Positions 1 to 64,000 of a DNA stretch of 64,000 nucleotides are shown one piece after another. The notes under the pieces were generated by a model. It was given only the letters and a program-made list of their open reading frames with translations, was not told where the DNA came from and made no database searches. The stretch is from Acidovorax facilis (lineage in GTDB: Bacteria; Pseudomonadota; Gammaproteobacteria; Burkholderiales; Burkholderiaceae_C). Made by a program: the position numbers and the translations under genes. Numbering within the stretch: the stretch's first letter is position 1; every line of letters begins with the position of its first letter. The DNA is taken from assembly GCF_023913775.1 (NCBI RefSeq), contig NZ_JAMXAX010000010.1:1-64000 (forward strand). The letters run 5' to 3'.

Positions 1-26
1 ACCCCCACCCTCCCCGCTTTTCTAGT

Positions 27-1067
27 TTGCCCGTGGAAACCACCCTGAGCCCCTGGCGCATGTCCGTCGCCCCGATGATGGACTGGACCGACCGCCACTG
101 CCGTTACTTTCACCGGCTGCTGACCCGCCAGACCCTGTTGTACACCGAGATGGTGAACGCGGGCGCCATCATCCATGGCGGCACCGAGCGGCACCTGCGC
201 TTCAACGCCGAAGAGCACCCTGTGGCCCTGCAATTGGGCGGCAACGAGCCCGACAAGCTGGCCGAGGCTGCGCGCCTGGGCGCGCAATGGGGCTACGGCG
301 AAATCAACCTCAACTGCGGCTGCCCCAGCGACCGGGTGCAGCGCGGCGCGTTTGGCGCCAGTCTGATGAAATCGCCTCAGCTGGTGGCCGACTGCGTGAA
401 GGCCATGAAGGACGTGGTCAGCGTGCCCGTCACCGTCAAGCACCGCATCGGCATCGACAAGGTGGAGGACTACGGTTTTGTGCGCGACTTCATCGGCACC
501 GTGGCCGACGCCGGGTGTACCGTGTTCATCGTGCATGCGCGCAACGCCTGGCTGCAAGGCCTCTCTCCCAAGGAAAACCGCGATGTCCCGCCCCTGCGCT
601 ACGAGGTGGTGCACCAGCTCAAGGCCGAGTTTCCGCAGTTCACCATCGCCATCAACGGCGGCATCACCACCGATGCGGTGGTGCAAGAGCAGCTCACGCA
701 CCTGGACGGTGTGATGATCGGTCGCGAGGCCTACCACAACCCCTGGTGGCTGGCCCGCTGGGACCAGCTCTACTACGGCGAACAAGGTGGTATGCCCTGC
801 CCCCTGACGCGCGAAGAGGTCGAACTCAAGATGGTCGAGTACATGGAGCGCGAGGCTGCCCAGTACGGCATCCCCTGGCCCCACATCGCCCGCCACATGC
901 TGGGCCTGCGCCACAGCTTGCCTGGCGCCCGCATCTGGCGCCAGGTGTGGAGCAACCATTTGCTCAAGGACCGCCCTGCGCGCGAGGTGCATGCGCTGGC
1001 GATGCAGGCGTATGCCAACGCGCCTGAATCTTCTGCAGACCCAGCAGCCCAGGCCCTGGCTGCCTGA
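27..1067 (+). CDS. dusA: tRNA-dihydrouridine(20/20a) synthase DusA
   Basis: FMN-dependent enzyme that reduces uridine to dihydrouridine in the D-loop of tRNA. The protein has 346 residues. The hallmarks are SVAPMMDWTDRHCRYF near the N-terminus, the catalytic cysteine in NCGCPSDRVQ (about Cys99), HARNAWLQGLSPKENR in the middle and INGG / GVMIGREAY in the FMN phosphate region, all typical of the DusA subgroup. The TTG start keeps the PWR-SVAP lead-in that the E. coli protein also has; an ATG at 60 would give a protein 11 residues shorter. Neither start has a clear ribosome binding site, so the exact start is uncertain. Confidence 0.93.
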   Translation: MPVETTLSPWRMSVAPMMDWTDRHCRYFHRLLTRQTLLYTEMVNAGAIIHGGTERHLRFNAEEHPVALQLGGNEPDKLAEAARLGAQWGYGEINLNCGCPSDRVQRGAFGASLMKSPQLVADCVKAMKDVVSVPVTVKHRIGIDKVEDYGFVRDFIGTVADAGCTVFIVHARNAWLQGLSPKENRDVPPLRYEVVHQLKAEFPQFTIAINGGITTDAVVQEQLTHLDGVMIGREAYHNPWWLARWDQLYYGEQGGMPCPLTREEVELKMVEYMEREAAQYGIPWPHIARHMLGLRHSLPGARIWRQVWSNHLLKDRPAREVHALAMQAYANAPESSADPAAQALAA

Positions 1068-1110
1068 CGCCGCGCAGCGGGGTGATGGCTTGCGGGCAGA
1101 ACCAAAGCGT

Positions 1111-1650
1111 GTGCAAGTGCGCGTAAAAACCCAAGCCACCGCGCCCGTCGCCTTGCGCGCACCCGTGGCAGCGGATGCAGAGCGCTTTGTCACTTTGGCC
1201 CAGCGCAGCCAGGCCCTGCATACACCCTAGACCTCGGCGCCATCGACCCCCGAGTCGTTTGCAGCATATCTGGCGCAGCTGGACACGCCTGCGAACCAGG
1301 GTTTTCTGGTGTGCCGGCCGCCCAAAGCGGGCGAAGGCGAACAGATCGCGGGCGTCTTCAATCTCTCACAGATCGTGATGGGCAACTTTCGCAGCGCTTA
1401 CCTGGGCTACTACGTCTTCGCCGGTTACGAGCGCCAGGGCCTGATGCGTGCGGGCATGCAACAGCTGCTGCGCCACGCCTTTGGGCCACTGAAGCTGCAC
1501 CGGCTGGAGGCGAACATCCAGCCCGGCAACGCAGCGTCCATTGCGCTGGTGCGGGCTTGTGGCTTCCGGCAAGAAGGCTTTTCGCCCCGCTACCTCAAGA
1601 TCAATGGCCGCTGGCGGGACCATGAACGCTGGGCGTTCGTGGCCCATTGA
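1111..1650 (+). pseudogene. GNAT acetyltransferase (RimJ-like), interrupted by an amber codon
   Basis: One frame from about 1111 (GTG; 1117 also possible) to 1650 encodes a RimJ/RimL-type N-acetyltransferase: an N-terminal VALRAPVAADAERFVTLA segment, then the acetyl-CoA binding core with GYYVFAGYERQGLMRAG and a C-terminal LEANIQPGNAASIALVRACGF motif. The frame is closed only by TAG at 1228-1230, in the peptide ALHTP-stop-TSAPSTPESF. Related proteins carry tryptophan at this place (HxPWxSxP), so one TGG to TAG change explains the break. The 3' part (1309-1650) could still give a 113-residue fragment, but that would lack the first strands. It may be a recent pseudogene, a read-through codon or a sequencing error. 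Confidence 0.75.
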
Positions 1651-1705
1651 GCCACCTTCGGCTCCTGATCGGGCGGTGCAGCACTTTCACCAAGCGGGCA
1701 GCGCA

Positions 1706-4510
1706 TCATTGCGGTGAAGTCAGCCTACCGAGCCACGCCGCCAGCGGCTCCGGCCGCCCGAACAGGTAGCCCTGCAGGCAGTCACACTGGCTCGCCACCA
1801 GAAAATCTGCTTGTGCACGGGTTTCCACACCCTCGGCCACCACGCGCAGGTTCAGGTGGCTGGCGACCGAGATGATGGACTGCACGATGGCGGTGTCGCT
1901 GGGGTCGTCAGGGGTGTCGTCCACAAAACTTTTGTCGATCTTGAGCTCGTACAGCGGCAGCCGCTTGAGGTAGGCCAGGCTCGAATAACCAGTGCCGAAG
2001 TCGTCGATGGAAAAGCGCACGCCCAGGCCCACGATTTCGGTCATGCGGGCGATGGTGTCGTCCAGATCCTCGATGAGCAGGCTCTCGGTCACTTCGAGGA
2101 TCAGGTTGGCTGGATGGGCGCCGGTGTGGGCCAGCATGTGGCGCACACGCTCGACAAAGTCATCCTGGCGGAACTGCCGCTCGCTCACGTTGACCGACAG
2201 CGACAGCTCGCGCCCCGCAGCCTGCAGGCGGGCCAGGGTTTCGCAGGCCTGCTGGATCATCCAGTCGCCCATGCGCAGGATGAGACCCGAGGCCTCGGCG
2301 ATGGGGATGAAGCGGCCGGGCGGCACATTGCCGCGCGTGGGGTGGTCCCAGCGCATCAGCAACTCGCCGCCCACCACGGTGCCGGATGCGTCCACCTGAC
2401 TCTGCACGAATGCAGCCAACTGGCCCAGAGCGTGGGCTTTCTTCAGGTCCTGCTCCAGCGCCAGACGTTCCTGCACATCGGCCTGCATGGCCGCCTCATA
2501 AAAGCGGATGCGGTTGCGGCCCAGGTCCTTGGCGCGGTACATGGCGGTGTCGGCCTCGCGCAGCAGATCTTCCACGCCTTCGCCGCGCTTGGGGAACAGC
2601 GTAATGCCGATGCTGCCCGTGGTGCTGTAGAGGTGCGTGTCGATGGTATATGGCGCTTCCAGCGCAGTGCGGATTTCTTCGGCCACCAGCAGGGCCTGGC
2701 GCCCGGCGGCCTCCATATCGGTCGCCACGTTGTGCGCCAGCACCACAAACTCGTCCCCACCCAGGCGGGCCACGGTGTCGCCGGGGCGCAGCTGCTGCGC
2801 GAGGCGCTGCGCCACCTGCATGAGCAGCGTGTCACCCAGCGTGTGCCCCCGCGCGTCGTTGATCTGCTTGAAGTTGTCGAGGTCGATGTACAGCACGGCG
2901 CCCACCTGCGCCGTTTGCTGGGCGCTGCGCAAGGCGTGCTCCATGCGGTCCAGGAGCATGCGCCGGTTGGGCAGGCCGGTGAGCGCGTCGAAATATGCCA
3001 GCTGGTGCGTGCGCGCCTCGGCCTGCTTGCGCTCGGTGATGTCGCGCGAGAGCGCGATAAACCGGGGTTCATCGCCCGAAGTGGCGCTTTCCTTGCGGGC
3101 AATGGACAACTCAAACCAGTGCGTAGTACCCTGGAGTTCCAGGCGGTACTGGTGGCCCGCCGAATAGCCCGTGCGGTGCGCGGCCTCCAGCGCTGCATGG
3201 CAGCCAGCGGCGGCTTCGGGCGGGACCACGTCGCGCAGCAGGCGACCCAGAAACATCTCGGGCGGCACGGCCAGTGCTTCGGACCTCGCCGACCGGTAGT
3301 GGTAGATGCAGCCATCCAGCCCCACCTCGAACAACAGGTCGGGGATGGCGTTGAGCGTGCTCTCCAGGTCATCGCGCGTGGCGCGCAGCTCCGCCGTCAT
3401 GTCGCGTGCCAGTGCCACGGCCCGCTCGCGCCCCGTGGCCAAGATCCAGGTGAACCAGGCGAGCAACAGGCTCAGCACCGTGCCCATCAGGGCCACAGGG
3501 TGGTGCCCCTCATCCTGAAAACGCGCTGCAAACGCAGGCAGGGGCGACATCTGCAACACCCAGCGGCGGCCACCCAGTTCCAGCACACGCCGTGCCTGCA
3601 GACCCGAGGGGGCATCTCCCTGCACAGCGGCCTGGTGCACAACGTTGCTAAATAGCAGGGTTTGAGCGCCTGCGCTGGTGTCGTCGGTGATCCGAAAGCC
3701 GATGTCGGCATCAAACTCGCGCGACATGCCGTGGATCACGTCTTCCAGGAGGAACGGCGCAGACACCCAGCCGGCAAGGCCTGCACGCCGACCATGCACC
3801 GCGCGTGTATCGACGCCCGCGCCATACAGCGGCATGTACATGACCAGCCCCGGGCTGCTGTTTTGCAGCAGCGTCAACTGGCCGGACAAGGCGAGCTCTC
3901 CGGTGTCACGGGCCCGGTCCAGTGCTTCCTTTGCTGGGGGAAGTGTCAGCACATCGAATCCCAGCGCCTTGAGGTTGTTGCCCTCCAAGGGCTCGATGTG
4001 GGTGATGGGCGCCAGCACCTCGCGCGCACCTTCGGGGCGCACGGTGTATTGGGCAAAACCGCGCTGGCGCATGTCATCCAGGTGTGCCGCCAGCGCCGAA
4101 GCGGGTAGCTGCATGACGAGCGAAACCCCCTGCAGGCCAGGGCGCGTTTCACGCAGCTGGAGCGCCCCCACATAGGCCTGAAACTCGGCCCGGTCGATGC
4201 GCTCGGACCCTTCAAAATACCCCTTGACTCCGCGAAGCACCACCTCGTAGGTGGCCATCCGGTCCTTGAGGTTGTAGGCGATCTGGTCGGCCGCAACCTG
4301 AAAGTTCTGCTCCTGCTTGGCGCGGGCACCGCTCTCGGCGCTCTGCCAGTACAAGAACGTCAGCCCCAGGGTCAGCAGCCCCACCAGAGGCGGCAGCACC
4401 ACGGGAACCCACCGGTGGCTGGTGGTCCCCTTCCCTCCTCCAGGGGAAGGCGCCAAGGGTGTGGACCCAGCGGCTGCATCGACGATCCCTGCCGGAGAAT
4501 GTTGGGTCAT
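1706..4510 (-). CDS. CHASE-PAS-GGDEF-EAL cyclic-di-GMP protein
   Basis: Membrane-bound protein of about 934 residues, predicted to make and/or break cyclic di-GMP in response to an extracytoplasmic signal. In order: a TM helix at about 35-55, a CHASE sensor, a second TM helix near 350, a PAS domain, a GGDEF domain with intact RLGGDEFVV, and an EAL domain with NVSERQFRQ, DDFGTGYSSLAYLKRLP, KIDKSFV and AEGVET. The signature is ELL rather than EAL, but the catalytic Glu is kept. The frame stays open further upstream into the antisense of the next gene; I chose the ATG at 4510, though 4573 and 4582 are in frame and no start has a good ribosome binding site. Confidence 0.85.
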   Translation of the reverse strand: MTQHSPAGIVDAAAGSTPLAPSPGGGKGTTSHRWVPVVLPPLVGLLTLGLTFLYWQSAESGARAKQEQNFQVAADQIAYNLKDRMATYEVVLRGVKGYFEGSERIDRAEFQAYVGALQLRETRPGLQGVSLVMQLPASALAAHLDDMRQRGFAQYTVRPEGAREVLAPITHIEPLEGNNLKALGFDVLTLPPAKEALDRARDTGELALSGQLTLLQNSSPGLVMYMPLYGAGVDTRAVHGRRAGLAGWVSAPFLLEDVIHGMSREFDADIGFRITDDTSAGAQTLLFSNVVHQAAVQGDAPSGLQARRVLELGGRRWVLQMSPLPAFAARFQDEGHHPVALMGTVLSLLLAWFTWILATGRERAVALARDMTAELRATRDDLESTLNAIPDLLFEVGLDGCIYHYRSARSEALAVPPEMFLGRLLRDVVPPEAAAGCHAALEAAHRTGYSAGHQYRLELQGTTHWFELSIARKESATSGDEPRFIALSRDITERKQAEARTHQLAYFDALTGLPNRRMLLDRMEHALRSAQQTAQVGAVLYIDLDNFKQINDARGHTLGDTLLMQVAQRLAQQLRPGDTVARLGGDEFVVLAHNVATDMEAAGRQALLVAEEIRTALEAPYTIDTHLYSTTGSIGITLFPKRGEGVEDLLREADTAMYRAKDLGRNRIRFYEAAMQADVQERLALEQDLKKAHALGQLAAFVQSQVDASGTVVGGELLMRWDHPTRGNVPPGRFIPIAEASGLILRMGDWMIQQACETLARLQAAGRELSLSVNVSERQFRQDDFVERVRHMLAHTGAHPANLILEVTESLLIEDLDDTIARMTEIVGLGVRFSIDDFGTGYSSLAYLKRLPLYELKIDKSFVDDTPDDPSDTAIVQSIISVASHLNLRVVAEGVETRAQADFLVASQCDCLQGYLFGRPEPLAAWLGRLTSPQ

Positions 4511-4741
4511 GGCGTTCTGGGTGATGTACGCGCCACGGTGGGCAAAAGCCACCGCCGTGGCGATCTGCACCATTATGGGCATCTGTCCGGCACAAGAAAG
4601 CAGAATTTGCCCACACACTTTGCACACAGGGCAACGCTGGGCGGGCATTGTTGGATATGCTCCCTGCGCACCATCCTCAACACCGCACCAGGGGCCTGAG
4701 CACGCCCCCCACCCACCACCCTCGCACACCAAAGAACCAGC

Positions 4742-5833
4742 ATGCCATCGCTTGATTTCGACCTGGAGGAATCCCATTTCCGCGCGTTCTACGCAGAGCA
4801 ATCCGCTGCGCTGGACACCGCCTGCACCGCCTTCACCGCCATGGTGGCCGCAGTGGTCACGCAGTCGGGTGGGGTAGAGATCGCCAAGGTGGAGGGCCGC
4901 GTCAAGGATGTGGATGAGTGCATCCGCAAGTTCGTGCGCAAATACCGCCCGGCACTGGAGGAAAACAACACGCCCTACGAGATCCAGCACTACATCACCG
5001 ACCTGGTCGGCGTGCGTGTGGTGTGCCTGTACGAGGACGAGCTGGAGAAAATTGCGGCCATCGTGCGCGGGCACTTTGCCGTGATCGATGTCACCGACAA
5101 GGTGACGGCGGTGGAAAGCACCGAGGCCTCATTTGGCTACAAAGGCCTGCATCTGGACCTCAAGCTCAGCCATGCCGAACGCACGCAGCCTGAGCATGCA
5201 GCCTATGCCCACCTGCCGTTCGAGCTGCAGGTGCGCACCATCATCCAGGACTCCTGGAGCGTGCTGGACCATCGAATCAAGTACAAGAAATCGATCCCAG
5301 GCGAACTCAAGCGCCGCATCAATGTGCTGTCAGCCCTGTTCGAGCTGGCCGACCGCGAGTTCCGCCAGATCCGCGACGCCACGGCCGCCGAACTGCTGCA
5401 AGCCCCCGACGAAACCGCCGAGCCGCTGCCCGACCCTGCCACCGCCGACAACCCGCAGGCCCCCAGCAAGGCCCAAGCCCCCAGCAGCGAGCTCAACGCG
5501 TTCACCTTCCTCAAGATTGCAACGCACTTCTTCAAGGATTTTGAGTTCGAGCCTTCCAAGGTAGACGGTTTTGTGGACGACATTCAGGCGTGGTCCCGTG
5601 GCATGACGCGAGCCCGCTTCAATGCGCTGATGCGCGAGACCGTGGGCGTGGTCAAGCGCTACAAGCAGCACTTCGAAGAACAAAACCCACAGGCCAGCTT
5701 CAATCCGTATACCGTGATCCGGCATTGCCTGTACCTGAGTAACAAGACCGCGTTCCGCCCCGCCCTGCGCAACTCAGCCCGGGAGTCGTTCGAGGCGTGG
5801 CTGCAGGAGCAGGCTGAGCCAAAGCTGCAGTAA
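4742..5833 (+). CDS. RelA/SpoT-domain protein (putative small alarmone synthetase)
   Basis: 363 residues. Positions 40-215 match the (p)ppGpp synthetase fold: VEGRVKDVDECIRKFVRKY, ITDLVGVRVVCLYEDE (the ITDLIGxR-type motif), SFGYKGLHLDL and FELQVRTIIQDSWSVLDHRIKYK. There is no HD hydrolase domain before it and no TGS/ACT region after it, so this is not a full-length Rel. A Pro/Ala-rich linker (about 220-255) leads to a C-terminal domain of about 110 residues that I do not recognise. It is divergent from the CHASE-GGDEF-EAL gene with about 230 bp between them. A role in nucleotide alarmone synthesis is inferred from the fold. Confidence 0.85.
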   Translation: MPSLDFDLEESHFRAFYAEQSAALDTACTAFTAMVAAVVTQSGGVEIAKVEGRVKDVDECIRKFVRKYRPALEENNTPYEIQHYITDLVGVRVVCLYEDELEKIAAIVRGHFAVIDVTDKVTAVESTEASFGYKGLHLDLKLSHAERTQPEHAAYAHLPFELQVRTIIQDSWSVLDHRIKYKKSIPGELKRRINVLSALFELADREFRQIRDATAAELLQAPDETAEPLPDPATADNPQAPSKAQAPSSELNAFTFLKIATHFFKDFEFEPSKVDGFVDDIQAWSRGMTRARFNALMRETVGVVKRYKQHFEEQNPQASFNPYTVIRHCLYLSNKTAFRPALRNSARESFEAWLQEQAEPKLQ

Positions 5834-5839
5834 TTTGAG

Positions 5840-5897
5840 AAAAATTGGGCCCTACCGCTAGTCCACATTAAATTTACAGCTATCTATTCAATAGCAA
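5840..5897 (+). repeat. 45-50 nt interspersed repeat, copy 1
   Basis: Sits between the alarmone gene and phaZ. Shows the family pattern: an A-rich start, GGCCCTACCGCTAGTCCA, then AGCTATCTATTCAATAGC. It resembles the copies at 18085, 37247, 48494, 49437, 56864 and 63849. Confidence 0.65.
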
Positions 5898-6009
5898 TTT
5901 GACTGGCATCGGCTCATTGGACAAGATCCAAGTGAGTCGCCTTGATCTGTCGCATAGGTGACTTGGCATTGGTGGTTTTCCTCCATGCGCTTGTTACGAA
6001 GTGCTGTTA

Positions 6010-6024
6010 TATTGCACTGCAACA
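6010..6024. promoter_or_regulatory. Candidate PhaR-type operator upstream of phaZ
   Basis: Perfect 11-bp palindrome TTGCA-C-TGCAA at 6012-6022, ending 18 nt before the phaZ start. TGCA-rich palindromes of this kind are bound by PhaR, which represses PHB granule genes in other proteobacteria. phaR itself is not in the window; assignment is by resemblance only. Confidence 0.4.
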
Positions 6025-6040
6025 TAACGGAGTTTCGCCC

Positions 6041-7683
<1,643 letters not shown>

Positions 7684-7687
<4 letters not shown>

Positions 7688-8400
7688 GCGCCCCCCGGCC
7701 AGCTTTTGCATCAACTGCCGCCGTCTCCACGCTTGCGGCGCGGATCGACGCGGCCTTGCCCCAGACGCAGTGCACACGCTGCGGATATCCCGACTGCGCC
7801 ACATACGCCCGGGCCATTGCCGAAGAGGGTGTGCCCATCAACCAGTGCCCCCCGGGGGGCGCTGAGGGCATCGCCCGCCTCGCAGCCATCACGGGTCAAG
7901 CACCGCTGCCGCTGAGTGCGGAGCATGGTGTGGAAGCCCCACGCACCGTGGCGCACATCGACGAAGCCTGGTGTATCGGCTGCACGCTGTGCATCAAGGC
8001 CTGCCCCACCGATGCCATCGTGGGCTCCCACAAAAAAATGCACACCGTCATCGAGCCCTATTGCACCGGGTGCGAACTGTGCATCCCCGTATGCCCCGTA
8101 GACTGCATACAGCTCGAAAACGCTAGCGGCAGCGCCACCGGATGGGCGGGATGGTCTGCCCCGCTGGCGCAGCAGGCGCGCCAGCGCTACCAGGCCCATC
8201 GCGAACGTCTTCCGCTGGATCCGGTAATGGACGAAGGAGAGGAAGAAGAAGCGCCCGGAGCGTCGGCCAAGGACGGCGCTGCATCTTCAGCCCAGGTGGT
8301 CTCCCCCGCTGCCGCAGAGAATGCCCAAGCCGCGCGCCAAGCCGTCATCGCTGCAGCGATGGAGCGAGCCCGACAGCGACGGCTACAGGGGCCGCAGTAG
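7684..8400 (+). CDS. RnfB-like electron-transport ferredoxin protein
   Basis: 238 residues. N-terminal 4Fe-4S domain with [13 protein letters not shown] and NQCPPGG (the RnfB/Fer4_21 pattern), then two classical [4Fe-4S] motifs, [12 protein letters not shown] and [12 protein letters not shown]. An acidic, Ala-rich C-terminal tail follows. The hydrophobic N-terminal anchor of true RnfB is absent, and no rnfA, C, D, G or E is nearby, so this is the solitary soluble RnfB-like protein common in betaproteobacteria. Its electron partners cannot be read from the sequence. The TTG start overlaps the phaZ stop (TTGA), implying translational coupling. Confidence 0.83.
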
Positions 8401-8455
8401 TCGGTCGGGCGCTATCAGAACCCACGCTCTGGGCCAGTGCCTGCGGGTTAAGGGA

Positions 8456-9946
8456 TCAACGCGCTGCCAGCGTCTTGTACACCCCACACCCCACATACAG
8501 ATCGCCCGCGCGGCTGACGTAAGACATCTTCGTCTGCACCGCACCCGTGGCAGGGTTGGTGATGTCGTACTCCACCCAGCCCGGCTCACGGTCCGCCTGG
8601 GAAACGATGTCGTTCACCAGCCGGTCGCCCGCAATGCCAGGAATGTCCTGCACCCGCGTTCCCACCTTGGCGGTGTTGCCCCCAAAGGCCAGGTAGGTGC
8701 CTGCGGGGTCGAGGACAAACACATACATGTCGCGGTCGTAGTAGGGCTGATTCTTGTCAGTGATGCTGCGCAGGAACTGGTCGCGCGAGGTACTCTTGTG
8801 CAGCGCCATGGCCTTGCCCACCAGCACCACTGCCTCCTCGGCCGTGCCCTGCTGCAGGCGGAATGCGGAGACCGCGCGCGACAGGGTGGATGCACGGCTT
8901 TCCAGGGCCTCTGCCTGTTGCACGGCATGGCCCACCATCTGGGCGTTGTGCTGGGTGATCTGGTCCAGTTGCTGCACGGCGGCGCTCACCTCGCGCAGGC
9001 CGGTGCTTTGCTCGGCGCTCGATCCGGAGATTTCGCTCATGCTGGCTGCCACGCTGCGAATGCCCCCCGCCATGTCCGAGATCCCCTCCCCGGCCGACCG
9101 AATCAGGCCCGCACTGGTTTCGACCTGACTGACCGAGGCACCGATCAGTTCACGAATTTCGTGCGCGGCATCGCTGGACCGCTTGGCCAGCGTGCGCACC
9201 TCTGCTGCCACCACGGCAAACCCACGGCCCTGCTCTCCGGCGCGAGCAGCCTCAACGGCTGCGTTCAGGGCAAGGATATTGGTCTGAAAAGCAATGCTGT
9301 CGATCACACCGATGATTTCGGTCATGCGCCGCGCACCTTGCTGGATGGCCTCGACCGATTGCACGGCACGTGCCATGGCCTGGGCGCCCACATCGGCTGC
9401 GTCACGCACCTGCGCCGCCCTGGCATCTGCACTGTGCGCGGTCTGGGCGTTGTTCTGCACCGCTGAAGACAGTTGCTCCACACTGGCGGCCGTCTGCTCC
9501 AGGTTGGCCGCCTGCTGCTCGGTGCGGTCGGCCAGCGAGCGATTGCCCTCGGCCAGGCTCTGCCCAGCATGCGCGACCAGCGCCGCATTGCTACGGATGT
9601 CAGCCACCATGGAGGAGAGCGTGATCACCATGCGGTCGAGCGACTGCGCCATCTCGGCCACTTCGTCTTGTCCGTAGTCGCGACGGGGCTGCGCCCGCAG
9701 ATCCCCGGCCTGGGTCAGCTCTATGGTTTGCGCCAGACCCGCAAGGTCGGTGGCCAGACTGAGGTAAAGCACGAGCAGAGCGTACGACACCACCACTACG
9801 GCCAAGGCAAGCGCCCACAAAGGCGCCCCAAACGCAGCAATGGCAAGTGCCGCCCCCACCAGAAGACTCAGCGAGAGCAGCTTGCCAGGCAAATGCCACC
9901 TGCGCATCCACCAGAGCCCCGGACGCAGCGGTAGGAATCCTGACAT
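8456..9946 (-). CDS. Methyl-accepting chemotaxis protein with C-terminal Cache domain
   Basis: 496 residues from an ATG with an AGGAGA site 5 nt upstream. Two adjacent TM helices at about 22-65 with almost no periplasmic loop, a HAMP-like stretch, and then the signalling hairpin whose tip ([20 protein letters not shown], then [18 protein letters not shown]) is intact, so it should contact CheA/CheW. After the signalling domain come about 120 residues ([22 protein letters not shown], then [10 protein letters not shown]) of a single Cache domain. This places the sensor at the C-terminus and inside the cell, the reverse of the usual order. No other che gene is in the window. Confidence 0.88.
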
Positions 9947-10000
9947 CGTGTCTCCTCTATTGTTCTGATCAAACGGCCTGAATACTAGGTACACGCATTT

Positions 10001-10168
10001 AGGATGTCCTGCATAACTCCCTGCGGTCTGTGATAGCGCGGCCTCGGGCAGTCCGCTGCGTTGCTTTTCTTGCCAATAGCCCAGCTATTGGCTGCAAAAA
10101 GACGCCTTGCGGCCTATCCCGATCCGCACTACCACCGACTCGCAAGGGTTATGCAGGACATCCCTTAC
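10001..10168. repeat. ~165 bp imperfect palindrome, element 1
   Basis: Occupies most of the 340-bp gap between the chemoreceptor and dapC. Outer arms share GGATGTCCTGCATAAC (10002-10017) with its reverse complement at 10150-10165. The arms continue imperfectly inward to a perfect 9-bp hairpin, GCCAATAGC at 10072-10080 and GCTATTGGC at 10084-10092. Same design as 60963-61125. No coding potential seen. Confidence 0.75.
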
Positions 10169-10286
10169 AGCGGATTGACAGACCACGGGCCCATCGACGC
10201 ATTGAGGTCAGCTCCGGTCACGATCCGCTAAACCATGGCCGATCCAGCGCCGACTGATCTGAGGTGATCGCCCATAATGGCGCCCC

Positions 10287-11492
10287 ATGAATCCCCTGCT
10301 TTCCCATCTCCAGCCCTACCCCTTCGAGCGGCTGCGGCAGCTCTTTGCGGGGGTGGTGCCCCCGGCAGCCTACAGCCCCATCAGCCTGGGCATGGGTGAG
10401 CCACGCCATCCTACACCGCAGTTCATCAAAGATGCACTCAGTAACAACCTCAGTGGCCTGGCGAGTTACCCCGCCACCGCTGGCGAGTTGGGCTTGCGCG
10501 AGGCCTTCACCCGCTGGCTGAATTTGCGCTATGCCATCACGCTGGATCCGGCCACCCAGGTCCTTCCCGTGAATGGTTCTCGGGAAGCACTTTTTTCGTT
10601 TGCCCAAACCATCATCGATCCTTCAAAAGGCCAGCCGCTGGTAGTCTGCCCCAATCCGTTCTACCAGATCTATGAAGGTGCAGCCCTGCTGGCGGGCGCG
10701 GCCCCTTACTACGCGGCCAGCGACCCGGCACGCAATTTCGCCGTGAATTGGGACGCGGTGCCGGACTCCGTGTGGCAGCGGACGCAGTTGCTTTTTGTTT
10801 GCTCCCCTGGCAACCCCACCGGCGCCGTCATGCCGCTGACGGAGTGGAAGAAGTTGTTTGAACTGAGCGACCAGTATGGTTTTGTGATTGCCTCGGACGA
10901 GTGCTACAGCGAAATCTACTTCCGCGACGAACCGCCGTTGGGCGGCCTGCAGGCTGCAGACAAGCTCGGCCGCAGCGACTACAAGAACCTGATCTCCTTC
11001 ACCAGTCTCTCCAAGCGCAGCAACGTGCCCGGCATGCGCAGTGGTTTTGTGGCGGGAGATGCGGCCCTGATCAAGGCCTTCCTGCTGTACCGCACGTACC
11101 ACGGCAGCGCCATGAGCCCCATCGTGCAGGCCGCCAGCATTGCAGCCTGGGGTGACGAGCAGCATGTGGTGGAAAACCGCACGCGCTACCGCAAGAAGTT
11201 CGCCCAAGTCACGCCGCTGCTGGCGGGTGTCATGGAAGTAGCCCTTCCCGATGCAGGTTTCTACCTCTGGGCCAAGGTCCCCGAGCAGCTTGCCATGGAC
11301 GACGCCGAGTTCGCGCGGGCTCTTCTGGCTCAATACAATGTTACGGTGCTCCCTGGCAGCTACCTGGCCCGCGAGGCCCAGGGCAGCAACCCCGGTGCCC
11401 AGCGCGTGCGCATGGCCCTGGTGGCCGAAACCGAAGAGTGCGCGGAGGCTGCGTTGCGCATCGTGCAATTCATCCAGTCCCGCACTGCCTGA
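10287..11492 (+). CDS. dapC: N-succinyldiaminopimelate aminotransferase DapC
   Basis: PLP-dependent class I/II aminotransferase of the lysine/diaminopimelate pathway, making N-succinyl-LL-diaminopimelate from the keto form with glutamate. 401 residues. Visible motifs are SLGMGEPRHPTP at the N-terminus, PNPFYQIYEGA, CSPGNPTGAV, SDECYSEIYF, and the PLP-binding Lys243 in TSLSKRSNVPGMRSGF. dapD follows after 37 nt, so the two are probably co-transcribed, and dapE is three genes on, supporting the pathway call over a generic aminotransferase. Confidence 0.92.
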   Translation: MNPLLSHLQPYPFERLRQLFAGVVPPAAYSPISLGMGEPRHPTPQFIKDALSNNLSGLASYPATAGELGLREAFTRWLNLRYAITLDPATQVLPVNGSREALFSFAQTIIDPSKGQPLVVCPNPFYQIYEGAALLAGAAPYYAASDPARNFAVNWDAVPDSVWQRTQLLFVCSPGNPTGAVMPLTEWKKLFELSDQYGFVIASDECYSEIYFRDEPPLGGLQAADKLGRSDYKNLISFTSLSKRSNVPGMRSGFVAGDAALIKAFLLYRTYHGSAMSPIVQAASIAAWGDEQHVVENRTRYRKKFAQVTPLLAGVMEVALPDAGFYLWAKVPEQLAMDDAEFARALLAQYNVTVLPGSYLAREAQGSNPGAQRVRMALVAETEECAEAALRIVQFIQSRTA

Positions 11493-11529
11493 TTTCTGAT
11501 TCCTGATCCACAGACTGACAGACAACAAC

Positions 11530-12363
11530 ATGACCCAACAACTGCAAACCCTCATCGACAACGCCTGGGACAACCGCGCCAGCCTTTCGCCCTCCGCCGC
11601 CCCCAAGGAGATCCAGGACGCTGTCGAGCATGTGATCGCCGAGCTGAACAACGGCACGCTGCGCGTCGCCACGCGCGATGGTGTGGGCCAGTGGACAGTG
11701 CACCAGTGGATCAAGAAGGCCGTGCTGCTGTCGTTCCGCCTGAAGGACAACGAGGTCGTCAAGGCCGGTGACCTGGGTTTTTACGACAAGGTGCAGACCA
11801 AGTTTGCCCACTTGTCTGAAGAAGAAATGAAGGCCACCGGGGTGCGTGTGGTGCCACCCGCCGTCGCCCGCCGTGGCAGCTTCATCGCCAAGGGCGCGAT
11901 CCTGATGCCTTCGTACGTGAACATCGGCGCCTATGTGGGCGAAGGCACCATGGTCGACACCTGGGCCACCGTGGGTTCGTGCGCACAGATCGGCGCCAAC
12001 GTGCACCTGTCGGGCGGCGTGGGCATTGGTGGCGTGCTGGAGCCTCTGCAGGCCGGCCCCACCATCATCGAAGACAACTGCTTCATCGGCGCCCGCTCCG
12101 AGGTAGTTGAAGGCGTGGTGGTGGAAGAAAACTCCGTGCTGGGCATGGGCGTGTACCTGGGCCAGAGCACCCCCATCTTCAACCGCGCCACGGGCGAGAT
12201 CAGCTATGGCCGCGTGCCCTCGGGCTCGGTGGTGGTCAGCGGCAACCTGCCCAAGACGGCCGCCAACGGCACGCCCTACAGCATGTACGCCGCCATCATC
12301 GTCAAGCAGGTGGACGCGCAGACGCGCTCCAAGACCAGCATCAACGACCTGCTGCGCGACTGA
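11530..12363 (+). CDS. dapD: Tetrahydrodipicolinate N-succinyltransferase DapD
   Basis: Transfers succinyl from succinyl-CoA to tetrahydrodipicolinate, committing it to the succinylase branch of diaminopimelate and lysine synthesis. 277 residues, close to the usual 274. The C-terminal two thirds are a left-handed beta-helix of hexapeptide repeats ([20 protein letters not shown], then [15 protein letters not shown] and [16 protein letters not shown]), which form the trimer and hold the CoA. The N-terminus ([17 protein letters not shown]) is typical. It follows dapC by 37 nt. Confidence 0.96.
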
Positions 12364-12433
12364 TCGCATTCAAGGCCGGGGCAGGCCATCCCGCCTGCCC
12401 GCCGACAGACACCGACAACAAGAGGGAAACACC

Positions 12434-13597
12434 ATGAGCACGATGGAGCGGATTCTTCGCCTGATGAGCGAAAAGAAGGCATCAGACGTCTACCTGTCGG
12501 CCAATGCCCCGGCGCTGATCAAGATCAACGGCGAATGCATCCCGATCAACAACCAGATCCTGCCGCCCGATGCGCCGCGCAACCTGCTCTCCGAAGTGGT
12601 TCCTCCAGATCGCATCGAAGAACTGGAGGAAACCGGCGAGCTGAACATGGGCGTGCCGCTCAGCGGTGTGGGCCGCTTCCGTATCAGTGCCATGCGCCAG
12701 CGCGGCAGCTACGCGGTGGTGATCCGTTTCATCTCGCAGCAGATTCCCGAATTCGACTCGCTGGGCCTTCCACCCGTGATGCGCGAACTCATCATGGAAA
12801 AGCGGGGCCTGATCCTGATGGTCGGCGCCACGGGCTCGGGCAAGAGCACATCCCTGGCGTCGATGATCGACACCCGCAACGAAGCACTCACCGGCCACAT
12901 CCTCACCATCGAAGACCCGGTCGAGTACCAGTTCAAGAACAAGAAATCCATCGTCAATCAGCGCGAGATCGGCAGTGATACCCAATCGCTGCAGACCGCC
13001 CTCAAGAACGCGCTGCGCCAGGCGCCGGATGTGATCCTGATCGGCGAAATCCGCGACCGCGAAACCATGTCGGCCGCCATTGCCTACGCCCAGTCCGGCC
13101 ACTTGTGTCTGGCCACGCTGCACGGCAACAACAGCTACCACGCGCTCAATCGCATCTTGTCGTTCTATCCCGTCGAAGTGCGTCCCACCATGCTGGGCGA
13201 CCTGGCATCCGCCCTGAAGGCCATCATCTCCCAACGCCTGGTGCGCACCATCGACGGCAGCCGTGCTCCGGCGGTGGAAGTCATGCTCAACACCAAGCTG
13301 GTGTCCGACCTGATCGAAAAAGGCGATTTCTCAGGCGTCAAAGAAGCGATGGAGAAGTCCATGGCCGAAGGTTCGCTGACCTTTGAGGAAGCCCTCGCCC
13401 GGTTGATCATGGACTCCAAGATCGACCGCAAGGAAGGCATGGCCTACGCTGACTCGCCTACCAACCTCATGTGGCGCTTGCAAAACGACTTCTCCCTGGC
13501 CGCCAATGCCGCCAAGGCGCAGAAGGAAGCGCGGGATGCACCCGACGACGCGCCTTCCTTCACCGAGATCGTGCTGGACGTCAAACCAGCGGCATGA
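12434..13597 (+). CDS. pilU: Type IV pilus retraction-associated ATPase PilU
   Basis: Hexameric AAA+ secretion-type ATPase that assists PilT in pilus retraction. 387 residues from the ATG after AGAGGGAAACACC; the frame is open upstream but only as a shadow of dapD. Walker A is GATGSGKST, followed by LTIEDPVEYQ and the Walker B region DVILIGEIRDRETM; SGHLCLATLHGNN is the sensor region. The longer C-terminus (GVKEAMEKSMAEGSLTFEEA) is the PilU form rather than the ~345-residue PilT form. It lies between dapD and dapE with no other pilus gene in view. Confidence 0.88.
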   Translation: MSTMERILRLMSEKKASDVYLSANAPALIKINGECIPINNQILPPDAPRNLLSEVVPPDRIEELEETGELNMGVPLSGVGRFRISAMRQRGSYAVVIRFISQQIPEFDSLGLPPVMRELIMEKRGLILMVGATGSGKSTSLASMIDTRNEALTGHILTIEDPVEYQFKNKKSIVNQREIGSDTQSLQTALKNALRQAPDVILIGEIRDRETMSAAIAYAQSGHLCLATLHGNNSYHALNRILSFYPVEVRPTMLGDLASALKAIISQRLVRTIDGSRAPAVEVMLNTKLVSDLIEKGDFSGVKEAMEKSMAEGSLTFEEALARLIMDSKIDRKEGMAYADSPTNLMWRLQNDFSLAANAAKAQKEARDAPDDAPSFTEIVLDVKPAA

Positions 13598-13605
13598 AAT
13601 GTCTC

Positions 13606-13672
13606 CGCCCTGAGTCGCCTGCGGCGCCTTCCCCCTGGGGGACGACGCCCTCGCTGCGGGGCGGTCCTTGGC
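13606..13672 (+). repeat. GC-rich CCCTGAG intergenic repeat, copy 1
   Basis: Between pilU and dapE. Contains CCCTGAGTCGCC, GCGCCTTCCCCCTGGGGG and GCGGGGCGGTCCTTGGC. The same ordered blocks occur at 62691-62758 on this strand and at 57323-57411 on the other strand. Confidence 0.7.
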
Positions 13673-13760
13673 TTGCCGTCTCTCGCCTAGGCCGCGCTGA
13701 TGCTTACGCTTCGCTCTCTAACTACAGCTGACTGCACGGCCCCATCCCACCGAATCCCCA

Positions 13761-14954
13761 ATGTCCCGTACCCTGCACCTCGCCGAACAGCTCATTTCCC
13801 TGCCCTCCATCACCCCCGAGGATGCGGGCTGCCTGGACCTGCTGGCCGCGCGGCTGGCTCCGCTCGGGTTTGTGTGTGAGCGCCTGGACAGCGGCCCGGC
13901 GGACTTTCGTGTCAGCAACTTGTGGGCAAAAAGGCCTGTAGCGCTTGATGGAAAAGCGCAAGCAGCTATTAAAACCATAGTGTTTGCCGGCCACACCGAT
14001 GTCGTACCCACAGGCCCGCTGGCCCAATGGAGCAGCGACCCGTTTGTACCCACCCACAAGGACGGTAAGCTGTATGGCCGTGGTGCCAGCGATATGAAAA
14101 CTTCCATCGCCGCCTTTGTCGTGGCGGTGGAAGAGTTCCTGGCCACCACGCCAGCACCCCTGATCGAGCTGGCCTTTCTTCTGACCAGCGATGAGGAAGG
14201 CCCCTCGGTGGATGGCACCAAGGTTGTGGTCGAGCAACTCAAGGCGCGTGGTGAAAAGCTCGATTACTGCATCGTCGGAGAACCTACCTCCGTCGAAAAA
14301 ACGGGCGACATGATCAAGAACGGGCGGCGCGGCACGCTCAGCGGCAAGCTCACGGTGCGCGGTATTCAGGGGCACATTGCCTACCCGCAACTGGCCCGCA
14401 ACCCCATTCACCAGGCCCTGCCCGCACTCACGGAGCTGGCGGCCACGGTGTGGGACCAGGGCAACGCGTTTTTCCCGCCCACCAGCTGGCAGATCAGCAA
14501 CATGCACGGCGGCACGGGTGCCACCAATGTGATCCCGGGAGAGGTCGTGATCGACTTCAACTTCCGCTTCTCGACTGAATCCACGGCCGAAGGCCTGCAG
14601 CAGCGTGTGCACGCCGTGCTAGACCGCCATGGCCTGGAATACGACCTGCGCTGGACGCTGGGCGGCCAGCCGTTTTTGACAACCCCCGGCGAACTGGTGG
14701 GCGCCGTGCAGCAGGCCATCACTGCAGAGACCGGGCTGACCACCGAACTCTCCACCACGGGCGGAACCAGCGACGGCCGTTTCATCGCCCAGGTGTGCCC
14801 CCAGGTGATTGAACTCGGCCCCCCCAACGCCAGCATCCACAAGATCGACGAGCACATCGTGGTGGCCGACATTGACCCCCTCAAGAACATCTACCGCCGC
14901 ACGCTGGAAAACCTGCATGCGCAGGCCCTGGCCGCCTATGGAGTGCCAGCATGA
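13761..14954 (+). CDS. dapE: Succinyl-diaminopimelate desuccinylase DapE
   Basis: Zn-dependent M20-family hydrolase that releases succinate from N-succinyl-LL-diaminopimelate. 397 residues. Metal-binding motifs visible are [35 protein letters not shown] with the catalytic Glu, and VGEPTSVEK. The usual family length is about 375. Roughly ten extra residues sit at 60-71, between NLWAKR and TIVFAGHTD, and are encoded by a copy of the interspersed repeat (13932-13975). The prmB start overlaps its stop as ATGA. Confidence 0.95.
13932..13975 (+). repeat. Interspersed repeat translated within dapE
   Basis: GGCCTGTAGCGCTTGATGG, then AAAAGCGCAAGCAGCTATTA, matches the intergenic copies of the family. 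It is read in frame as [12 protein letters not shown] just before the conserved metal-binding GHTD motif. Confidence 0.75.
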
Positions 14955-15886
14955 ACACTCCACAACAGCACCCCACCGTCGCGGGCGATACCGTGGGTGC
15001 CCTGGTCGAATCGGGTGCGCAGTGCCTTGCCGCAGCAGGCGTCTCCTTTGGCCACGGTACCACCAATGCCCACGACGAAGCCGCTTGGCTGGTGCTCTGG
15101 CGTCTGGGGCTGCCGCTGGACAGTGATCTGTCGGAAGCCCCCGATTCCATGAAGAATCAGCCCGTAGCGCCCGCCGATCAAGCGCTGGTAGCTACTCTTT
15201 TTGAAGAGCGCATCCGCACCCGCAAGCCCGCCGCCTATCTCACACAAGAGGCCTGGCTGCAGGGTGTACCGTTCTACGTGGACGAACGCGCCATCGTGCC
15301 GCGCAGCTTCATTGCCGAACTGCTGGTCGATGGGGGGGCTGACGAGTACCTGAGCGATCACACCCGCCAGGTGCTGGACCTGTGCACGGGTAACGGCAGC
15401 CTGGCCGTGCTGGCGGCCATGGCCTGGCCCGAGGTGCAAGTGACGGGCGCCGACATATCGCCCGACGCGCTGGCGGTAGCCCGCATCAATGTGGACAAAC
15501 ACGGCCTGCAAGACCGCATCCAGCTGCAGCTGTCCGATGGCCTGGCTGCCCTGCCCGGCCCCTGGGACCTGATCCTGTGCAATCCGCCCTACGTGAATGC
15601 GGCCAGCATGGCCGCCTTGCCCGCCGAATACCGTGCCGAGCCCGAGCTGGCCCTGGCCGGAGGCAACGATGGCATGGACTTTGTGCGCCAGCTGTTTGCC
15701 GCTGCTCCCGCCTGCATGAGTGAGGATGCAGTGATCATTCTGGAGATCGGTAACGAACGCGCTTACTTCGAGGCCGCTTTCCCCCAACTGCCTGTTTTCT
15801 GGCTCGATACCAGTGCGGGTGAAGACCAGGTTTTGCTGGTGACTCGGCAGGCCTTGGCCGCCCAAAGCCGGCTCACGGCACAATAG
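14951..15886 (+). CDS. prmB: 50S ribosomal protein L3 N5-glutamine methyltransferase PrmB
   Basis: SAM-dependent enzyme that methylates a glutamine of ribosomal protein L3. 311 residues. It has [16 protein letters not shown] (SAM motif I), [17 protein letters not shown], and the NPPY motif ([10 protein letters not shown], Asn211), which binds the target glutamine amide. [17 protein letters not shown] before the SAM domain separates PrmB from PrmC. Its ATG overlaps the dapE stop (ATGA), so the pair is translationally coupled. Residues 72-84 are encoded by a copy of the interspersed repeat. Confidence 0.92.
15160..15205 (+). repeat. Interspersed repeat translated within prmB
   Basis: CCCGTAGCGCCCGCCGATCA, then AGCGCTGGTAGCTACTCTTT, fits the family. 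It is read in frame as [13 protein letters not shown], in the N-terminal linker region of PrmB. Confidence 0.65.
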
Positions 15887-15959
15887 AGGGTTGCGCGCCA
15901 CCGCCTTGTTGCATCCGTTGCATGGTTTGCAACAGCCTTGGCCCCCTGCTTTTTCACGC

Positions 15960-15987
15960 CACCCGCCCAGTGCGGGTGCGCTTTTTT
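15960..15987 (+). terminator. Rho-independent terminator after prmB
   Basis: Seven-bp stem CACCCGC (15960-15966) / GCGGGTG (15972-15978) with a 5-nt loop, followed by CGC and six T. It lies just before the ABC-F gene start, so that gene probably needs its own promoter, or the site acts as an attenuator. Confidence 0.75.
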
Positions 15988-15998
15988 CTGAGTTCCGG

Positions 15999-18041
15999 AT
16001 GATCACCCTCAAGAACGTTACCCTGCGACGCGGCGCCAAAGTCGTGCTCGACAGCGTTTCCGCCACCATCAACCCCGGCGAAAGCGTCGGCCTTGTGGGC
16101 CGCAATGGCGCGGGCAAGTCGAGCCTGTTTGCCTTGCTCAGCGGCAAACTGCACGAAGACGGGGGAGATTTTTACATCCCCACCAGCTGGCGCATGGCGG
16201 AGGTCGCGCAGAACATGCCCGAAACCGACCAGTCGGCCACTGACTTTGTGTTGGAGGGTGACACGCGTCTGGCCGAGGTCCAGCAACAGTTGCTGGACGC
16301 AGAGGCCAGCGACGACGGCATGGCCATCGCCCATGCTTATTCGGACCTGCACGACGCCGGTGCCCATGATGCGGTGGCACGCGCGCAGGCACTTATTCTG
16401 GGCCTGGGCTTTCGCGTGAGCGAGCTCGACCAGCCCGTCAACAGCTTTTCGGGCGGCTGGCGCATGCGCCTGCAACTGGCGCGCGCGCTGATGTGCCCCA
16501 GCGATTTGCTGCTGCTGGACGAGCCCACCAACCACTTGGACTTGGACGCCCTGGTCTGGCTCGAAGCCTGGCTCAAGCGCTACGCGGGCACCATGATCGT
16601 GATCAGCCATGACCGCGAGTTTCTGGATGCCATCACCAACGTCACCCTGCAAATCCAGCAAGGCGAGTTGAACCGCTACGGTGGAAACTACAGCAAGTTC
16701 GAAGAGCTGCGCGCCCAGCAGCTTGAACTGCAACAGGCCAGCTTCTCCAAACAGCAGGAGAAGATGGCCCATCTGCAGAAGTTCATCGACCGCTTCAAGG
16801 CCAAGGCCAGCAAGGCCAAGCAGGCGCAAAGCCGCGTCAAGCAGCTCGAACGCATGGAAAAGATTGGCCCCGTGCTGGCCGAGGCGGACTTCACCTTCGA
16901 GTTCAAGGAACCCGCCAATCTGCCAAACCCGATGCTGGCCATCAGCGATGCATCATTTGGCTATGTGGACGACGAGGGCACGCCCACCACCATCCTCACC
17001 GGCGTGAACCGCTCGGTGCTGGCGGGCCAGCGCATCGGCATTCTGGGTGCCAACGGCCAGGGCAAGTCCACGCTGGTCAAAACCATTGCCCGCACCATGA
17101 AACCCCTGGGCGGCAGCGTGACCGAAGGCAAGGGCCTGAACATCGGCTACTTCGCCCAGCAGGAACTCGACGTGCTGCGCCCCGGCGAGAACCCGCTGGA
17201 GCACATGATCCGCCTGGCCAAGGAACTGGGCCCCGACATCAAGCAACCCAGCCGCGAGCAAGACCTGCGCAGCTATCTGGGCACGTTCAACTTCACGGGC
17301 GACATGGTCAAGCAAGCCGTGGGCACCATGAGCGGTGGCGAAAAAGCCCGCTTGGTGTTGGCCATGATCGTGTGGCAACGCCCCAACCTGCTGCTGCTGG
17401 ACGAACCTACCAACCACCTGGACTTAGCCACCCGCGAAGCCCTGGCCATGGCGCTCAACGACTTCGACGGCACCGTCATGCTGGTCAGCCACGACCGTTC
17501 GCTGCTGCGCTCGGTCTGCGAAGACTTCTGGATGGTGGGCCGGGGCGTTGTGGGGCCCTTCGATGGCGATCTGGACGACTACCAGCGCTACCTGCTCGAA
17601 GAGTCCAAACGCCTTCGCGAAGAGGCACGCCTGGCCGAGCAGGCACAGGTCTCGGTGGCAAGCTCCACGGCCCCCAAGGCCAACGCAACTTCAGCGGCAG
17701 CAAATCCCGCTCCTGTCGCGGCCCCGGTGCCCACACCGACCTCCGCCACAACCCCTTCAAGGGACGGGCGAGAACAACGCAAACTGGATGCCCAGGCGCG
17801 CCAGCAACAAGCCGAAAAAACACGGCCACTCAAAAAAGAGCTGGAGCAGATCGACAAGCGCCTGGCGACGCTGGCTGGCGAACGGGCTGCGCTCGAGCAC
17901 AAGCTCACGCAGGCCCTGCCCCCGGCCGAGATCGCAGAGTGTGGCCGCGCCCTGAAGGCAGGCCATGAAGAGACGGCCCAACTGGAAGAACGCTGGCTGG
18001 AAATTTCTTCGGAACTGGAAGAAATCTCGGCAGCGGCATAG
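15999..18041 (+). CDS. ABC-F family ATPase (YheS/Uup-like)
   Basis: 680-residue protein with two ABC ATPase domains and no membrane segment, the ABC-F layout of ribosome-associated translation factors. First domain: GRNGAGKSS, FSGGWRMRLQLARAL and LLLDEPTNHLDLD. Second: GANGQGKST, MSGGEKARLVLA and LLLDEPTNHLDLA. Between them is the charged P-site tRNA interaction linker (about 240-300). The C-terminus has an Ala/Pro-rich stretch (about 548-585) and a coiled coil. Start chosen at ATG 15999 because MITLKNVTLRRG begins the ABC fold. Best match is the YheS subgroup; exact role unproven. Confidence 0.9.
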   Translation: MITLKNVTLRRGAKVVLDSVSATINPGESVGLVGRNGAGKSSLFALLSGKLHEDGGDFYIPTSWRMAEVAQNMPETDQSATDFVLEGDTRLAEVQQQLLDAEASDDGMAIAHAYSDLHDAGAHDAVARAQALILGLGFRVSELDQPVNSFSGGWRMRLQLARALMCPSDLLLLDEPTNHLDLDALVWLEAWLKRYAGTMIVISHDREFLDAITNVTLQIQQGELNRYGGNYSKFEELRAQQLELQQASFSKQQEKMAHLQKFIDRFKAKASKAKQAQSRVKQLERMEKIGPVLAEADFTFEFKEPANLPNPMLAISDASFGYVDDEGTPTTILTGVNRSVLAGQRIGILGANGQGKSTLVKTIARTMKPLGGSVTEGKGLNIGYFAQQELDVLRPGENPLEHMIRLAKELGPDIKQPSREQDLRSYLGTFNFTGDMVKQAVGTMSGGEKARLVLAMIVWQRPNLLLLDEPTNHLDLATREALAMALNDFDGTVMLVSHDRSLLRSVCEDFWMVGRGVVGPFDGDLDDYQRYLLEESKRLREEARLAEQAQVSVASSTAPKANATSAAANPAPVAAPVPTPTSATTPSRDGREQRKLDAQARQQQAEKTRPLKKELEQIDKRLATLAGERAALEHKLTQALPPAEIAECGRALKAGHEETAQLEERWLEISSELEEISAAA

Positions 18042-18084
18042 GCCAAAAATGTAAATTCATGTAATAACAAAGTGATCGTTATTC

Positions 18085-18133
18085 GACCTTTGCGCTTATC
18101 CAGCAATCATTTTTAGCTATTATTTTTGATAGC
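18085..18133 (+). repeat. 45-50 nt interspersed repeat, intergenic copy
   Basis: GACCTTTGCGCTTATCCAGC, then an AT-rich stretch and AGCTATTATTTTTGATAGC. One of the clearest copies of the family. Confidence 0.75.
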
Positions 18134-18240
18134 GGTGTAGAGGTAAGCCTGCGGGCACTTACGGTTGCATTTTTTTGCGAGACGCTGTCAACGGACAGTA
18201 GATGGGCCGCGTTGTTGGTACATCACAGGAGTTTTCCAGC

Positions 18241-18315
18241 ATGAATACCACCGCAATCTTGTCCGCTTGGCCCGAAGACGAACGCGATCGCAAGCGCGCT
18301 CCCGCCCGCTTCTGA
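18241..18315 (+). CDS. Possible 24-residue small ORF
   Basis: ATG with CAGGAG 9-10 nt upstream opens a 24-codon frame, peptide MNTTAILSAWPEDERDRKRA plus four residues. It is hydrophilic and rich in Arg/Asp/Glu. The good ribosome binding site is the only support. It could be a small protein, a leader peptide or the remains of a longer gene. No function is proposed. Confidence 0.25.
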   Translation: MNTTAILSAWPEDERDRKRAPARF

Positions 18316-18479
18316 AGACGTGGCAGCCATTTTCCCGCTTCAAGCGCCCATCCAATGCCAGCCTCAAAACCGAAGCACAAAGCGTACCAAGGTACCGGTT
18401 GTGTTTCTGCCGAACGGCCCATTTCATAGGCTCCTCGAAGCAAGGTAACCGGCAGCCCCTTCCCTCTTGCTCCTCCAAC

Positions 18480-18506
18480 AAAAAACCCCGCATTGCGGGG
18501 TTTTTT
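18480..18506. terminator. Bidirectional terminator at the end of phaB
   Basis: Six A, stem CCCCGC / GCGGGG with a 3-nt loop, then six T. Works on either strand; on the minus strand it lies about 20 nt after the phaB stop. Confidence 0.88.
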
Positions 18507-18527
18507 GTTTTTCCAACCCTTCGGGCA

Positions 18528-19265
18528 TCAACCCATGTGCAGGCCACCGTTAACCGAGAAATCAGCACCGGTGGCGTAGCCACCCTCATCCGAAGCCAGC
18601 CACGCAATGATGGAAGCGATTTCGCTGGGTTCACCGAGGCGCTTGACGGGAACCGTGGCCACGATCTTTTCGAGCACATCGGGACGGATCGCCTTGACCA
18701 TGTCGGTGCCGATGTAGCCGGGGCTCACCGTATTGACCGTCACGCCCTTGGTGGCCAGCTCCTGCGCCAGAGCCATCGAAAAGCCATGCATGCCCGCCTT
18801 GGCCGCCGAGTAGTTGGTCTGGCCCGCCTGGCCCTTCTCACCATTCACCGAACTGATGTTGATGATGCGGCCCCAGCCCTTTTCCACCATGTCGACCACC
18901 ACCTGCTTGGTGACGTTGAACATGCTGTTGAGGTTGGTTTCAATCACCGCGTCCCAGTCTTCGCGCGACATCTTGAGGAACATGCGGTCGCGGGTGATGC
19001 CGGCGTTGTTCACCAGCACGTCGATGGTGCCGTGCTCGGCCTTGGTCTTGCCAAAGGCTTCTACCGTGGAATCCCAGTCGCCCACATTGCCCACCGACGC
19101 ATAGAAGGTGTAGCCCAGGGCTTTCTGCTCAGCCAGCCACTTGGCATGGTCACGGGTAGGGCCACAACCTGCGATGACCTTGAAACCCTCCTTGTGCAGG
19201 CGCTGGCAAATGGCAGTCCCGATGCCGCCCATGCCGCCGGTGACGTATGCAACTTTCTGGCTCAT
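18528..19265 (-). CDS. phaB: Acetoacetyl-CoA reductase PhaB
   Basis: NADPH-dependent short-chain dehydrogenase that reduces acetoacetyl-CoA to (R)-3-hydroxybutyryl-CoA for PHB synthesis. 245 residues, the usual length. It has the Rossmann motif TGGMGGIGTAICQRL, NNAG, ISSVNGEKGQAGQTNYSAAK with the catalytic Ser and YxxxK, and PGYIGTDMV. The start ATG has AAGGAG 8 nt before it; an upstream in-frame start would add ten unrelated residues. It is downstream of phaA on the same strand, but a terminator lies between them. Confidence 0.97.
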   Translation of the reverse strand: MSQKVAYVTGGMGGIGTAICQRLHKEGFKVIAGCGPTRDHAKWLAEQKALGYTFYASVGNVGDWDSTVEAFGKTKAEHGTIDVLVNNAGITRDRMFLKMSREDWDAVIETNLNSMFNVTKQVVVDMVEKGWGRIINISSVNGEKGQAGQTNYSAAKAGMHGFSMALAQELATKGVTVNTVSPGYIGTDMVKAIRPDVLEKIVATVPVKRLGEPSEIASIIAWLASDEGGYATGADFSVNGGLHMG

Positions 19266-19614
19266 GTGATTTCTCCTTGTTGGTGATTTGCTCAACAGCC
19301 ACTCTACCGAAGAAATCTACCGCCGCCGTGAAGGAAAACACTGAAGCCCTTTTCTTTTTGGCATATCGGCATGCGTCATGCGCCTTACGCGCTATGTGTC
19401 TCGGCAGAGTCACAGTTTTGGTGCAAGCCACAGCCCTCCTACGGCCCAACAGAAACATCTTGCAACCACCTGCGCGCGCTAAGGTGGGACCACGGCGGCG
19501 ACACGTTCACACTGAAGCCAGACATAAAAAAGCCGCGTCGTAACGCGGCTTCGATTTTTGGCCTTGCACCTGAGAAACGGCTGAACCGCAGGTGCCGCCA
19601 AGCGCAGGGGCTTA
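19266..19614. other. phaA-phaB intergenic region
   Basis: 349 bp with no credible gene. It contains the phaA terminator (19526-19555) and then about 260 bp of leader sequence before phaB, so phaB probably has its own promoter. I could not assign -35/-10 boxes with confidence. Confidence 0.5.
19526..19555 (-). terminator. Terminator after phaA
   Basis: Stem AGCCGCG (19531-19537) / CGCGGCT (19544-19550). On the minus strand it is followed by a run of six T. It lies about 60 nt downstream of the phaA stop. Confidence 0.82.
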
Positions 19615-20793
19615 CTAGCGCTCCAAGGCCAGGGACACGCCCATGCCGCCACCAATACACAGCGCTGCCAAGCCCTTCTTGGCATCGCGACGCTGCATTT
19701 CGTGCAGCAGCGTTACCAGGATGCGGCAGCCGGAAGCGCCGATGGGGTGGCCGATAGCGATGGCACCGCCGTTCACGTTCACCTTGGCAGGGTCAATCCC
19801 CAATTCCTTGTTCACCGCGCAGGCTTGTGCGGCAAAGGCTTCGTTCAGCTCGAACAGGTCCACATCGGCAGCGTTCCAGCCTGCGCGCTGCAGGGCCTTA
19901 CGTGACGCTGGCACCGGGCCCATGCCCATGGTGGCGGGGTCCAGACCACTGGTGCCGAAGGCCGCAATGCGTGCCAGGGGCTTGAGACCCAGGGCGGCCG
20001 CCTTCTTGGCGCTCATCACCACCACGGCAGCAGCGCCATCGTTCAGGCCGGATGCATTACCCGCCGTCACGCTACCCGCCTTGTCAAACGCGGGGCGCAG
20101 GCCTGCCAGCGCTTCGGCATTGGTCTTGCGGTTCAGGTATTCATCCGCATTGAAAAGGATGGGGTCGCCCTTCTTTTGCGCCAGGCTCACACCCACGATT
20201 TCGTCCACGAACTTGCCGGCATCTTGCGCTGCGGCAGCCTTTTGCTGGCTGCCCAGGGCCAGGGCGTCCTGCATGTCACGGGTGATGCCGTAGGCCTTGG
20301 CAACGTTCTCCGCCGTAATGCCCATGTGGTACTGGTTGTACACGTCCCACAGGCCGTCCACGATCATGGTGTCGATGAGCTTCCAGTCGCCCATGCGCTG
20401 GCCATCGCGCGAGCCGGGCAGTACGTGGGGCGCCATGCTCATGCTCTCTTGGCCGCCAGCCACGACGATTTCACTGTCACCCCAGGCAACAGCCTGCGCA
20501 GCAAGCATCACGGCCTTCAAGCCTGAGCCGCACACCGCGTTGATCGTGAGCGCAGGGGTTTCCTTGGCCACACCGGCCTTCATGGAAGCCTGCCGGGCGG
20601 GGTTCTGGCCCACGCCAGCGGCCAGCACCTGGCCCATGATGACTTCACCAATCTGGTCGGACGACAGGCCCGCGCGCGCGATGGCTTCGCGGATCACGAT
20701 GGCGCCCAGTTCGGTCGCAGGCGTCTTGGCCAGTGCGCCACCAAATTTGCCCACAGCGGTGCGGGTGGCCGAAACGATGACGATGTCTTCCAT
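19615..20793 (-). CDS. phaA: Acetyl-CoA acetyltransferase (beta-ketothiolase) PhaA
   Basis: Condenses two acetyl-CoA to acetoacetyl-CoA, first step of PHB synthesis. 392 residues. Thiolase motifs visible are [14 protein letters not shown] with the nucleophilic Cys, [17 protein letters not shown] with the active-site His, and [15 protein letters not shown] at the C-terminus with the second Cys. The chosen ATG has an AAGGAC-like site; the open frame upstream is a shadow. It lies 80 nt after phaC on the same strand. Confidence 0.96.
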
Positions 20794-20873
20794 GGAATGT
20801 CCTTGTGGTTGGAGGTTGTTGCTGGGTAATTTTCGAGGTGCAGAAAGCAAGAGCGGGTCAGGACTTTTGCGTA

Positions 20874-22574
20874 TCAGGATTTCTGCTTAACGTAGCTGCC
20901 GGGGGCGGGCTCCAAGGCCTTGAACTTGGTGCCCTTGCCATAGCCCTTGGGCGCCGCGATCTGCTTGCCCGCGTGGCCCTTGAGCCAGCCAGACCAGTCG
21001 GTCCACCAACTGCCAGGGTGCTCGGTCGCGCCTTGGAGCCATTGGTCGAGCGTGGCGGGCAGCTTGCCGTCGGCGCGAATCCAGTGGCTGCGCTTGCCTT
21101 TGGCAGGCGGGTTGATGACGCCCGCTATGTGCCCCGAGGCCCCCATCACAAACCGTTTCTTGCCGGGCAGCACCTGGGTGGAGGCATACGCAGCATTGAT
21201 GGGCACGATGTGGTCCTCGCGCGAGCCGTAGATGTATACAGGCAGCTCGAGGTTGCCCAAATCCATTTTCTCGCCACACACGGTGAGCTTGCCCGGTTGG
21301 ACGAGGTTGTTTTCAAGGTAGAAATTGCGCAGGTACCACGCGTAAAACGGGCCTGGCAGGTTGGTGCTGTCGCTGTTCCAGTACAGCAGGTCGAACGGGG
21401 GCGGCGTTTCGCCCTTGAGGTAGTTGCCCACCACGTAGTTCCACACGAGGTCATTGGGCCGCAGAAAGCTGAAGGTCGAGGCCAGGTCCTGCCCCTTCAT
21501 GAGGCCGCCCTTGCCCATCTGCATCTCTCGGAATTTCACAAACGCCTCGTCAATGAAAACGTCGAGGATGCCGGTGTCCGTGAAGTCGATCAGCGTGGTA
21601 AGGAAAGTGGCGCTGGCCACGGGCTCATCGCCGCGCGCGGCCAGCACGGCCAGCGCATTGCTCAGGATGGTGCCGCCTACGCAAAAACCCAGCGCATTGA
21701 TCTGGTCGGCGCCCGTGATGTTCTGCACCACGTCGATGGCGGCCATGGCGCCGTCTTCCACGTAATCGTCCCAGGTCTTGTGGGCGAGGCTGTCGTCAGG
21801 GTTGCGCCAGCTGACCACAAAGGTCCGGTGGCCTTGCTCCACGGCGTAGCGGATCAGAGAGTTCTCGGGCTGCAGGTCGAGGATGTAGAACTTGTTGATG
21901 CACGGCGGCACGAGCAGGAAGGGCCGCTCGTACACCTTGGCGGTCAGCGGCTTGTATTCGAGCAACTGGAACAGTTCGTTCTCGTACACCACCGCGCCTT
22001 CGGTGGTGGCCACGTTGCGCCCCACCTCGAACAGGCTTTCGTCGGTCATTGACACATGGCCCTGTGTGATGTCGTGCAGCAGGTTCTGCATGCCTTTGGC
22101 AATGCTCTCGCCCTTGGTCTCGATGGCTTTTTTCTGTGCTTCGGCGTTGAAGGCCAGGAAGTTGCTGGGCGCCATGGCAGCCATCCACTGCTCCACGCCA
22201 AAGCGGATGCGGGCCTTGGTCTTTTCGTCAGCCTCCACCGCGTCGGCCAGCCCCATGAGGGTGCGGGCATTGAGCAGGTAGGCTGCGGCTGAGAACGCAG
22301 CAACGGGGTTGCTCGCCCAGCCCTCGCCGGAGAAGCGGCGGTCCTTGACTTCGGGGGTTCCCTGCAGGCCCTGGGCCCAGAGTTCCTGCGCGTCTTTCAG
22401 GTACTGCTGCTGCAGGGACTGCAGCTTGGTGGGCGAAAATTTCAGGGGTGGTGCTGCAGGAACCTGGGTGCCCATGTCCAGCTTCTGGAACGACTGCAGC
22501 GCCTGCGACCAGCTTTGCCCGAAAATCTTCTGGAACTGCTCGGCGCTCTCGGCCCAGGGTGATTCAGAATTCAT
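20874..22574 (-). CDS. phaC: Class I poly(3-hydroxyalkanoate) synthase PhaC
   Basis: Polymerises (R)-3-hydroxybutyryl-CoA into PHB on the granule surface. 566 residues, within the class I range. The lipase-like box GFCVGG carries the nucleophile Cys298; Asp454 in GSREDHIVP and His482 in GASGHIAG complete the triad. The N-terminal ~180 residues are the variable part seen in class I enzymes. A GAGGAAAG site precedes the ATG. phaA and phaB follow, giving the standard phaCAB order. No phaR or phasin gene is in the window. Confidence 0.97.
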
Positions 22575-22698
22575 GCTCTTTCCTCAGTGATTGGTCGCTC
22601 GCAGCGGCAAAGCTTCTGGTTTTTTATCTCTCGGGTTCATTGTTGCCGAGCCCTTTGCACATGGCAACGGATTCAACGCTTGCACTGAACACAAACCA

Positions 22699-23025
22699 AT
22701 GTACCTCATCGTCATCGCCTGGACCTACGTCACCCTCATGATGGCGGTGGCCGAAGCCACCAGCCCCAACGGCACCGTGCTCGGCGCCGTGATCACCTTT
22801 GCGCTGTATGGGATGCTGCCCATGGGCATTCTGGTGTACATCCTTGGCACTCCTTCGCGCAAGCGGGCGATCAAGGCACGCGAGGCCGCAGAGCAGGCGG
22901 CCTACGATGCGGAGCAAGCCGCAGCCGCAGCCAGTGCCACGGCGTCAGCTGCGCCAGATGCAGGCGGCGAAGCGCCCGCTAGCGCCGAGAGCCCCACTGT
23001 CGCGGCGGTGCGAAAAGAACCGTGA
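22699..23025 (+). CDS. Small membrane protein of unknown function
   Basis: 108 residues. Two TM helices (about 2-22 and 28-50: YLIVIAWTYVTLMMAVAEA and VLGAVITFALYGMLPMGILV), then a basic stretch SRKRAIKAREAAEQAA and a low-complexity Ala-rich tail. Similar short proteins are common next to pha genes in this family of bacteria as I recall them, but I know no function. The last 81 nt overlap the 3' end of pgeF on the other strand. Start at ATG 22699 chosen because the helix begins there; no clear ribosome binding site. Confidence 0.65.
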   Translation: MYLIVIAWTYVTLMMAVAEATSPNGTVLGAVITFALYGMLPMGILVYILGTPSRKRAIKAREAAEQAAYDAEQAAAAASATASAAPDAGGEAPASAESPTVAAVRKEP

Positions 23026-23820
23026 AGCGTTGGTCACGGTGCACCAAGGCGATGTGCCATCGTTGCCGTGGATGTGGGTGATCCCCAGCGCCTGCAGCCG
23101 CAGTCGAGCCAGTCCAGCCAGGTCGCACAGGTATTTGCCTTTGGCACTGCCGCTGGGCACAAAACACGCCTCTGAAGCCGGGTTCGCCTCGCAAAATGCC
23201 GCGCGCACCTCGGCCCCCACTTCAAAGGCCTGCGGGCCAATACAGGGGCCCAGCCAGACCAGGGTGTCCTGGGCGAACGTTTGGGCAGGATCGTTTGCTT
23301 CTATTTTGATAGCATTTAGCGCTTTGCCACCAAGCGCCAGGCCCTCAAAACGCTTGAAAGCCGATTCCAGCACTCCCTGCCCGCCCACTCCGGCCAGCCC
23401 GCGCCAGCCTGCATGCGCCGCCGCCACCACACGGCCTGAACGGTGTGCGAGCAGCACCGGCAGGCAGTCCGCCACCATGATGGTGCAGGCCACACCGGGC
23501 GCGGTGGCCACGCAGGCATCGGCGTCGATGCCATCGGGTGTGCTGCTGTCCAGGTGCACCACGCCATCGCCGTGTACTTGGTTCAGAAACACCGCCCGTG
23601 TGCCATTCGCCACCGCAGCGACCGTGGATTGCAGCCGCATGCGGTTGGTGTGCACGGCGGCCGCGACATCACCCACATGGGTCCCCAGATTCAGGCTGTC
23701 ATAGGGTGGCAGGCTCACGCCCCCCGTGCGTGTGGTGCACAGTGCAAACACGCCCTCGGGCGCGGGCCAGTCGGGCACCAAGCAGTCGGCCGCCGCCAGA
23801 GGGCCTTCGTGCGGGGTCAA
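22945..23820 (-). CDS. pgeF: Peptidoglycan editing factor PgeF (YfiH, laccase-domain)
   Basis: Cu/Zn-type multicopper-oxidase-like protein that removes wrong amino acids from peptidoglycan precursors. 291 residues. Motifs are ALCTTRTGGVSLPPYDSLNL, FLNQVHGDGVV (His), VADCLPVLL (Cys) and AAHAGWRGL (His), which form the metal site, and WLGPCIGPQAFEVGAEV. The frame continues into maiA upstream, but similarity starts near a TTG at 23820 whose bases overlap the maiA stop (TTGA), implying coupling. Around residues 160-175 it has extra sequence encoded by an interspersed repeat. Confidence 0.87.
   Translation of the reverse strand: MTPHEGPLAAADCLVPDWPAPEGVFALCTTRTGGVSLPPYDSLNLGTHVGDVAAAVHTNRMRLQSTVAAVANGTRAVFLNQVHGDGVVHLDSSTPDGIDADACVATAPGVACTIMVADCLPVLLAHRSGRVVAAAHAGWRGLAGVGGQGVLESAFKRFEGLALGGKALNAIKIEANDPAQTFAQDTLVWLGPCIGPQAFEVGAEVRAAFCEANPASEACFVPSGSAKGKYLCDLAGLARLRLQALGITHIHGNDGTSPWCTVTNASRFFSHRRDSGALGASGRFAACIWRS
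23293..23328 (-). repeat. Interspersed repeat translated within pgeF
   Basis: On the minus strand GGCAAAGCGCTAAATGCTAT, then CAAAATAGAAGC. Read in frame as G-K-A-L-N-A-I-K-I-E-A, in the same orientation and frame as the copies in dapE and ligA. Confidence 0.65.
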
Positions 23821-24485
23821 GCTTCGTGGTCCGGGCAGGCGGACGGCTGGGCCTTCTGGAAGGCGGGCAACGCCATGCAGGCGTCGAATGCCCCCATCGT
23901 GAGTGGCAGGCCACCCAGGTCCACGTTGAAACGCTGGCCGTTGAAGATTTGCGGCACCAGGCAGCAGTCGGCCAGCGTGGGGGTGTCGCCCCAGCACAGC
24001 AAGGAGGGAGGCAGGCCCTGGGTTTCGCGCTCTTGCGCCAACAGTGCCAGCTGGCGCTCAAAGGCCTCCAGCCCGCTGCGCACCCAGTGGTGGTACCACG
24101 CGTTCTTGGCCCCCTCGTCCACCTTCAGCTCGCGCACCAGGTACTTGAGAACGCGCAGGTTGTTGATGGGATGGATTTCGCACGCCACCATCTGCGCCAG
24201 CGCACGCACGTGTGCCCGCGCCAGGGGCGTGGCAGGCAGCAGCGCGGGCGTAGGGTGGGTTTCCTCCAGGTATTCGATGATGGCCATCGACTGGGACAGC
24301 GCCGCGCCGTCATCGGTCACCAGCGTGGGTACCAGCGCATCGCCGATGCGGCTGGCGTACGCCGGGGCCTGGTGCTCACCCTTGACGAGGTGCACGGGGA
24401 TGTAGTCGTAAGGCAAGCCCTTGATCTGCAGCGCGATGCGCACACGGAACGAGGCGGAGGAACGGAAGTAGTTGTAGAGCTGCAT
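23817..24485 (-). CDS. maiA: Maleylacetoacetate/maleylpyruvate isomerase (zeta-class GST)
   Basis: Glutathione-dependent cis-trans isomerase. 222 residues with the zeta-GST motif SSASFRVRIALQIKGL, the VPTLV turn and the SMAIIEYLEE helix of the thioredoxin-like domain, then an all-helical C-terminal domain. The nearby fumarylpyruvate hydrolase and MarR gene suggest maleylpyruvate (gentisate pathway, NagL) rather than maleylacetoacetate as the substrate, but sequence alone does not settle it. No gentisate dioxygenase is in the window. pgeF follows with TTGA overlap. Confidence 0.85.
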   Translation of the reverse strand: MQLYNYFRSSASFRVRIALQIKGLPYDYIPVHLVKGEHQAPAYASRIGDALVPTLVTDDGAALSQSMAIIEYLEETHPTPALLPATPLARAHVRALAQMVACEIHPINNLRVLKYLVRELKVDEGAKNAWYHHWVRSGLEAFERQLALLAQERETQGLPPSLLCWGDTPTLADCCLVPQIFNGQRFNVDLGGLPLTMGAFDACMALPAFQKAQPSACPDHEA

Positions 24486-24586
24486 GCAGAAAATGCGTTG
24501 TGAAAGGGGACGTTTCAAAGCGTGGCAGTGAGGCCCCACACTACAGCGGGCGCTGAATGGGCAAGCCTCGGGGCCGCCCGGGTCCG

Positions 24587-25042
24587 TCAGGCGCCCGAGG
24601 CCCCTGCCGGGTCCTGGTGGTTGTAGACAACCTTGGACAGGATGGCCATCAGATCGACGCGCTCCTGCGCGTTGAGTGGCGCCATCAGCCGCTCCTGCAC
24701 ACGCTGGGCGGCATCACGCATCTGCAGCGCGGCCACCTCGCCCTCGGGGGTGATCCACAGCAGTTTGCGGCGGCGGTCGCGGGTGTCGGGCTCGCGGCGG
24801 ATCCAGCCGCGTTTTTCCAGCCGCCCAATTACCGAGCCCGATGTGGCAGCGTCGAACGCCACGCGGGACGCCAGGGTGACCTGGTCTTCACCGGGCCGTG
24901 CCAGCAGCTCGTGCAGGATGGCGAACTGCACCGGCGTCACGTCAAACCCCGCAGTCTCTTCCATGAAAAGCGCCACGGTTCGCTGGTGGGCACGGCGCAC
25001 CAGGTGGCCTGGCGTGTTGTGGAAATCGAAGCTCTTTGCCAT
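24587..25042 (-). CDS. MarR-family transcriptional regulator
   Basis: 151 residues with a winged helix: TPVQFAILHELLARPGEDQ, LASRVAFDAATSGSVIGRLE (recognition region), KRGWIRREPDTRDRRRKLL (wing). Such regulators are usually released from DNA by aromatic ligands. It is divergent from the fumarylpyruvate hydrolase (168 bp apart) and upstream of maiA on its own strand, so it probably controls this aromatic-acid group. The ATG at 25042 was chosen because upstream sequence is low-similarity Arg/Pro-rich shadow. Confidence 0.82.
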   Translation of the reverse strand: MAKSFDFHNTPGHLVRRAHQRTVALFMEETAGFDVTPVQFAILHELLARPGEDQVTLASRVAFDAATSGSVIGRLEKRGWIRREPDTRDRRRKLLWITPEGEVAALQMRDAAQRVQERLMAPLNAQERVDLMAILSKVVYNHQDPAGASGA

Positions 25043-25210
25043 GGGCGCGAGTGTAGCGCCCCCCAGCAGGCGGCCCGCACCCATGGCACACTGCCACACC
25101 GAGGGCGCGCAGGGTCCACCCCGGGGTTTTGCGACACAGTCCTTGCCCTGGCATCCGCGCCGTCCGGCAACCATTCATTTCCATTGAACCCAGAAATTCG
25201 AGAGGCTGAC

Positions 25211-25906
25211 ATGAGCTACGTGTTTTCTCCCGCCCCCGTGGCCAGCGTGCCCGTGGTGGGCAGCGGCGACCGCTTTCCCGTACACCGCATTTATTGCGTG
25301 GGCCGCAACTACGAAGAGCATGCCAAGGAAATGGGCTTCACCGGCCGCGAGCCACCCTTCTTCTTCATGAAGCCCGCCGATGCCATCGTGGTGGTCAACG
25401 CGGGCGAAACGGGCCAGCTGCCCTACCCCAGCCTCACCGCCAACCTGCACCACGAGATCGAACTGGTCGTGGCCATCGGTAAGGGTGGCAAAAACATCAA
25501 GGCCGCCGACGCATTGGCACACATCTACGGCTATGCCGTGGGCCTGGACATGACACGCCGCGACCTGCAAAACGACATGAAAAAACAGGGCCGCCCCTGG
25601 TGCATCGGCAAAGGCTTTGACGCCAGCGCGCCCATTGGGCCCATCACCCCGGCAGCGCAGGCGGGCGACGTTGCCAAGGCGGCCATCTGGCTGCAGGTCA
25701 ACGGAGCGGACAAGCAGCGCAGCAGTGTGGCGCAGCTGATCTGGAACATTGCCGAAACCATCGAACACCTTTCGGCCGCGTGGGAGCTGCAGCCCGGCGA
25801 CCTGATCTACACCGGCACCCCCGAAGGCGTGGGCGCCGTGGTGCGCGGCGATGTGCTGGAGGGTGGTGTCGAAGGCCTGGGCACGCTGCGCTTGAGCGTG
25901 GTGTAA
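25211..25906 (+). CDS. Fumarylpyruvate hydrolase (FAH family, NagK-like)
   Basis: 231 residues of the fumarylacetoacetate hydrolase fold. IYCVGRNYEEHAKEMGF opens the domain; PPFFFMKPADAIVV, HHEIELVVAIG (metal-binding Glu residues), YAVGLDMTRRDLQ and TGTPEGVGAVVRGD are typical of the fumarylpyruvate hydrolases of the gentisate pathway, which split fumarylpyruvate into fumarate and pyruvate. Together with the isomerase next door it would complete the lower gentisate route, but the ring-cleaving enzyme must be elsewhere. Confidence 0.85.
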   Translation: MSYVFSPAPVASVPVVGSGDRFPVHRIYCVGRNYEEHAKEMGFTGREPPFFFMKPADAIVVVNAGETGQLPYPSLTANLHHEIELVVAIGKGGKNIKAADALAHIYGYAVGLDMTRRDLQNDMKKQGRPWCIGKGFDASAPIGPITPAAQAGDVAKAAIWLQVNGADKQRSSVAQLIWNIAETIEHLSAAWELQPGDLIYTGTPEGVGAVVRGDVLEGGVEGLGTLRLSVV

Positions 25907-25957
25907 CGCCCTGGCCGGGGCGCCGCGCGGCCCCAGTCTGGACGCACAGCCCCTGCA

Positions 25958-26020
25958 CTATGCTTTTCATAGCTGCTTGCGCTTATAGAACAAGCGCTGG
26001 CAGCCGATTTGATTTGAAAA
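25958..26020 (-). repeat. 45-50 nt interspersed repeat, upstream of the Nudix gene
   Basis: On the minus strand it reads GCGCTTGTTCTATAAGCGCA, then AGCAGCTATGAAAAGCATAG, an excellent match to the family. It ends just before the start of the Nudix gene, so it is part of its 5' leader. Confidence 0.75.
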
Positions 26021-26028
26021 ATCCTCCG

Positions 26029-26580
26029 ATGACCTTCCGCAGCCCCATCAAACACTGCCGCGCCTGTGGCACCGCCGTGGTCTACCGCCTGCCGGACGAC
26101 GGCGACACCAAACAGCGCGCAGTGTGCCCCGTCTGCAACACGGTGCACTACGAGAACCCGCTCAACGTGGTGGGCACGGTGCCCGCACTGCCCGATGGCC
26201 GCATCCTGCTGTGCAAGCGCAATATCGAACCCCGCTGGGGCAAGTGGACCCTGCCCGCAGGCTTCATGGAGCTGGACGAAACCACGGCCCAGGGCGCCGC
26301 GCGAGAAACAGACGAAGAGGCTGGCGCCCAGATTGAAATGGGCCCGCTGTTCAGCCTGCTGAATGTGCGCCGTGTGGGCCAGGTACACCTGTTTTACCGC
26401 GCCACGCTGCTGAGCGACCAGTTCAACCCCGGCTACGAGACCATCGAGGCGCGTCTGTTTGCCGAAGACGAGGTGCCCTGGGACGAGCTGGCCTTCCGCA
26501 CCGTGAAGGAAACCTTGGAATGCTACTTTGCCGACCGCAAGGCGGGCGCCATGGGTATGCACTTCATTGACATCGAATAG
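26029..26580 (+). CDS. Nudix hydrolase with N-terminal zinc ribbon
   Basis: 183 residues. An N-terminal zinc ribbon with CxxC pairs (CRACG and CPVCN) precedes a Nudix domain whose box GFMELDETTAQGAARETDEE, then AG, follows G-x5-E-x7-R-E-x2-E-E-x-G. It hydrolyses a nucleoside diphosphate linked to another group; the substrate cannot be told. Similar two-domain proteins are annotated as ADP-ribose/NADH-type pyrophosphatases. The start is ATG 26029, directly after an interspersed repeat. The DUF1737 gene follows 8 nt later. Confidence 0.85.
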   Translation: MTFRSPIKHCRACGTAVVYRLPDDGDTKQRAVCPVCNTVHYENPLNVVGTVPALPDGRILLCKRNIEPRWGKWTLPAGFMELDETTAQGAARETDEEAGAQIEMGPLFSLLNVRRVGQVHLFYRATLLSDQFNPGYETIEARLFAEDEVPWDELAFRTVKETLECYFADRKAGAMGMHFIDIE

Positions 26581-26588
26581 GCCGTGGG

Positions 26589-26813
26589 ATGACTGCCACT
26601 ACCACCTCCACGTCCCCTGCCCCGGCCAGCACACCTCCCGATGGCCTGCCAGCCTACCGCTTGCTCACAGGCCCTGATGACGCCAGCTTTTGCCGCCGTG
26701 TCAGCGACGCGCTGGCACTGGGCTACCGGTTGTACGGATCCCCCGCCGCCACGTTCAACGGCCAGACCGTGATCGTGGCGCAGGCCATTGTGTGGCCTGG
26801 CACAGTGGTCTGA
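26589..26813 (+). CDS. DUF1737-domain small protein
   Basis: 74 residues. After a Thr/Pro/Ser-rich N-terminus, residues 20-70 (YRLLTGPDDASFCRRVSDAL, then ALGYRLYGSPAATFNG) match the DUF1737 pattern, a short domain of unknown function. It follows the Nudix gene by 8 nt and is likely in its operon. Confidence 0.75.
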   Translation: MTATTTSTSPAPASTPPDGLPAYRLLTGPDDASFCRRVSDALALGYRLYGSPAATFNGQTVIVAQAIVWPGTVV

Positions 26814-26870
26814 CCTCCGCCCGTCCGACGCATCGCCGGTCGCGGGCCGTCAGCCGCCGAGCGCGCCGTG

Positions 26871-27269
26871 TCACGGCTTGGCGGGTATGACGATGACGGT
26901 ACTGCCATCGCCCGAGGTTCCGGTATTACCGGTGTTGCCCTTGCTACCAGTGTTGCCGGTGTTGCCCTTGGCACCCGTGGCACCTGTATCCCCCTGGTAG
27001 CCCGTGGCGCCTTGCATGCCGGTAGCACCCGTGCTGCCCTGCCCGCCTGTGGCCCCTGTGGACCCCATGCTGCCCGTAGCCCCTGTGTAACCCGTGTTTC
27101 CCTGGTTGCCCGTGGCTCCAGTGGCTCCGGTATAGCCGGTGTCACCGGTCTTGCCGGTATATCCCGTATTGCCGGTATTGCCCTGCGCTCCCGGGGGGCC
27201 CATGGGGCCGGTGCAGGCGCCGAGGGTGAGGGTGGCCAGCACAAGCAAGGTGGTGGTAATCGTTTTCAT
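26871..27269 (-). CDS. Collagen-like repeat lipoprotein
   Basis: 132 residues. A signal peptide ends in a lipobox (LTLGAC, Cys19), so the protein should be lipidated and sit in the outer or inner membrane. The mature part is an unbroken run of about 34 Gly-X-Y triplets ([19 protein letters not shown] onwards), with Thr in most Y positions, ending in a short [10 protein letters not shown] tail. Such triplets form collagen triple helices in bacterial surface proteins; Thr-rich versions are often glycosylated in other bacteria. An AAGGACT site precedes the ATG, and a 9-bp hairpin lies just upstream. Confidence 0.88.
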
Positions 27270-27288
27270 GGTGAGTCCTTTGGCGTTG

Positions 27289-27313
27289 CATGCAGTCCAA
27301 CAACGACTGCATG
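27289..27313. promoter_or_regulatory. Perfect 9-bp inverted repeat before the collagen-like gene
   Basis: CATGCAGTC (27289-27297) and GACTGCATG (27305-27313) with a 7-nt spacer, 20-44 nt upstream of the minus-strand start at 27269. It could be an operator or an mRNA hairpin next to the ribosome binding site. There is no T run, so it is not a standard terminator. Confidence 0.5.
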
Positions 27314-27482
27314 GGCCAATGTGCGGGCCCCACCATGAAAGGTCTGTTCGTTTACGCGCATAAGCCAGGCGCCAGCCGCACCATCGAGTGACTGGCGATG
27401 CCGTCCTACAACGTCAAAGTTGGCAGCGTTGTGCAACGCTTCGGTGGCTTGGGGTGCGCAGGCCCACCCCGCCGCTTCGCAC

Positions 27483-29816
27483 CTACCCGCCGACCCGCTC
27501 CTCGGCTGGCACAGGCGGCCGGGACGAACCAGCAGGGTCCGTGGTGACCGGTGGCAGCCCATCACCGCTGGGCCGTGGCGGAGTTCCGGGCCAGGGGGCC
27601 GGTGCAGAGGGGGATTGCGCATCCCCTCCGAACAGGCCCCGGATCCATTCCCGCATCGCGCCCAGTGATCCATCCGCCGGTGGCGGGGGGGTATCCACAA
27701 ACTCGTCTACAAAGCGGTCATTCCCGTTGATCGCCCTGGTGCGAATGGCCTGCTGCATGAACTCGCCCACCATGGGCAACGCGCTGCGCGCCCCCTGCCC
27801 CCACGCATCGCTGCGCAGCGTGATGCGGCCGTCGTTGAAACCCGCCCAGGCACCCGCCACAACGCGCGCGTGCATGAGGATGAACCAGCCGTCGGTGTTG
27901 TCCTGCGTGGTGCCGGTCTTGCCCGCCACATCGGCCTGGATGCCATAGCGGGTGCGGATTGCGGTGGCCGTGCCCCGGTCGATGGCGCCGCGCATGGTAT
28001 TGCGCAAGGTCTGCGCGGCGCGTGGCTCGAAAACCGTTTCGGGGGCAGACGGCGCAAAAGTCTCCAGCACCTTGCCGTGGCGGTCCTCGATGCGGGTAAT
28101 CAGCACGGGCTCCACATAGCGGCCCAGATTGGCGATGGAGCTGTAGGCCGTCACCATTTCCTTCAGGGTGACCGGGCTGGTGCCGAGCGCCAGAGATGGC
28201 ACCTCTTCCAGCGGCGACTGGCGCACCCCCAGGGCCCGGGCCACCTCGGCCACGCGGGCCGGGCCCACCTGCTGCATGACCTGTGCGGTGATGGTGTTCT
28301 TGGAAAACGCCAGACCATCGGCCAGCGTCATGGGCTGGTCGCTGGGCGGGCCACCATCGGTGGGGCGCCAGACGCGGCCTCCACCCAGGGGGATTTCTAC
28401 GGGCCCGTCCATCAGCGTATCGCTGGGCGACGCGCCACTGGCAAACGCCGCGCCATACACAAAGGGCTTGAACGTGGAGCCGGGCTGGCGCCGCGCCGCC
28501 TGCACATGGTCGAACGGGTCTTGCGCAAAATCGCGGCTGCCCACCCACGCCAGCACATGGCCAGTGACCGGGTCCTGCGCCAGAAAACCGGCCTGCACGC
28601 GCGTCTTCTCGGCGCGCAGTTTCTGCAGGAAGGCGGTGTCATCCAGCAGCGCCTGCAATGCCTCTTCCGGGGTCTGGCCCTTGTCCACGGCGTTGCGGTA
28701 TTCGGGGCTTTCGCGCACCAGCGTCTGTACCAGCTCGCTCTTCGGGCCCCAGCCATTGCGCTGGGACCAGGCGGTGTCGGCCACGCCCTGCAGCTGGCGC
28801 CCCTGGCGCGCCACGGCCTGGTTGGCAATGGCCTGCAGGCGCGAGTCGATGGTGGTGCGGATCACCAGGCCATCGGCATACAGGTTGTAGCCATGGCTGT
28901 CGGCCCACTCGATGAGCTGCTTGCGCAACTGCATCGCAAAGTGGGGCGCGGGGCCCATGACCTCGGTCTGGCGCTCGAAATTGACGCGCAGCGGGCGTTT
29001 TTGCAGGGCCTCCAGCTGCTTTTCTTCGAGCTTGCCGCGCTTGACCATTTGCGACAGCACGGTGTTGCGCCGTGCCTGGGCACGCTCGGGGTTGAGCACG
29101 GGGTTGTAGTAGGCCGTGCCCTTGAGCATGCCGATCAGCGTGGCGCTTTCCAGCACGTTGAGCTTGTCGGCCGACTTGTCGAAATACGTGCGCGCGGCCA
29201 TCTCGATACCGTAGGCGTTGTAGAGGAACGGCACGGTGTTGAGGTAAGTCTCCAGGATCTCGTCCTTGGTGTACGACGCCTCGATCTTGAGCGCGGTGAT
29301 CGCCTCCTTGAGCTTGCGCGTGAGGGCCTGTGGGAACACGCGCGAGCGCCCGATCTCCTCCGGAAACAGGTTGCGTGCCAGCTGCTGCGTGATGGTGGAG
29401 CCACCCTGAGGGTCCCCGCGCAGCGTGTGCACCACCGACGATGCCGTGCGCCGCCAGTCCAGACCAAAGTGGTCGTAAAAACGGTGGTCTTCGGTGGCGA
29501 TGAGGGCGTCCACCACGTTGGGCGATATCTGGCTCAGCTCCACCCATTCGCGGTTGGCCCAGCGGTATTCGGCCAGCAGCTTGCCGTCCACCGACATGAG
29601 CTGCGCGGGCAGCTCGCTTTTGGCCTTGCGGATGTCACTGATGGAGGGGGTGAACGGGATCAGCACCAGCGTGTAGACCAGCACGGCGGCAGGCACCGCC
29701 AGGGCTCCCCACATCAGCGCGCGGCGCAGCGGGCGGGGTATCCAGGCGAACAGGCCGGCCAGCCAGCGGAACAGGGCCGCCGCGCGGGCCTGAAAGGAAA
29801 GCAGCAATGTGCGCAT
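27483..29816 (-). CDS. mrcA: Penicillin-binding protein 1A (bifunctional class A PBP)
   Basis: 777-residue inner-membrane enzyme that polymerises and cross-links peptidoglycan. One TM helix (about 38-58). The GT51 glycosyltransferase has ATEDHRFYDHFGLDWR and GGSTITQQLARNLFPEE; the transpeptidase has the SxxK serine in PGSTFKPFVYG, SKNT (SxN) and KTGTTQDN (KTG). The C-terminus is a Pro/Ser-rich tail. ATG at 29816 chosen because the cytoplasmic lead and TM begin there; further upstream the frame overlaps ligA. It follows ligA by 28 nt, at the end of the smc-zipA-ligA block. Confidence 0.94.
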   Translation of the reverse strand: MRTLLLSFQARAAALFRWLAGLFAWIPRPLRRALMWGALAVPAAVLVYTLVLIPFTPSISDIRKAKSELPAQLMSVDGKLLAEYRWANREWVELSQISPNVVDALIATEDHRFYDHFGLDWRRTASSVVHTLRGDPQGGSTITQQLARNLFPEEIGRSRVFPQALTRKLKEAITALKIEASYTKDEILETYLNTVPFLYNAYGIEMAARTYFDKSADKLNVLESATLIGMLKGTAYYNPVLNPERAQARRNTVLSQMVKRGKLEEKQLEALQKRPLRVNFERQTEVMGPAPHFAMQLRKQLIEWADSHGYNLYADGLVIRTTIDSRLQAIANQAVARQGRQLQGVADTAWSQRNGWGPKSELVQTLVRESPEYRNAVDKGQTPEEALQALLDDTAFLQKLRAEKTRVQAGFLAQDPVTGHVLAWVGSRDFAQDPFDHVQAARRQPGSTFKPFVYGAAFASGASPSDTLMDGPVEIPLGGGRVWRPTDGGPPSDQPMTLADGLAFSKNTITAQVMQQVGPARVAEVARALGVRQSPLEEVPSLALGTSPVTLKEMVTAYSSIANLGRYVEPVLITRIEDRHGKVLETFAPSAPETVFEPRAAQTLRNTMRGAIDRGTATAIRTRYGIQADVAGKTGTTQDNTDGWFILMHARVVAGAWAGFNDGRITLRSDAWGQGARSALPMVGEFMQQAIRTRAINGNDRFVDEFVDTPPPPADGSLGAMREWIRGLFGGDAQSPSAPAPWPGTPPRPSGDGLPPVTTDPAGSSRPPVPAEERVGG

Positions 29817-29844
29817 CAAAAACTCAGAGAAAGGGGAGATTGCC

Positions 29845-32392
<2,548 letters not shown>

Positions 32393-32400
32393 GCGCTGCA

Positions 32401-33519
32401 CTAGCTGAACAGTCGTCGCGCCAGCACCGACCCCGCCGACAGATCCCGTCCATCGAGCTGGTCATACAGCAGCTCCAGGTCCGCAGCAATCGGATCCATG
32501 GCCATCGCGGGCAGCGGCTGGCCGTTTTGGTCGCAGAGCACCCCGTCCATGGCCTCGCACAGCGCGGCCCCCACGTCGCGCAGGCGCGCAAAGGGTTGTT
32601 CGGTACGGTGGACTTGCGCCACGTCCAGGCTCAGAGTGATGTCGCGGATGGCGGACTGGTCGGGGTCTTCGGCCAGCGCAGCCTGGGTGTCGTAGCCCAG
32701 CGTGAGCAGGGGCGGCAAGCCCTGTGCGCTGGCAGGCAGCACCAGGCGGCCGGGCATGGCACCGGGCACAAAGCCCAGGCGGGCGGCGTTCTGCTGCACG
32801 TAGCCGGGGCTCCAGGCGGCCTGGCGGGCGCGCAGCATGAACATGAGCTGGGCGTCGTGGTCGCTGGCGAACTGGTCCAGCTCACGCGCACGGGCCACTT
32901 CCTGCAGCATGTCGGGGAAGTCAGGGGCGGCATTGATCGCGTCGGCAAACGCCTGGGCCTTGACGACGAACTCGGAGAACTCGATCTCGTTGAGCGCGCC
33001 CATGCGGTTGGCCAGCTGCACACCGGCTTGGAAGCTCTGGTAGCGCTGGCCCGGTGCAGGGGTTTCCCACTGCTGGTTCGCTTCGTTGAGGCCTTCGATG
33101 GCGAACGGCTTGCTGCCTGCGCGGCGGGTCGGCGGCAGCGCGGCCAGAGCAGCATCGCCCGACACCACATGCTCGGGCTGCAGCGATGCAATGACATCGA
33201 TGAGCGGATCGAGCCCGGGGCGGCGCTCCAGCGAAAACGGTGGCACGGGCAGCTGCAGGGCCTCATCGGCATCGACCGCATGCTCCGAGGGATCGGGGCC
33301 CCGGTCGAGGCCGTGAAACTCACCCGGCGGTACGGCCACGGCAGCCCCCGCATCGAAGCCGGGCTCCTGGCGCTGGACCGGCTCACCGGCGGGATCCACG
33401 GGCTCTTGCGGCAGCGCTCGCTTGGGCGCATTGCGGCGCGAGGTCCAGGTGTTGTAGGCCACGATGAGGGCCAGCACCAGACCGCCGATGATGGCCAGAC
33501 TCAGTTGCAATGTGCTCAT
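32401..33519 (-). CDS. zipA: Cell division protein ZipA-like
   Basis: 372 residues. An N-terminal TM helix (STLQLSLAIIGGLVLALIVAY) is followed by a Pro-rich linker and a C-terminal domain (about 225-372: LVLPASAQGLPPLLTLGYDT to LELLYDQLDGRDLS) that resembles the FtsZ-binding ZipA fold, though it is much diverged. The smc-zipA-ligA order, standard in betaproteobacteria, supports the call. It would tether FtsZ to the inner membrane during division. Confidence 0.8.
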   Translation of the reverse strand: MSTLQLSLAIIGGLVLALIVAYNTWTSRRNAPKRALPQEPVDPAGEPVQRQEPGFDAGAAVAVPPGEFHGLDRGPDPSEHAVDADEALQLPVPPFSLERRPGLDPLIDVIASLQPEHVVSGDAALAALPPTRRAGSKPFAIEGLNEANQQWETPAPGQRYQSFQAGVQLANRMGALNEIEFSEFVVKAQAFADAINAAPDFPDMLQEVARARELDQFASDHDAQLMFMLRARQAAWSPGYVQQNAARLGFVPGAMPGRLVLPASAQGLPPLLTLGYDTQAALAEDPDQSAIRDITLSLDVAQVHRTEQPFARLRDVGAALCEAMDGVLCDQNGQPLPAMAMDPIAADLELLYDQLDGRDLSAGSVLARRLFS

Positions 33520-33541
33520 GGGTTCAGAGAATTTGAGTTTT

Positions 33542-36500
33542 TCAGGCGTCGGCCATCGAAAGCGCGGACTCCATGTCCACCGCTACGATGCGCGACACGC
33601 CCTGCTCCTGCATGGTCACGCCGATCAGTTGCTCGGCCATTTCCATCGCGATCTTGTTGTGGCTGATGAACAAAAACTGCGTGCCCTTGCTCATGCTGGA
33701 CACGAGCTTGGCATAGCGTTCGGTGTTGGCGTCGTCCAGCGGCGCGTCCACCTCGTCCAGCAGGCAGAACGGCGCGGGGTTGAGCTGGAAGATGGCAAAC
33801 ACCAGCGCGATGGCCGTGAGGGCCTTTTCGCCCCCCGACAGCAGGTGAATGGTCTGGTTCTTCTTGCCGGGTGGCTGGGCCATCACCTGCACGCCGGAAT
33901 CAAGGATTTCGTCGCCCGTGATGATGAGCTTGGCCTGGCCGCCGCCGAACAGCTCGGGGAACATGCGCCCGAAGTGGCCGTTGACGGTGTCAAAGGTGCC
34001 CGAGAGCAGCTGGCGTGTTTCGCCATCGATCTTGCGGATCGCGTCTTCCAGCGTGTTCATGGCCTCGGTCAGGTCGGCGGTTTGCGCATCGAGGAAGATC
34101 TTGCGCTCGCTGGCGAGCTTGAGCTCGTCCAGCGCTGCCAGGTTCACGGCGCCCAGGGCGGCAATCTCGCGGTGCAGGCGGTCAATTTCGCTTTGCAGGC
34201 CACCCACGCGCACATTGCCTTCGGTGATCGACTGGGCCACGGCTTCGAGGTCGGCCTGGGCGTCGGTCAGCAAGGTGGTGTACTGCTCCAAGCCCAGGCG
34301 CGCGGCCTGCTCCTTGAGCTGGAATTCGGTGATGCGCGCACGCAGCGGGTCGAGCGCACGTTCGAGCTGCATGCGGCGTTCATCGCTGGCGCGCAGCTTG
34401 GTCGTCAGATCGTCGTATTCGCTGCGCTGGGCGGCGAGCGCCTTTTCGCGCTCCATCTTCACTTCCAGCGCGGCCTGCAGGCCGCCTTGCGCAGCCGCAT
34501 CCGACAGGCGGGCAAGCTCATCGCGTGCGCGCTGCTCTTCGTCAGCCAGAGCCTTGGCCTGCTGGGTGGCGGTTTCGATGGAGCGGTTGAGTTCGCCCCG
34601 GCGCGCCTCCAGGCTGCGCTGCGAAAACGTGGCCTCTTGCGCCTGGCGCTCCAGCGTGCGCTGCTGCTCGCGGCAGGCGGTGAGTTTGCGCTCGGCTTCG
34701 ATGACCTTGTCGCCCAGCTGGGCCTCGCGCTCCTGGCTGTCGGCCAGCTGCATGTCCAGTTCTTCAAAGCGTGCCTCGGCGGCCACGCGGCGCTCCTGCA
34801 GGTCGGCCAGCTGGGCTTCCACCTCGGCCAGATCGCCGTCGATTTGCTGGCTGCGTGCGCGGGTCTGCTCGGCCAGCTGCGTGAGGCGCAGGGTTTCGAC
34901 TTGCAGCTCGTGGGCACGACTTTGTGTTTCGGTGGCTTCGCGGCGTGCGGCCACGAGGCGCTGGGAAGCATCGGCATACGCGGCCTCGGCACGGACCAGG
35001 GCGGTGCGTGATTCTTCGGCGATCAGGGCCTGCGCGCGCAGCTCCTTTTCGAGGTGCTCGATTTCCTGCGCGCGGGCCAGCATGCCCGACTGCTCGGAGT
35101 CCTGTGCATAAAAGCTCACGCTGTGCGCGCTGACAGCATGGCCCGTGGGCACAAACACCACTTCGCCGGGTTGCAGCTGGCTGCGGCGGGCCAGAGCGTC
35201 GTCCAGGGTGGGAGCGGTGTAGCACCCCTGCAGCCAGTCCACCAACACCGCACGCAGGCCCGCATCGTTCAGGCGCAGCAGGTCCGACAGGCGGGCGTGG
35301 GGGGACGATGTTTCGGGGTGGCCCGCAGCGGGGGCGCTGTAGAAAGCCAGGCGTGCGGGCGGCGCATCGTTACCGCCGGAACCCAGGAAGCCGCGCACCA
35401 TGTCCAGGCGCCCTACTTCCAGCGCGGCCAGTCGCTCGCGCAGGGCCGCCTCGAGCGCGTTTTCCCAGCCGGGCTCGATGTGGATGCGGCTCCACAGTCC
35501 TTGCAGGCCGTCGAGCCCATGTTTGGCAAGCCAGGGACGCAGCTTGCCGTCGGTCTTGACCTTTTCCTGCAGCGCCTTCAGGGCCTCCATGCGGGCCGAC
35601 AGGTCGGCCTGGCGAGCGCTTTCGGTGTTGACGGCCTGCTGGCGCGCGCGGCGGTCGTCGTCGAGCTGGGGTACGGACTCCTGCAGCTCGTGCAGGCGGG
35701 CTTCGGTCGTTTCTGCGATCTCTTGCGCTTCTTCGAGCTGCTCGCGCAGTTTGGTCAGGCGGGCTTCGTCGGGCGCGGCCAGCGCGTTGCGGTCGGTGCG
35801 CAGGCGCTCGAAACGGGCGTCGAGCTGGCGGCTTTGCTCGTCAAAGCTGCGCTGCTCGGCAGCGAGCACGCCAATCTGCTGCTGCACCTGCACCACGGCA
35901 GTCCGTTGCTCGGTCGTGCGGCTTTGCGCCTGGCGCAGGGCCTCTTCCAGGTCGGGCAGCTGCATGGCCTGTTCTTCGACCTGGGCGGCCAGCATCTCGG
36001 CGCGTTCTTCGGCGTCCACCCCGGCACCGGCTAGGTTTTCCAGCTCAATGTCGGCCTCTTCCTTGCGGGCCTGCCACTGGGCGATCTGCTCGGCCAGCGT
36101 GACCAGGCGCTGCTCCACGCGCTGGCGGCCTTCTATCACGTAGCGGATCTCGGCTTCGAGCTTGCCGACCTCGGCCGTGGCTTCATAAAGCTTGCCCTGG
36201 GCCTGGTTCACCTGGTCGCCAGCGGCGTAGTGGGCCTGGCGGATGGTTTCGAGATCAGACTCCACCGCGCGCAGATCGGCCATGCGCGATTCCAGGTCGT
36301 TCACGGCCTGCAGGCCGTCCAGGCGCACCTTGTTCTGCTGCTCCTCAGCCTCGGCCCGCTTCAAAAACCACAGCTGGTGCTGCTTGAGCGTGGCGTCGGC
36401 CTGCAGGGTGTTGTACTTGGCGGCCACCTCGGCCTGCTTTTCGAGCTTTTCGAGGTTGGCGTTCAGCTCGCGCAGGATGTCTTCAACCCGCGTGAGGTTC

Positions 36501-37066
36501 TCGCGCGTATCCGACAGGCGGTTTTCGGTCTCGCGGCGACGCTCCTTGTATTTGGAGACGCCCGCAGCCTCTTCGAGGAACAGGCGCAGTTCCTCAGGGC
36601 GGCTTTCGATGATGCGGCTGATGGTGCCCTGGCCGATGATGGCGTAGGCACGGGGCCCCAGGCCCGTACCCAGGAACACGTCCTGCACGTCGCGGCGGCG
36701 CACGGGCTGGTTGTTGAGGTAGTAGCTGCTGGTGCCGTCACGCGTGAGCACGCGGCGCACGGCCACCTCGCCGTACTGGCCCCACTGCCCGCCCGCGCGG
36801 TGGTCGGAGTTGTCGAAGACCAGCTCCACACTGGCGCGGCTGGCCTGCTTGCGGGTAGTGGTGCCGCTGAAGATCACGTCCTGCATGGACTCGCCACGCA
36901 GCTCGCTGGCCTTGCTCTCGCCCAGCACCCAGCGCACCGCATCCATGATGTTGGACTTGCCGCAGCCGTTCGGGCCCACCACGCCGACCAGTTGCCCGGG
37001 CAGCATGAAGTTGGTGGGTTCAGCGAACGACTTGAAACCGGAAAGCTTGATCGAGGTGAGACGCAC
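33542..37066 (-). CDS. smc: Chromosome segregation protein SMC
   Basis: 1174-residue ATPase that compacts and separates chromosomes. Walker A is GPNGCGKSN (residues 31-39). Two long coiled coils (about 170-490 and 670-1010) surround a hinge near 520-640. The C-terminal head has the signature LLSGGEKALTAIALVFAIFQ and Walker B CLLDEVDAPLDD. Length and layout are those of bacterial SMC. It is the first gene of the minus-strand block smc-zipA-GNAT-ligA-mrcA; scpA/scpB are not in the window. Confidence 0.97.
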   Translation of the reverse strand: MRLTSIKLSGFKSFAEPTNFMLPGQLVGVVGPNGCGKSNIMDAVRWVLGESKASELRGESMQDVIFSGTTTRKQASRASVELVFDNSDHRAGGQWGQYGEVAVRRVLTRDGTSSYYLNNQPVRRRDVQDVFLGTGLGPRAYAIIGQGTISRIIESRPEELRLFLEEAAGVSKYKERRRETENRLSDTRENLTRVEDILRELNANLEKLEKQAEVAAKYNTLQADATLKQHQLWFLKRAEAEEQQNKVRLDGLQAVNDLESRMADLRAVESDLETIRQAHYAAGDQVNQAQGKLYEATAEVGKLEAEIRYVIEGRQRVEQRLVTLAEQIAQWQARKEEADIELENLAGAGVDAEERAEMLAAQVEEQAMQLPDLEEALRQAQSRTTEQRTAVVQVQQQIGVLAAEQRSFDEQSRQLDARFERLRTDRNALAAPDEARLTKLREQLEEAQEIAETTEARLHELQESVPQLDDDRRARQQAVNTESARQADLSARMEALKALQEKVKTDGKLRPWLAKHGLDGLQGLWSRIHIEPGWENALEAALRERLAALEVGRLDMVRGFLGSGGNDAPPARLAFYSAPAAGHPETSSPHARLSDLLRLNDAGLRAVLVDWLQGCYTAPTLDDALARRSQLQPGEVVFVPTGHAVSAHSVSFYAQDSEQSGMLARAQEIEHLEKELRAQALIAEESRTALVRAEAAYADASQRLVAARREATETQSRAHELQVETLRLTQLAEQTRARSQQIDGDLAEVEAQLADLQERRVAAEARFEELDMQLADSQEREAQLGDKVIEAERKLTACREQQRTLERQAQEATFSQRSLEARRGELNRSIETATQQAKALADEEQRARDELARLSDAAAQGGLQAALEVKMEREKALAAQRSEYDDLTTKLRASDERRMQLERALDPLRARITEFQLKEQAARLGLEQYTTLLTDAQADLEAVAQSITEGNVRVGGLQSEIDRLHREIAALGAVNLAALDELKLASERKIFLDAQTADLTEAMNTLEDAIRKIDGETRQLLSGTFDTVNGHFGRMFPELFGGGQAKLIITGDEILDSGVQVMAQPPGKKNQTIHLLSGGEKALTAIALVFAIFQLNPAPFCLLDEVDAPLDDANTERYAKLVSSMSKGTQFLFISHNKIAMEMAEQLIGVTMQEQGVSRIVAVDMESALSMADA

Positions 37067-37246
37067 GGGTCAGGGGGCGGGCAAAAAGAGGAAGAAGGCT
37101 GGGGTGCAAAAAGTGGCGCCAGACGGACGTTCCGGGCCGGAACACGCAGGCCGCAGCAAGGGCGGAATGATACCGCGCCGCCCGATGACCACGGGCCCTT
37201 GGCAGCATGCCCAGACGCCAGAGCGAGGGTGCGACAGAAACATTTG

Positions 37247-37305
37247 GAAAAAACAGGCCCTACCGCTTATCCAGCAACGATTTCACGCTATGAATATTGA
37301 TATTC
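37247..37305 (+). repeat. 45-50 nt interspersed repeat, intergenic copy
   Basis: In the 289-bp gap upstream of smc. GGCCCTACCGCTTATCCAGC, then AACGATTTCACGCTATGAAT and ATTGATATTC. The rest of the gap shows nothing I recognise. Confidence 0.7.
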
Positions 37306-37355
37306 TGCCGCAGTGCCAGCAAGGCCCGGGGCCGGATGGGGGCAGCGTTCCTGGG

Positions 37356-40300
37356 TTACGCGCCGTGTGCGTCGTGTACGTCCTGCGGGTCTTGCGCATC
37401 CACCCCATTGGTTTTGCGCACCAGTGCCTCAAACTCGGCCACGGGCACGGGCGGGCTGAAGAGGTAGCCCTGCCAGGCGTGGCAGTTGTGGCGCTCCAGA
37501 AACTCGCGCTGGGCCTCGGTTTCCACGCCTTCGGCAATCACCCGCAGGCCCAGGCTGGTGCCCAGGGCTACCACGGTGCGGGCGATGGCGGCGTCGTTGG
37601 GGTCGGTGAGCACGTCGCGCACAAAACTCTGGTCGATCTTGAGCTGGTCCAGCGGCAGGCGCTTGAGGTAGGCCAGCGACGAGTACCCGGTGCCAAAGTC
37701 GTCCAGCGAGAAGCCCACGCCATATCCCTTGAGCTGGCCCATCTTCTCGATCGTGTCTTCCACGTCCTGCAGCAGCAGGCCTTCGGTCAGTTCCAGCTTG
37801 AGCTGCGGCCCCTGCGCGCCTGAGCTGGCCAGTGCTGCCAGCACCTGGGCCACAAAACCGGCCTGGTGGAACTGGCGCGGGCTCACGTTCACGGCCAGCC
37901 CCAAACCCGCCAGGTCGGCGTGCCGCGCCCAGCGGGCCAGTTGCGCGCAGGCCGCCTGGAGCACCCATTCACCCAGCGGAAGGATGAGGCCGGTCTCTTC
38001 CGCCAGCGGGATGAAATGCGCAGGCGAGACAAACCCGTCGCGAGGATGGCGCCAGCGCAGCAGCGCCTCGGCCCCCGTGATGCGGCCTCGGTCGATCTGC
38101 GGCTGGTAGTACAGCTCGAACTGGCCCTGCGCCAGGCCGATGCGCATGTCCAGCTCCAGCGCGGCGCGCGCGCTGACAGCAGCCTGCATCTGGGGGTCGT
38201 AAAAGCGCAGGGTGTCGCGGCCCGCATTTTTGGCCTGGTAGAGCGCCAGGTCGGCCCGTTTGAGCAGCTCGTCCACCGTCTCGCGCATGCCGCTGAAAAT
38301 GGTGACCCCCATGCTCAGCGAGCTGTGGTGCGCCGCGCCGTTGAGCACGTAGGGCTCGCGCAGGGCGGTCAGGATGCGCTGACCCACCTCTTCGCTGCGG
38401 GCCGCAGCCTCCTCAGGGTTGTCGCCCAGGTCTTCCAGCACCACCACAAACTCGTCGCCCCCCTGGCGGGCCACGGTGTCGTCCTCGTGCACGCAATTGC
38501 GCAGCCGGTGGGCCACCTGCAGCAGCAGATTGTCGCCGCTGTCGTGGCCCCGGGTTTCGTTCAGTGTCTTGAAATTGTCCAGATCCAGCAGCAGCAAGGC
38601 GCCGCTGCGCTGGTGGCGGGCACTGGTGGCCAACGCCTGCTGCAACCGGTCCATGAGCAGGCGGCGGTTGGGCAAGCGGGTGAGCGGGTCGTAGTAGGCC
38701 AGGTTGTTGATCTCTTCCTCGGCCGCCTTGCGCTGACTCAGGTCCTGCATGGTGACAAGGTGCCCGCCCTCCACCACCACCCCCGACACCTCGACGGGCC
38801 GCCGTGTGCCATCGGCACAGCGAATGGTGTATTCGCGGGCGGGTATAACCCCGTCGCCCGCCACGGCCTGCTTTGCGGCCTGGCGCCAGGCATCGTGGAC
38901 AGCGGTGCGTTCAGATTCGTCGGGGTAAGCGCGCTGCCACCAGGTTTCCACGTCCGGTACGTCTTGCGCCGTGTAGCCACAGACCTGCACGTAGCGGTCG
39001 TTGCGAAAACTGATGCGGCCGTCGGTCTGGACCAGGCACAGGCCCATGGGCAGGCGTTCCAGGATGCCGCGCAGCCGGTGCTCGTTGCTGCGCAGGGTGT
39101 CTTCCATGCGCTTGCGCGCGGTGATGTCCTGCACCACCGCGATGTGGTGGTCAGGCCGGGCCCCGGGTACCCACATGGGCGACACCGTGAGGTCCACCCA
39201 CACGATGTGCCCGCTCTTGTGGAGGTAGCGCTTTTCGAGCCGGTACTCGGGCACTTCGCCTTTCTTGAGGCGTTCCAGGTGCTGTGTGTCGGCCTCCAGG
39301 TCGTCAGGATGGATGAGGGCCTGGACATGGAGCGCAGCCATCTCCTCAGGGCTGTAGCCCACGATGTCGCAATAGCGCTGGTTGGCGCGCAGAAATCGGC
39401 CGGTGGTGGTGTCCAGCAGCGCCACGCCCACGCTGGCCTGGTTGAACAGGGCATGAAACCGTTCTTCGCCTTCGCGCCGGGCATCTTCGGACACCTGGGC
39501 CCGTGCGAGGGCCAGCGTGCGCTGGCGCACCAGCAGGCCCACGGTAGACGCGAGCAGCAAGGAGACCAGCGCACCGCCCAGCCCCACCAGCACAGGCAGC
39601 CGCGCCTCGGAGGGCGACAGGAACGAGCGCGCCGGGTAGAAGGTCAGTCGCCAGCGCCGGTCATGCACCTGCAGGTCGCGCACAAACGGCTGCGCCCCCG
39701 GCAATGCCGCCGATGACTGTGCCAGCAAGGGCCGCACCGTGGAGTCGGCAGAGCCTGCCCGCACCGAACCATGGTCGGCCATGGAAACGACGATCCCGTT
39801 GAGCAGGCCCTGGCTGCCCAGCGCCTGCACCAGGTCATACACCCGGATGGTGGATGCCACAGCCCCCAGAAAACGAGGCTCCGGCGTGCCCGCCGTGTAG
39901 TCGAAAACCGGCACGCGGATCACGAATCCCTGGCGGTGTGTTTCTTCCTGCAGCAAATCAAACGGGGCAGAGACCACGGTGTGGCCGCTGTCCCGGCTGT
40001 ACTGCATGGCGGCCAGGTTGGTGGGCTGGCTGCTGATGTCAAAGCCCAGCACACCTTCGTTGCCTGCCATGGGCCACAGGTATTCGGCCACAAAGTATTC
40101 CGCCCGTTCGCCCGGCGGCCGGATGGTGAAGTTGGGGTAGCCCTGGGAGGTCAGCGAAGTGTCGGCACGCACGCGGGCTTCGTAGGCGGCCCGCTCGGCG
40201 CCAGGCACCCAGCGGGTGAACGACAGGTTGCGCACACCGGGGTAGCGCTGGCCCACCTCCAGGTCGCTGGCCGCGCGCTCAAACTCCAGGCGCGTGAGGT

Positions 40301-40538
40301 GGGGATTCGCTGTGAACAGGCCGCGCAGGCCGTTGACGACTTCGGTATGCCCTTCGATGCGCTGGCTCAGCGCATCGGCAAACCCGCGCGCCTCCTGCAT
40401 GAACCGCGCGCGCCCGACCTGGGCCACAGAGTCGGCCTGCTGCCAGGCCAGCCAAAGGCTCACCGTCACGCCGAGCACAGCCACGCCCAACCCGGCCATC
40501 CAGTGCCGGTATCGACCGTTTTGCGTCAGTGGGGCCAT
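37356..40538 (-). CDS. CHASE-PAS-PAS-GGDEF-EAL cyclic-di-GMP protein
   Basis: 1060-residue membrane protein. TM helix at about 13-32, CHASE sensor (about 70-220, with YPGVRNLSFTRWVP and YPNFTIRPPGERAEYF), second TM near 310-335, two PAS domains (VALLDTTTGRFLRANQRYCD; RISFRNDRYVQVCGY), GGDEF with intact RQGGDEFVVVLED and EAL with EALLRWRHP, NVSPRQFHQ, DDFGTGYSSLAYLKRLP and AEGVET. Both catalytic centres look active. It is similar in design to the protein at 1706-4510, but with one more PAS domain. No partner gene is adjacent. Confidence 0.92.
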   Translation of the reverse strand: MAPLTQNGRYRHWMAGLGVAVLGVTVSLWLAWQQADSVAQVGRARFMQEARGFADALSQRIEGHTEVVNGLRGLFTANPHLTRLEFERAASDLEVGQRYPGVRNLSFTRWVPGAERAAYEARVRADTSLTSQGYPNFTIRPPGERAEYFVAEYLWPMAGNEGVLGFDISSQPTNLAAMQYSRDSGHTVVSAPFDLLQEETHRQGFVIRVPVFDYTAGTPEPRFLGAVASTIRVYDLVQALGSQGLLNGIVVSMADHGSVRAGSADSTVRPLLAQSSAALPGAQPFVRDLQVHDRRWRLTFYPARSFLSPSEARLPVLVGLGGALVSLLLASTVGLLVRQRTLALARAQVSEDARREGEERFHALFNQASVGVALLDTTTGRFLRANQRYCDIVGYSPEEMAALHVQALIHPDDLEADTQHLERLKKGEVPEYRLEKRYLHKSGHIVWVDLTVSPMWVPGARPDHHIAVVQDITARKRMEDTLRSNEHRLRGILERLPMGLCLVQTDGRISFRNDRYVQVCGYTAQDVPDVETWWQRAYPDESERTAVHDAWRQAAKQAVAGDGVIPAREYTIRCADGTRRPVEVSGVVVEGGHLVTMQDLSQRKAAEEEINNLAYYDPLTRLPNRRLLMDRLQQALATSARHQRSGALLLLDLDNFKTLNETRGHDSGDNLLLQVAHRLRNCVHEDDTVARQGGDEFVVVLEDLGDNPEEAAARSEEVGQRILTALREPYVLNGAAHHSSLSMGVTIFSGMRETVDELLKRADLALYQAKNAGRDTLRFYDPQMQAAVSARAALELDMRIGLAQGQFELYYQPQIDRGRITGAEALLRWRHPRDGFVSPAHFIPLAEETGLILPLGEWVLQAACAQLARWARHADLAGLGLAVNVSPRQFHQAGFVAQVLAALASSGAQGPQLKLELTEGLLLQDVEDTIEKMGQLKGYGVGFSLDDFGTGYSSLAYLKRLPLDQLKIDQSFVRDVLTDPNDAAIARTVVALGTSLGLRVIAEGVETEAQREFLERHNCHAWQGYLFSPPVPVAEFEALVRKTNGVDAQDPQDVHDAHGA

Positions 40539-40793
40539 GGCGTGGGGCGGGTGGGCGTTGGCATTCGGTATCAGAGCAGAGCCTGGACAAAGGTACCTGC
40601 GTTATGGGTATGTGCCATGGCAGCCGCACCAAGGATTCGGGCAAAGCGCAGGATAGCGGCAATCTGCCATCCGTTGGAGCAAGCGGCGGCACAACAACTG
40701 GTTACCAATCAGTTATTTGGTAGAAAGTGCCGTCAGCGCAACACCCTCATGCGTCGACAGCTATGAATTGATGAGCGGTTTTCATAACCCAGG

Positions 40794-42251
40794 TCAAGAG
40801 ACTGTCTGCCCCGGGCGGCCCGCCACCGGGTACGGCGCAAAGCGGCTTCGATTCTCGTTCACATCCAGCGCGCGCCCTATGGGGGGAAACGCCCGCTGCG
40901 GGCAGCCGTCGCGCTCACACACCTTGCAGCCCATGCCAATCGGCACTGCCGCATCCGGGTCGGCCAGATCCAGCCCGCGCGAATACACCAGCTGCGGTGC
41001 GTGGCGGATGTCGCAGCCCAACGCCACGGAGAACTCCTTGCCGGGCACGCCCCACCCTCCCCCGCTGCGCGCTACGGTGCGCGCCACCCACAGGTAGGCG
41101 CGGCCGTCAGGCATGCGCGCCACCTGTGGCACGGTGCGGCCGGGCTGGGCAAAGGCCTCGTACACATTCCACAGCGGGCAGGTGCCGCCGATCTTGCTGA
41201 AGTGAAAGTGTGTGGCCGACTGCCGCTTGCTGATGTTGCCCGCCCGGTCCACCCGGATGAAGAAGAACGGTACGCCCCGCGCGCTGGGCCGCTGCAAGGT
41301 GGACAGGCGATGGCACACGGTCTCGAAGCCGACACCAAACTGCTGGCCCAGTCGGTCGATGTCGTAGCGCGCCGCTTCGGCCGCCTGCATAAAGGCCGTG
41401 TAGGGCAGCACCAGCGCCCCCGCAAAGTAGTTGGCCAGACCGATGCGCGCCAGCGCCCGGGCCTGGTCGCTGGACAGCCCGGCGCTGTCGGCCAAGCGCT
41501 GCAGCTCCGCGCCCTGCTCCAGAAACGCCAGCTGCGTCGCCATCTGAAACGCGCGCTGCCCGCGCTCCAGCCCCGCCGCCAGCTGCAGCAGCCCGGCCTC
41601 GGCCTGGAACACGCGCTGCGCCTGGCCAGGCAGGTCGGCCACATCCACCACGCGCACCCCGTGGGCCACGAGCAGGCGTTGGGCCAGCGCCTCATCGGCC
41701 CGGCCGGGCAGCAGGCCCCAGTCGGCGGCACATCGCTCGGCCGCGTCGTCCAGCTCGGCAATGTGGTTCTGGCGCGCAAAGAAGAAGTCGCGTACTTCTT
41801 CATAGGCCATGGGTGGGTGCGGGGCCAACACGCCCTCGCCGCTGCGGTCATTGCCCAGGGCCGCCAGCCGCTCCAGGGCCTGCCGGTGCCGCTGGTGGAG
41901 CGCCAGTAGTGTGCGCGCGACGGCAGGCATACCTGCGGCCAGCTCGCGGATCTCGGCCAGCGAGACGGCATCGCCCGCGCCCTCCCAGCCCACACCCGCA
42001 GGCAGGTCAGCCAGCACCTCTCGAAGGCCGGTGATCAGACGCGCCTCGTCGTCGTCAGAAAACCGCTGCACATCCACACCGAACACGGCGTTGATCTTGA
42101 GCAGAACGGGCACCGTGAGCGGGCGCTGGTTCTGCTCCAGCTGGTTGAGGTAGCTGGCCGACAGGTCCAGCGCCCGGGCCAGCGCCACCTGGGTCATGCC
42201 GCGCTCTTCGCGCAGGCGGCGCAAGCGCACACCCATGAAGGTTTTTTTCAT
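40794..42251 (-). CDS. ScfR-type XRE regulator of short-chain acyl-CoA metabolism (PrpR/RamB-like)
   Basis: 485 residues. An N-terminal HTH_XRE (RLRRLREERGMTQVALARAL, then SASYLNQLEQNQRPLT), a middle ImmA/IrrE-like region (VRVVDVADLPG onwards; LAFLEQGAELQRLADS) and a C-terminal domain with conserved Cys (GCDIRHAPQLVYSRGLDL, then GMGCKVCERDGCPQRAFPPI). This is the architecture of RamB/PrpR, activators or repressors of propionate and acetate genes that sense acyl-CoA. It is divergent from the thioesterase-prpC operon, whose control region holds matching half-sites. ATG 42251 chosen; the upstream frame is AT-rich promoter. Confidence 0.88.
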   Translation of the reverse strand: MKKTFMGVRLRRLREERGMTQVALARALDLSASYLNQLEQNQRPLTVPVLLKINAVFGVDVQRFSDDDEARLITGLREVLADLPAGVGWEGAGDAVSLAEIRELAAGMPAVARTLLALHQRHRQALERLAALGNDRSGEGVLAPHPPMAYEEVRDFFFARQNHIAELDDAAERCAADWGLLPGRADEALAQRLLVAHGVRVVDVADLPGQAQRVFQAEAGLLQLAAGLERGQRAFQMATQLAFLEQGAELQRLADSAGLSSDQARALARIGLANYFAGALVLPYTAFMQAAEAARYDIDRLGQQFGVGFETVCHRLSTLQRPSARGVPFFFIRVDRAGNISKRQSATHFHFSKIGGTCPLWNVYEAFAQPGRTVPQVARMPDGRAYLWVARTVARSGGGWGVPGKEFSVALGCDIRHAPQLVYSRGLDLADPDAAVPIGMGCKVCERDGCPQRAFPPIGRALDVNENRSRFAPYPVAGRPGQTVS

Positions 42252-42290
42252 TCCATCTTTCTCAGTGGTGCTTCGCAGCACCTTCACCAT

Positions 42291-42384
42291 CATTCGCAAT
42301 ATTTGCAAATTGACGGTTTTTTATTCGCAATCATTCGCCAATTCAGGACTTACAGAGGGATGTCATTGTGCGTAAATTGCGAAG
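42291..42384. promoter_or_regulatory. Cluster of TTTGC/GCAAA-type operator half-sites
   Basis: In the divergent region before the thioesterase-prpC operon: CATTCGCAAT (42291-42300), the perfect palindrome ATTTGCAAAT (42301-42310), TTATTCGCAATC (42321-42332), CATTCGCCAATT (from 42332), and AAATTGCGAAGC (42374 on). ScfR-family regulators such as RamB and PrpR are known to bind TTTGCAAA-like sites, so this is likely the autoregulatory and operon control region. Confidence 0.6.
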
Positions 42385-42385
42385 C

Positions 42386-42781
42386 ATGACAACCCCCACT
42401 GGCACCGTCGAGCTGACGGAAATCGTGTTCCCCGCCGAAGCCAACCACTACGGCACGCTGTTTGGCGGCAACGCCCTGCAGCTCATGGCCAAGGCGGCGT
42501 TTCTGGCAGCGCGCGGCGCAGCACAGCGCGATGTGGTGATGGCGGGCGTGACCGACGTGCGTTTTCTGGCCCCCGTGCCCGTGGGCCATGTGCTCACGCT
42601 GCGCGCCTGGGTCAGCCGCATCGGGCGCAGCTCGCTCACCGTGTGCGTGAACGGTCTGGCCGCCACGCTGGGCTCGCCCCAGGACGAAGTGCTGAAGGGG
42701 ATTTTTGAAATGGTGGCGGTGGATGGCAAAGGCCGCCCCGTTGCCATCACCAACACATATGTAAACCAGGAGACCGCATGA
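42386..42781 (+). CDS. Acyl-CoA thioesterase (YciA-like hotdog protein)
   Basis: 131 residues of the hotdog thioesterase fold: [20 protein letters not shown], then [15 protein letters not shown] is the catalytic helix region, and [20 protein letters not shown] a typical strand. It hydrolyses acyl-CoA to the free acid and CoA, here possibly propionyl- or methylcitrate-pathway CoA esters. First gene of the prp operon; its stop overlaps the prpC start (ATGA). An in-frame GTG at 42368 is possible, but it falls among the operator half-sites. Confidence 0.85.
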
Positions 42782-43935
42782 CTACCACCGTTGAAACCCC
42801 GGGCTTCAAGCCCAAGAAGTCCGTCGCGCTCTCAGGCGTGACGGCGGGCAACACCGCCCTGTGCACCGTAGGCCGCACGGGCAACGACCTGCACTACCGG
42901 GGCTACGACATCCTCGACATTGCCGAGGTCTGCGAATTCGAAGAAATCGCCCACCTGCTGGTGCATGGCAAGCTGCCCACGCGCGCCGAACTGCGCGCCT
43001 ACAAGGCCAAGCTCAAGGCGCTGCGCGGCCTGCCGATGAGTGTGAAGCAGGCGCTGGAGCAACTGCCCGCCGCCAGCCACCCCATGGACGTGATGCGCAC
43101 GGGCGTCTCGGCCCTGGGCTGTGCGCTGCCTGAAAAGGACGACCACAACCTGCCCGGAGCGCGCGACATTGCCGACCGGTTGATGGCGTCGCTGGGCTCC
43201 ATGCTGCTCTATTGGCACCACTGGGCCAGCTCGGGCCGTCGCATCGAGGTGGAGACCGATGACGACTCCATCGGTGCGCACTTCTTGCACCTGCTGCACG
43301 GCTCCAAGCCCAGCGCGGCGTGGGAGCGTGCGATGCACACCTCGCTGAACCTGTACGCCGAGCACGAGTTCAACGCCAGCACCTTCACCGCCCGCGTGGT
43401 GGCGGGCACGGGCAGCGACATGTATTCGGCCATCACCGGCGCCATCGGTGCGCTGCGGGGCCCCAAGCATGGCGGCGCGAACGAGGTGGCTTTCGAGATC
43501 CAGAAGCGCTACGACAGCCCGGACGAAGCCGAGGCCGACATCCGCCGCCGCGTGGAGGCCAAGGAGGTGGTCATTGGCTTCGGCCACCCGGTCTACACCG
43601 TGAGCGACCCGCGCAATGTGGTCATCAAAGGCGTTGCGCACAACTTGTCGCAAGAGGCTGGCAGCACCAAGATGTATGACATTGCCGAGCGGCTGGAGAC
43701 CGTGATGTGGGAGGTGAAAAAGATGTTCCCCAACCTCGACTGGTTCAGCGCCGTGAGCTACCACATGATGGGTGTGCCCACCGCCATGTTCACGCCGCTG
43801 TTCGTCATTGCGCGCACCAGCGGCTGGGCGGCGCACATCATCGAGCAACGCATAGACAACAAGATCATCCGCCCCAGCGCGAACTACACCGGGCCCGAAG
43901 ACCTGGCGTTTGTCCCGATCCAGGACCGCAAATAA
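42778..43935 (+). CDS. prpC: 2-methylcitrate synthase PrpC
   Basis: Condenses propionyl-CoA with oxaloacetate. 385 residues of the citrate synthase family, with the short form typical of Prp[21 protein letters not shown] and [13 protein letters not shown] are characteristic. Catalytic motifs are [20 protein letters not shown] (His), GPKHGGANE (His) and the [14 protein letters not shown] region. It overlaps the thioesterase gene by ATGA and is followed after 28 nt by acnD. Confidence 0.95.
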
Positions 43936-43963
43936 AAATCAAGACGACCCAGTACCCAGCCCC

Positions 43964-46639
43964 ATGGCCATGAACACCCTGTACCGCAAGCAACTGCCCG
44001 GCACGCAGCTGGACTACTTCGACGCCAGCGAGGCCGTCAATGCCCTGCAACCCGCCGCCTGGGCCACCCTGCCCTACACCGCCCGCGTGTTTGCCGAAAA
44101 CATCGTGCGCCGCGCCGATCCGGCCACCGTCAACGACTGCCTGCGCCAGCTCGTCGAGCGGCGCAGCGACCGCGACTTCCCCTGGTACCCGGCACGCGTG
44201 GTGTGCCACGACATCCTGGGTCAGACGGCCCTGGTGGACCTGGCGGGCCTGCGCGATGCGATTGCCAAGGAGGGTGGCGACCCGGCCCAGGTGAACCCCG
44301 TGGTGCCAGTGCAGCTCATCGTGGACCACTCGCTGGCCGTGGAATGTGGTGGGTTCGACCCCGATGCGTTTGCCAAGAACCGCGCCATCGAAGACCGCCG
44401 CAACGAAGACCGCTTTCACTTCATCGAGTGGACGAAAAAAGCCTTTGCCAATGTGGATGTGATCCCGGCGGGGAACGGGATCATGCACCAGATCAATCTG
44501 GAAAAAATGTCGCCCGTGGTCCATGCCGACCGGGGCGTGGCCTACCCCGACACCTGCGTGGGCACCGACAGCCACACACCGCATGTGGACGCCCTGGGCG
44601 TGATCGCCATCGGCGTGGGCGGCCTGGAGGCCGAGAACGTGATGCTGGGCCGCGCATCGATGATGCGGCTGCCCGAGATCGTGGGCGTGCAGCTGACCGG
44701 CCAGCGCCAGGACGGCATCACCGCCACCGATGTGGTGCTGGCGCTCACCGAGTTTTTGCGCAAGGCCAAGGTGGTGGGTGCCTACCTGGAGTTCTTTGGT
44801 GAAGGCGCAGCCAAGCTCACGATTGGCGACCGCGCCACCATCTCGAACATGGCGCCCGAATACGGCGCCACGGCGGCCTTGTTCAGCATCGACGAACAGA
44901 CGCTGGAGTACCTGACGCTGACCGGCCGCGAGGCGGCACAAGTGAAGCTGATCGAGACCTATGCCAAGGCAGCGGGATTGTGGTCCGACACCCTCAAAGA
45001 CGCGGTGTACGCGCGCAACCTGGTGTTCGATCTATCGAGCGTGGTGCGCAACCTGGCCGGCCCCTCCAATCCGCATGCGCGCGTTGCCACGTCCGACCTG
45101 GCGGCCCAAGGCATCGCGGGCCCCTGGGCCATGCCCGCACCACAGGACGGCACGATGCCCGATGGCGCCGTGGTCATTGCCGCCATCACCAGCTGCACCA
45201 ACACCTCCAACCCGCGCAACGTGATCGCCGCAGCGCTGCTGGCGCGCAACGCCAACCGGCTGGGCCTCACGCGCAAGCCCTGGGTCAAGACCTCGCTGGC
45301 GCCCGGCTCCAAGGCGGTGGAGCTGTATTTGAAGGAAGCGGGTTTGCTGGCCGACCTGGAAAAGCTGGGCTTTGGCATCGTGGCCTTTGCCTGCACCACG
45401 TGCAACGGGATGAGTGGCGCGCTGGACCCTGCCATCCAGCAGGAGATCATCGACCGCGACCTGTACGCGACCGCAGTGCTCTCGGGCAACCGCAATTTCG
45501 ACGGGCGCATCCACCCCTATGCCAAGCAGGCGTTTCTGGCCTCGCCCCCGCTGGTGGTGGCCTATGCCATTGCAGGCACGGTGCGTTTTGACATCGAGAA
45601 GGACGTGCTGGCCGTGGTGGACGGCCAGGCGATTCGCTTGAAAGATCTGTGGCCCAGCGATGAAGAAATCGACGCCGTGGTGAAAACTGCCGTGAAGCCC
45701 GCGCAATACCGCGCCGTGTACGAACCCATGTTCGCCATCCGACACGACGATGGCCAGCGCGTCTCGCCGCAGTACGGCTGGCGAACGCAGTCCACCTACA
45801 TCCGCCGCCCGCCCTACTGGGACACTGAGGGCATCGGCGCACTCGCCGCGACACCGCGCACCCTGCAGGGCATGCGCCCGCTGGCCATCCTGCCCGACAA
45901 CATCACCACCGACCACCTGTCGCCATCCAACGCCATCCTGCCGGACAGTGCAGCGGGCGAGTACCTGGCGCGCATGGGCGTGCCCGAAGAGGACTTCAAC
46001 TCCTACGCCACGCACCGGGGCGACCACCTCACGGCCATGCGCGCCACGTTTGCCAACCCGCAGCTCGTCAACGAGATGGCCGTAGTGAATGGCAAAGTGA
46101 AAAAAGGATCACTCGCCCGCGTGGAGCCCGAAGGCCAGGTCATGCGCATGTGGGAGGCCATGGAAACGTACCTTAACCGCCGCCAGCCGCTCATCATCAT
46201 TGCCGGTGCCGACTACGGCCAGGGGTCCAGCCGCGACTGGGCCGCCAAGGGCGTGCGGCTTGCGGGAGTGGAGGTGGTGGTGGTCGAGGGCTTCGAGCGC
46301 ATCCACCGCACCAACCTGATTGGCATGGGGGTGTTGCCGCTGGAGTTTGAGGCGGGGGTCAACCGAACCACGCTGGGGCTGGATGGGACGGAGACCTACG
46401 ACGTGGAAGGCCACCGCGCGCCAGGCGCCTGTCTAACGCTGGTCATCCGCCGTCAAAATGGGGGATGCGCCAAAGTACCTGTGACTTGCCGCCTGGATAC
46501 GGCCGAAGAGGTTTCCATCTACGAAGCCGGTGGCGTCCTGCAGCGCTTTGCGCAGGACTTCCTGGCCGCCAGCCATGCGGAGCGAGGCACAGGCCATGAA
46601 AGGCCCCCGATTGATCTTCGTGGCCAAGCCACCGCCTGA
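43964..46639 (+). CDS. acnD: Fe-S 2-methylcitrate dehydratase AcnD
   Basis: Aconitase-family enzyme that dehydrates 2-methylcitrate, working with PrpF to yield 2-methylaconitate. 891 residues (ATG 43964; 43970 is equally possible). The [4Fe-4S] Cys are in AAITSCTNTSNP and FACTTCNGMSG. GAGDYGQGSSRDW-type residues (ADYGQGSSRDWAAKG) mark the swivelling domain. The C-terminus carries about 20 extra residues beyond the usual LQRFAQDFL, overlapping the next gene by 44 nt. The prpC-acnD-prpF order distinguishes it from a standard aconitase. Confidence 0.93.
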   Translation: MAMNTLYRKQLPGTQLDYFDASEAVNALQPAAWATLPYTARVFAENIVRRADPATVNDCLRQLVERRSDRDFPWYPARVVCHDILGQTALVDLAGLRDAIAKEGGDPAQVNPVVPVQLIVDHSLAVECGGFDPDAFAKNRAIEDRRNEDRFHFIEWTKKAFANVDVIPAGNGIMHQINLEKMSPVVHADRGVAYPDTCVGTDSHTPHVDALGVIAIGVGGLEAENVMLGRASMMRLPEIVGVQLTGQRQDGITATDVVLALTEFLRKAKVVGAYLEFFGEGAAKLTIGDRATISNMAPEYGATAALFSIDEQTLEYLTLTGREAAQVKLIETYAKAAGLWSDTLKDAVYARNLVFDLSSVVRNLAGPSNPHARVATSDLAAQGIAGPWAMPAPQDGTMPDGAVVIAAITSCTNTSNPRNVIAAALLARNANRLGLTRKPWVKTSLAPGSKAVELYLKEAGLLADLEKLGFGIVAFACTTCNGMSGALDPAIQQEIIDRDLYATAVLSGNRNFDGRIHPYAKQAFLASPPLVVAYAIAGTVRFDIEKDVLAVVDGQAIRLKDLWPSDEEIDAVVKTAVKPAQYRAVYEPMFAIRHDDGQRVSPQYGWRTQSTYIRRPPYWDTEGIGALAATPRTLQGMRPLAILPDNITTDHLSPSNAILPDSAAGEYLARMGVPEEDFNSYATHRGDHLTAMRATFANPQLVNEMAVVNGKVKKGSLARVEPEGQVMRMWEAMETYLNRRQPLIIIAGADYGQGSSRDWAAKGVRLAGVEVVVVEGFERIHRTNLIGMGVLPLEFEAGVNRTTLGLDGTETYDVEGHRAPGACLTLVIRRQNGGCAKVPVTCRLDTAEEVSIYEAGGVLQRFAQDFLAASHAERGTGHERPPIDLRGQATA

Positions 46640-47168
46640 AGTGGCCGCAGCGATGTGGAAGACCGTTGCACGCAATGGGCTGGACAGCAGCACCCTGTCC
46701 CCCCAGGACAACTGGCACCAGACCCTGTCAGACCGCTATGGGGACACCCCGGAGGTGCGCCAGAAAATGCTGCGCGCGGGCGCACGCGTGAGGGCGCAGG
46801 CCTGCACGCTGGTGCTCAACCGGATCCGCGACGGGGTGCACAAGGGACAGGGCAAAAACACAATCCACTGGTCCTTTAGGGCTCGTGGAAGGCCGCACTG
46901 CTTCGATGCTTTGCTTGTTGCCGTCCGACAAGCGTTGTACGAAGAAGGACTGGCAACGGAAACGGGCCACACACCACACAGCACGATCAGCTACTGGGCG
47001 CCAACCCGCCTGGGCCCCACCCGGATGGACCCGATTGCCTGGACCCTCGATGAACTTCTGCTGGTCGTGGGCGGCAACGGCAAAACCTACAGCTACGAAA
47101 CCATTGGCAGTTGGCCATTGCAGCCCGCACCGCCAGATCCCACCAACACACAACTGCGGCTGTTTTGA
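46596..47168 (+). CDS. 2H phosphoesterase-like protein (2'-5' RNA ligase family)
   Basis: 190 residues. RLIFVAKPPPEVAAAMWKTV opens the fold. The two H-x-[ST]-hydrophobic motifs of the 2H superfamily are present: NWHQTLSDRY (about 40-50) and TPHSTISYWAP (about 128-138). The family cuts cyclic phosphates in RNA or nucleotides. It starts 44 nt inside acnD and ends 51 nt before prpF, so it is part of the propionate operon although no link with that pathway is known. The start could be further upstream in the same frame; ATG 46596 gives the family N-terminus. Confidence 0.75.
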   Translation: MKGPRLIFVAKPPPEVAAAMWKTVARNGLDSSTLSPQDNWHQTLSDRYGDTPEVRQKMLRAGARVRAQACTLVLNRIRDGVHKGQGKNTIHWSFRARGRPHCFDALLVAVRQALYEEGLATETGHTPHSTISYWAPTRLGPTRMDPIAWTLDELLLVVGGNGKTYSYETIGSWPLQPAPPDPTNTQLRLF

Positions 47169-47219
47169 ACCGCCGTCAACCACCATCCGGCTGCACCGGC
47201 CTGCTCCTTCTTTCCCCCA

Positions 47220-48494
47220 ATGTTTCCATCTCCTCAAATTCGAGTCCCGGCCACCTACCTGCGTGGCGGCACCAGCAAAGGCGTGTTCTTCCGACTGCAG
47301 GACTTGCCCGCCGCCGCCCAACAACCCGGCCCAGCCCGCGACGCCCTGCTGCTGCGCGTGCTGGGCAGCCCCGACCCGTATGGCAAGCAGATCGACGGCA
47401 TGGGCAATGCCTCGTCCAGCACCAGCAAGGCGGTGATCCTCTCCCGCAGCACGAGGGCAGGGCATGACGTGGACTACCTGTTCGGCCAGGTGTCCATCGA
47501 CCAGCCGTTCGTGGACTGGAGCGGCAACTGCGGCAACCTGTCGGCCGCTGTGGGGCCGTGCGCCATCCACATGGGGCTGATCGATGCGGCGCGTATTCCG
47601 CAGGACGGCACCATCCCCATCCGCATCTGGCAGGCCAACATCGGCAAAACCATCGTGGCGCATGTGCCCATCAGCAACGGTCAGGTGCAGGAGACGGGCG
47701 ACTTCGAGCTGGACGGCGTGACCTTTGCAGCCGCCGAGGTGGCGCTGGAGTTCATGGACCCGGCGGAGGATGGCGATGACGGGGGAGTCATCTCGACAGC
47801 GCCGGGCCGCCCCAAGCTGGCGAGGGCCCCCTCGCGGGGCAGCGAACCACACGCAGTGGGGAGCGTGGGGGCGTTATTCCCGACGGGCAACGTGGTGGAC
47901 ACCTTGGAGGTGCCCGGGGTCGGCAGCTTCGCCGCCACGCTGATCAACGCGGGCATCCCCACCATCTTTCTCAATGCGCAAGAGCTGGGTTACACCGGCA
48001 CCGAGCTGCAGCGGGCTATCAACGGCGATGCAGCGGCACTGGCGCGCTTCGAGACGATCCGTGCATACGGCGCCCTGCGCATGGGCCTGATCCAGCACGT
48101 GAGCGAGGCCGCCACGCGCCAGCACACGCCCAAGATCGCGTTTGTCGCGCCGCCTGCGAGCTACACCGCATCCAGCGGCAAAGCCATTGACGCCAAAGAC
48201 ATCGACCTGCTGGTGCGCGCTCTCTCCATGGGCCAGCTGCACCACGCCATGATGGGCACGGCAGCGGTGGCCATTGGCACGGCGGCAGCCATCCCCGGCA
48301 CGCTGGTCAACCTGGCAGCGGGTGGTGGTGTGCGCAGCAGCGTGCGGTTTGGCCACCCCTCGGGCACCTTGCGCGTGGGGGCCGAGGCCCGGCAGAACGA
48401 CGCCGGCGATTGGCAAGTCACCAAAGCTCTCATGAGCCGCAGCGCCCGCATCCTCATGGAAGGCTGGGTGCGGGTTCCCATCAGCAGTTTTTAA
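47220..48494 (+). CDS. prpF: 2-methylaconitate cis-trans isomerase PrpF
   Basis: 424 residues of the diaminopimelate-epimerase-like fold. Motifs are RVPATYLRGGTSKGVFFRL, GNASSSTSKAVILS, DWSGNCGNLSAAVGPCAIH with the catalytic Cys, and IGTAAAIPGTLVNLAAG. Together with AcnD it processes 2-methylcitrate to 2-methylisocitrate. The family length is about 395. About 27 extra residues lie between EFMDPAEDGDDGG and LFPTGN, encoded by 47787-47873, and look like an in-frame repeat insertion. A short Arg-rich loop here might be tolerated on the surface. Confidence 0.93.
   Translation: MFPSPQIRVPATYLRGGTSKGVFFRLQDLPAAAQQPGPARDALLLRVLGSPDPYGKQIDGMGNASSSTSKAVILSRSTRAGHDVDYLFGQVSIDQPFVDWSGNCGNLSAAVGPCAIHMGLIDAARIPQDGTIPIRIWQANIGKTIVAHVPISNGQVQETGDFELDGVTFAAAEVALEFMDPAEDGDDGGVISTAPGRPKLARAPSRGSEPHAVGSVGALFPTGNVVDTLEVPGVGSFAATLINAGIPTIFLNAQELGYTGTELQRAINGDAAALARFETIRAYGALRMGLIQHVSEAATRQHTPKIAFVAPPASYTASSGKAIDAKDIDLLVRALSMGQLHHAMMGTAAVAIGTAAAIPGTLVNLAAGGGVRSSVRFGHPSGTLRVGAEARQNDAGDWQVTKALMSRSARILMEGWVRVPISSF
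47787..47873 (+). repeat. Repeat-like insertion translated inside prpF
   Basis: The segment with GCCGCCCCAAGCTGGCG and CCCCCTCGCGGGGCAGCGAA encodes ISTAPGRPKLARAPSRG and following residues, which have no place in PrpF as I know it. Its GC-rich palindromic style resembles intergenic repeats of Comamonadaceae. The insertion length is near 81 nt, keeping the frame. Confidence 0.6.
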
Positions 48495-48556
48495 GCCATT
48501 TTTGCCTCTATCGCTTACCCATAAAGCGCAAGAAGCTACTAAAAATATAGCGTTTT
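48494..48556 (+). repeat. 45-50 nt interspersed repeat between prpF and the lyase gene
   Basis: GCCTCTATCGCTTACCCATA, then AAGCGCAAGAAGCTACTAAA and AATATAGCG. The frame H-K-A-Q-E-A-T-K is open and in phase with the following gene, but upstream of its likely ATG. Confidence 0.75.
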
Positions 48557-48567
48557 ATCCAATATCC

Positions 48568-49431
48568 ATGAACACCAAACAACAACTCAAAGCCCTGGCC
48601 CACGCCCGCCGTGGCGTCATCGTGCCTGGCGCCTTCAACGCCCTCTCCGCCCGCGTGGTGGCCGACCTGGGGTTTGAAGCCATTTACATCACCGGCGCAG
48701 GCGTCACCAACATGTGGTTCGGTTTGCCCGACCAGGCCTTCATGGGGCTGACCGACATTGCCGACCACACGGCCCGCATCCGCGACGCGGTGGAGCACCT
48801 GCCGCTCATCGTCGATGCCGACACCGGTTTTGGCAACGCCCTCAACACCTACCATGCGGTGCGAACACTGGAGCGCGCAGGCGCCGACTGCATCCAGCTC
48901 GAAGACCAGGTCAGCCCCAAACGCTGCGGGCATTTCAGCGGCAAGGAGGTGATCAGCACCGACGAGATGCTGGGCAAGATCAAGGCCGCCGTGGACGCGC
49001 GTCGCGACGCAAACACCCTCATCCTGGCACGCACGGATGCCTGCGCCACCCAGGGCTTTGAAGCGGCAGTGGAGCGCGCCCAGCGTTTTCAGGAGGCGGG
49101 GGCCGACATCCTGTTTGTGGAGGCCGTCACCTCGCTGGACGAGATCCGCGCCCTGCCCCAGCGGCTGGCCGCGCCCCAACTGATGAACATGGTGATCGGC
49201 GGCAAGACGCCCATCACCAACGCTGAAGAACTGGCCGCCCTGGGCTACGGCCTGGTGCTGTACGCCAACGCCGCGCTGCAGGGCGCGGTGGCGGGCATGC
49301 AGAAGGCGCTGACCGTGCTGCGCGACACCCAACGCATTGATGAAGACCCCGCTCTGGTGGCGCCGTTTGCCGAGCGCCAGCGGCTGGTGCAAAAAATGGC
49401 CTGGGATGCGCTGGAAGAAAAGTACACATAA
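48568..49431 (+). CDS. Isocitrate lyase/PEP mutase family lyase (PrpB-like)
   Basis: 287 residues of the ICL/PEPM superfamily TIM barrel: RRGVIVPGAFNALSARVVAD, DADTGFGNALNTY, QLEDQVSPKRCGHFSGKEV and ILARTDACATQGFEAAVERA hold the metal- and substrate-binding residues and the catalytic Cys in KRCGH. Being next to prpF suggests 2-methylisocitrate lyase. However, the C-terminal half (LMNMVIGGKTPITNAEELAA) differs from well-known PrpB, and looks more like the oxaloacetate decarboxylase/dimethylmalate lyase-type branch. Its exact substrate is therefore left open. ATG 48568 chosen by homology. Confidence 0.8.
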   Translation: MNTKQQLKALAHARRGVIVPGAFNALSARVVADLGFEAIYITGAGVTNMWFGLPDQAFMGLTDIADHTARIRDAVEHLPLIVDADTGFGNALNTYHAVRTLERAGADCIQLEDQVSPKRCGHFSGKEVISTDEMLGKIKAAVDARRDANTLILARTDACATQGFEAAVERAQRFQEAGADILFVEAVTSLDEIRALPQRLAAPQLMNMVIGGKTPITNAEELAALGYGLVLYANAALQGAVAGMQKALTVLRDTQRIDEDPALVAPFAERQRLVQKMAWDALEEKYT

Positions 49432-49436
49432 AAAGT

Positions 49437-49488
49437 GCATCCAGCGCTTTAACCACAAGCGCTAACAGCTATTAATTGGATAGCATTC
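49437..49488 (+). repeat. 45-50 nt interspersed repeat, intergenic copy
   Basis: GCATCCAGCGCTTTAACCAC, then AAGCGCTAACAGCTATTAAT and TGGATAGCATTC, a full-length match to the family, just after the lyase gene. Confidence 0.75.
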
Positions 49489-49597
49489 AGCAACCGCCTA
49501 ATGGATATCCCTTGGGTTGCGGGCTGCATCCATGCCGCACAACAAGGGGGCGCACGGCACAATGGGTCTTCTTGGCACCTTGTGCGCGCTTCCCTTC

Positions 49598-50980
49598 ATG
49601 CAAAGCATCCCTTCTGAGAACGTGGTGGACCTGCTGCTCGACGCGGTCTGCGTCGTCCATGTGGACAGCACCATTGAGTTTGTAAGCCCGGCGTTCGAGC
49701 GCATCTTTGGCTACGCCCCCGAGGAAGTCATTGGCAAGCGCATGTTCGACCTGGTGCACCCCGAAGACCTGGCCGTCACCCAAAGCCAGGCGCAGCGTGT
49801 GATGGATGGCCATCTGCAGTTGCAGTTTGAAAACCGCTATGTGCGCAAGGATGGCTCCATCGCGCACGTCCGCTGGACTGCGCGCTGGTTGCCTGACAAG
49901 CAGCGGCGGCTGGCGGTGGCGCACGACATCACCGAGCGCAAGTTCACCGAGTCCATGCAGGCGGTGATCTATGCCATCTCCGAAGCCGCTCACACCACAC
50001 ACAACCTGCAGGCGCTGTTCCAGCACATTCACCAGATCATCGGGCGCCTGCTGCCTGCCACCAACTTCGCGGTCGCGCTCTACGACGCCTGCAGTGATTC
50101 ATTGAGTTTTCCGTACCACGTCAACGAACCGGGCGCCGCCCCCACGCCCCCGGCGCCAGTGCAGGATGCGCTGTGTGCCGAGGTGATCCACAGCGGCAGC
50201 ACCCTTCTGTTGACGCCCGATACCCCCGACAACGCCGACCCCCGCGCCGCGCAACTGCGTCGGCAGCTACCCCAGGAACACGCACCGCTCTACTGGCTGG
50301 GCGTGCCGCTACAAACCCAGAAAGGCGCCATCGGTGCGCTGGTGCTGCAAAGCACCACCGAGCAGGCCCGCTACACCGAAAAAGACAAGGAGCTGCTGCA
50401 GTTTGTCTCCACCCAGGTCGCAGCCGCCATCGAGCGCAAGCAGATGCACGAACGCCTGGAGCACATGGCGCAGTACGACCAGCTCACGCACCTGCCCAAC
50501 CGCCAGCTGTTTCTGGACCGACTCAAGACCGCACTGGCCCGCGCGCGGCGCGACCAAAGCCTGCTGTCGCTGCTGTTCCTCGACCTGGACGACTTCAAGC
50601 AGGTCAACGACAGCCTGGGCCATGCCATGGGCGACCTGCTGCTGCAGCGGGTGGCCCAGCGGCTGCTGGAGTGCGTGCGCGGCTCGGACACCGTCGCGCG
50701 CCTGGGCGGCGACGAATTTGTGGTGCTGCTCGAAGGCGGCCATGCCCGCGAACACGCCGCCGCAGCGGCCGACAAGATCTTGGCAGCCTTCGGCCAGCCA
50801 TTTGACCTGGAAGGTATCCGCCTGAGCATCCAGCCGAGCATCGGCGTGGCCATCTACCCCGAGCATGGGGGCGAAGAACACCGGTTGCTGGGCCATGCCG
50901 ACGAGGCGATGTACCTGTCCAAGAAAAGCGGCGGCAACCAGGTGCGGGTGGCTTCACCCCGGGATGGGCTGGTGCCTTGA
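49598..50980 (+). CDS. PAS-GAF-GGDEF diguanylate cyclase
   Basis: 460 residues, no TM helix, so a cytoplasmic sensor. PAS domain (about 10-130: VVHVDSTIEFVSPAFERIFG, KDGSIAHVRW), GAF domain (about 145-290, TNFAVALYDACSDSLSFPYH) and GGDEF with LPNRQLFLDRL and intact RLGGDEFVVLLEGG. It should make cyclic di-GMP. Start is uncertain: ATG 49598 begins close to the PAS domain; ATG 49562 and further upstream starts are in frame, but the upstream sequence looks like promoter. Confidence 0.88.
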   Translation: MQSIPSENVVDLLLDAVCVVHVDSTIEFVSPAFERIFGYAPEEVIGKRMFDLVHPEDLAVTQSQAQRVMDGHLQLQFENRYVRKDGSIAHVRWTARWLPDKQRRLAVAHDITERKFTESMQAVIYAISEAAHTTHNLQALFQHIHQIIGRLLPATNFAVALYDACSDSLSFPYHVNEPGAAPTPPAPVQDALCAEVIHSGSTLLLTPDTPDNADPRAAQLRRQLPQEHAPLYWLGVPLQTQKGAIGALVLQSTTEQARYTEKDKELLQFVSTQVAAAIERKQMHERLEHMAQYDQLTHLPNRQLFLDRLKTALARARRDQSLLSLLFLDLDDFKQVNDSLGHAMGDLLLQRVAQRLLECVRGSDTVARLGGDEFVVLLEGGHAREHAAAAADKILAAFGQPFDLEGIRLSIQPSIGVAIYPEHGGEEHRLLGHADEAMYLSKKSGGNQVRVASPRDGLVP

Positions 50981-51074
50981 CGCTGATTGCCGCACCGCCA
51001 GCCTGCTGAGCAGACCCGCCGCGCCCTCTCTCTTTTACTCCCACCCAAACCCTTTATTCCAAACGTTCCACGCC

Positions 51075-51542
51075 ATGCTCTACAACGCGCTCCAGCTCGC
51101 CCATGTCCTGTCCATCATCGTGTGGATCGGTGGCATGGTGTTTGCCCATTTCTTTTTGCGCCCCGCAGCGCAGTCGCTGGAGCCCCCGCAGCGCGTGCGG
51201 CTCATGCACGATGTGCTGCAGCGCTTTTTCGCCGCCGTGGGAGTGGCCGTGCTGGTGGTGCTGGGCAGCGGGCTGTGGATGATCGGCCGCGTGGCCAAAC
51301 AAACGGTGCAGGCCGGGGGCAGCTTTGCCATGCCACTGGACTGGACCATCATGGCCACGCTGGGCCTGGCGATGATGGTCATCTTCGGGCACATCCGGTT
51401 TGCGCTGTTCCGACGCCTGCAGCGGGCGGTGGCTGCATCGGACTGGCCCGCCGGCGGCAAGGCCCTGGGCAGCATCCGCAGCTGGGTGGGCGTGAATCTG
51501 GCCCTGGGCGTGGTGATCGTGGTGGTCACGCTGCTCGTCTAA
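51075..51542 (+). CDS. CopD-like four-helix membrane protein
   Basis: 155 residues with four TM helices (about 5-25, 50-72, 88-108, 132-153). LQLAHVLSIIVWIGGMVFAH near the N-terminus, with its conserved His and WxGG, is typical of the CopD-type family of membrane proteins. The family has been linked with copper, but this gene has no copper neighbours and its role is not known. It has its own likely start with no strong ribosome binding site. Confidence 0.78.
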   Translation: MLYNALQLAHVLSIIVWIGGMVFAHFFLRPAAQSLEPPQRVRLMHDVLQRFFAAVGVAVLVVLGSGLWMIGRVAKQTVQAGGSFAMPLDWTIMATLGLAMMVIFGHIRFALFRRLQRAVAASDWPAGGKALGSIRSWVGVNLALGVVIVVVTLLV

Positions 51543-51600
51543 CGGTGGGCGCCCGCAAGCGACCTGTTGGCCACCACACGCCCTGCGCTGTACCCCATTG

Positions 51601-52278
51601 ATGAAACGCATTGCCTGGATCTCTTGTGCGGCCCTGGCCGTGTGCCTGCTCACCGCAGGCGCGGCCAGCTGGTGGGCGCAGCACCGCGTTGACAGTGCCC
51701 TGGCACAGACGGCACAACTGCAGCGCCAAGTGACCGAACTCAACAATGCGCTGCTGGGCTATACCCGCTACACCAGCTACCTCACCGCAGGCAAGCAGAC
51801 GCTGGCCGAGCAGATGAAGCTGCTCGCCGCCACCGTGGTCCGCGAAGAAGGAGCCACGCAGATCATCGAAAAATCGGTGCTGGGCATCGCATCCACCGGG
51901 GTAGTGGCCATCACCTACACCGCCGAATACGCCTTCGGCTTTGACCTGCGCCCCGAAAGCTACGAGCTGCACGCCACCAACGGCGGCATCGAGGTGCACA
52001 TCCACCGCCCCGCGCTGGTGGCCGCACCAGCCGTTACCAACCTGAAGCACCGCATCCTCTCGGGCGGGCTGCTGACCGACAACAAAGGCGCTGTCATCAA
52101 GCTGAGCCAGGAGGCCGCCAAACGCGCTCGCCAGCAGGGCGAGGCCATGGCGTCCGATCCGGCCGTGCTGGCGCTGTGCGAAAAAAGCCTGACCGAGTTT
52201 CTGTACGGCTTTCTGACCAAACAGCCCGGCGTGAAGCAGGTGCCGCGCATCCGCGTGGTCTACAAACCGTCGGCGTAA
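51601..52278 (+). CDS. Membrane-anchored protein of unknown function
   Basis: 225 residues. An N-terminal signal-anchor (MKRIAWISCAALAVCLLTAG) is followed by a short coiled coil (about 30-50) and a soluble domain with alternating strands (TGVVAITYTAEYAFGFDLRP, then IEVHIHRPALVAAPAVTNLK) and a charged helical C-terminus. The strand pattern is reminiscent of DUF4230-type proteins, but I cannot confirm that. It would face the periplasm. 58 nt after the CopD-like gene, so possibly in one operon. Confidence 0.7.
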   Translation: MKRIAWISCAALAVCLLTAGAASWWAQHRVDSALAQTAQLQRQVTELNNALLGYTRYTSYLTAGKQTLAEQMKLLAATVVREEGATQIIEKSVLGIASTGVVAITYTAEYAFGFDLRPESYELHATNGGIEVHIHRPALVAAPAVTNLKHRILSGGLLTDNKGAVIKLSQEAAKRARQQGEAMASDPAVLALCEKSLTEFLYGFLTKQPGVKQVPRIRVVYKPSA

Positions 52279-52400
52279 GGGCCTGCTCCTACCCCAATTC
52301 CCCACCCGTGGTGCTGACCCTCATGGTCCTGAGTGCATTGCGGCCGTGCGCCACAGAGCGGTACCACCGCACGTACCATGGTGGACAAGGAGTTCTGACT

Positions 52401-54245
52401 TTGTTCCGTTTTTTCGAAAGCCGCCTTCCCCCTTATCCCCCCGCCGAACCTCACCTGCCCCCCAAAGACTTCATGGCCTTTGTGTGGGATGGCACCCGTG
52501 GCCTGCGTGGCTATGTAGCAGCCATGGCAGGCCTGTCTGCGGCCATCGCCATCTATGAAGCGCTGCTGTTTGCGGTGCTCGGCCATGTGGTGGACTGGAT
52601 CTCCAGCACAGCCCCAGGTGCGCTGTGGGCCGAGCGCAAAGGAGAGTTGATTGGCATCACCGCCCTGCTCCTGGCCTCGGTGCTGCTGGTGGCCGTGCAG
52701 ACCAGCATCAAGCACCAAGTGCTGGCCATCAACTTCCCACTGCGCTTGCGCTGGAACTTTCACCGCCTGATGCTGGGCCAGAGCATGGCGTTCTACGCGG
52801 ACGAGTTTGCGGGCCGCATCACCACCAAGATCATGCAGACGGCCCTTGCCGTGCGCGACATGATCTTCACGACCACCGACGTGGTGATCGGCATGGGCAT
52901 CTACCTTGTCACCATCCTCGTGTTGCTGGCCGGGTTTGACGCACGGCTGCTGGCGCCTTTTGCCGCTTGGATGGTGGCCTATGGCCTGGCCTGCTGGTAC
53001 TTTGTGCCGCGCCTGGGCAAGGTGGGCAAGGCGCAGGCCGATGCGCGCTCGGTAATGACCGGGCGCATCACCGACGCGTACACCAACATCGCCACCGTCA
53101 AGCTGTTCTCGCACACGCGGCGCGAGTCTGAATTTGCGCGTGCCGCCATGGACGCGTTCAAGCTCACGGGCTATGCCCAGATGCGCCTGGTGAGCCGGTT
53201 CGAGATCGTGAACCACATCCTGGTGGTGGCCATGATCCTCAGCGCCTGCGGCACCGCACTGTGGCTGTGGTCGGCGGGCGAAGTCGGTGCCGGTGCCGTG
53301 GCCGCCGTCACCGCCATGACCCTGCGCGTGTCCGGCCACGCCCACTGGGTGATGTGGGAGATGACCACCCTGTTCGAGAGCGTGGGCACCATCCAGGATG
53401 GCATCAATACGCTGACCAAACCCCGCACCGTGGTGGACGCGCCCGACGCTAAACCACTCGTTGTGACGCAGGGCGAAGTGCATTTTGAGGACATGACCTT
53501 TGCCTACGGCAGCGGCCCCGGGGCCCGCCCGGTCATCGACCGGCTCAACCTGACCATCCGCCCCGGCGAGAAAATCGGCCTGATTGGCCGCTCGGGCGCG
53601 GGCAAGTCCACGCTGGTCAACCTGCTGCTGCGCTTTCATGACGTGCAGTCGGGCCGCATCCTGATCGACGGGCAGGACATCGCCCATGTCACGCAGGACA
53701 GCCTGCGCCGCAACATCGGCATGGTCACGCAAGACACCTCGCTGCTGCACCGCTCCATGCGCGACAACATCCTGTATGGCCGCCCCGACGCCAGCGAGGC
53801 CGACCTGCACCAGGCGGCCGAGCGCGCCGAGGCGGCGGATTTCATCGCCACGCTCACCGACCTGCAGGGCCGCACCGGCTACGAGGCACATGTGGGCGAG
53901 CGCGGCGTCAAACTCTCGGGCGGCCAGCGCCAGCGCGTGGCCATTGCACGCGTGATGCTCAAGGACGCGCCCATCCTGCTGCTGGACGAAGCCACCAGCG
54001 CGCTCGACTCCGAGGTCGAAGCCGCCATTCAGCAAAGCCTGGACGGGCTGATGCAAGGCAAGACTGTGATCGCCATTGCCCACCGCCTGTCCACCATTGC
54101 CGCCATGGACCGCCTCATCGTGATGGACGCAGGCCGCATCGTCGAAGAAGGCACCCACGCCCAGCTGCTGGGCCAGGGCGGCGTGTACGCCCGGCTGTGG
54201 GGGCACCAGAGCGGCGGGTTCCTGGGCGAATCGGAAGAAGACTGA
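52401..54245 (+). CDS. ABC exporter, fused permease-ATPase (MsbA/multidrug type)
   Basis: 614 residues with six TM helices (about 30-310) and a C-terminal ATPase: Walker A GLIGRSGAGKST, Q-loop MVTQDTSLLHRS, signature LSGGQRQRVAIARVM, Walker B ILLLDEATSALDSE and H-loop IAHRLSTI. Works as a dimer; the substrate is unknown. I chose a TTG at 52401 because AAGGAG lies 8 nt upstream at 52387-52392; the first in-frame ATG (52473) would drop the N-terminal cytoplasmic stretch and has no such site. Confidence 0.9.
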   Translation: MFRFFESRLPPYPPAEPHLPPKDFMAFVWDGTRGLRGYVAAMAGLSAAIAIYEALLFAVLGHVVDWISSTAPGALWAERKGELIGITALLLASVLLVAVQTSIKHQVLAINFPLRLRWNFHRLMLGQSMAFYADEFAGRITTKIMQTALAVRDMIFTTTDVVIGMGIYLVTILVLLAGFDARLLAPFAAWMVAYGLACWYFVPRLGKVGKAQADARSVMTGRITDAYTNIATVKLFSHTRRESEFARAAMDAFKLTGYAQMRLVSRFEIVNHILVVAMILSACGTALWLWSAGEVGAGAVAAVTAMTLRVSGHAHWVMWEMTTLFESVGTIQDGINTLTKPRTVVDAPDAKPLVVTQGEVHFEDMTFAYGSGPGARPVIDRLNLTIRPGEKIGLIGRSGAGKSTLVNLLLRFHDVQSGRILIDGQDIAHVTQDSLRRNIGMVTQDTSLLHRSMRDNILYGRPDASEADLHQAAERAEAADFIATLTDLQGRTGYEAHVGERGVKLSGGQRQRVAIARVMLKDAPILLLDEATSALDSEVEAAIQQSLDGLMQGKTVIAIAHRLSTIAAMDRLIVMDAGRIVEEGTHAQLLGQGGVYARLWGHQSGGFLGESEED

Positions 54246-54359
54246 GTCGGCGAGGACGGATACGAGCCACATGGGCGACACGCTGTCGCGCACGCGGCTG
54301 TGCGGCGGGTGTGTTGTCCCTACGGTGGCGGGTTTCAACCACCGGATGGAATCGCACCA

Positions 54360-54701
54360 ATGATCAAAGTCACCGCCGTTTACCGCTGGCGTGAAGGCGC
54401 CACCTTCAACCACGACTACTACCACTCCGAGCACATGCGCATCGCCCGCGCAGCATTGCAGCCGCTGGGCCTGGTGCGGCTGGAGAGCGACCGTGTTCTC
54501 TACCCTGGCGAGCCGCGCCCGGGACAGGTGGTGGCGCTCACCAACGCATTCTTCAGCGACCTGAAGCAGGCCCAAACGGCCGCCAAGGCGACGATGGCCG
54601 AGCTGTCGGCAGACATTCCTAACTACACCAACATCCAGCCCGAGTCGTACTTTGCGCAGATGCTGGCGCACGAGGTAACGACCGGTCAAGAACGCGCTTA
54701 G
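54360..54701 (+). CDS. EthD-family small protein
   Basis: 113 residues predicted to form a ferredoxin-like alpha/beta barrel: IKVTAVYRWREGATFNHDYY, then HSEHMRIARAALQPLGLVRL with the conserved His of the EthD family. EthD-like proteins are small dimeric proteins in degradation or polyketide pathways, often of unknown role. No such pathway is adjacent. Its stop overlaps the stop of the convergent Sel1-repeat gene. Confidence 0.75.
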   Translation: MIKVTAVYRWREGATFNHDYYHSEHMRIARAALQPLGLVRLESDRVLYPGEPRPGQVVALTNAFFSDLKQAQTAAKATMAELSADIPNYTNIQPESYFAQMLAHEVTTGQERA

Positions 54702-56692
54702 CCGCGCTCGCGCACCGCCTTGAACAGCAGGCCCAGGCATACGGCCATGCCCACCATCGGCACTGCGGCCAATACGGCCACCACAGCGCGCGCCAGGGGC
54801 GACCAGTCAAAGTCGCGCGCTGTGCGCCAGGCACCAAAGGCTGCGACCAGTCCCAGGCCAAACATGCCCATGCGGAAGCTCGCACCGGGCTTGAAGAAGG
54901 CGATGAGCAGCACGGCATTGGCGACGCCGATGGCCAGCGCAACATGGCCCAGGTGGAGGGAAAACGAGGACTGTGCGCCGTGCCTGTGCCCGTCGTCTTC
55001 CTCCTCCTCATCGTCCACCCGGCTGCGCCAGCGGCTGGGCGACGGCGGCTGGGAAGGCTGGGCACGCGCAGGCGCTACGGGGGCTGCAGGGGCACCATCG
55101 GCCCGCCCCCACTCCGTGGCGGACAGTCCTGCAGCAACTGCACCAGCCACTGCGGCAGATGACGAGGCGCCAGGCGCTGCGATGCTGGGCGACAGCCCAC
55201 GCTCCTGCAGCACGGCGCGCAGCCGCCCCGGCTCGCGCAAGGCCGTCACCACCGCCCGCACAGGCCCCTGGTCCTGTGGCTTGATGCGCAGGTCGGCAAT
55301 CTGCATGGTGGTGCCACGCGTATTGGCCAGCATGAACAACGCCTTGGCCACCATTGCGTCTTTGGGGCCGCCCTTGCCGCTTTCGACGAAGGTGCCCAGG
55401 TTGTACGTGGCGTCGGCGCGGCCTGCCTCGGCCGCCTGGGCATACCAGGCGCGGGCCTCGGCCAGGTTCACGGGGCCGCCATAGCGGCCATGTTCGTCGC
55501 TGGTGCCCAGGTGAAACGCGGCGTGCGGATCGCCCTCGCGGGCGTACCAGCCCGGCAGGTCGCGCAGGGGGTTGCCGGTCCACACCACCGGCGCCGGCGC
55601 AGGCGCGGCCGGGGTCATGGGCGCAAGGCTCAGGCCACCCGGCGATTCTGACGCTTCCTGGGCCTGCTTCTTTTTCAGCGCCTGCTGCCGCTGCTCTTGC
55701 GCGGCGGCGTTCCACTTCGCGGTCTGCTGCGTGTCCACTGGCCCACCCCAACCGCGCTCGTGCATAACGGCCAAGAGGCGCTTGGCGGGCTCGTAATCCC
55801 ATTCGGCCGCACGCTGGCACCAGGTGCGGGCGTTTTCGTAGTTGGGCTGCTCCCAGCCGATCACGACATCCAGCGCGTGCAGGAAAGCCGCGACCTCATG
55901 CCCCTGTGCTGCGGCGGGCTCCAGGGCGTCGGTGGCTTCAATGCGCCTGCGCGAGTACAGCGCCAACTGTTCGCAGCGGGCCACAGCGTCGTCCACCGCC
56001 TTGCGCTCTTCGTCCACGATGCGCAGCAATTGTTCCCCAGGGGCAGCCTTCAGTCGCACCATCAGTGCCTGTACACGCTCCTTGGCTTGTTCCGGAAAGC
56101 GCCCATAGAAGGCTTGGGCATCCTTGCGGGTCTCTGCGTCGTGGACGCCCATCAACTGCAGCGCGGCCGCCAGGTCGAAGTGCCTGCGCTGGCCCATGGT
56201 GCCAAAGCGCAGCGCACGGCCCAGGGCGTAGAGGGCGTGGGGGTTGCCGCGCGCAGCCCAGTGGCGGTATTCGGCCCAGGCGGTGGCGTCGTCGCCCGCC
56301 TTGCGGGCGCGCGCCGCACGCTGCACGGGCAGATCGGGCTCTTCGGGCGCATCGCCGTTTCCCAGGTAGTGCACGCCGCTTTGCGGGTCGTACAGGTTCA
56401 GGCCCAGGCGCACTGCCTGCTCCCAGCCATCATCAAACGGAGCGCCCCAATCCGAAGCGCGGGTGTTGATGCCCACGCCCCAGGTGGGGTCGGTCATTTC
56501 AGGGCCACCAAGGTAGATGTCCCAGAACCCGGGAGAGCGCTGCTCGACGGCCTTGGCCCAGGCCGTGAACTTGGGGTTCATCGGCACCTGGGGGCCCGCC
56601 TCCGCACGCTCGTACTGCGCGTCCGCCTCGGCCTTGGTGGTGGGCCAGGGCCAATCGGCGGGCTTTTCCCAGATCTGGATGGTGTAGCTCAC
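54698..56692 (-). CDS. Sel1-like repeat protein with C-terminal membrane helices
   Basis: 664 residues from a GTG with GGAGG 6-7 nt upstream. An N-terminal domain of ~100 residues (SYTIQIWEKPADWPWPTTKA; GPEMTDPTWGVGIN) of unknown function, then Sel1-type repeats (AEYRHWAARGNPHALYALGR; ARTWCQRAAEWDYEPAKRLL; ARAWYAQAAEAGRADATYNL), an Ala/Pro-rich linker, an acidic run (DDEEEEDD) and three TM helices (about 585-660). Sel1 repeats usually hold protein complexes together. Function unknown. The GTG start is chosen by the strong ribosome binding site. Confidence 0.82.
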   Translation of the reverse strand: MSYTIQIWEKPADWPWPTTKAEADAQYERAEAGPQVPMNPKFTAWAKAVEQRSPGFWDIYLGGPEMTDPTWGVGINTRASDWGAPFDDGWEQAVRLGLNLYDPQSGVHYLGNGDAPEEPDLPVQRAARARKAGDDATAWAEYRHWAARGNPHALYALGRALRFGTMGQRRHFDLAAALQLMGVHDAETRKDAQAFYGRFPEQAKERVQALMVRLKAAPGEQLLRIVDEERKAVDDAVARCEQLALYSRRRIEATDALEPAAAQGHEVAAFLHALDVVIGWEQPNYENARTWCQRAAEWDYEPAKRLLAVMHERGWGGPVDTQQTAKWNAAAQEQRQQALKKKQAQEASESPGGLSLAPMTPAAPAPAPVVWTGNPLRDLPGWYAREGDPHAAFHLGTSDEHGRYGGPVNLAEARAWYAQAAEAGRADATYNLGTFVESGKGGPKDAMVAKALFMLANTRGTTMQIADLRIKPQDQGPVRAVVTALREPGRLRAVLQERGLSPSIAAPGASSSAAVAGAVAAGLSATEWGRADGAPAAPVAPARAQPSQPPSPSRWRSRVDDEEEEDDGHRHGAQSSFSLHLGHVALAIGVANAVLLIAFFKPGASFRMGMFGLGLVAAFGAWRTARDFDWSPLARAVVAVLAAVPMVGMAVCLGLLFKAVRERG

Positions 56693-56863
56693 AGGTCCCT
56701 CCTCGGATGCCGCTGGGTGCGCGACGTGTTGTGGTGTTGTCTTTCGTCAAGTGCGAGCGAATTCTAGGAGCGGCCCCCCGCCATGCCCCAGAGGCGCACC
56801 CCACCAATTTGTCCAGTGACGCACCAGCACCACACCCGGATGTTGGCGCGCAGTTTTGGGTAA

Positions 56864-56925
56864 AAATGGGCCTCTGCGCTCGTCCACCAAGACCAAATAG
56901 CTCCTACTTTTATAGCAATCCTATG
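56864..56925 (+). repeat. 45-50 nt interspersed repeat, upstream of the HTH gene
   Basis: AAAAATGGGCCTCTGCGCTC, then GTCCACCAAGACCAAATAGC and TCCTACTTTTATAGCAATC. It ends at the start codon of the next gene. Confidence 0.7.
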
Positions 56926-57261
56926 TCCCAGCCGCCACGCCCTGCCCTCGCTCTCGCCATGTCTGTGCCCACCGGCGATCAGCTCAAGGCCGCCCGCACT
57001 GCCGCGGGGCTGAGCCAGGCCCAGGCGGCCGAACTCATGGGCTACCCGCTGCAGACCGGCAGCCGGGGCGGCGTGCAGTCGCGCACCTGGCAGGCGCTGG
57101 AGAGCATGAGCGACGAGCGCAACATGCAGGGGCCGGTGTTTGCGATGTTTCTGCTGCTGACGGGCCAGCACCCCGATTTCCACTTGGAACGCAACAAGCG
57201 GCCAGACAGCGCGCACGGCCCAGAAGCGGCAGACGGCAAGGAAACTGCCTCTTCCAAATAG
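56923..57261 (+). CDS. Small helix-turn-helix (XRE-like) protein
   Basis: 112 residues (100 if the ATG at 56959 is used). A single HTH, TGDQLKAARTAAGLSQAQAA, then ELMGYPLQTGSRGGVQSRTW, with a trailing region MQGPVFAMFLLLTGQHPDFH, resembles a stand-alone Cro/C1-type DNA-binding domain. The lack of any further domain makes it a short regulator or an orphan of a plasmid or phage type. No ribosome binding site is obvious for either start. Divergent from the Sel1-repeat gene. Confidence 0.7.
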   Translation: MSQPPRPALALAMSVPTGDQLKAARTAAGLSQAQAAELMGYPLQTGSRGGVQSRTWQALESMSDERNMQGPVFAMFLLLTGQHPDFHLERNKRPDSAHGPEAADGKETASSK

Positions 57262-57322
57262 TCGCCCCGCCACGCACCGCCCGTGGCCCGAGAGACTGGC
57301 GCGGCCCAGGCCAGTGCCCCCC

Positions 57323-57411
57323 GCGCAAGGGCCGCCCCGCCGCGCAGGGGGCGTCCCCCTCCCGCGCAGCGAGAGAGGGGGAAGGCGCGAAGCGACTCAG
57401 GGGGTGCCCCC
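57323..57411 (-). repeat. GC-rich CCCTGAG intergenic repeat, copy 2
   Basis: On the minus strand: CCCCCTGAGTCGCTTCGCGC, CTTCCCCCTCTCTCGCTGCG, and GGCGGGGCGGCCCTTGC, in the same order as copies 1 and 3. It separates the HTH gene from the Bug gene. Confidence 0.75.
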
Positions 57412-57415
57412 TTCT

Positions 57416-58414
57416 TCAATCTACCTTGATGTTTGCCGCCTTGATCACCTGGGCCCACTTCTCCACCTCGGCCTTCTGGAAAGCGGCGATCTGCGTGGTG
57501 TTGAGGTCGGCGGGCTCCATGCCAAAGCCCTTCAGGCGGGTCTGCATGTCGGGCTGGGCCAGGATCTTGCGGATCTCGTCATGCAGGCGCGTGACCACAG
57601 GCGTGGGCGTGCCAGCCGGCACAAAGATGGCCTGCCAGGACTGCACCTGGAAGTCCTTGAGTTCTGCCACGCCGGACTCGGCCACGGTGGGCACGTCGGG
57701 CATGGAGGCCAGGCGCTGGGGCGAGGTGACGGCAATGGCGCGCAGTTTGCCGCTCTGGATGTGCGGCGCGGCCACCACCGTGGTGTCAAACATCATGTCC
57801 ACCTGGCCGCTGATCACATCCTGGATGGCCGGGCCACTGCCTTTGTAGGGGATGTGGGTGAACTTCACGCCCGACTTGTAGGCCAGCAACTCCACCGCCA
57901 AATGCTGCGAGCTGCCTGTGCCGGCCGAGGCCGACGACAGGCCGCCTTGCTTGGCCTTCGCCCCCGCCAGCACGTCCTTGAGGGTTTTGTAAGGGCTGTT
58001 GGCCGCCACCACCAGCACGACCGGGTTGGCGCCGATCAGCGTGACGGGGCTGAAGGACTTGATGGGGTCGTAGCCCAGCTTGGGGTAGAGGCTCACGTTG
58101 ATGGCGTGCGAGCTGACGGTGCCGCCCAGCAGGGTGTAGCCATCCGGCGCAGAGCGCGCAGCAGCTTCAGAGCCGATGCTGCCCGCCGCGCCGCCCTTGT
58201 TCTCCACCACCACCGTGGTGCCCAGGGCAGTACCCAGTTGCTGGCCAATCAGCCGCGCCAGCGTGTCGGTGGTGCCACCTGCAGCAAACGGCACCATGTA
58301 GGTGATGGGCTTGCCGGTGGGCCAGGTGCCCTGGGCTGTGGCGGGCAGGCTGACAAGGGTGCTGAAGGCTGCGGCCGCCAGGGCGGCGGTGTGGATGAGG
58401 GTTCTGCGTTGCAT
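57416..58414 (-). CDS. Bug-type TTT substrate-binding protein 1
   Basis: 332 residues. A signal peptide (about 1-27, LPATAQ) exports it to the periplasm. The Bug signature is present: ITYMVPFAAGGTTDTLARLI, VVENKGGAAGSIGSEAAARS, PDGYTLLGG and SSASAGTGSSQHLAVEL. Such proteins bind a carboxylic acid for a tripartite tricarboxylate transporter, but no membrane subunits are in the window. AGGAGA lies 6 nt before the ATG. On the same strand downstream of the lactonase-type gene (103 nt), so the two may share a promoter. Confidence 0.9.
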   Translation of the reverse strand: MQRRTLIHTAALAAAAFSTLVSLPATAQGTWPTGKPITYMVPFAAGGTTDTLARLIGQQLGTALGTTVVVENKGGAAGSIGSEAAARSAPDGYTLLGGTVSSHAINVSLYPKLGYDPIKSFSPVTLIGANPVVLVVAANSPYKTLKDVLAGAKAKQGGLSSASAGTGSSQHLAVELLAYKSGVKFTHIPYKGSGPAIQDVISGQVDMMFDTTVVAAPHIQSGKLRAIAVTSPQRLASMPDVPTVAESGVAELKDFQVQSWQAIFVPAGTPTPVVTRLHDEIRKILAQPDMQTRLKGFGMEPADLNTTQIAAFQKAEVEKWAQVIKAANIKVD

Positions 58415-58516
58415 GGTGATGTCTCCTGGGTGTTTTGTGGATGGTGAACGGAACGGCGATAGAAAAACGGAGCGCAAAAAAGCCGGTGCGGCTGGCGCGT
58501 GCAATGCAATGGACGC

Positions 58517-59614
58517 TCAGGGCAGATCGACGATCTCGACCCAATTGGGGTTCTTGCCCACCGGCACCCGCGTGGGCGTGCCGGGGATGCCGGTGGCCGG
58601 GTCGATGGGGTGCAGCGCAAGGTGGTGCGACTCCTGCCCTGCTGCGATCAGAAATCGGCCTGACGAATCCACCGCAAAACCGCGCGGTGATTTCTCGGTG
58701 GGCACCTGGCCCAGCGGCTGCAGCTGGCCGGTGGCAGCGTCGACGCGAAAGCTGCTCAGCGTGCTGGAGGTGCGCTCGGACGCATACAGCGTGCGGCCGT
58801 CGGGCGACAGGTGAATGTCGGCGGCCCAGGGCTTGCCGTTAAAGCCTGCGGGCAGTGCCGTGGTGCGCTGCACCGGGCGCAGCGTGCCGCGCTCCTTGTC
58901 GTAAGCCATCACGTGTACGGCGGCATCCAGCTCGTTCAGCACATACATGGTGCGCTGGGCGGTATCCCACACAAAGTGGCGCGGGCCGGATTTTTCGGGA
59001 GCAACCTGCGTCAGCGCGGGTTCATGGGCGGTGAGCCTGCCGCTCTCGGCATCAAAACGCCAGGCCGAAAGGTTGTCGCCGCCCAGGCTGGTGGCAAACA
59101 CATGGCGGTTGGCCGCATCGGCGTGGATGGCGTGCGCGTGGGGCGCCGTGGGGATGAGTTGCTGCACCGCACCCACCGAGCCGTCCTTGCCAATGCTGTT
59201 GACCGTGATCTTGTGGCCGGGGTAGGACGCGGCAAACAGCCAGCGGCCCGTGACATCGGTGTCGATGTTGGCCATGCTGTCGGCCAGCGGAGCCTCGCCC
59301 AGCTTGCGCAGCTTGCCGCTGACGGGGTCGATCGCCAGGCTCACCACCCTGAAAGGTTGCGAGCGCAACGCCACGTACAGCACCGTCTTGTCCGGGCTCA
59401 CGGCCATCGGCATGGCAGTGCCGCCCAGCGGCACGGTGTCTACCGGCTTGAGCGTGGCAGTGCTACGGTCCAGCTCCAACACCGAGACATCCTGGCTGTC
59501 CGCGTTGGCGACATACACCCAGGTTGCCGCCCAGGCGCCGGGGGTGGACAGGGCGGCAACGGCTGCCAGTGCCAGTTGTGCCACCCGGGTGCGTGTGCGT
59601 GGTGTAGAGGTCAT
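58517..59614 (-). CDS. Periplasmic lactonase-type beta-propeller protein
   Basis: 365 residues. A signal peptide (about 1-29, GAWA cut site) is followed by seven-bladed-propeller repeats in the lactonase (6-phosphogluconolactonase-like) pattern: VSVLELDRSTATLKPVDTVP, MAVSPDKTVLYVALR, ADIHLSPDGRTLYASERTSS and SPRGFAVDSSGRFLIAAGQE. The export signal shows it is not the cytosolic pentose-phosphate enzyme; it may open sugar-acid lactones in the periplasm. GGGAGA site before the ATG. Divergent from the second Bug gene, with shared operators. Confidence 0.85.
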   Translation of the reverse strand: MTSTPRTRTRVAQLALAAVAALSTPGAWAATWVYVANADSQDVSVLELDRSTATLKPVDTVPLGGTAMPMAVSPDKTVLYVALRSQPFRVVSLAIDPVSGKLRKLGEAPLADSMANIDTDVTGRWLFAASYPGHKITVNSIGKDGSVGAVQQLIPTAPHAHAIHADAANRHVFATSLGGDNLSAWRFDAESGRLTAHEPALTQVAPEKSGPRHFVWDTAQRTMYVLNELDAAVHVMAYDKERGTLRPVQRTTALPAGFNGKPWAADIHLSPDGRTLYASERTSSTLSSFRVDAATGQLQPLGQVPTEKSPRGFAVDSSGRFLIAAGQESHHLALHPIDPATGIPGTPTRVPVGKNPNWVEIVDLP

Positions 59615-59734
59615 TGCCGTCTCCCGAAGGGGTCTGGGCGGTAGCAGGGCCTGCACCGCCGGTTGTGTGGGTGGATGCTCATCTGCCGGGATGTGTGCTG
59701 AGGCACCCAGCTGTCGGCGGAGCGGTTGGGTTTT

Positions 59735-59763
59735 GTCATACGTTATATGTTGTCGTACAACAA
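59735..59763 (-). promoter_or_regulatory. Probable sigma-70 promoter for the lactonase gene
   Basis: On the minus strand: -35 TTGTTG (59758-59763), a 17-nt spacer and -10 TATGAC (59735-59740). The -35 box lies within the palindromic operator at 59748-59762, so a bound repressor would block it. Confidence 0.5.
59748..59762. promoter_or_regulatory. Palindromic operator 1
   Basis: TGTTGT-CGT-ACAACA, perfect 6-bp arms. The related site at 59953-59972 shares TCGTACAAC. The form resembles FCD-type GntR operators (TTGTnnnACAA). Confidence 0.65.
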
Positions 59764-59933
59764 GATCTGCATTGTCACCATAAGCCTGTCTGACACACGC
59801 AGGGATTACCCGAATTTCGACGAACAATCTGCAAGGATTGCCCACCTGCCTGACAGAGGAGAAATGCGGTCAAAAAGAGCTAGTGAAAACCCTTAATCCA
59901 CCCTAAGATCACCAAAAACTCTCACGGCATGTA

Positions 59934-59962
59934 TTGCCATTTTGCAATCTTAGTTGTACGAT
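59934..59962 (+). promoter_or_regulatory. Probable sigma-70 promoter for the second Bug gene
   Basis: -35 TTGCCA (59934-59939), a 17-nt spacer and -10 TACGAT (59957-59962), 29 nt before the ATG. The -10 box lies within operator 2. Confidence 0.6.
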
Positions 59963-59972
59963 GACTAACAAC
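59953..59972. promoter_or_regulatory. Palindromic operator 2
   Basis: GTTGT-N10-ACAAC. It includes GTTGTACGA, the reverse complement of the TCGTACAAC core of operator 1. It covers the -10 box and ends 19 nt before the start codon, a typical repressor position. Confidence 0.6.
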
Positions 59973-59991
59973 ATCACTCAGGAGACATTCC

Positions 59992-60963
59992 ATGACCCTG
60001 CGCCGTAGAGCCGCCCTTCTCGCCTGCATCGCCACCCTGGCAGCGGCCTCCGCCACCGCACAAAGCGCTGACTGGCCCGCAAAGACCCTGCGCATCGTGG
60101 TGCCCTACCCGCCCGGCGGCAGCTCGGACATCATTGCCCGTTCCATCAGCCAGGCCATGTCCGAGGCGCTCAAGCAGTCGGTCATCGTGGAGAACAAGCC
60201 CGGCGCCAACGGCAACCTGGGCGCCGACTTCGTGGCCAAGGCCGAGCCCGACGGCTACACCATGCTGCTGTGCGACGTGGGTGCGCTGGCTATCAGCCCT
60301 TCGGTCTATACCAAGCTGTCGTTCGACCCCTCCAAGGACCTGCGTGGCGTGACCATGCTGGCCTACTCGCCCCACCTGCTGGTGGTGCACCCCTCGGTGC
60401 CGGTCAGCAACTTCAAGGAGCTGGTGGCGTACTCGAAGAAGAACGACCTCAACTTTGCCGTCACCGCCACCGGCAGCGCGCCCCACGTGGCCGGTGTGGC
60501 GCTGGAGCGTGCCAGCGGTGCGCGCTGGCAGTACATCCCGTACAAGGGCGGCGTCACCGCCATTCAGGACACCGTGGCCGGGCAAACCCAAATCCTGATG
60601 AACGGCATGCTGGCCACCCTGCCCCATGTGCAAAGCGGCAAGCTCAAGGTGCTGGGGGTTTCCAAAGCCACCCGCATGCCGCTGATTGGCGATGTGCCCA
60701 CCATTGCCGAGCAGGGCGTGCCCGGTTTCGAATCCGGCACCTGGCAAGGCATTCTGGTGCCGCGCGGCACGCCAGATGCGGTGGTGCAAAAGCTCAACAA
60801 CGCCTTTATCACCGCCATCCGCTCCCCCGAAATCCGCTCGCGCCTGGCCGGCCAGGGCGCCGAGGTGGTCACCATGACCCCCGCCGAACAAGACCAGTTC
60901 TTCGCCAAGGAGCGGGCCCGCTGGGCCACCGTGGTGAAGGCCGCCAACATCAAGCTCGACTAA
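59992..60963 (+). CDS. Bug-type TTT substrate-binding protein 2
   Basis: 323 residues with a signal peptide (about 1-23, ASATAQ). Bug motifs: LRIVVPYPPGGSSDIIARSI, VIVENKPGANGNLGADFVAK, PDGYTMLL and SAPHVAGVALERASG. GGAGACA precedes the ATG. It is 199 nt upstream of the 5-dehydro-4-deoxyglucarate dehydratase gene, so the bound substrate may be a hexarate or related sugar acid; this is inferred from position only. It differs clearly from the first Bug protein. Confidence 0.9.
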   Translation: MTLRRRAALLACIATLAAASATAQSADWPAKTLRIVVPYPPGGSSDIIARSISQAMSEALKQSVIVENKPGANGNLGADFVAKAEPDGYTMLLCDVGALAISPSVYTKLSFDPSKDLRGVTMLAYSPHLLVVHPSVPVSNFKELVAYSKKNDLNFAVTATGSAPHVAGVALERASGARWQYIPYKGGVTAIQDTVAGQTQILMNGMLATLPHVQSGKLKVLGVSKATRMPLIGDVPTIAEQGVPGFESGTWQGILVPRGTPDAVVQKLNNAFITAIRSPEIRSRLAGQGAEVVTMTPAEQDQFFAKERARWATVVKAANIKLD

Positions 60964-61125
60964 GAAGGTGTCAGCGAACCCCTCATGCCCGCTCATCCCG
61001 TCAAAACACGCCCGCTCGTCGTTGCAAATGCTCGCCATAGCCCGCGCTATGGCTGCGCTTTGCGCCTAGACCGGCCGCGTTTTGGCAGCCTGCTCGGACA
61101 TGCGGTATTCACTCACACCTTCTCA
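60963..61125. repeat. ~165 bp imperfect palindrome, element 2
   Basis: Fills the gap between the Bug gene and kdgD. Outer arms start AGAAGGTGT and end in ACACCTTCT. Inner hairpin: GCCATAGC (61034-61041) and GCTATGGC (61046-61053) with a 4-nt loop. The layout and centre resemble the element at 10001-10168 (GCCAATAGC centre). It may form a strong mRNA hairpin between the two genes. Confidence 0.75.
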
Positions 61126-61162
61126 CTCGCCTTCCCATTTCCTACTACCGCCCCGCACTGAC

Positions 61163-62074
61163 ATGACCCCCCAAGAACTCAAAACCATCATGGGCTCCGG
61201 CCTGCTGTCGTTCCCGATCACGGACTTTGACGAGCAGGGCGAATTCCGCCCCAAGACCTATATCGAGCGCCTGGAATGGCTGGCCGCCTACGGCGCCAGC
61301 GCGCTGTTTGCCGCCGGTGGCACGGGCGAGTATTTCTCGCTGTCGGGCCCCGAGTACGGCCAGGTCATCAAGACCGCAGTGGATACCTGCCGTGGCAAGG
61401 TGCCCATCATTGCCGGTGCCGGTGGCCCCACCCGTACGGCCATTGCCCATGCGCAAGAGGCCGAGCGCCTGGGCGCCCACGGCATCCTGCTCTTGCCACA
61501 CTACCTGACCGAAGCGGGACAGGAAGGACTGATCGCCCATGTGGAGCAGGTCTGCAAGAGCGTGAAGTTCGGCGTGATCGTCTACAACCGCGACCGCACC
61601 AAGCTCACGGCCGAGTCCCTGGCCATCCTGGCCGACCGCTGCCCGAACCTGGTGGGCTTCAAGGACGGCGTGGGCAACATCGAGGTGATGTCCTCCATCT
61701 ACATGAAGATGGGCGACCGCTTTTCGTACCTGGGCGGCCTGCCCACGGCCGAGGTGTATGCGGCGGCCTACAAGGCGCTGGGCACGCCGGTGTATTCGTC
61801 GGCGGTGTTCAACTTCATCCCCCGCACGGCGATGGAGTTCTACAAGGCCGTGGCCAGTGACGACACGGCCACCCAGCACCGCTTGCTCAAATCCTTCTTC
61901 ATGCCCTACCTGGCCATCCGCAACCGCGTGGAAGGCTATGGCGTCTCCATCATCAAGGCAGGTGCCCGCATCGTGGGCCACGACGGCGGGCCGGTGCGCG
62001 CGCCGCTGACGGACTTGAAGCCCAGCGAGATGGAAGAGCTCAAGGCGCTGATCGACAAGCTCGGCCCGCAGTAA
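61163..62074 (+). CDS. kdgD: 5-dehydro-4-deoxyglucarate dehydratase
   Basis: Converts 5-keto-4-deoxy-D-glucarate to 2-oxoglutarate semialdehyde with loss of water and CO2, part of glucarate/galactarate catabolism. 303 residues of the DapA/NAL aldolase family: the Schiff-base Lys167 lies in VGFKDGVGN and Tyr141 in [19 protein letters not shown] binds the substrate carboxylate, and the [15 protein letters not shown]-terminus is typical of this branch. The in-frame stretch before 61163 is the palindrome, so ATG 61163 is chosen. A terminator follows. Confidence 0.92.
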
Positions 62075-62096
62075 GCACGGCCTGACAGATGCCTCC

Positions 62097-62124
62097 AAGG
62101 GCCTGGTTTTCCAGGCCCTTTTTT
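62097..62124 (+). terminator. Rho-independent terminator after kdgD
   Basis: Perfect 10-bp stem AAGGGCCTGG (62097-62106) / CCAGGCCCTT (62111-62120), a TTTT loop and a following T run. It ends the Bug-kdgD transcript. Confidence 0.9.
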
Positions 62125-62216
62125 CAGCGATTCCACACACCACGCGCCTGGCCGTGCACGGGCGCGTGGTGCCAACGCGGCACGCCAAAACACAACACCA
62201 TAAGGAGACAGACAAC

Positions 62217-62690
62217 ATGCTCAAGACCCTCATCATCGCCGCAGCCAGCGCCCTGGCCCTTGTCACGCTGAGCGGCTGCGCCAGCCATCCGACCACCGCC
62301 GCGGCGACCCCTGCACCGGCCGCCTCCGAGCAGGCTGTGGCCGCCGCTGCCGAACGCCTGCGCCTGGCCATGATCGACCCCACGCCCGCTGCGCTGACTG
62401 CCCTCGTGGCCGACGACCTGAGCTATGGCCACTCGGGCGGCCGCGTGGACACCAAGGACAGCTTCATCGGCGATCTGGTGGCGGGCAAGTCTGACTTCGT
62501 GACCATCGCCATCACCGACCAGACCATCAAGGTGGTGGGCAACTCTGCCATCGTGCGCCACACCCTCACGGCTGACACCAACGACTCGGGCAAGCCCGGC
62601 AAGGTGCAGATCAAGATACTGGGCGTGTGGCAACAGCAAGGCGGCCAGTGGAAGCTGCTGGCCCGCCAGGCCGTGCGTGTAAACACTTGA
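62217..62690 (+). CDS. Lipoprotein with NTF2-like (SnoaL/DUF4440) domain
   Basis: 157 residues. A lipobox (TLSGC, Cys about 21) predicts a lipid anchor. The mature domain (AERLRLAMIDPTPAALTALV, DDLSYGHSGGRVDTKDSFIG, IVRHTLTADTN, GVWQQQGGQWKLLARQAVRV) has the NTF2-like cone fold seen in DUF4440 proteins, which may bind a small ligand. A clear AAGGAG lies upstream. It follows the kdgD terminator, so it has its own promoter. Function unknown. Confidence 0.8.
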   Translation: MLKTLIIAAASALALVTLSGCASHPTTAAATPAPAASEQAVAAAAERLRLAMIDPTPAALTALVADDLSYGHSGGRVDTKDSFIGDLVAGKSDFVTIAITDQTIKVVGNSAIVRHTLTADTNDSGKPGKVQIKILGVWQQQGGQWKLLARQAVRVNT

Positions 62691-62758
62691 TGCCCCCTGA
62701 GCCGCTTCGCGCCATCCCCCTCAAGGGGACGCCGCCTCTGCGGCGGGGCGGCCCTTGC
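62691..62758 (+). repeat. GC-rich CCCTGAG intergenic repeat, copy 3
   Basis: CCCCCTGAGCCGCTTCGCGC, then CATCCCCCTCAAGGGGAC, GCCGCCTCTGCGGCGGGGCG and GCCCTTGC. The same order of blocks as copies 1 and 2. Confidence 0.75.
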
Positions 62759-62859
62759 ACGGCGGCGCTGGCGGAGCCGCGCCCGTCTCCGTCGCACGGC
62801 GACAAGCGACACTGCGGCTCAAGTCCACCTTCTCAACATTCCAGGTTGCCCTCCATCCA

Positions 62860-63828
62860 ATGACCACCAACGCCCAGCCCCGCATCCTGCAAATCGGCCG
62901 CCTGCCCTTGCCCGCCCTCGAAACCGAACTGGCCGCGCGCTACAGCGTGGCCTGCCTGGCGGACCAGGCCGACCCGCAGGGTTTTCTGGCGGCGCATGGG
63001 GCGGAGTTTTCGGGCGTGGTCACCACGGCGTCCATCGGGCTCACAGGCGAGGTGATCGCCGCCCTGCCCCATCTGCAGGTCATCAGCAGCTTTGGCGTGG
63101 GCTTTGACGCGCTCGACATCGGCGCCGCCACTGCCCGGGGCGTGCAGGTGGGCTACACGCCCGGCGTGCTCAACGACTGTGTGGCCGACATGGCGTTTGC
63201 GCTGATGCTGGACGTGTCGCGCGGCATTGCCGCCAGCGACCGGTTTGTGCGCCAGGGCCAATGGCCCAAGGCGCGGTTTGCGCTGGGCACGCGGGTGTCG
63301 GGCAAACGCCTGGGCATCGTGGGCATGGGCCGCATCGGCCAGGCCGTGGCCGAGCGCGCGGCGGGCTTCCGCATGGAGGTGGGCTACCACAACCGCCGCC
63401 CGGCCGAGGGCTGCGCGCACTCGTACTTCGAGTCGCTGACCGCACTGGCGCAATGGGCCGACTACCTGGTGCTGACGGTGGCGGGCGGCGCGGGCACGCG
63501 CCACCTGGTCAACCGCGATGTGCTCGACGCCCTGGGCCCGCAGGGCTACCTCATCAACGTGGCGCGTGGCAGCGTGGTGGATGAGGCGGCGCTCATCGAC
63601 GCCCTGGCCGAGCGCCGCATCGCCGGTGCGGGCCTGGACGTGTTCGACAACGAACCCCAGGTGCCCGCCGCCCTGATGGCGCTGGACAACGTGGTGCTCA
63701 CCCCCCACACCGCCAGTGCCACGCACGAAACCCGCCGTGCGATGGCGGACCTGGTGCTGGAGAACCTGCACGCGTTCTATACCTCGGGTGCCGTGCGGGT
63801 GCCGGTGCCAGGCACGGTGGCTGGCTGA
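62860..63828 (+). CDS. D-2-hydroxyacid dehydrogenase (glyoxylate/hydroxypyruvate reductase type)
   Basis: 322 residues, NAD(P)-dependent. The Rossmann motif is GIVGMGRIGQAVAERAAGF; catalytic Arg in INVARGSVVDE, Glu in DVFDNEP and His in LTPHTASATHETR; PHLQVISSFGVGFDALDI is the typical N-terminal strand. It reduces a 2-keto acid such as hydroxypyruvate or glyoxylate; the exact substrate is open. Its place after the sugar-acid genes fits tartronate/glycerate metabolism, although a terminator and a repeat separate it from kdgD. Confidence 0.87.
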   Translation: MTTNAQPRILQIGRLPLPALETELAARYSVACLADQADPQGFLAAHGAEFSGVVTTASIGLTGEVIAALPHLQVISSFGVGFDALDIGAATARGVQVGYTPGVLNDCVADMAFALMLDVSRGIAASDRFVRQGQWPKARFALGTRVSGKRLGIVGMGRIGQAVAERAAGFRMEVGYHNRRPAEGCAHSYFESLTALAQWADYLVLTVAGGAGTRHLVNRDVLDALGPQGYLINVARGSVVDEAALIDALAERRIAGAGLDVFDNEPQVPAALMALDNVVLTPHTASATHETRRAMADLVLENLHAFYTSGAVRVPVPGTVAG

Positions 63829-63848
63829 TCGTTGGTTTTTCAAGTTTT

Positions 63849-63905
63849 TTAGGCCGTTTGCGCGCGTCCATCACGCCTGATTAGCTACTGAATAGATAGC
63901 ATCAA
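63849..63905 (+). repeat. 45-50 nt interspersed repeat, intergenic copy
   Basis: TTAGGCCGTTTGCGCGCGTC, then CATCACGCCTGATTAGCTAC and TGAATAGATAGCATC. It lies between the dehydrogenase and the partial gene at the window end. Confidence 0.65.
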
Positions 63906-63929
63906 GCTCCACACCCGGGCGCCCCTGCC

Positions 63930-64000
63930 TCACACCCGCCCCGCAAACACCTCCGGGCCCAGGCGGGGTTTGCGCGCTTTGCGCTCGAACAGCCACATGC
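63930..64000 (-). CDS. Partial 3' end of a minus-strand gene
   Basis: On the minus strand the last 23 codons of the window edge read MWLFERKARKPRLGPEVFAG then R-V and a TGA stop at 63930-63932. This looks like the basic C-terminus of a protein cut by the window end; the Met at 63998 may be internal or a start. The protein cannot be identified from this piece. Confidence 0.4.
   Translation of the reverse strand, partial: MWLFERKARKPRLGPEVFAGRV

Follow-up and report, generated by a model that had tools for sequence, protein, structure and literature searches.

Two predicted GguR-type operators between divergent lactonase and Bug-kdgD genes of Acidovorax facilis, and the GntR/FCD regulator that probably binds them

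Two sites in the intergenic region between a lactonase gene and a Bug-type receptor gene of Acidovorax facilis very probably serve as operators for a GguR-type repressor (GntR/FCD, FadR subfamily) whose gene lies on a separate contig of the draft genome (C400). The stretch analysed, referred to here as the window, comprises 64,000 nucleotides. The motif, its four copies in the genome, its conservation, its linkage to the regulator gene and the −10 box inside site 2 are all read directly from the DNA, and Table 1 collects the features concerned. The wider picture of a repressor that holds sugar-acid genes in check is developed from them in the sections below.

Table 1. Features of the window and of the regulator locus on contig C400.
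Feature	Position	Strand	Details
Bug/TctC solute receptor	57416..58414	minus	Pfam, 254 bits
PF10282 lactonase	58517..59614	minus	Pfam, 261 bits; signal-peptide-like N-terminus by eye
Site 1	59742..59761	minus	GTTGTACGACAACATATAAC; class A core; predicted GguR-type operator facing the lactonase gene; zero-mismatch match
Candidate lactonase −10, GACAAT	59771..59776	minus	just upstream of site 1
Second conserved palindrome, CAGGGATTACCCGA	59800..59813		about 25 bp upstream of the candidate lactonase −10
−35 TTGCCA, Bug-kdgD promoter	59934..59939	plus	17 bp from the −10; TTG here in 26/26
Site 2	59953..59972	plus	GTTGTACGATGACTAACAAC; class B core; predicted GguR-type operator facing the Bug-kdgD operon; zero-mismatch match
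−10 TACGAT	59957..59962	plus	inside site 2; kept in 26/26
Second Bug/TctC solute receptor, the first gene to follow site 2	59992..60963	plus	Pfam, 224 bits
KdgD, 5-dehydro-4-deoxyglucarate dehydratase	61163..62074	plus	TIGR03249, 430 bits (cut-off 374)
DUF4440 protein	62217..62690	plus	Pfam; lipoprotein-like by eye; order kept in L148
D-isomer-specific 2-hydroxyacid dehydrogenase	62860..63828	plus	Pfam; order kept in L148
GntR/FCD regulator gene	C400:23586-24314 (L016:9587-10315)		242-residue protein; flanked by two perfect motif copies
Uronate dehydrogenase (Udh)	C400 gene row		similarity to PDB 6mfh and 3rft, E 9e-90 and 8e-86
SMP-30 family protein	C400 gene row		Pfam
TRAP receptor DctP	C400 gene row		matches 4mhf at 8.6e-135
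DctQ-like and DctM-like genes	C400 gene row		named by eye
Galactarate dehydratase (GarD)	C400 gene row		above model cut-off

Form of the Two Sites

Both sites lie between the minus-strand lactonase gene and the plus-strand second Bug gene, and each reads toward the gene that it faces. The first-pass annotation had described two matching palindromes here, one with a 3-base centre (TGTTGTCGTACAACA, 59748-59762) and one with a 10-base centre (within GTTGTACGATGACTAACAAC, 59953-59972), sharing TCGTACAAC in opposite orientation. The shared TCGTACAAC is indeed present in both, oppositely oriented, and the sites are real and conserved; the division into two kinds of palindrome did not hold. Placed in register, sites 1 and 2 are identical in form, GTTGT-N3-AYRAC-N2-AYRAC, a single element of three half-sites: the N3 palindrome corresponds to half-sites 1 and 2 of site 1, and the N10 palindrome to half-sites 1 and 3 of site 2. 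The core of site 1 carries GT-N3-AC (GTTGTACGACAAC) and that of site 2 carries GT-N3-AT (GTTGTACGATGAC); passages of PMC4494728 describe GT and AC as typically 3 nt apart in palindromes of the FadR subfamily. By their second half, sites of this form fall into class A, with ACAAC as in site 1, and class B, with ATGAC as in site 2.

The third half-site is one-sided and oriented, along the transcription of the controlled gene. AYRAC stands two bases past the core in 61 of 77 representative sites, these being kept from 118 distinct sites at loci fetched by protein (L039-L118, 80 loci), and it occurs 0 to 4 times at other offsets from 0 to 12 and once at the mirror position. The representatives exclude sites with flanks that differ at less than half of 60 positions, and their centre was required to be A/T, C/T and G in that order, which drops CAG, CTG and CGG centres; counts over all sites also take in L119-L159, most of which were fetched by the three-half-site pattern itself. 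In the parts of Suvorova et al. 2015 (PMC4494728) that bear on this point, 13 FadR-subfamily groups have a weaker additional half-site 7-12 nt from the palindrome centre, its role being left open. The third box described here is alike, being centred 11 nt from the core centre, and fits the additional half-sites described for GntR-family palindromes, but it stands on one side only, at one offset in 61/77 and oriented with transcription.

A variant operator with a CAG, CTG or CGG centre (for example GTTGTCAGACAAC) was seen near regulator homologues of about 49-67% identity, at L116, L117, L131, L142 and L147 and in matches such as G082:C33:330088, hinting that the operator centre drifts along with the regulator.

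Frequency and Conservation of the Motif

The window holds three copies of GTTGTACGA where 0.08 would be expected, and none of 100 shuffles reached three; the third copy, at 46934, was rejected as no extended site surrounds it. GTTGT-N10-ACAAC occurs once (0.04 expected; one copy in 4 of 100 shuffles), and TGTTGTNNNACAACA has five matches, a single perfect one included, when up to two mismatches are allowed (1.35 expected). The draft genome (6.42 Mb in 415 contigs) shows no enrichment of the short core TTGTNNNACAA, which stands at 25 places while its reversed control stands at 75; it was discarded as a genome-wide finder.

The three-half-site pattern has four perfect matches in the genome, against one for its reversed control; these are the two window sites and two sites on contig C400, with none elsewhere in the genome. 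Since the control outnumbers the real pattern at two mismatches (146 against 31 matches), only perfect matches are informative, and because the pattern was written from those same four sites, its weight rests on relatives. Among 200 genomes of the family, three of them from the genus and the strain's own included, it matches 122 times in 67 genomes, against 16 times in 14 for the reversed control. A perfect match is found in 37 of 47 genomes of the genus and is absent from the other 10.

Conservation in relatives, on which the earlier reading of the palindromes had been staked, is borne out at the locus itself. Site 1 with at most two mismatches and site 2 with at most one are kept in 26 of 26 genus loci that retain the lactonase orthologue, a set made up of the lactonase matches of at least 84% identity among 35 listed, with the strain's own included and some near-identical; the remaining nine listed matches, at 45-48% identity, were left out. 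The intergenic DNA around the conserved sites is otherwise diverged among these genomes.

Divergent Site Pairs and Their Spacing

Divergent pairs of sites recur in relatives. In other genera they lie between kdgD and Bug-garD genes (L069 with L150, apparently one locus; L152; L153) or between garD and Bug genes (L151), and elsewhere in the same genus between Bug-kdgD and lactonase-Bug (L148, L149). The first-pass annotation had suggested that a spacing of about 200 bp would allow looping. In that case regulator molecules bound at both sites would hold about 190 bp of DNA in a loop. The recurrence of such pairs in several genera would favour this arrangement, as would a distance of 189-193 in 21 of the 26 genus genomes. 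The distance is, however, 251-272 in the other five and 176, 141, 132 and 134 in four loci of other genera, and a common helical phase is absent over the 13 distinct distances (R 0.21, p about 0.56), so that the suggestion finds no backing in the relatives. Each site also has its own promoter, and a separate operator for either of the divergent promoters is explanation enough for the pair; looping we consider unlikely.

Promoter Layout

TTG at −19 together with TACGAT is found in 26 of 26 genus genomes (own included), and site 2 therefore contains the −10 box of the Bug-kdgD promoter. The placement of an operator over the −10 of a plus-strand promoter, as drawn from the first reading of the sequence, thus stands. 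A generic promoter scan picks out TTGCCA-17-TACGAT here, its one match in 401 bases against 0.4 expected, which is weak alone. Class B sites with an ACG centre contain TACGAT. Of 71 class B representatives, 27 have TTG at a distance of 18-20 bases upstream, compared with 1 of 39 in class A (16/49 against 1/25 in the protein-selected set alone).

The minus-strand promoter fared otherwise. An operator over its −35 had been proposed, with TATGAC as the −10; this box, at +21, is present in only one of the 26 genomes, the window's own, and a looser TAnnnY at +20 to +22 in four, and the promoter as drawn was rejected. A candidate −10 lies on the other side of site 1 (Table 1), where NANAAT begins between −17 and −12 from the site in 26/26 genomes and at exactly −15 in 19/26; no good −35 for the lactonase promoter was seen. 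Site 1 itself most likely lies over the region where lactonase transcription begins.

The positions of both sites suit repression. A regulator that activates, or both activates and represses, is distinctly unlikely, even though the −35 of site 2 promoters varies beyond TTG among relatives (by eye) and the lactonase promoter, with no good −35 seen, may need help. Against this, in 26/26 genomes site 2 overlaps the −10 and site 1 follows the likely −10 of the lactonase promoter, which are typical positions for repression, and a separate GGG-N4-CCC box sits where an activator could bind.

A Second Palindrome Upstream of Site 1

All 26 genus genomes have GGG-N4-CCC in the 60 bases upstream of site 1, and similar boxes are found upstream of other sites in the same regulon. 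Among 6-mers upstream of 128 representative sites, AGGGAT was found at 23 against 1 in a control stretch and AATCCC at 20 against 1; these counts were not designed after viewing the sequences, and 25 of the loci were lactonase loci from a single genus. A GGG-W4-CCC score of at least 8.5, designed after looking at the sequences, was reached by 31 of 87 representatives and 3 of 87 control stretches. The palindrome suggests a second regulator, and an activator box is a possible reading of it.

Genome-wide, AGGGWTWACCC has 26 matches (L220-L245) at 20 distinct places, against one for the reversed control, and is perhaps the box of a broader regulator. Several of its copies stand shortly before genes that appear unrelated by eye, among them genes for a Bug receptor, a transporter, and LysR-like and LacI-like proteins.

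The Regulator and Its Linkage to the Motif

A single regulator, likely of the GntR/FCD type and encoded outside the window, had been predicted for a sugar-acid regulon, with a genome search for similar sites near sugar-acid genes and a GntR gene as the proposed check. That search was run, and its sequence evidence supports both expectations: two of the four perfect sites flank a GntR/FCD gene on C400, whose product scores 76.7 bits for GntR and 97.2 bits for FCD, both above the cut-offs, and beside the four sites stand genes for KdgD and GarD, both above cut-off, and for Udh by similarity. One C400 copy sits between the regulator gene and the divergent uronate-dehydrogenase gene row; the other precedes an aldehyde dehydrogenase gene whose best NCBIfam model, alpha-ketoglutaric semialdehyde dehydrogenase, is below its cut-off, as the uronate dehydrogenase is for its own NCBIfam model. 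Passages of PMC7660916 identify the structure 4mhf, matched by the TRAP receptor of this row, as Bpro_3107 from Polaromonas JS666 and describe it as binding glucuronate and galacturonate. Taken together, the C400 row and the KdgD of the window would form part of the oxidative uronate/aldarate pathway, whose genes are divided between two loci with four predicted operators in common.

Among lactonases, UxuL and UxuF are of the SMP-30 and PF10282 families. The window lactonase reaches 313 bits against the NCBIfam 6-phosphogluconolactonase model, below the cut-off of 370. The signal-peptide-like stretch seen by eye at its start (59530-59614, minus strand) means that it may act outside the cytoplasm; an extracytoplasmic lactonase is an odd partner for the uronate dehydrogenase, which is without such a start. 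On the other side of the sites, the DUF4440 gene probably belongs to the Bug-kdgD operon and the D-isomer-specific 2-hydroxyacid dehydrogenase gene possibly does. The stretch at 61046-61066, in the gap between Bug and kdgD, is an interspersed repeat inside the operon, with a 21-base core of which the genome holds 15 copies at up to two mismatches (five of them perfect) and none for the reversed control.

The genome has ten FCD matches, and the assignment of the regulator therefore rests on linkage and co-occurrence. A homologue of at least 200 bits occurs in 93 of the 200 family genomes: it is found in 66 of the 67 genomes with the motif against 27 of the 133 motif-free ones (Fisher p 1.4e-29, with related genomes treated as independent and homologues below about 150 bits not entered). 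The 67th motif genome has a partial regulator match, the perfect motif is absent from 27 family genomes that have a homologue, and 5 of the 14 genomes matched by the reversed control carry one. In the same 200 genomes, 87 of the 122 sites lie within 1.5 kb of a regulator homologue. At 80 named regulator loci, the best 80 of 143 found by a regulator protein search in Acidovorax and relatives, GTTGT-N3-AYRAC was found within 3 kb in 66 and was absent from that distance in 14.

The ten FCD matches leave room for a different owner of the window sites, with the C400 regulator recognising a merely related motif, and motifs of the FadR subfamily do resemble each other; according to parts of PMC12288454, IR1 of E. 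coli DgoR also holds TTGTAGTACAA. Such a regulator is nevertheless very unlikely, given that all four perfect sites of the genome stand at two loci in the same 20-base form, that the predicted pathway is divided across just those loci, and that motif and homologue keep company in 66/67 genomes. That the palindromes are chance or promoter by-products with no bound regulator, as the unenriched short core TTGTNNNACAA might be taken to mean, is scarcely credible beside their conservation in 26/26 loci within otherwise diverged intergenic DNA and their linkage to the regulator gene.

Relation to Known Systems

GguR itself carries an FCD domain. In passages of PMC5507952, GguR of Halomonas is a GntR-family regulator of galactarate/glucarate genes with TctABC and, in one Halomonas strain, also of Udh, Gli, Gci and a TRAP transporter. 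The regulon proposed here resembles what those passages describe in its GntR-family regulator (with both GntR and FCD above cut-offs) and in its hexuronate and galactarate/glucarate targets with TRAP or TctC-type transport (Udh, GarD, KdgD, DctP and Bug); it differs in having SMP-30 and PF10282 lactonases with GarD where Gli and Gci are named for Halomonas. A section of PMC8376909, citing Bouvier et al. 2019 (doi 10.1128/JB.00431-18), uses as control a DNA fragment with the GguR binding site of Polaromonas sp. JS666. On its other strand that insert reads AGGTTGTCTGATGACTG, that is GTTGT-N3-ATGAC, and this core is common to both systems, whereas the centre is ACG or ATG here and CTG in the insert as given there, and the third half-site falls outside its 17 bases. 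A search of 399 family genomes for the exact 17-base Polaromonas site gave no match. The two window sites are most likely a GguR-type operator pair of a known kind of regulon, the type being assigned by likeness of core and targets.

DgoR of E. coli, in the portion of PMC12288454 that describes it, is likewise a FadR-subfamily sugar-acid repressor with TTGT-N3-ACAA-like repeats overlapping a promoter; it has two close repeats at one promoter and D-galactonate as effector, whereas here one site stands at each divergent promoter.

Proposed Control and Perspectives

From this arrangement we infer the binding itself, repression and not activation, an inducer, and the use of the third half-site. 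The regulator would bind GTTGT-N3-AYRAC, aided by the third half-site AYRAC two bases beyond. When no inducer is present it would sit over the −10 for Bug-kdgD and over the start region for the lactonase; at its own locus its place would be before the uronate-dehydrogenase operon and the aldehyde dehydrogenase gene. A uronate, aldarate or aldarolactone may then release it, so that the oxidative uronate/aldarate pathway would be induced as a whole. The predicted repressor would in this way keep genes for the breakdown of uronates and aldarates (pectin-sugar breakdown) off until they are required.

A further proposal is more tentative, and we hold it at somewhat less than even confidence: GguR-type operators would be oriented elements of three half-sites occupied by more than one dimer, and would come in two designs, one whose core supplies the −10 TACGAT and one lying just downstream of a separate −10. 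The two-base difference between the designs would exist because the first doubles as promoter, and a second factor at GGG-N4-CCC would add activation. If this is true, the regulon answers to two signals.

The control system looks like the known GguR one, here with a precise promoter layout, including a clear case of an operator that carries the −10 box of its promoter, together with a conserved third half-site. Once the lactonase/Bug/KdgD locus and the uronate locus, which lies on a different contig, are connected, the split oxidative pathway of the genus becomes readable as one regulon. The oriented third half-site, the operator doubling as −10 and the second conserved palindrome provide a fine structure on which to build.
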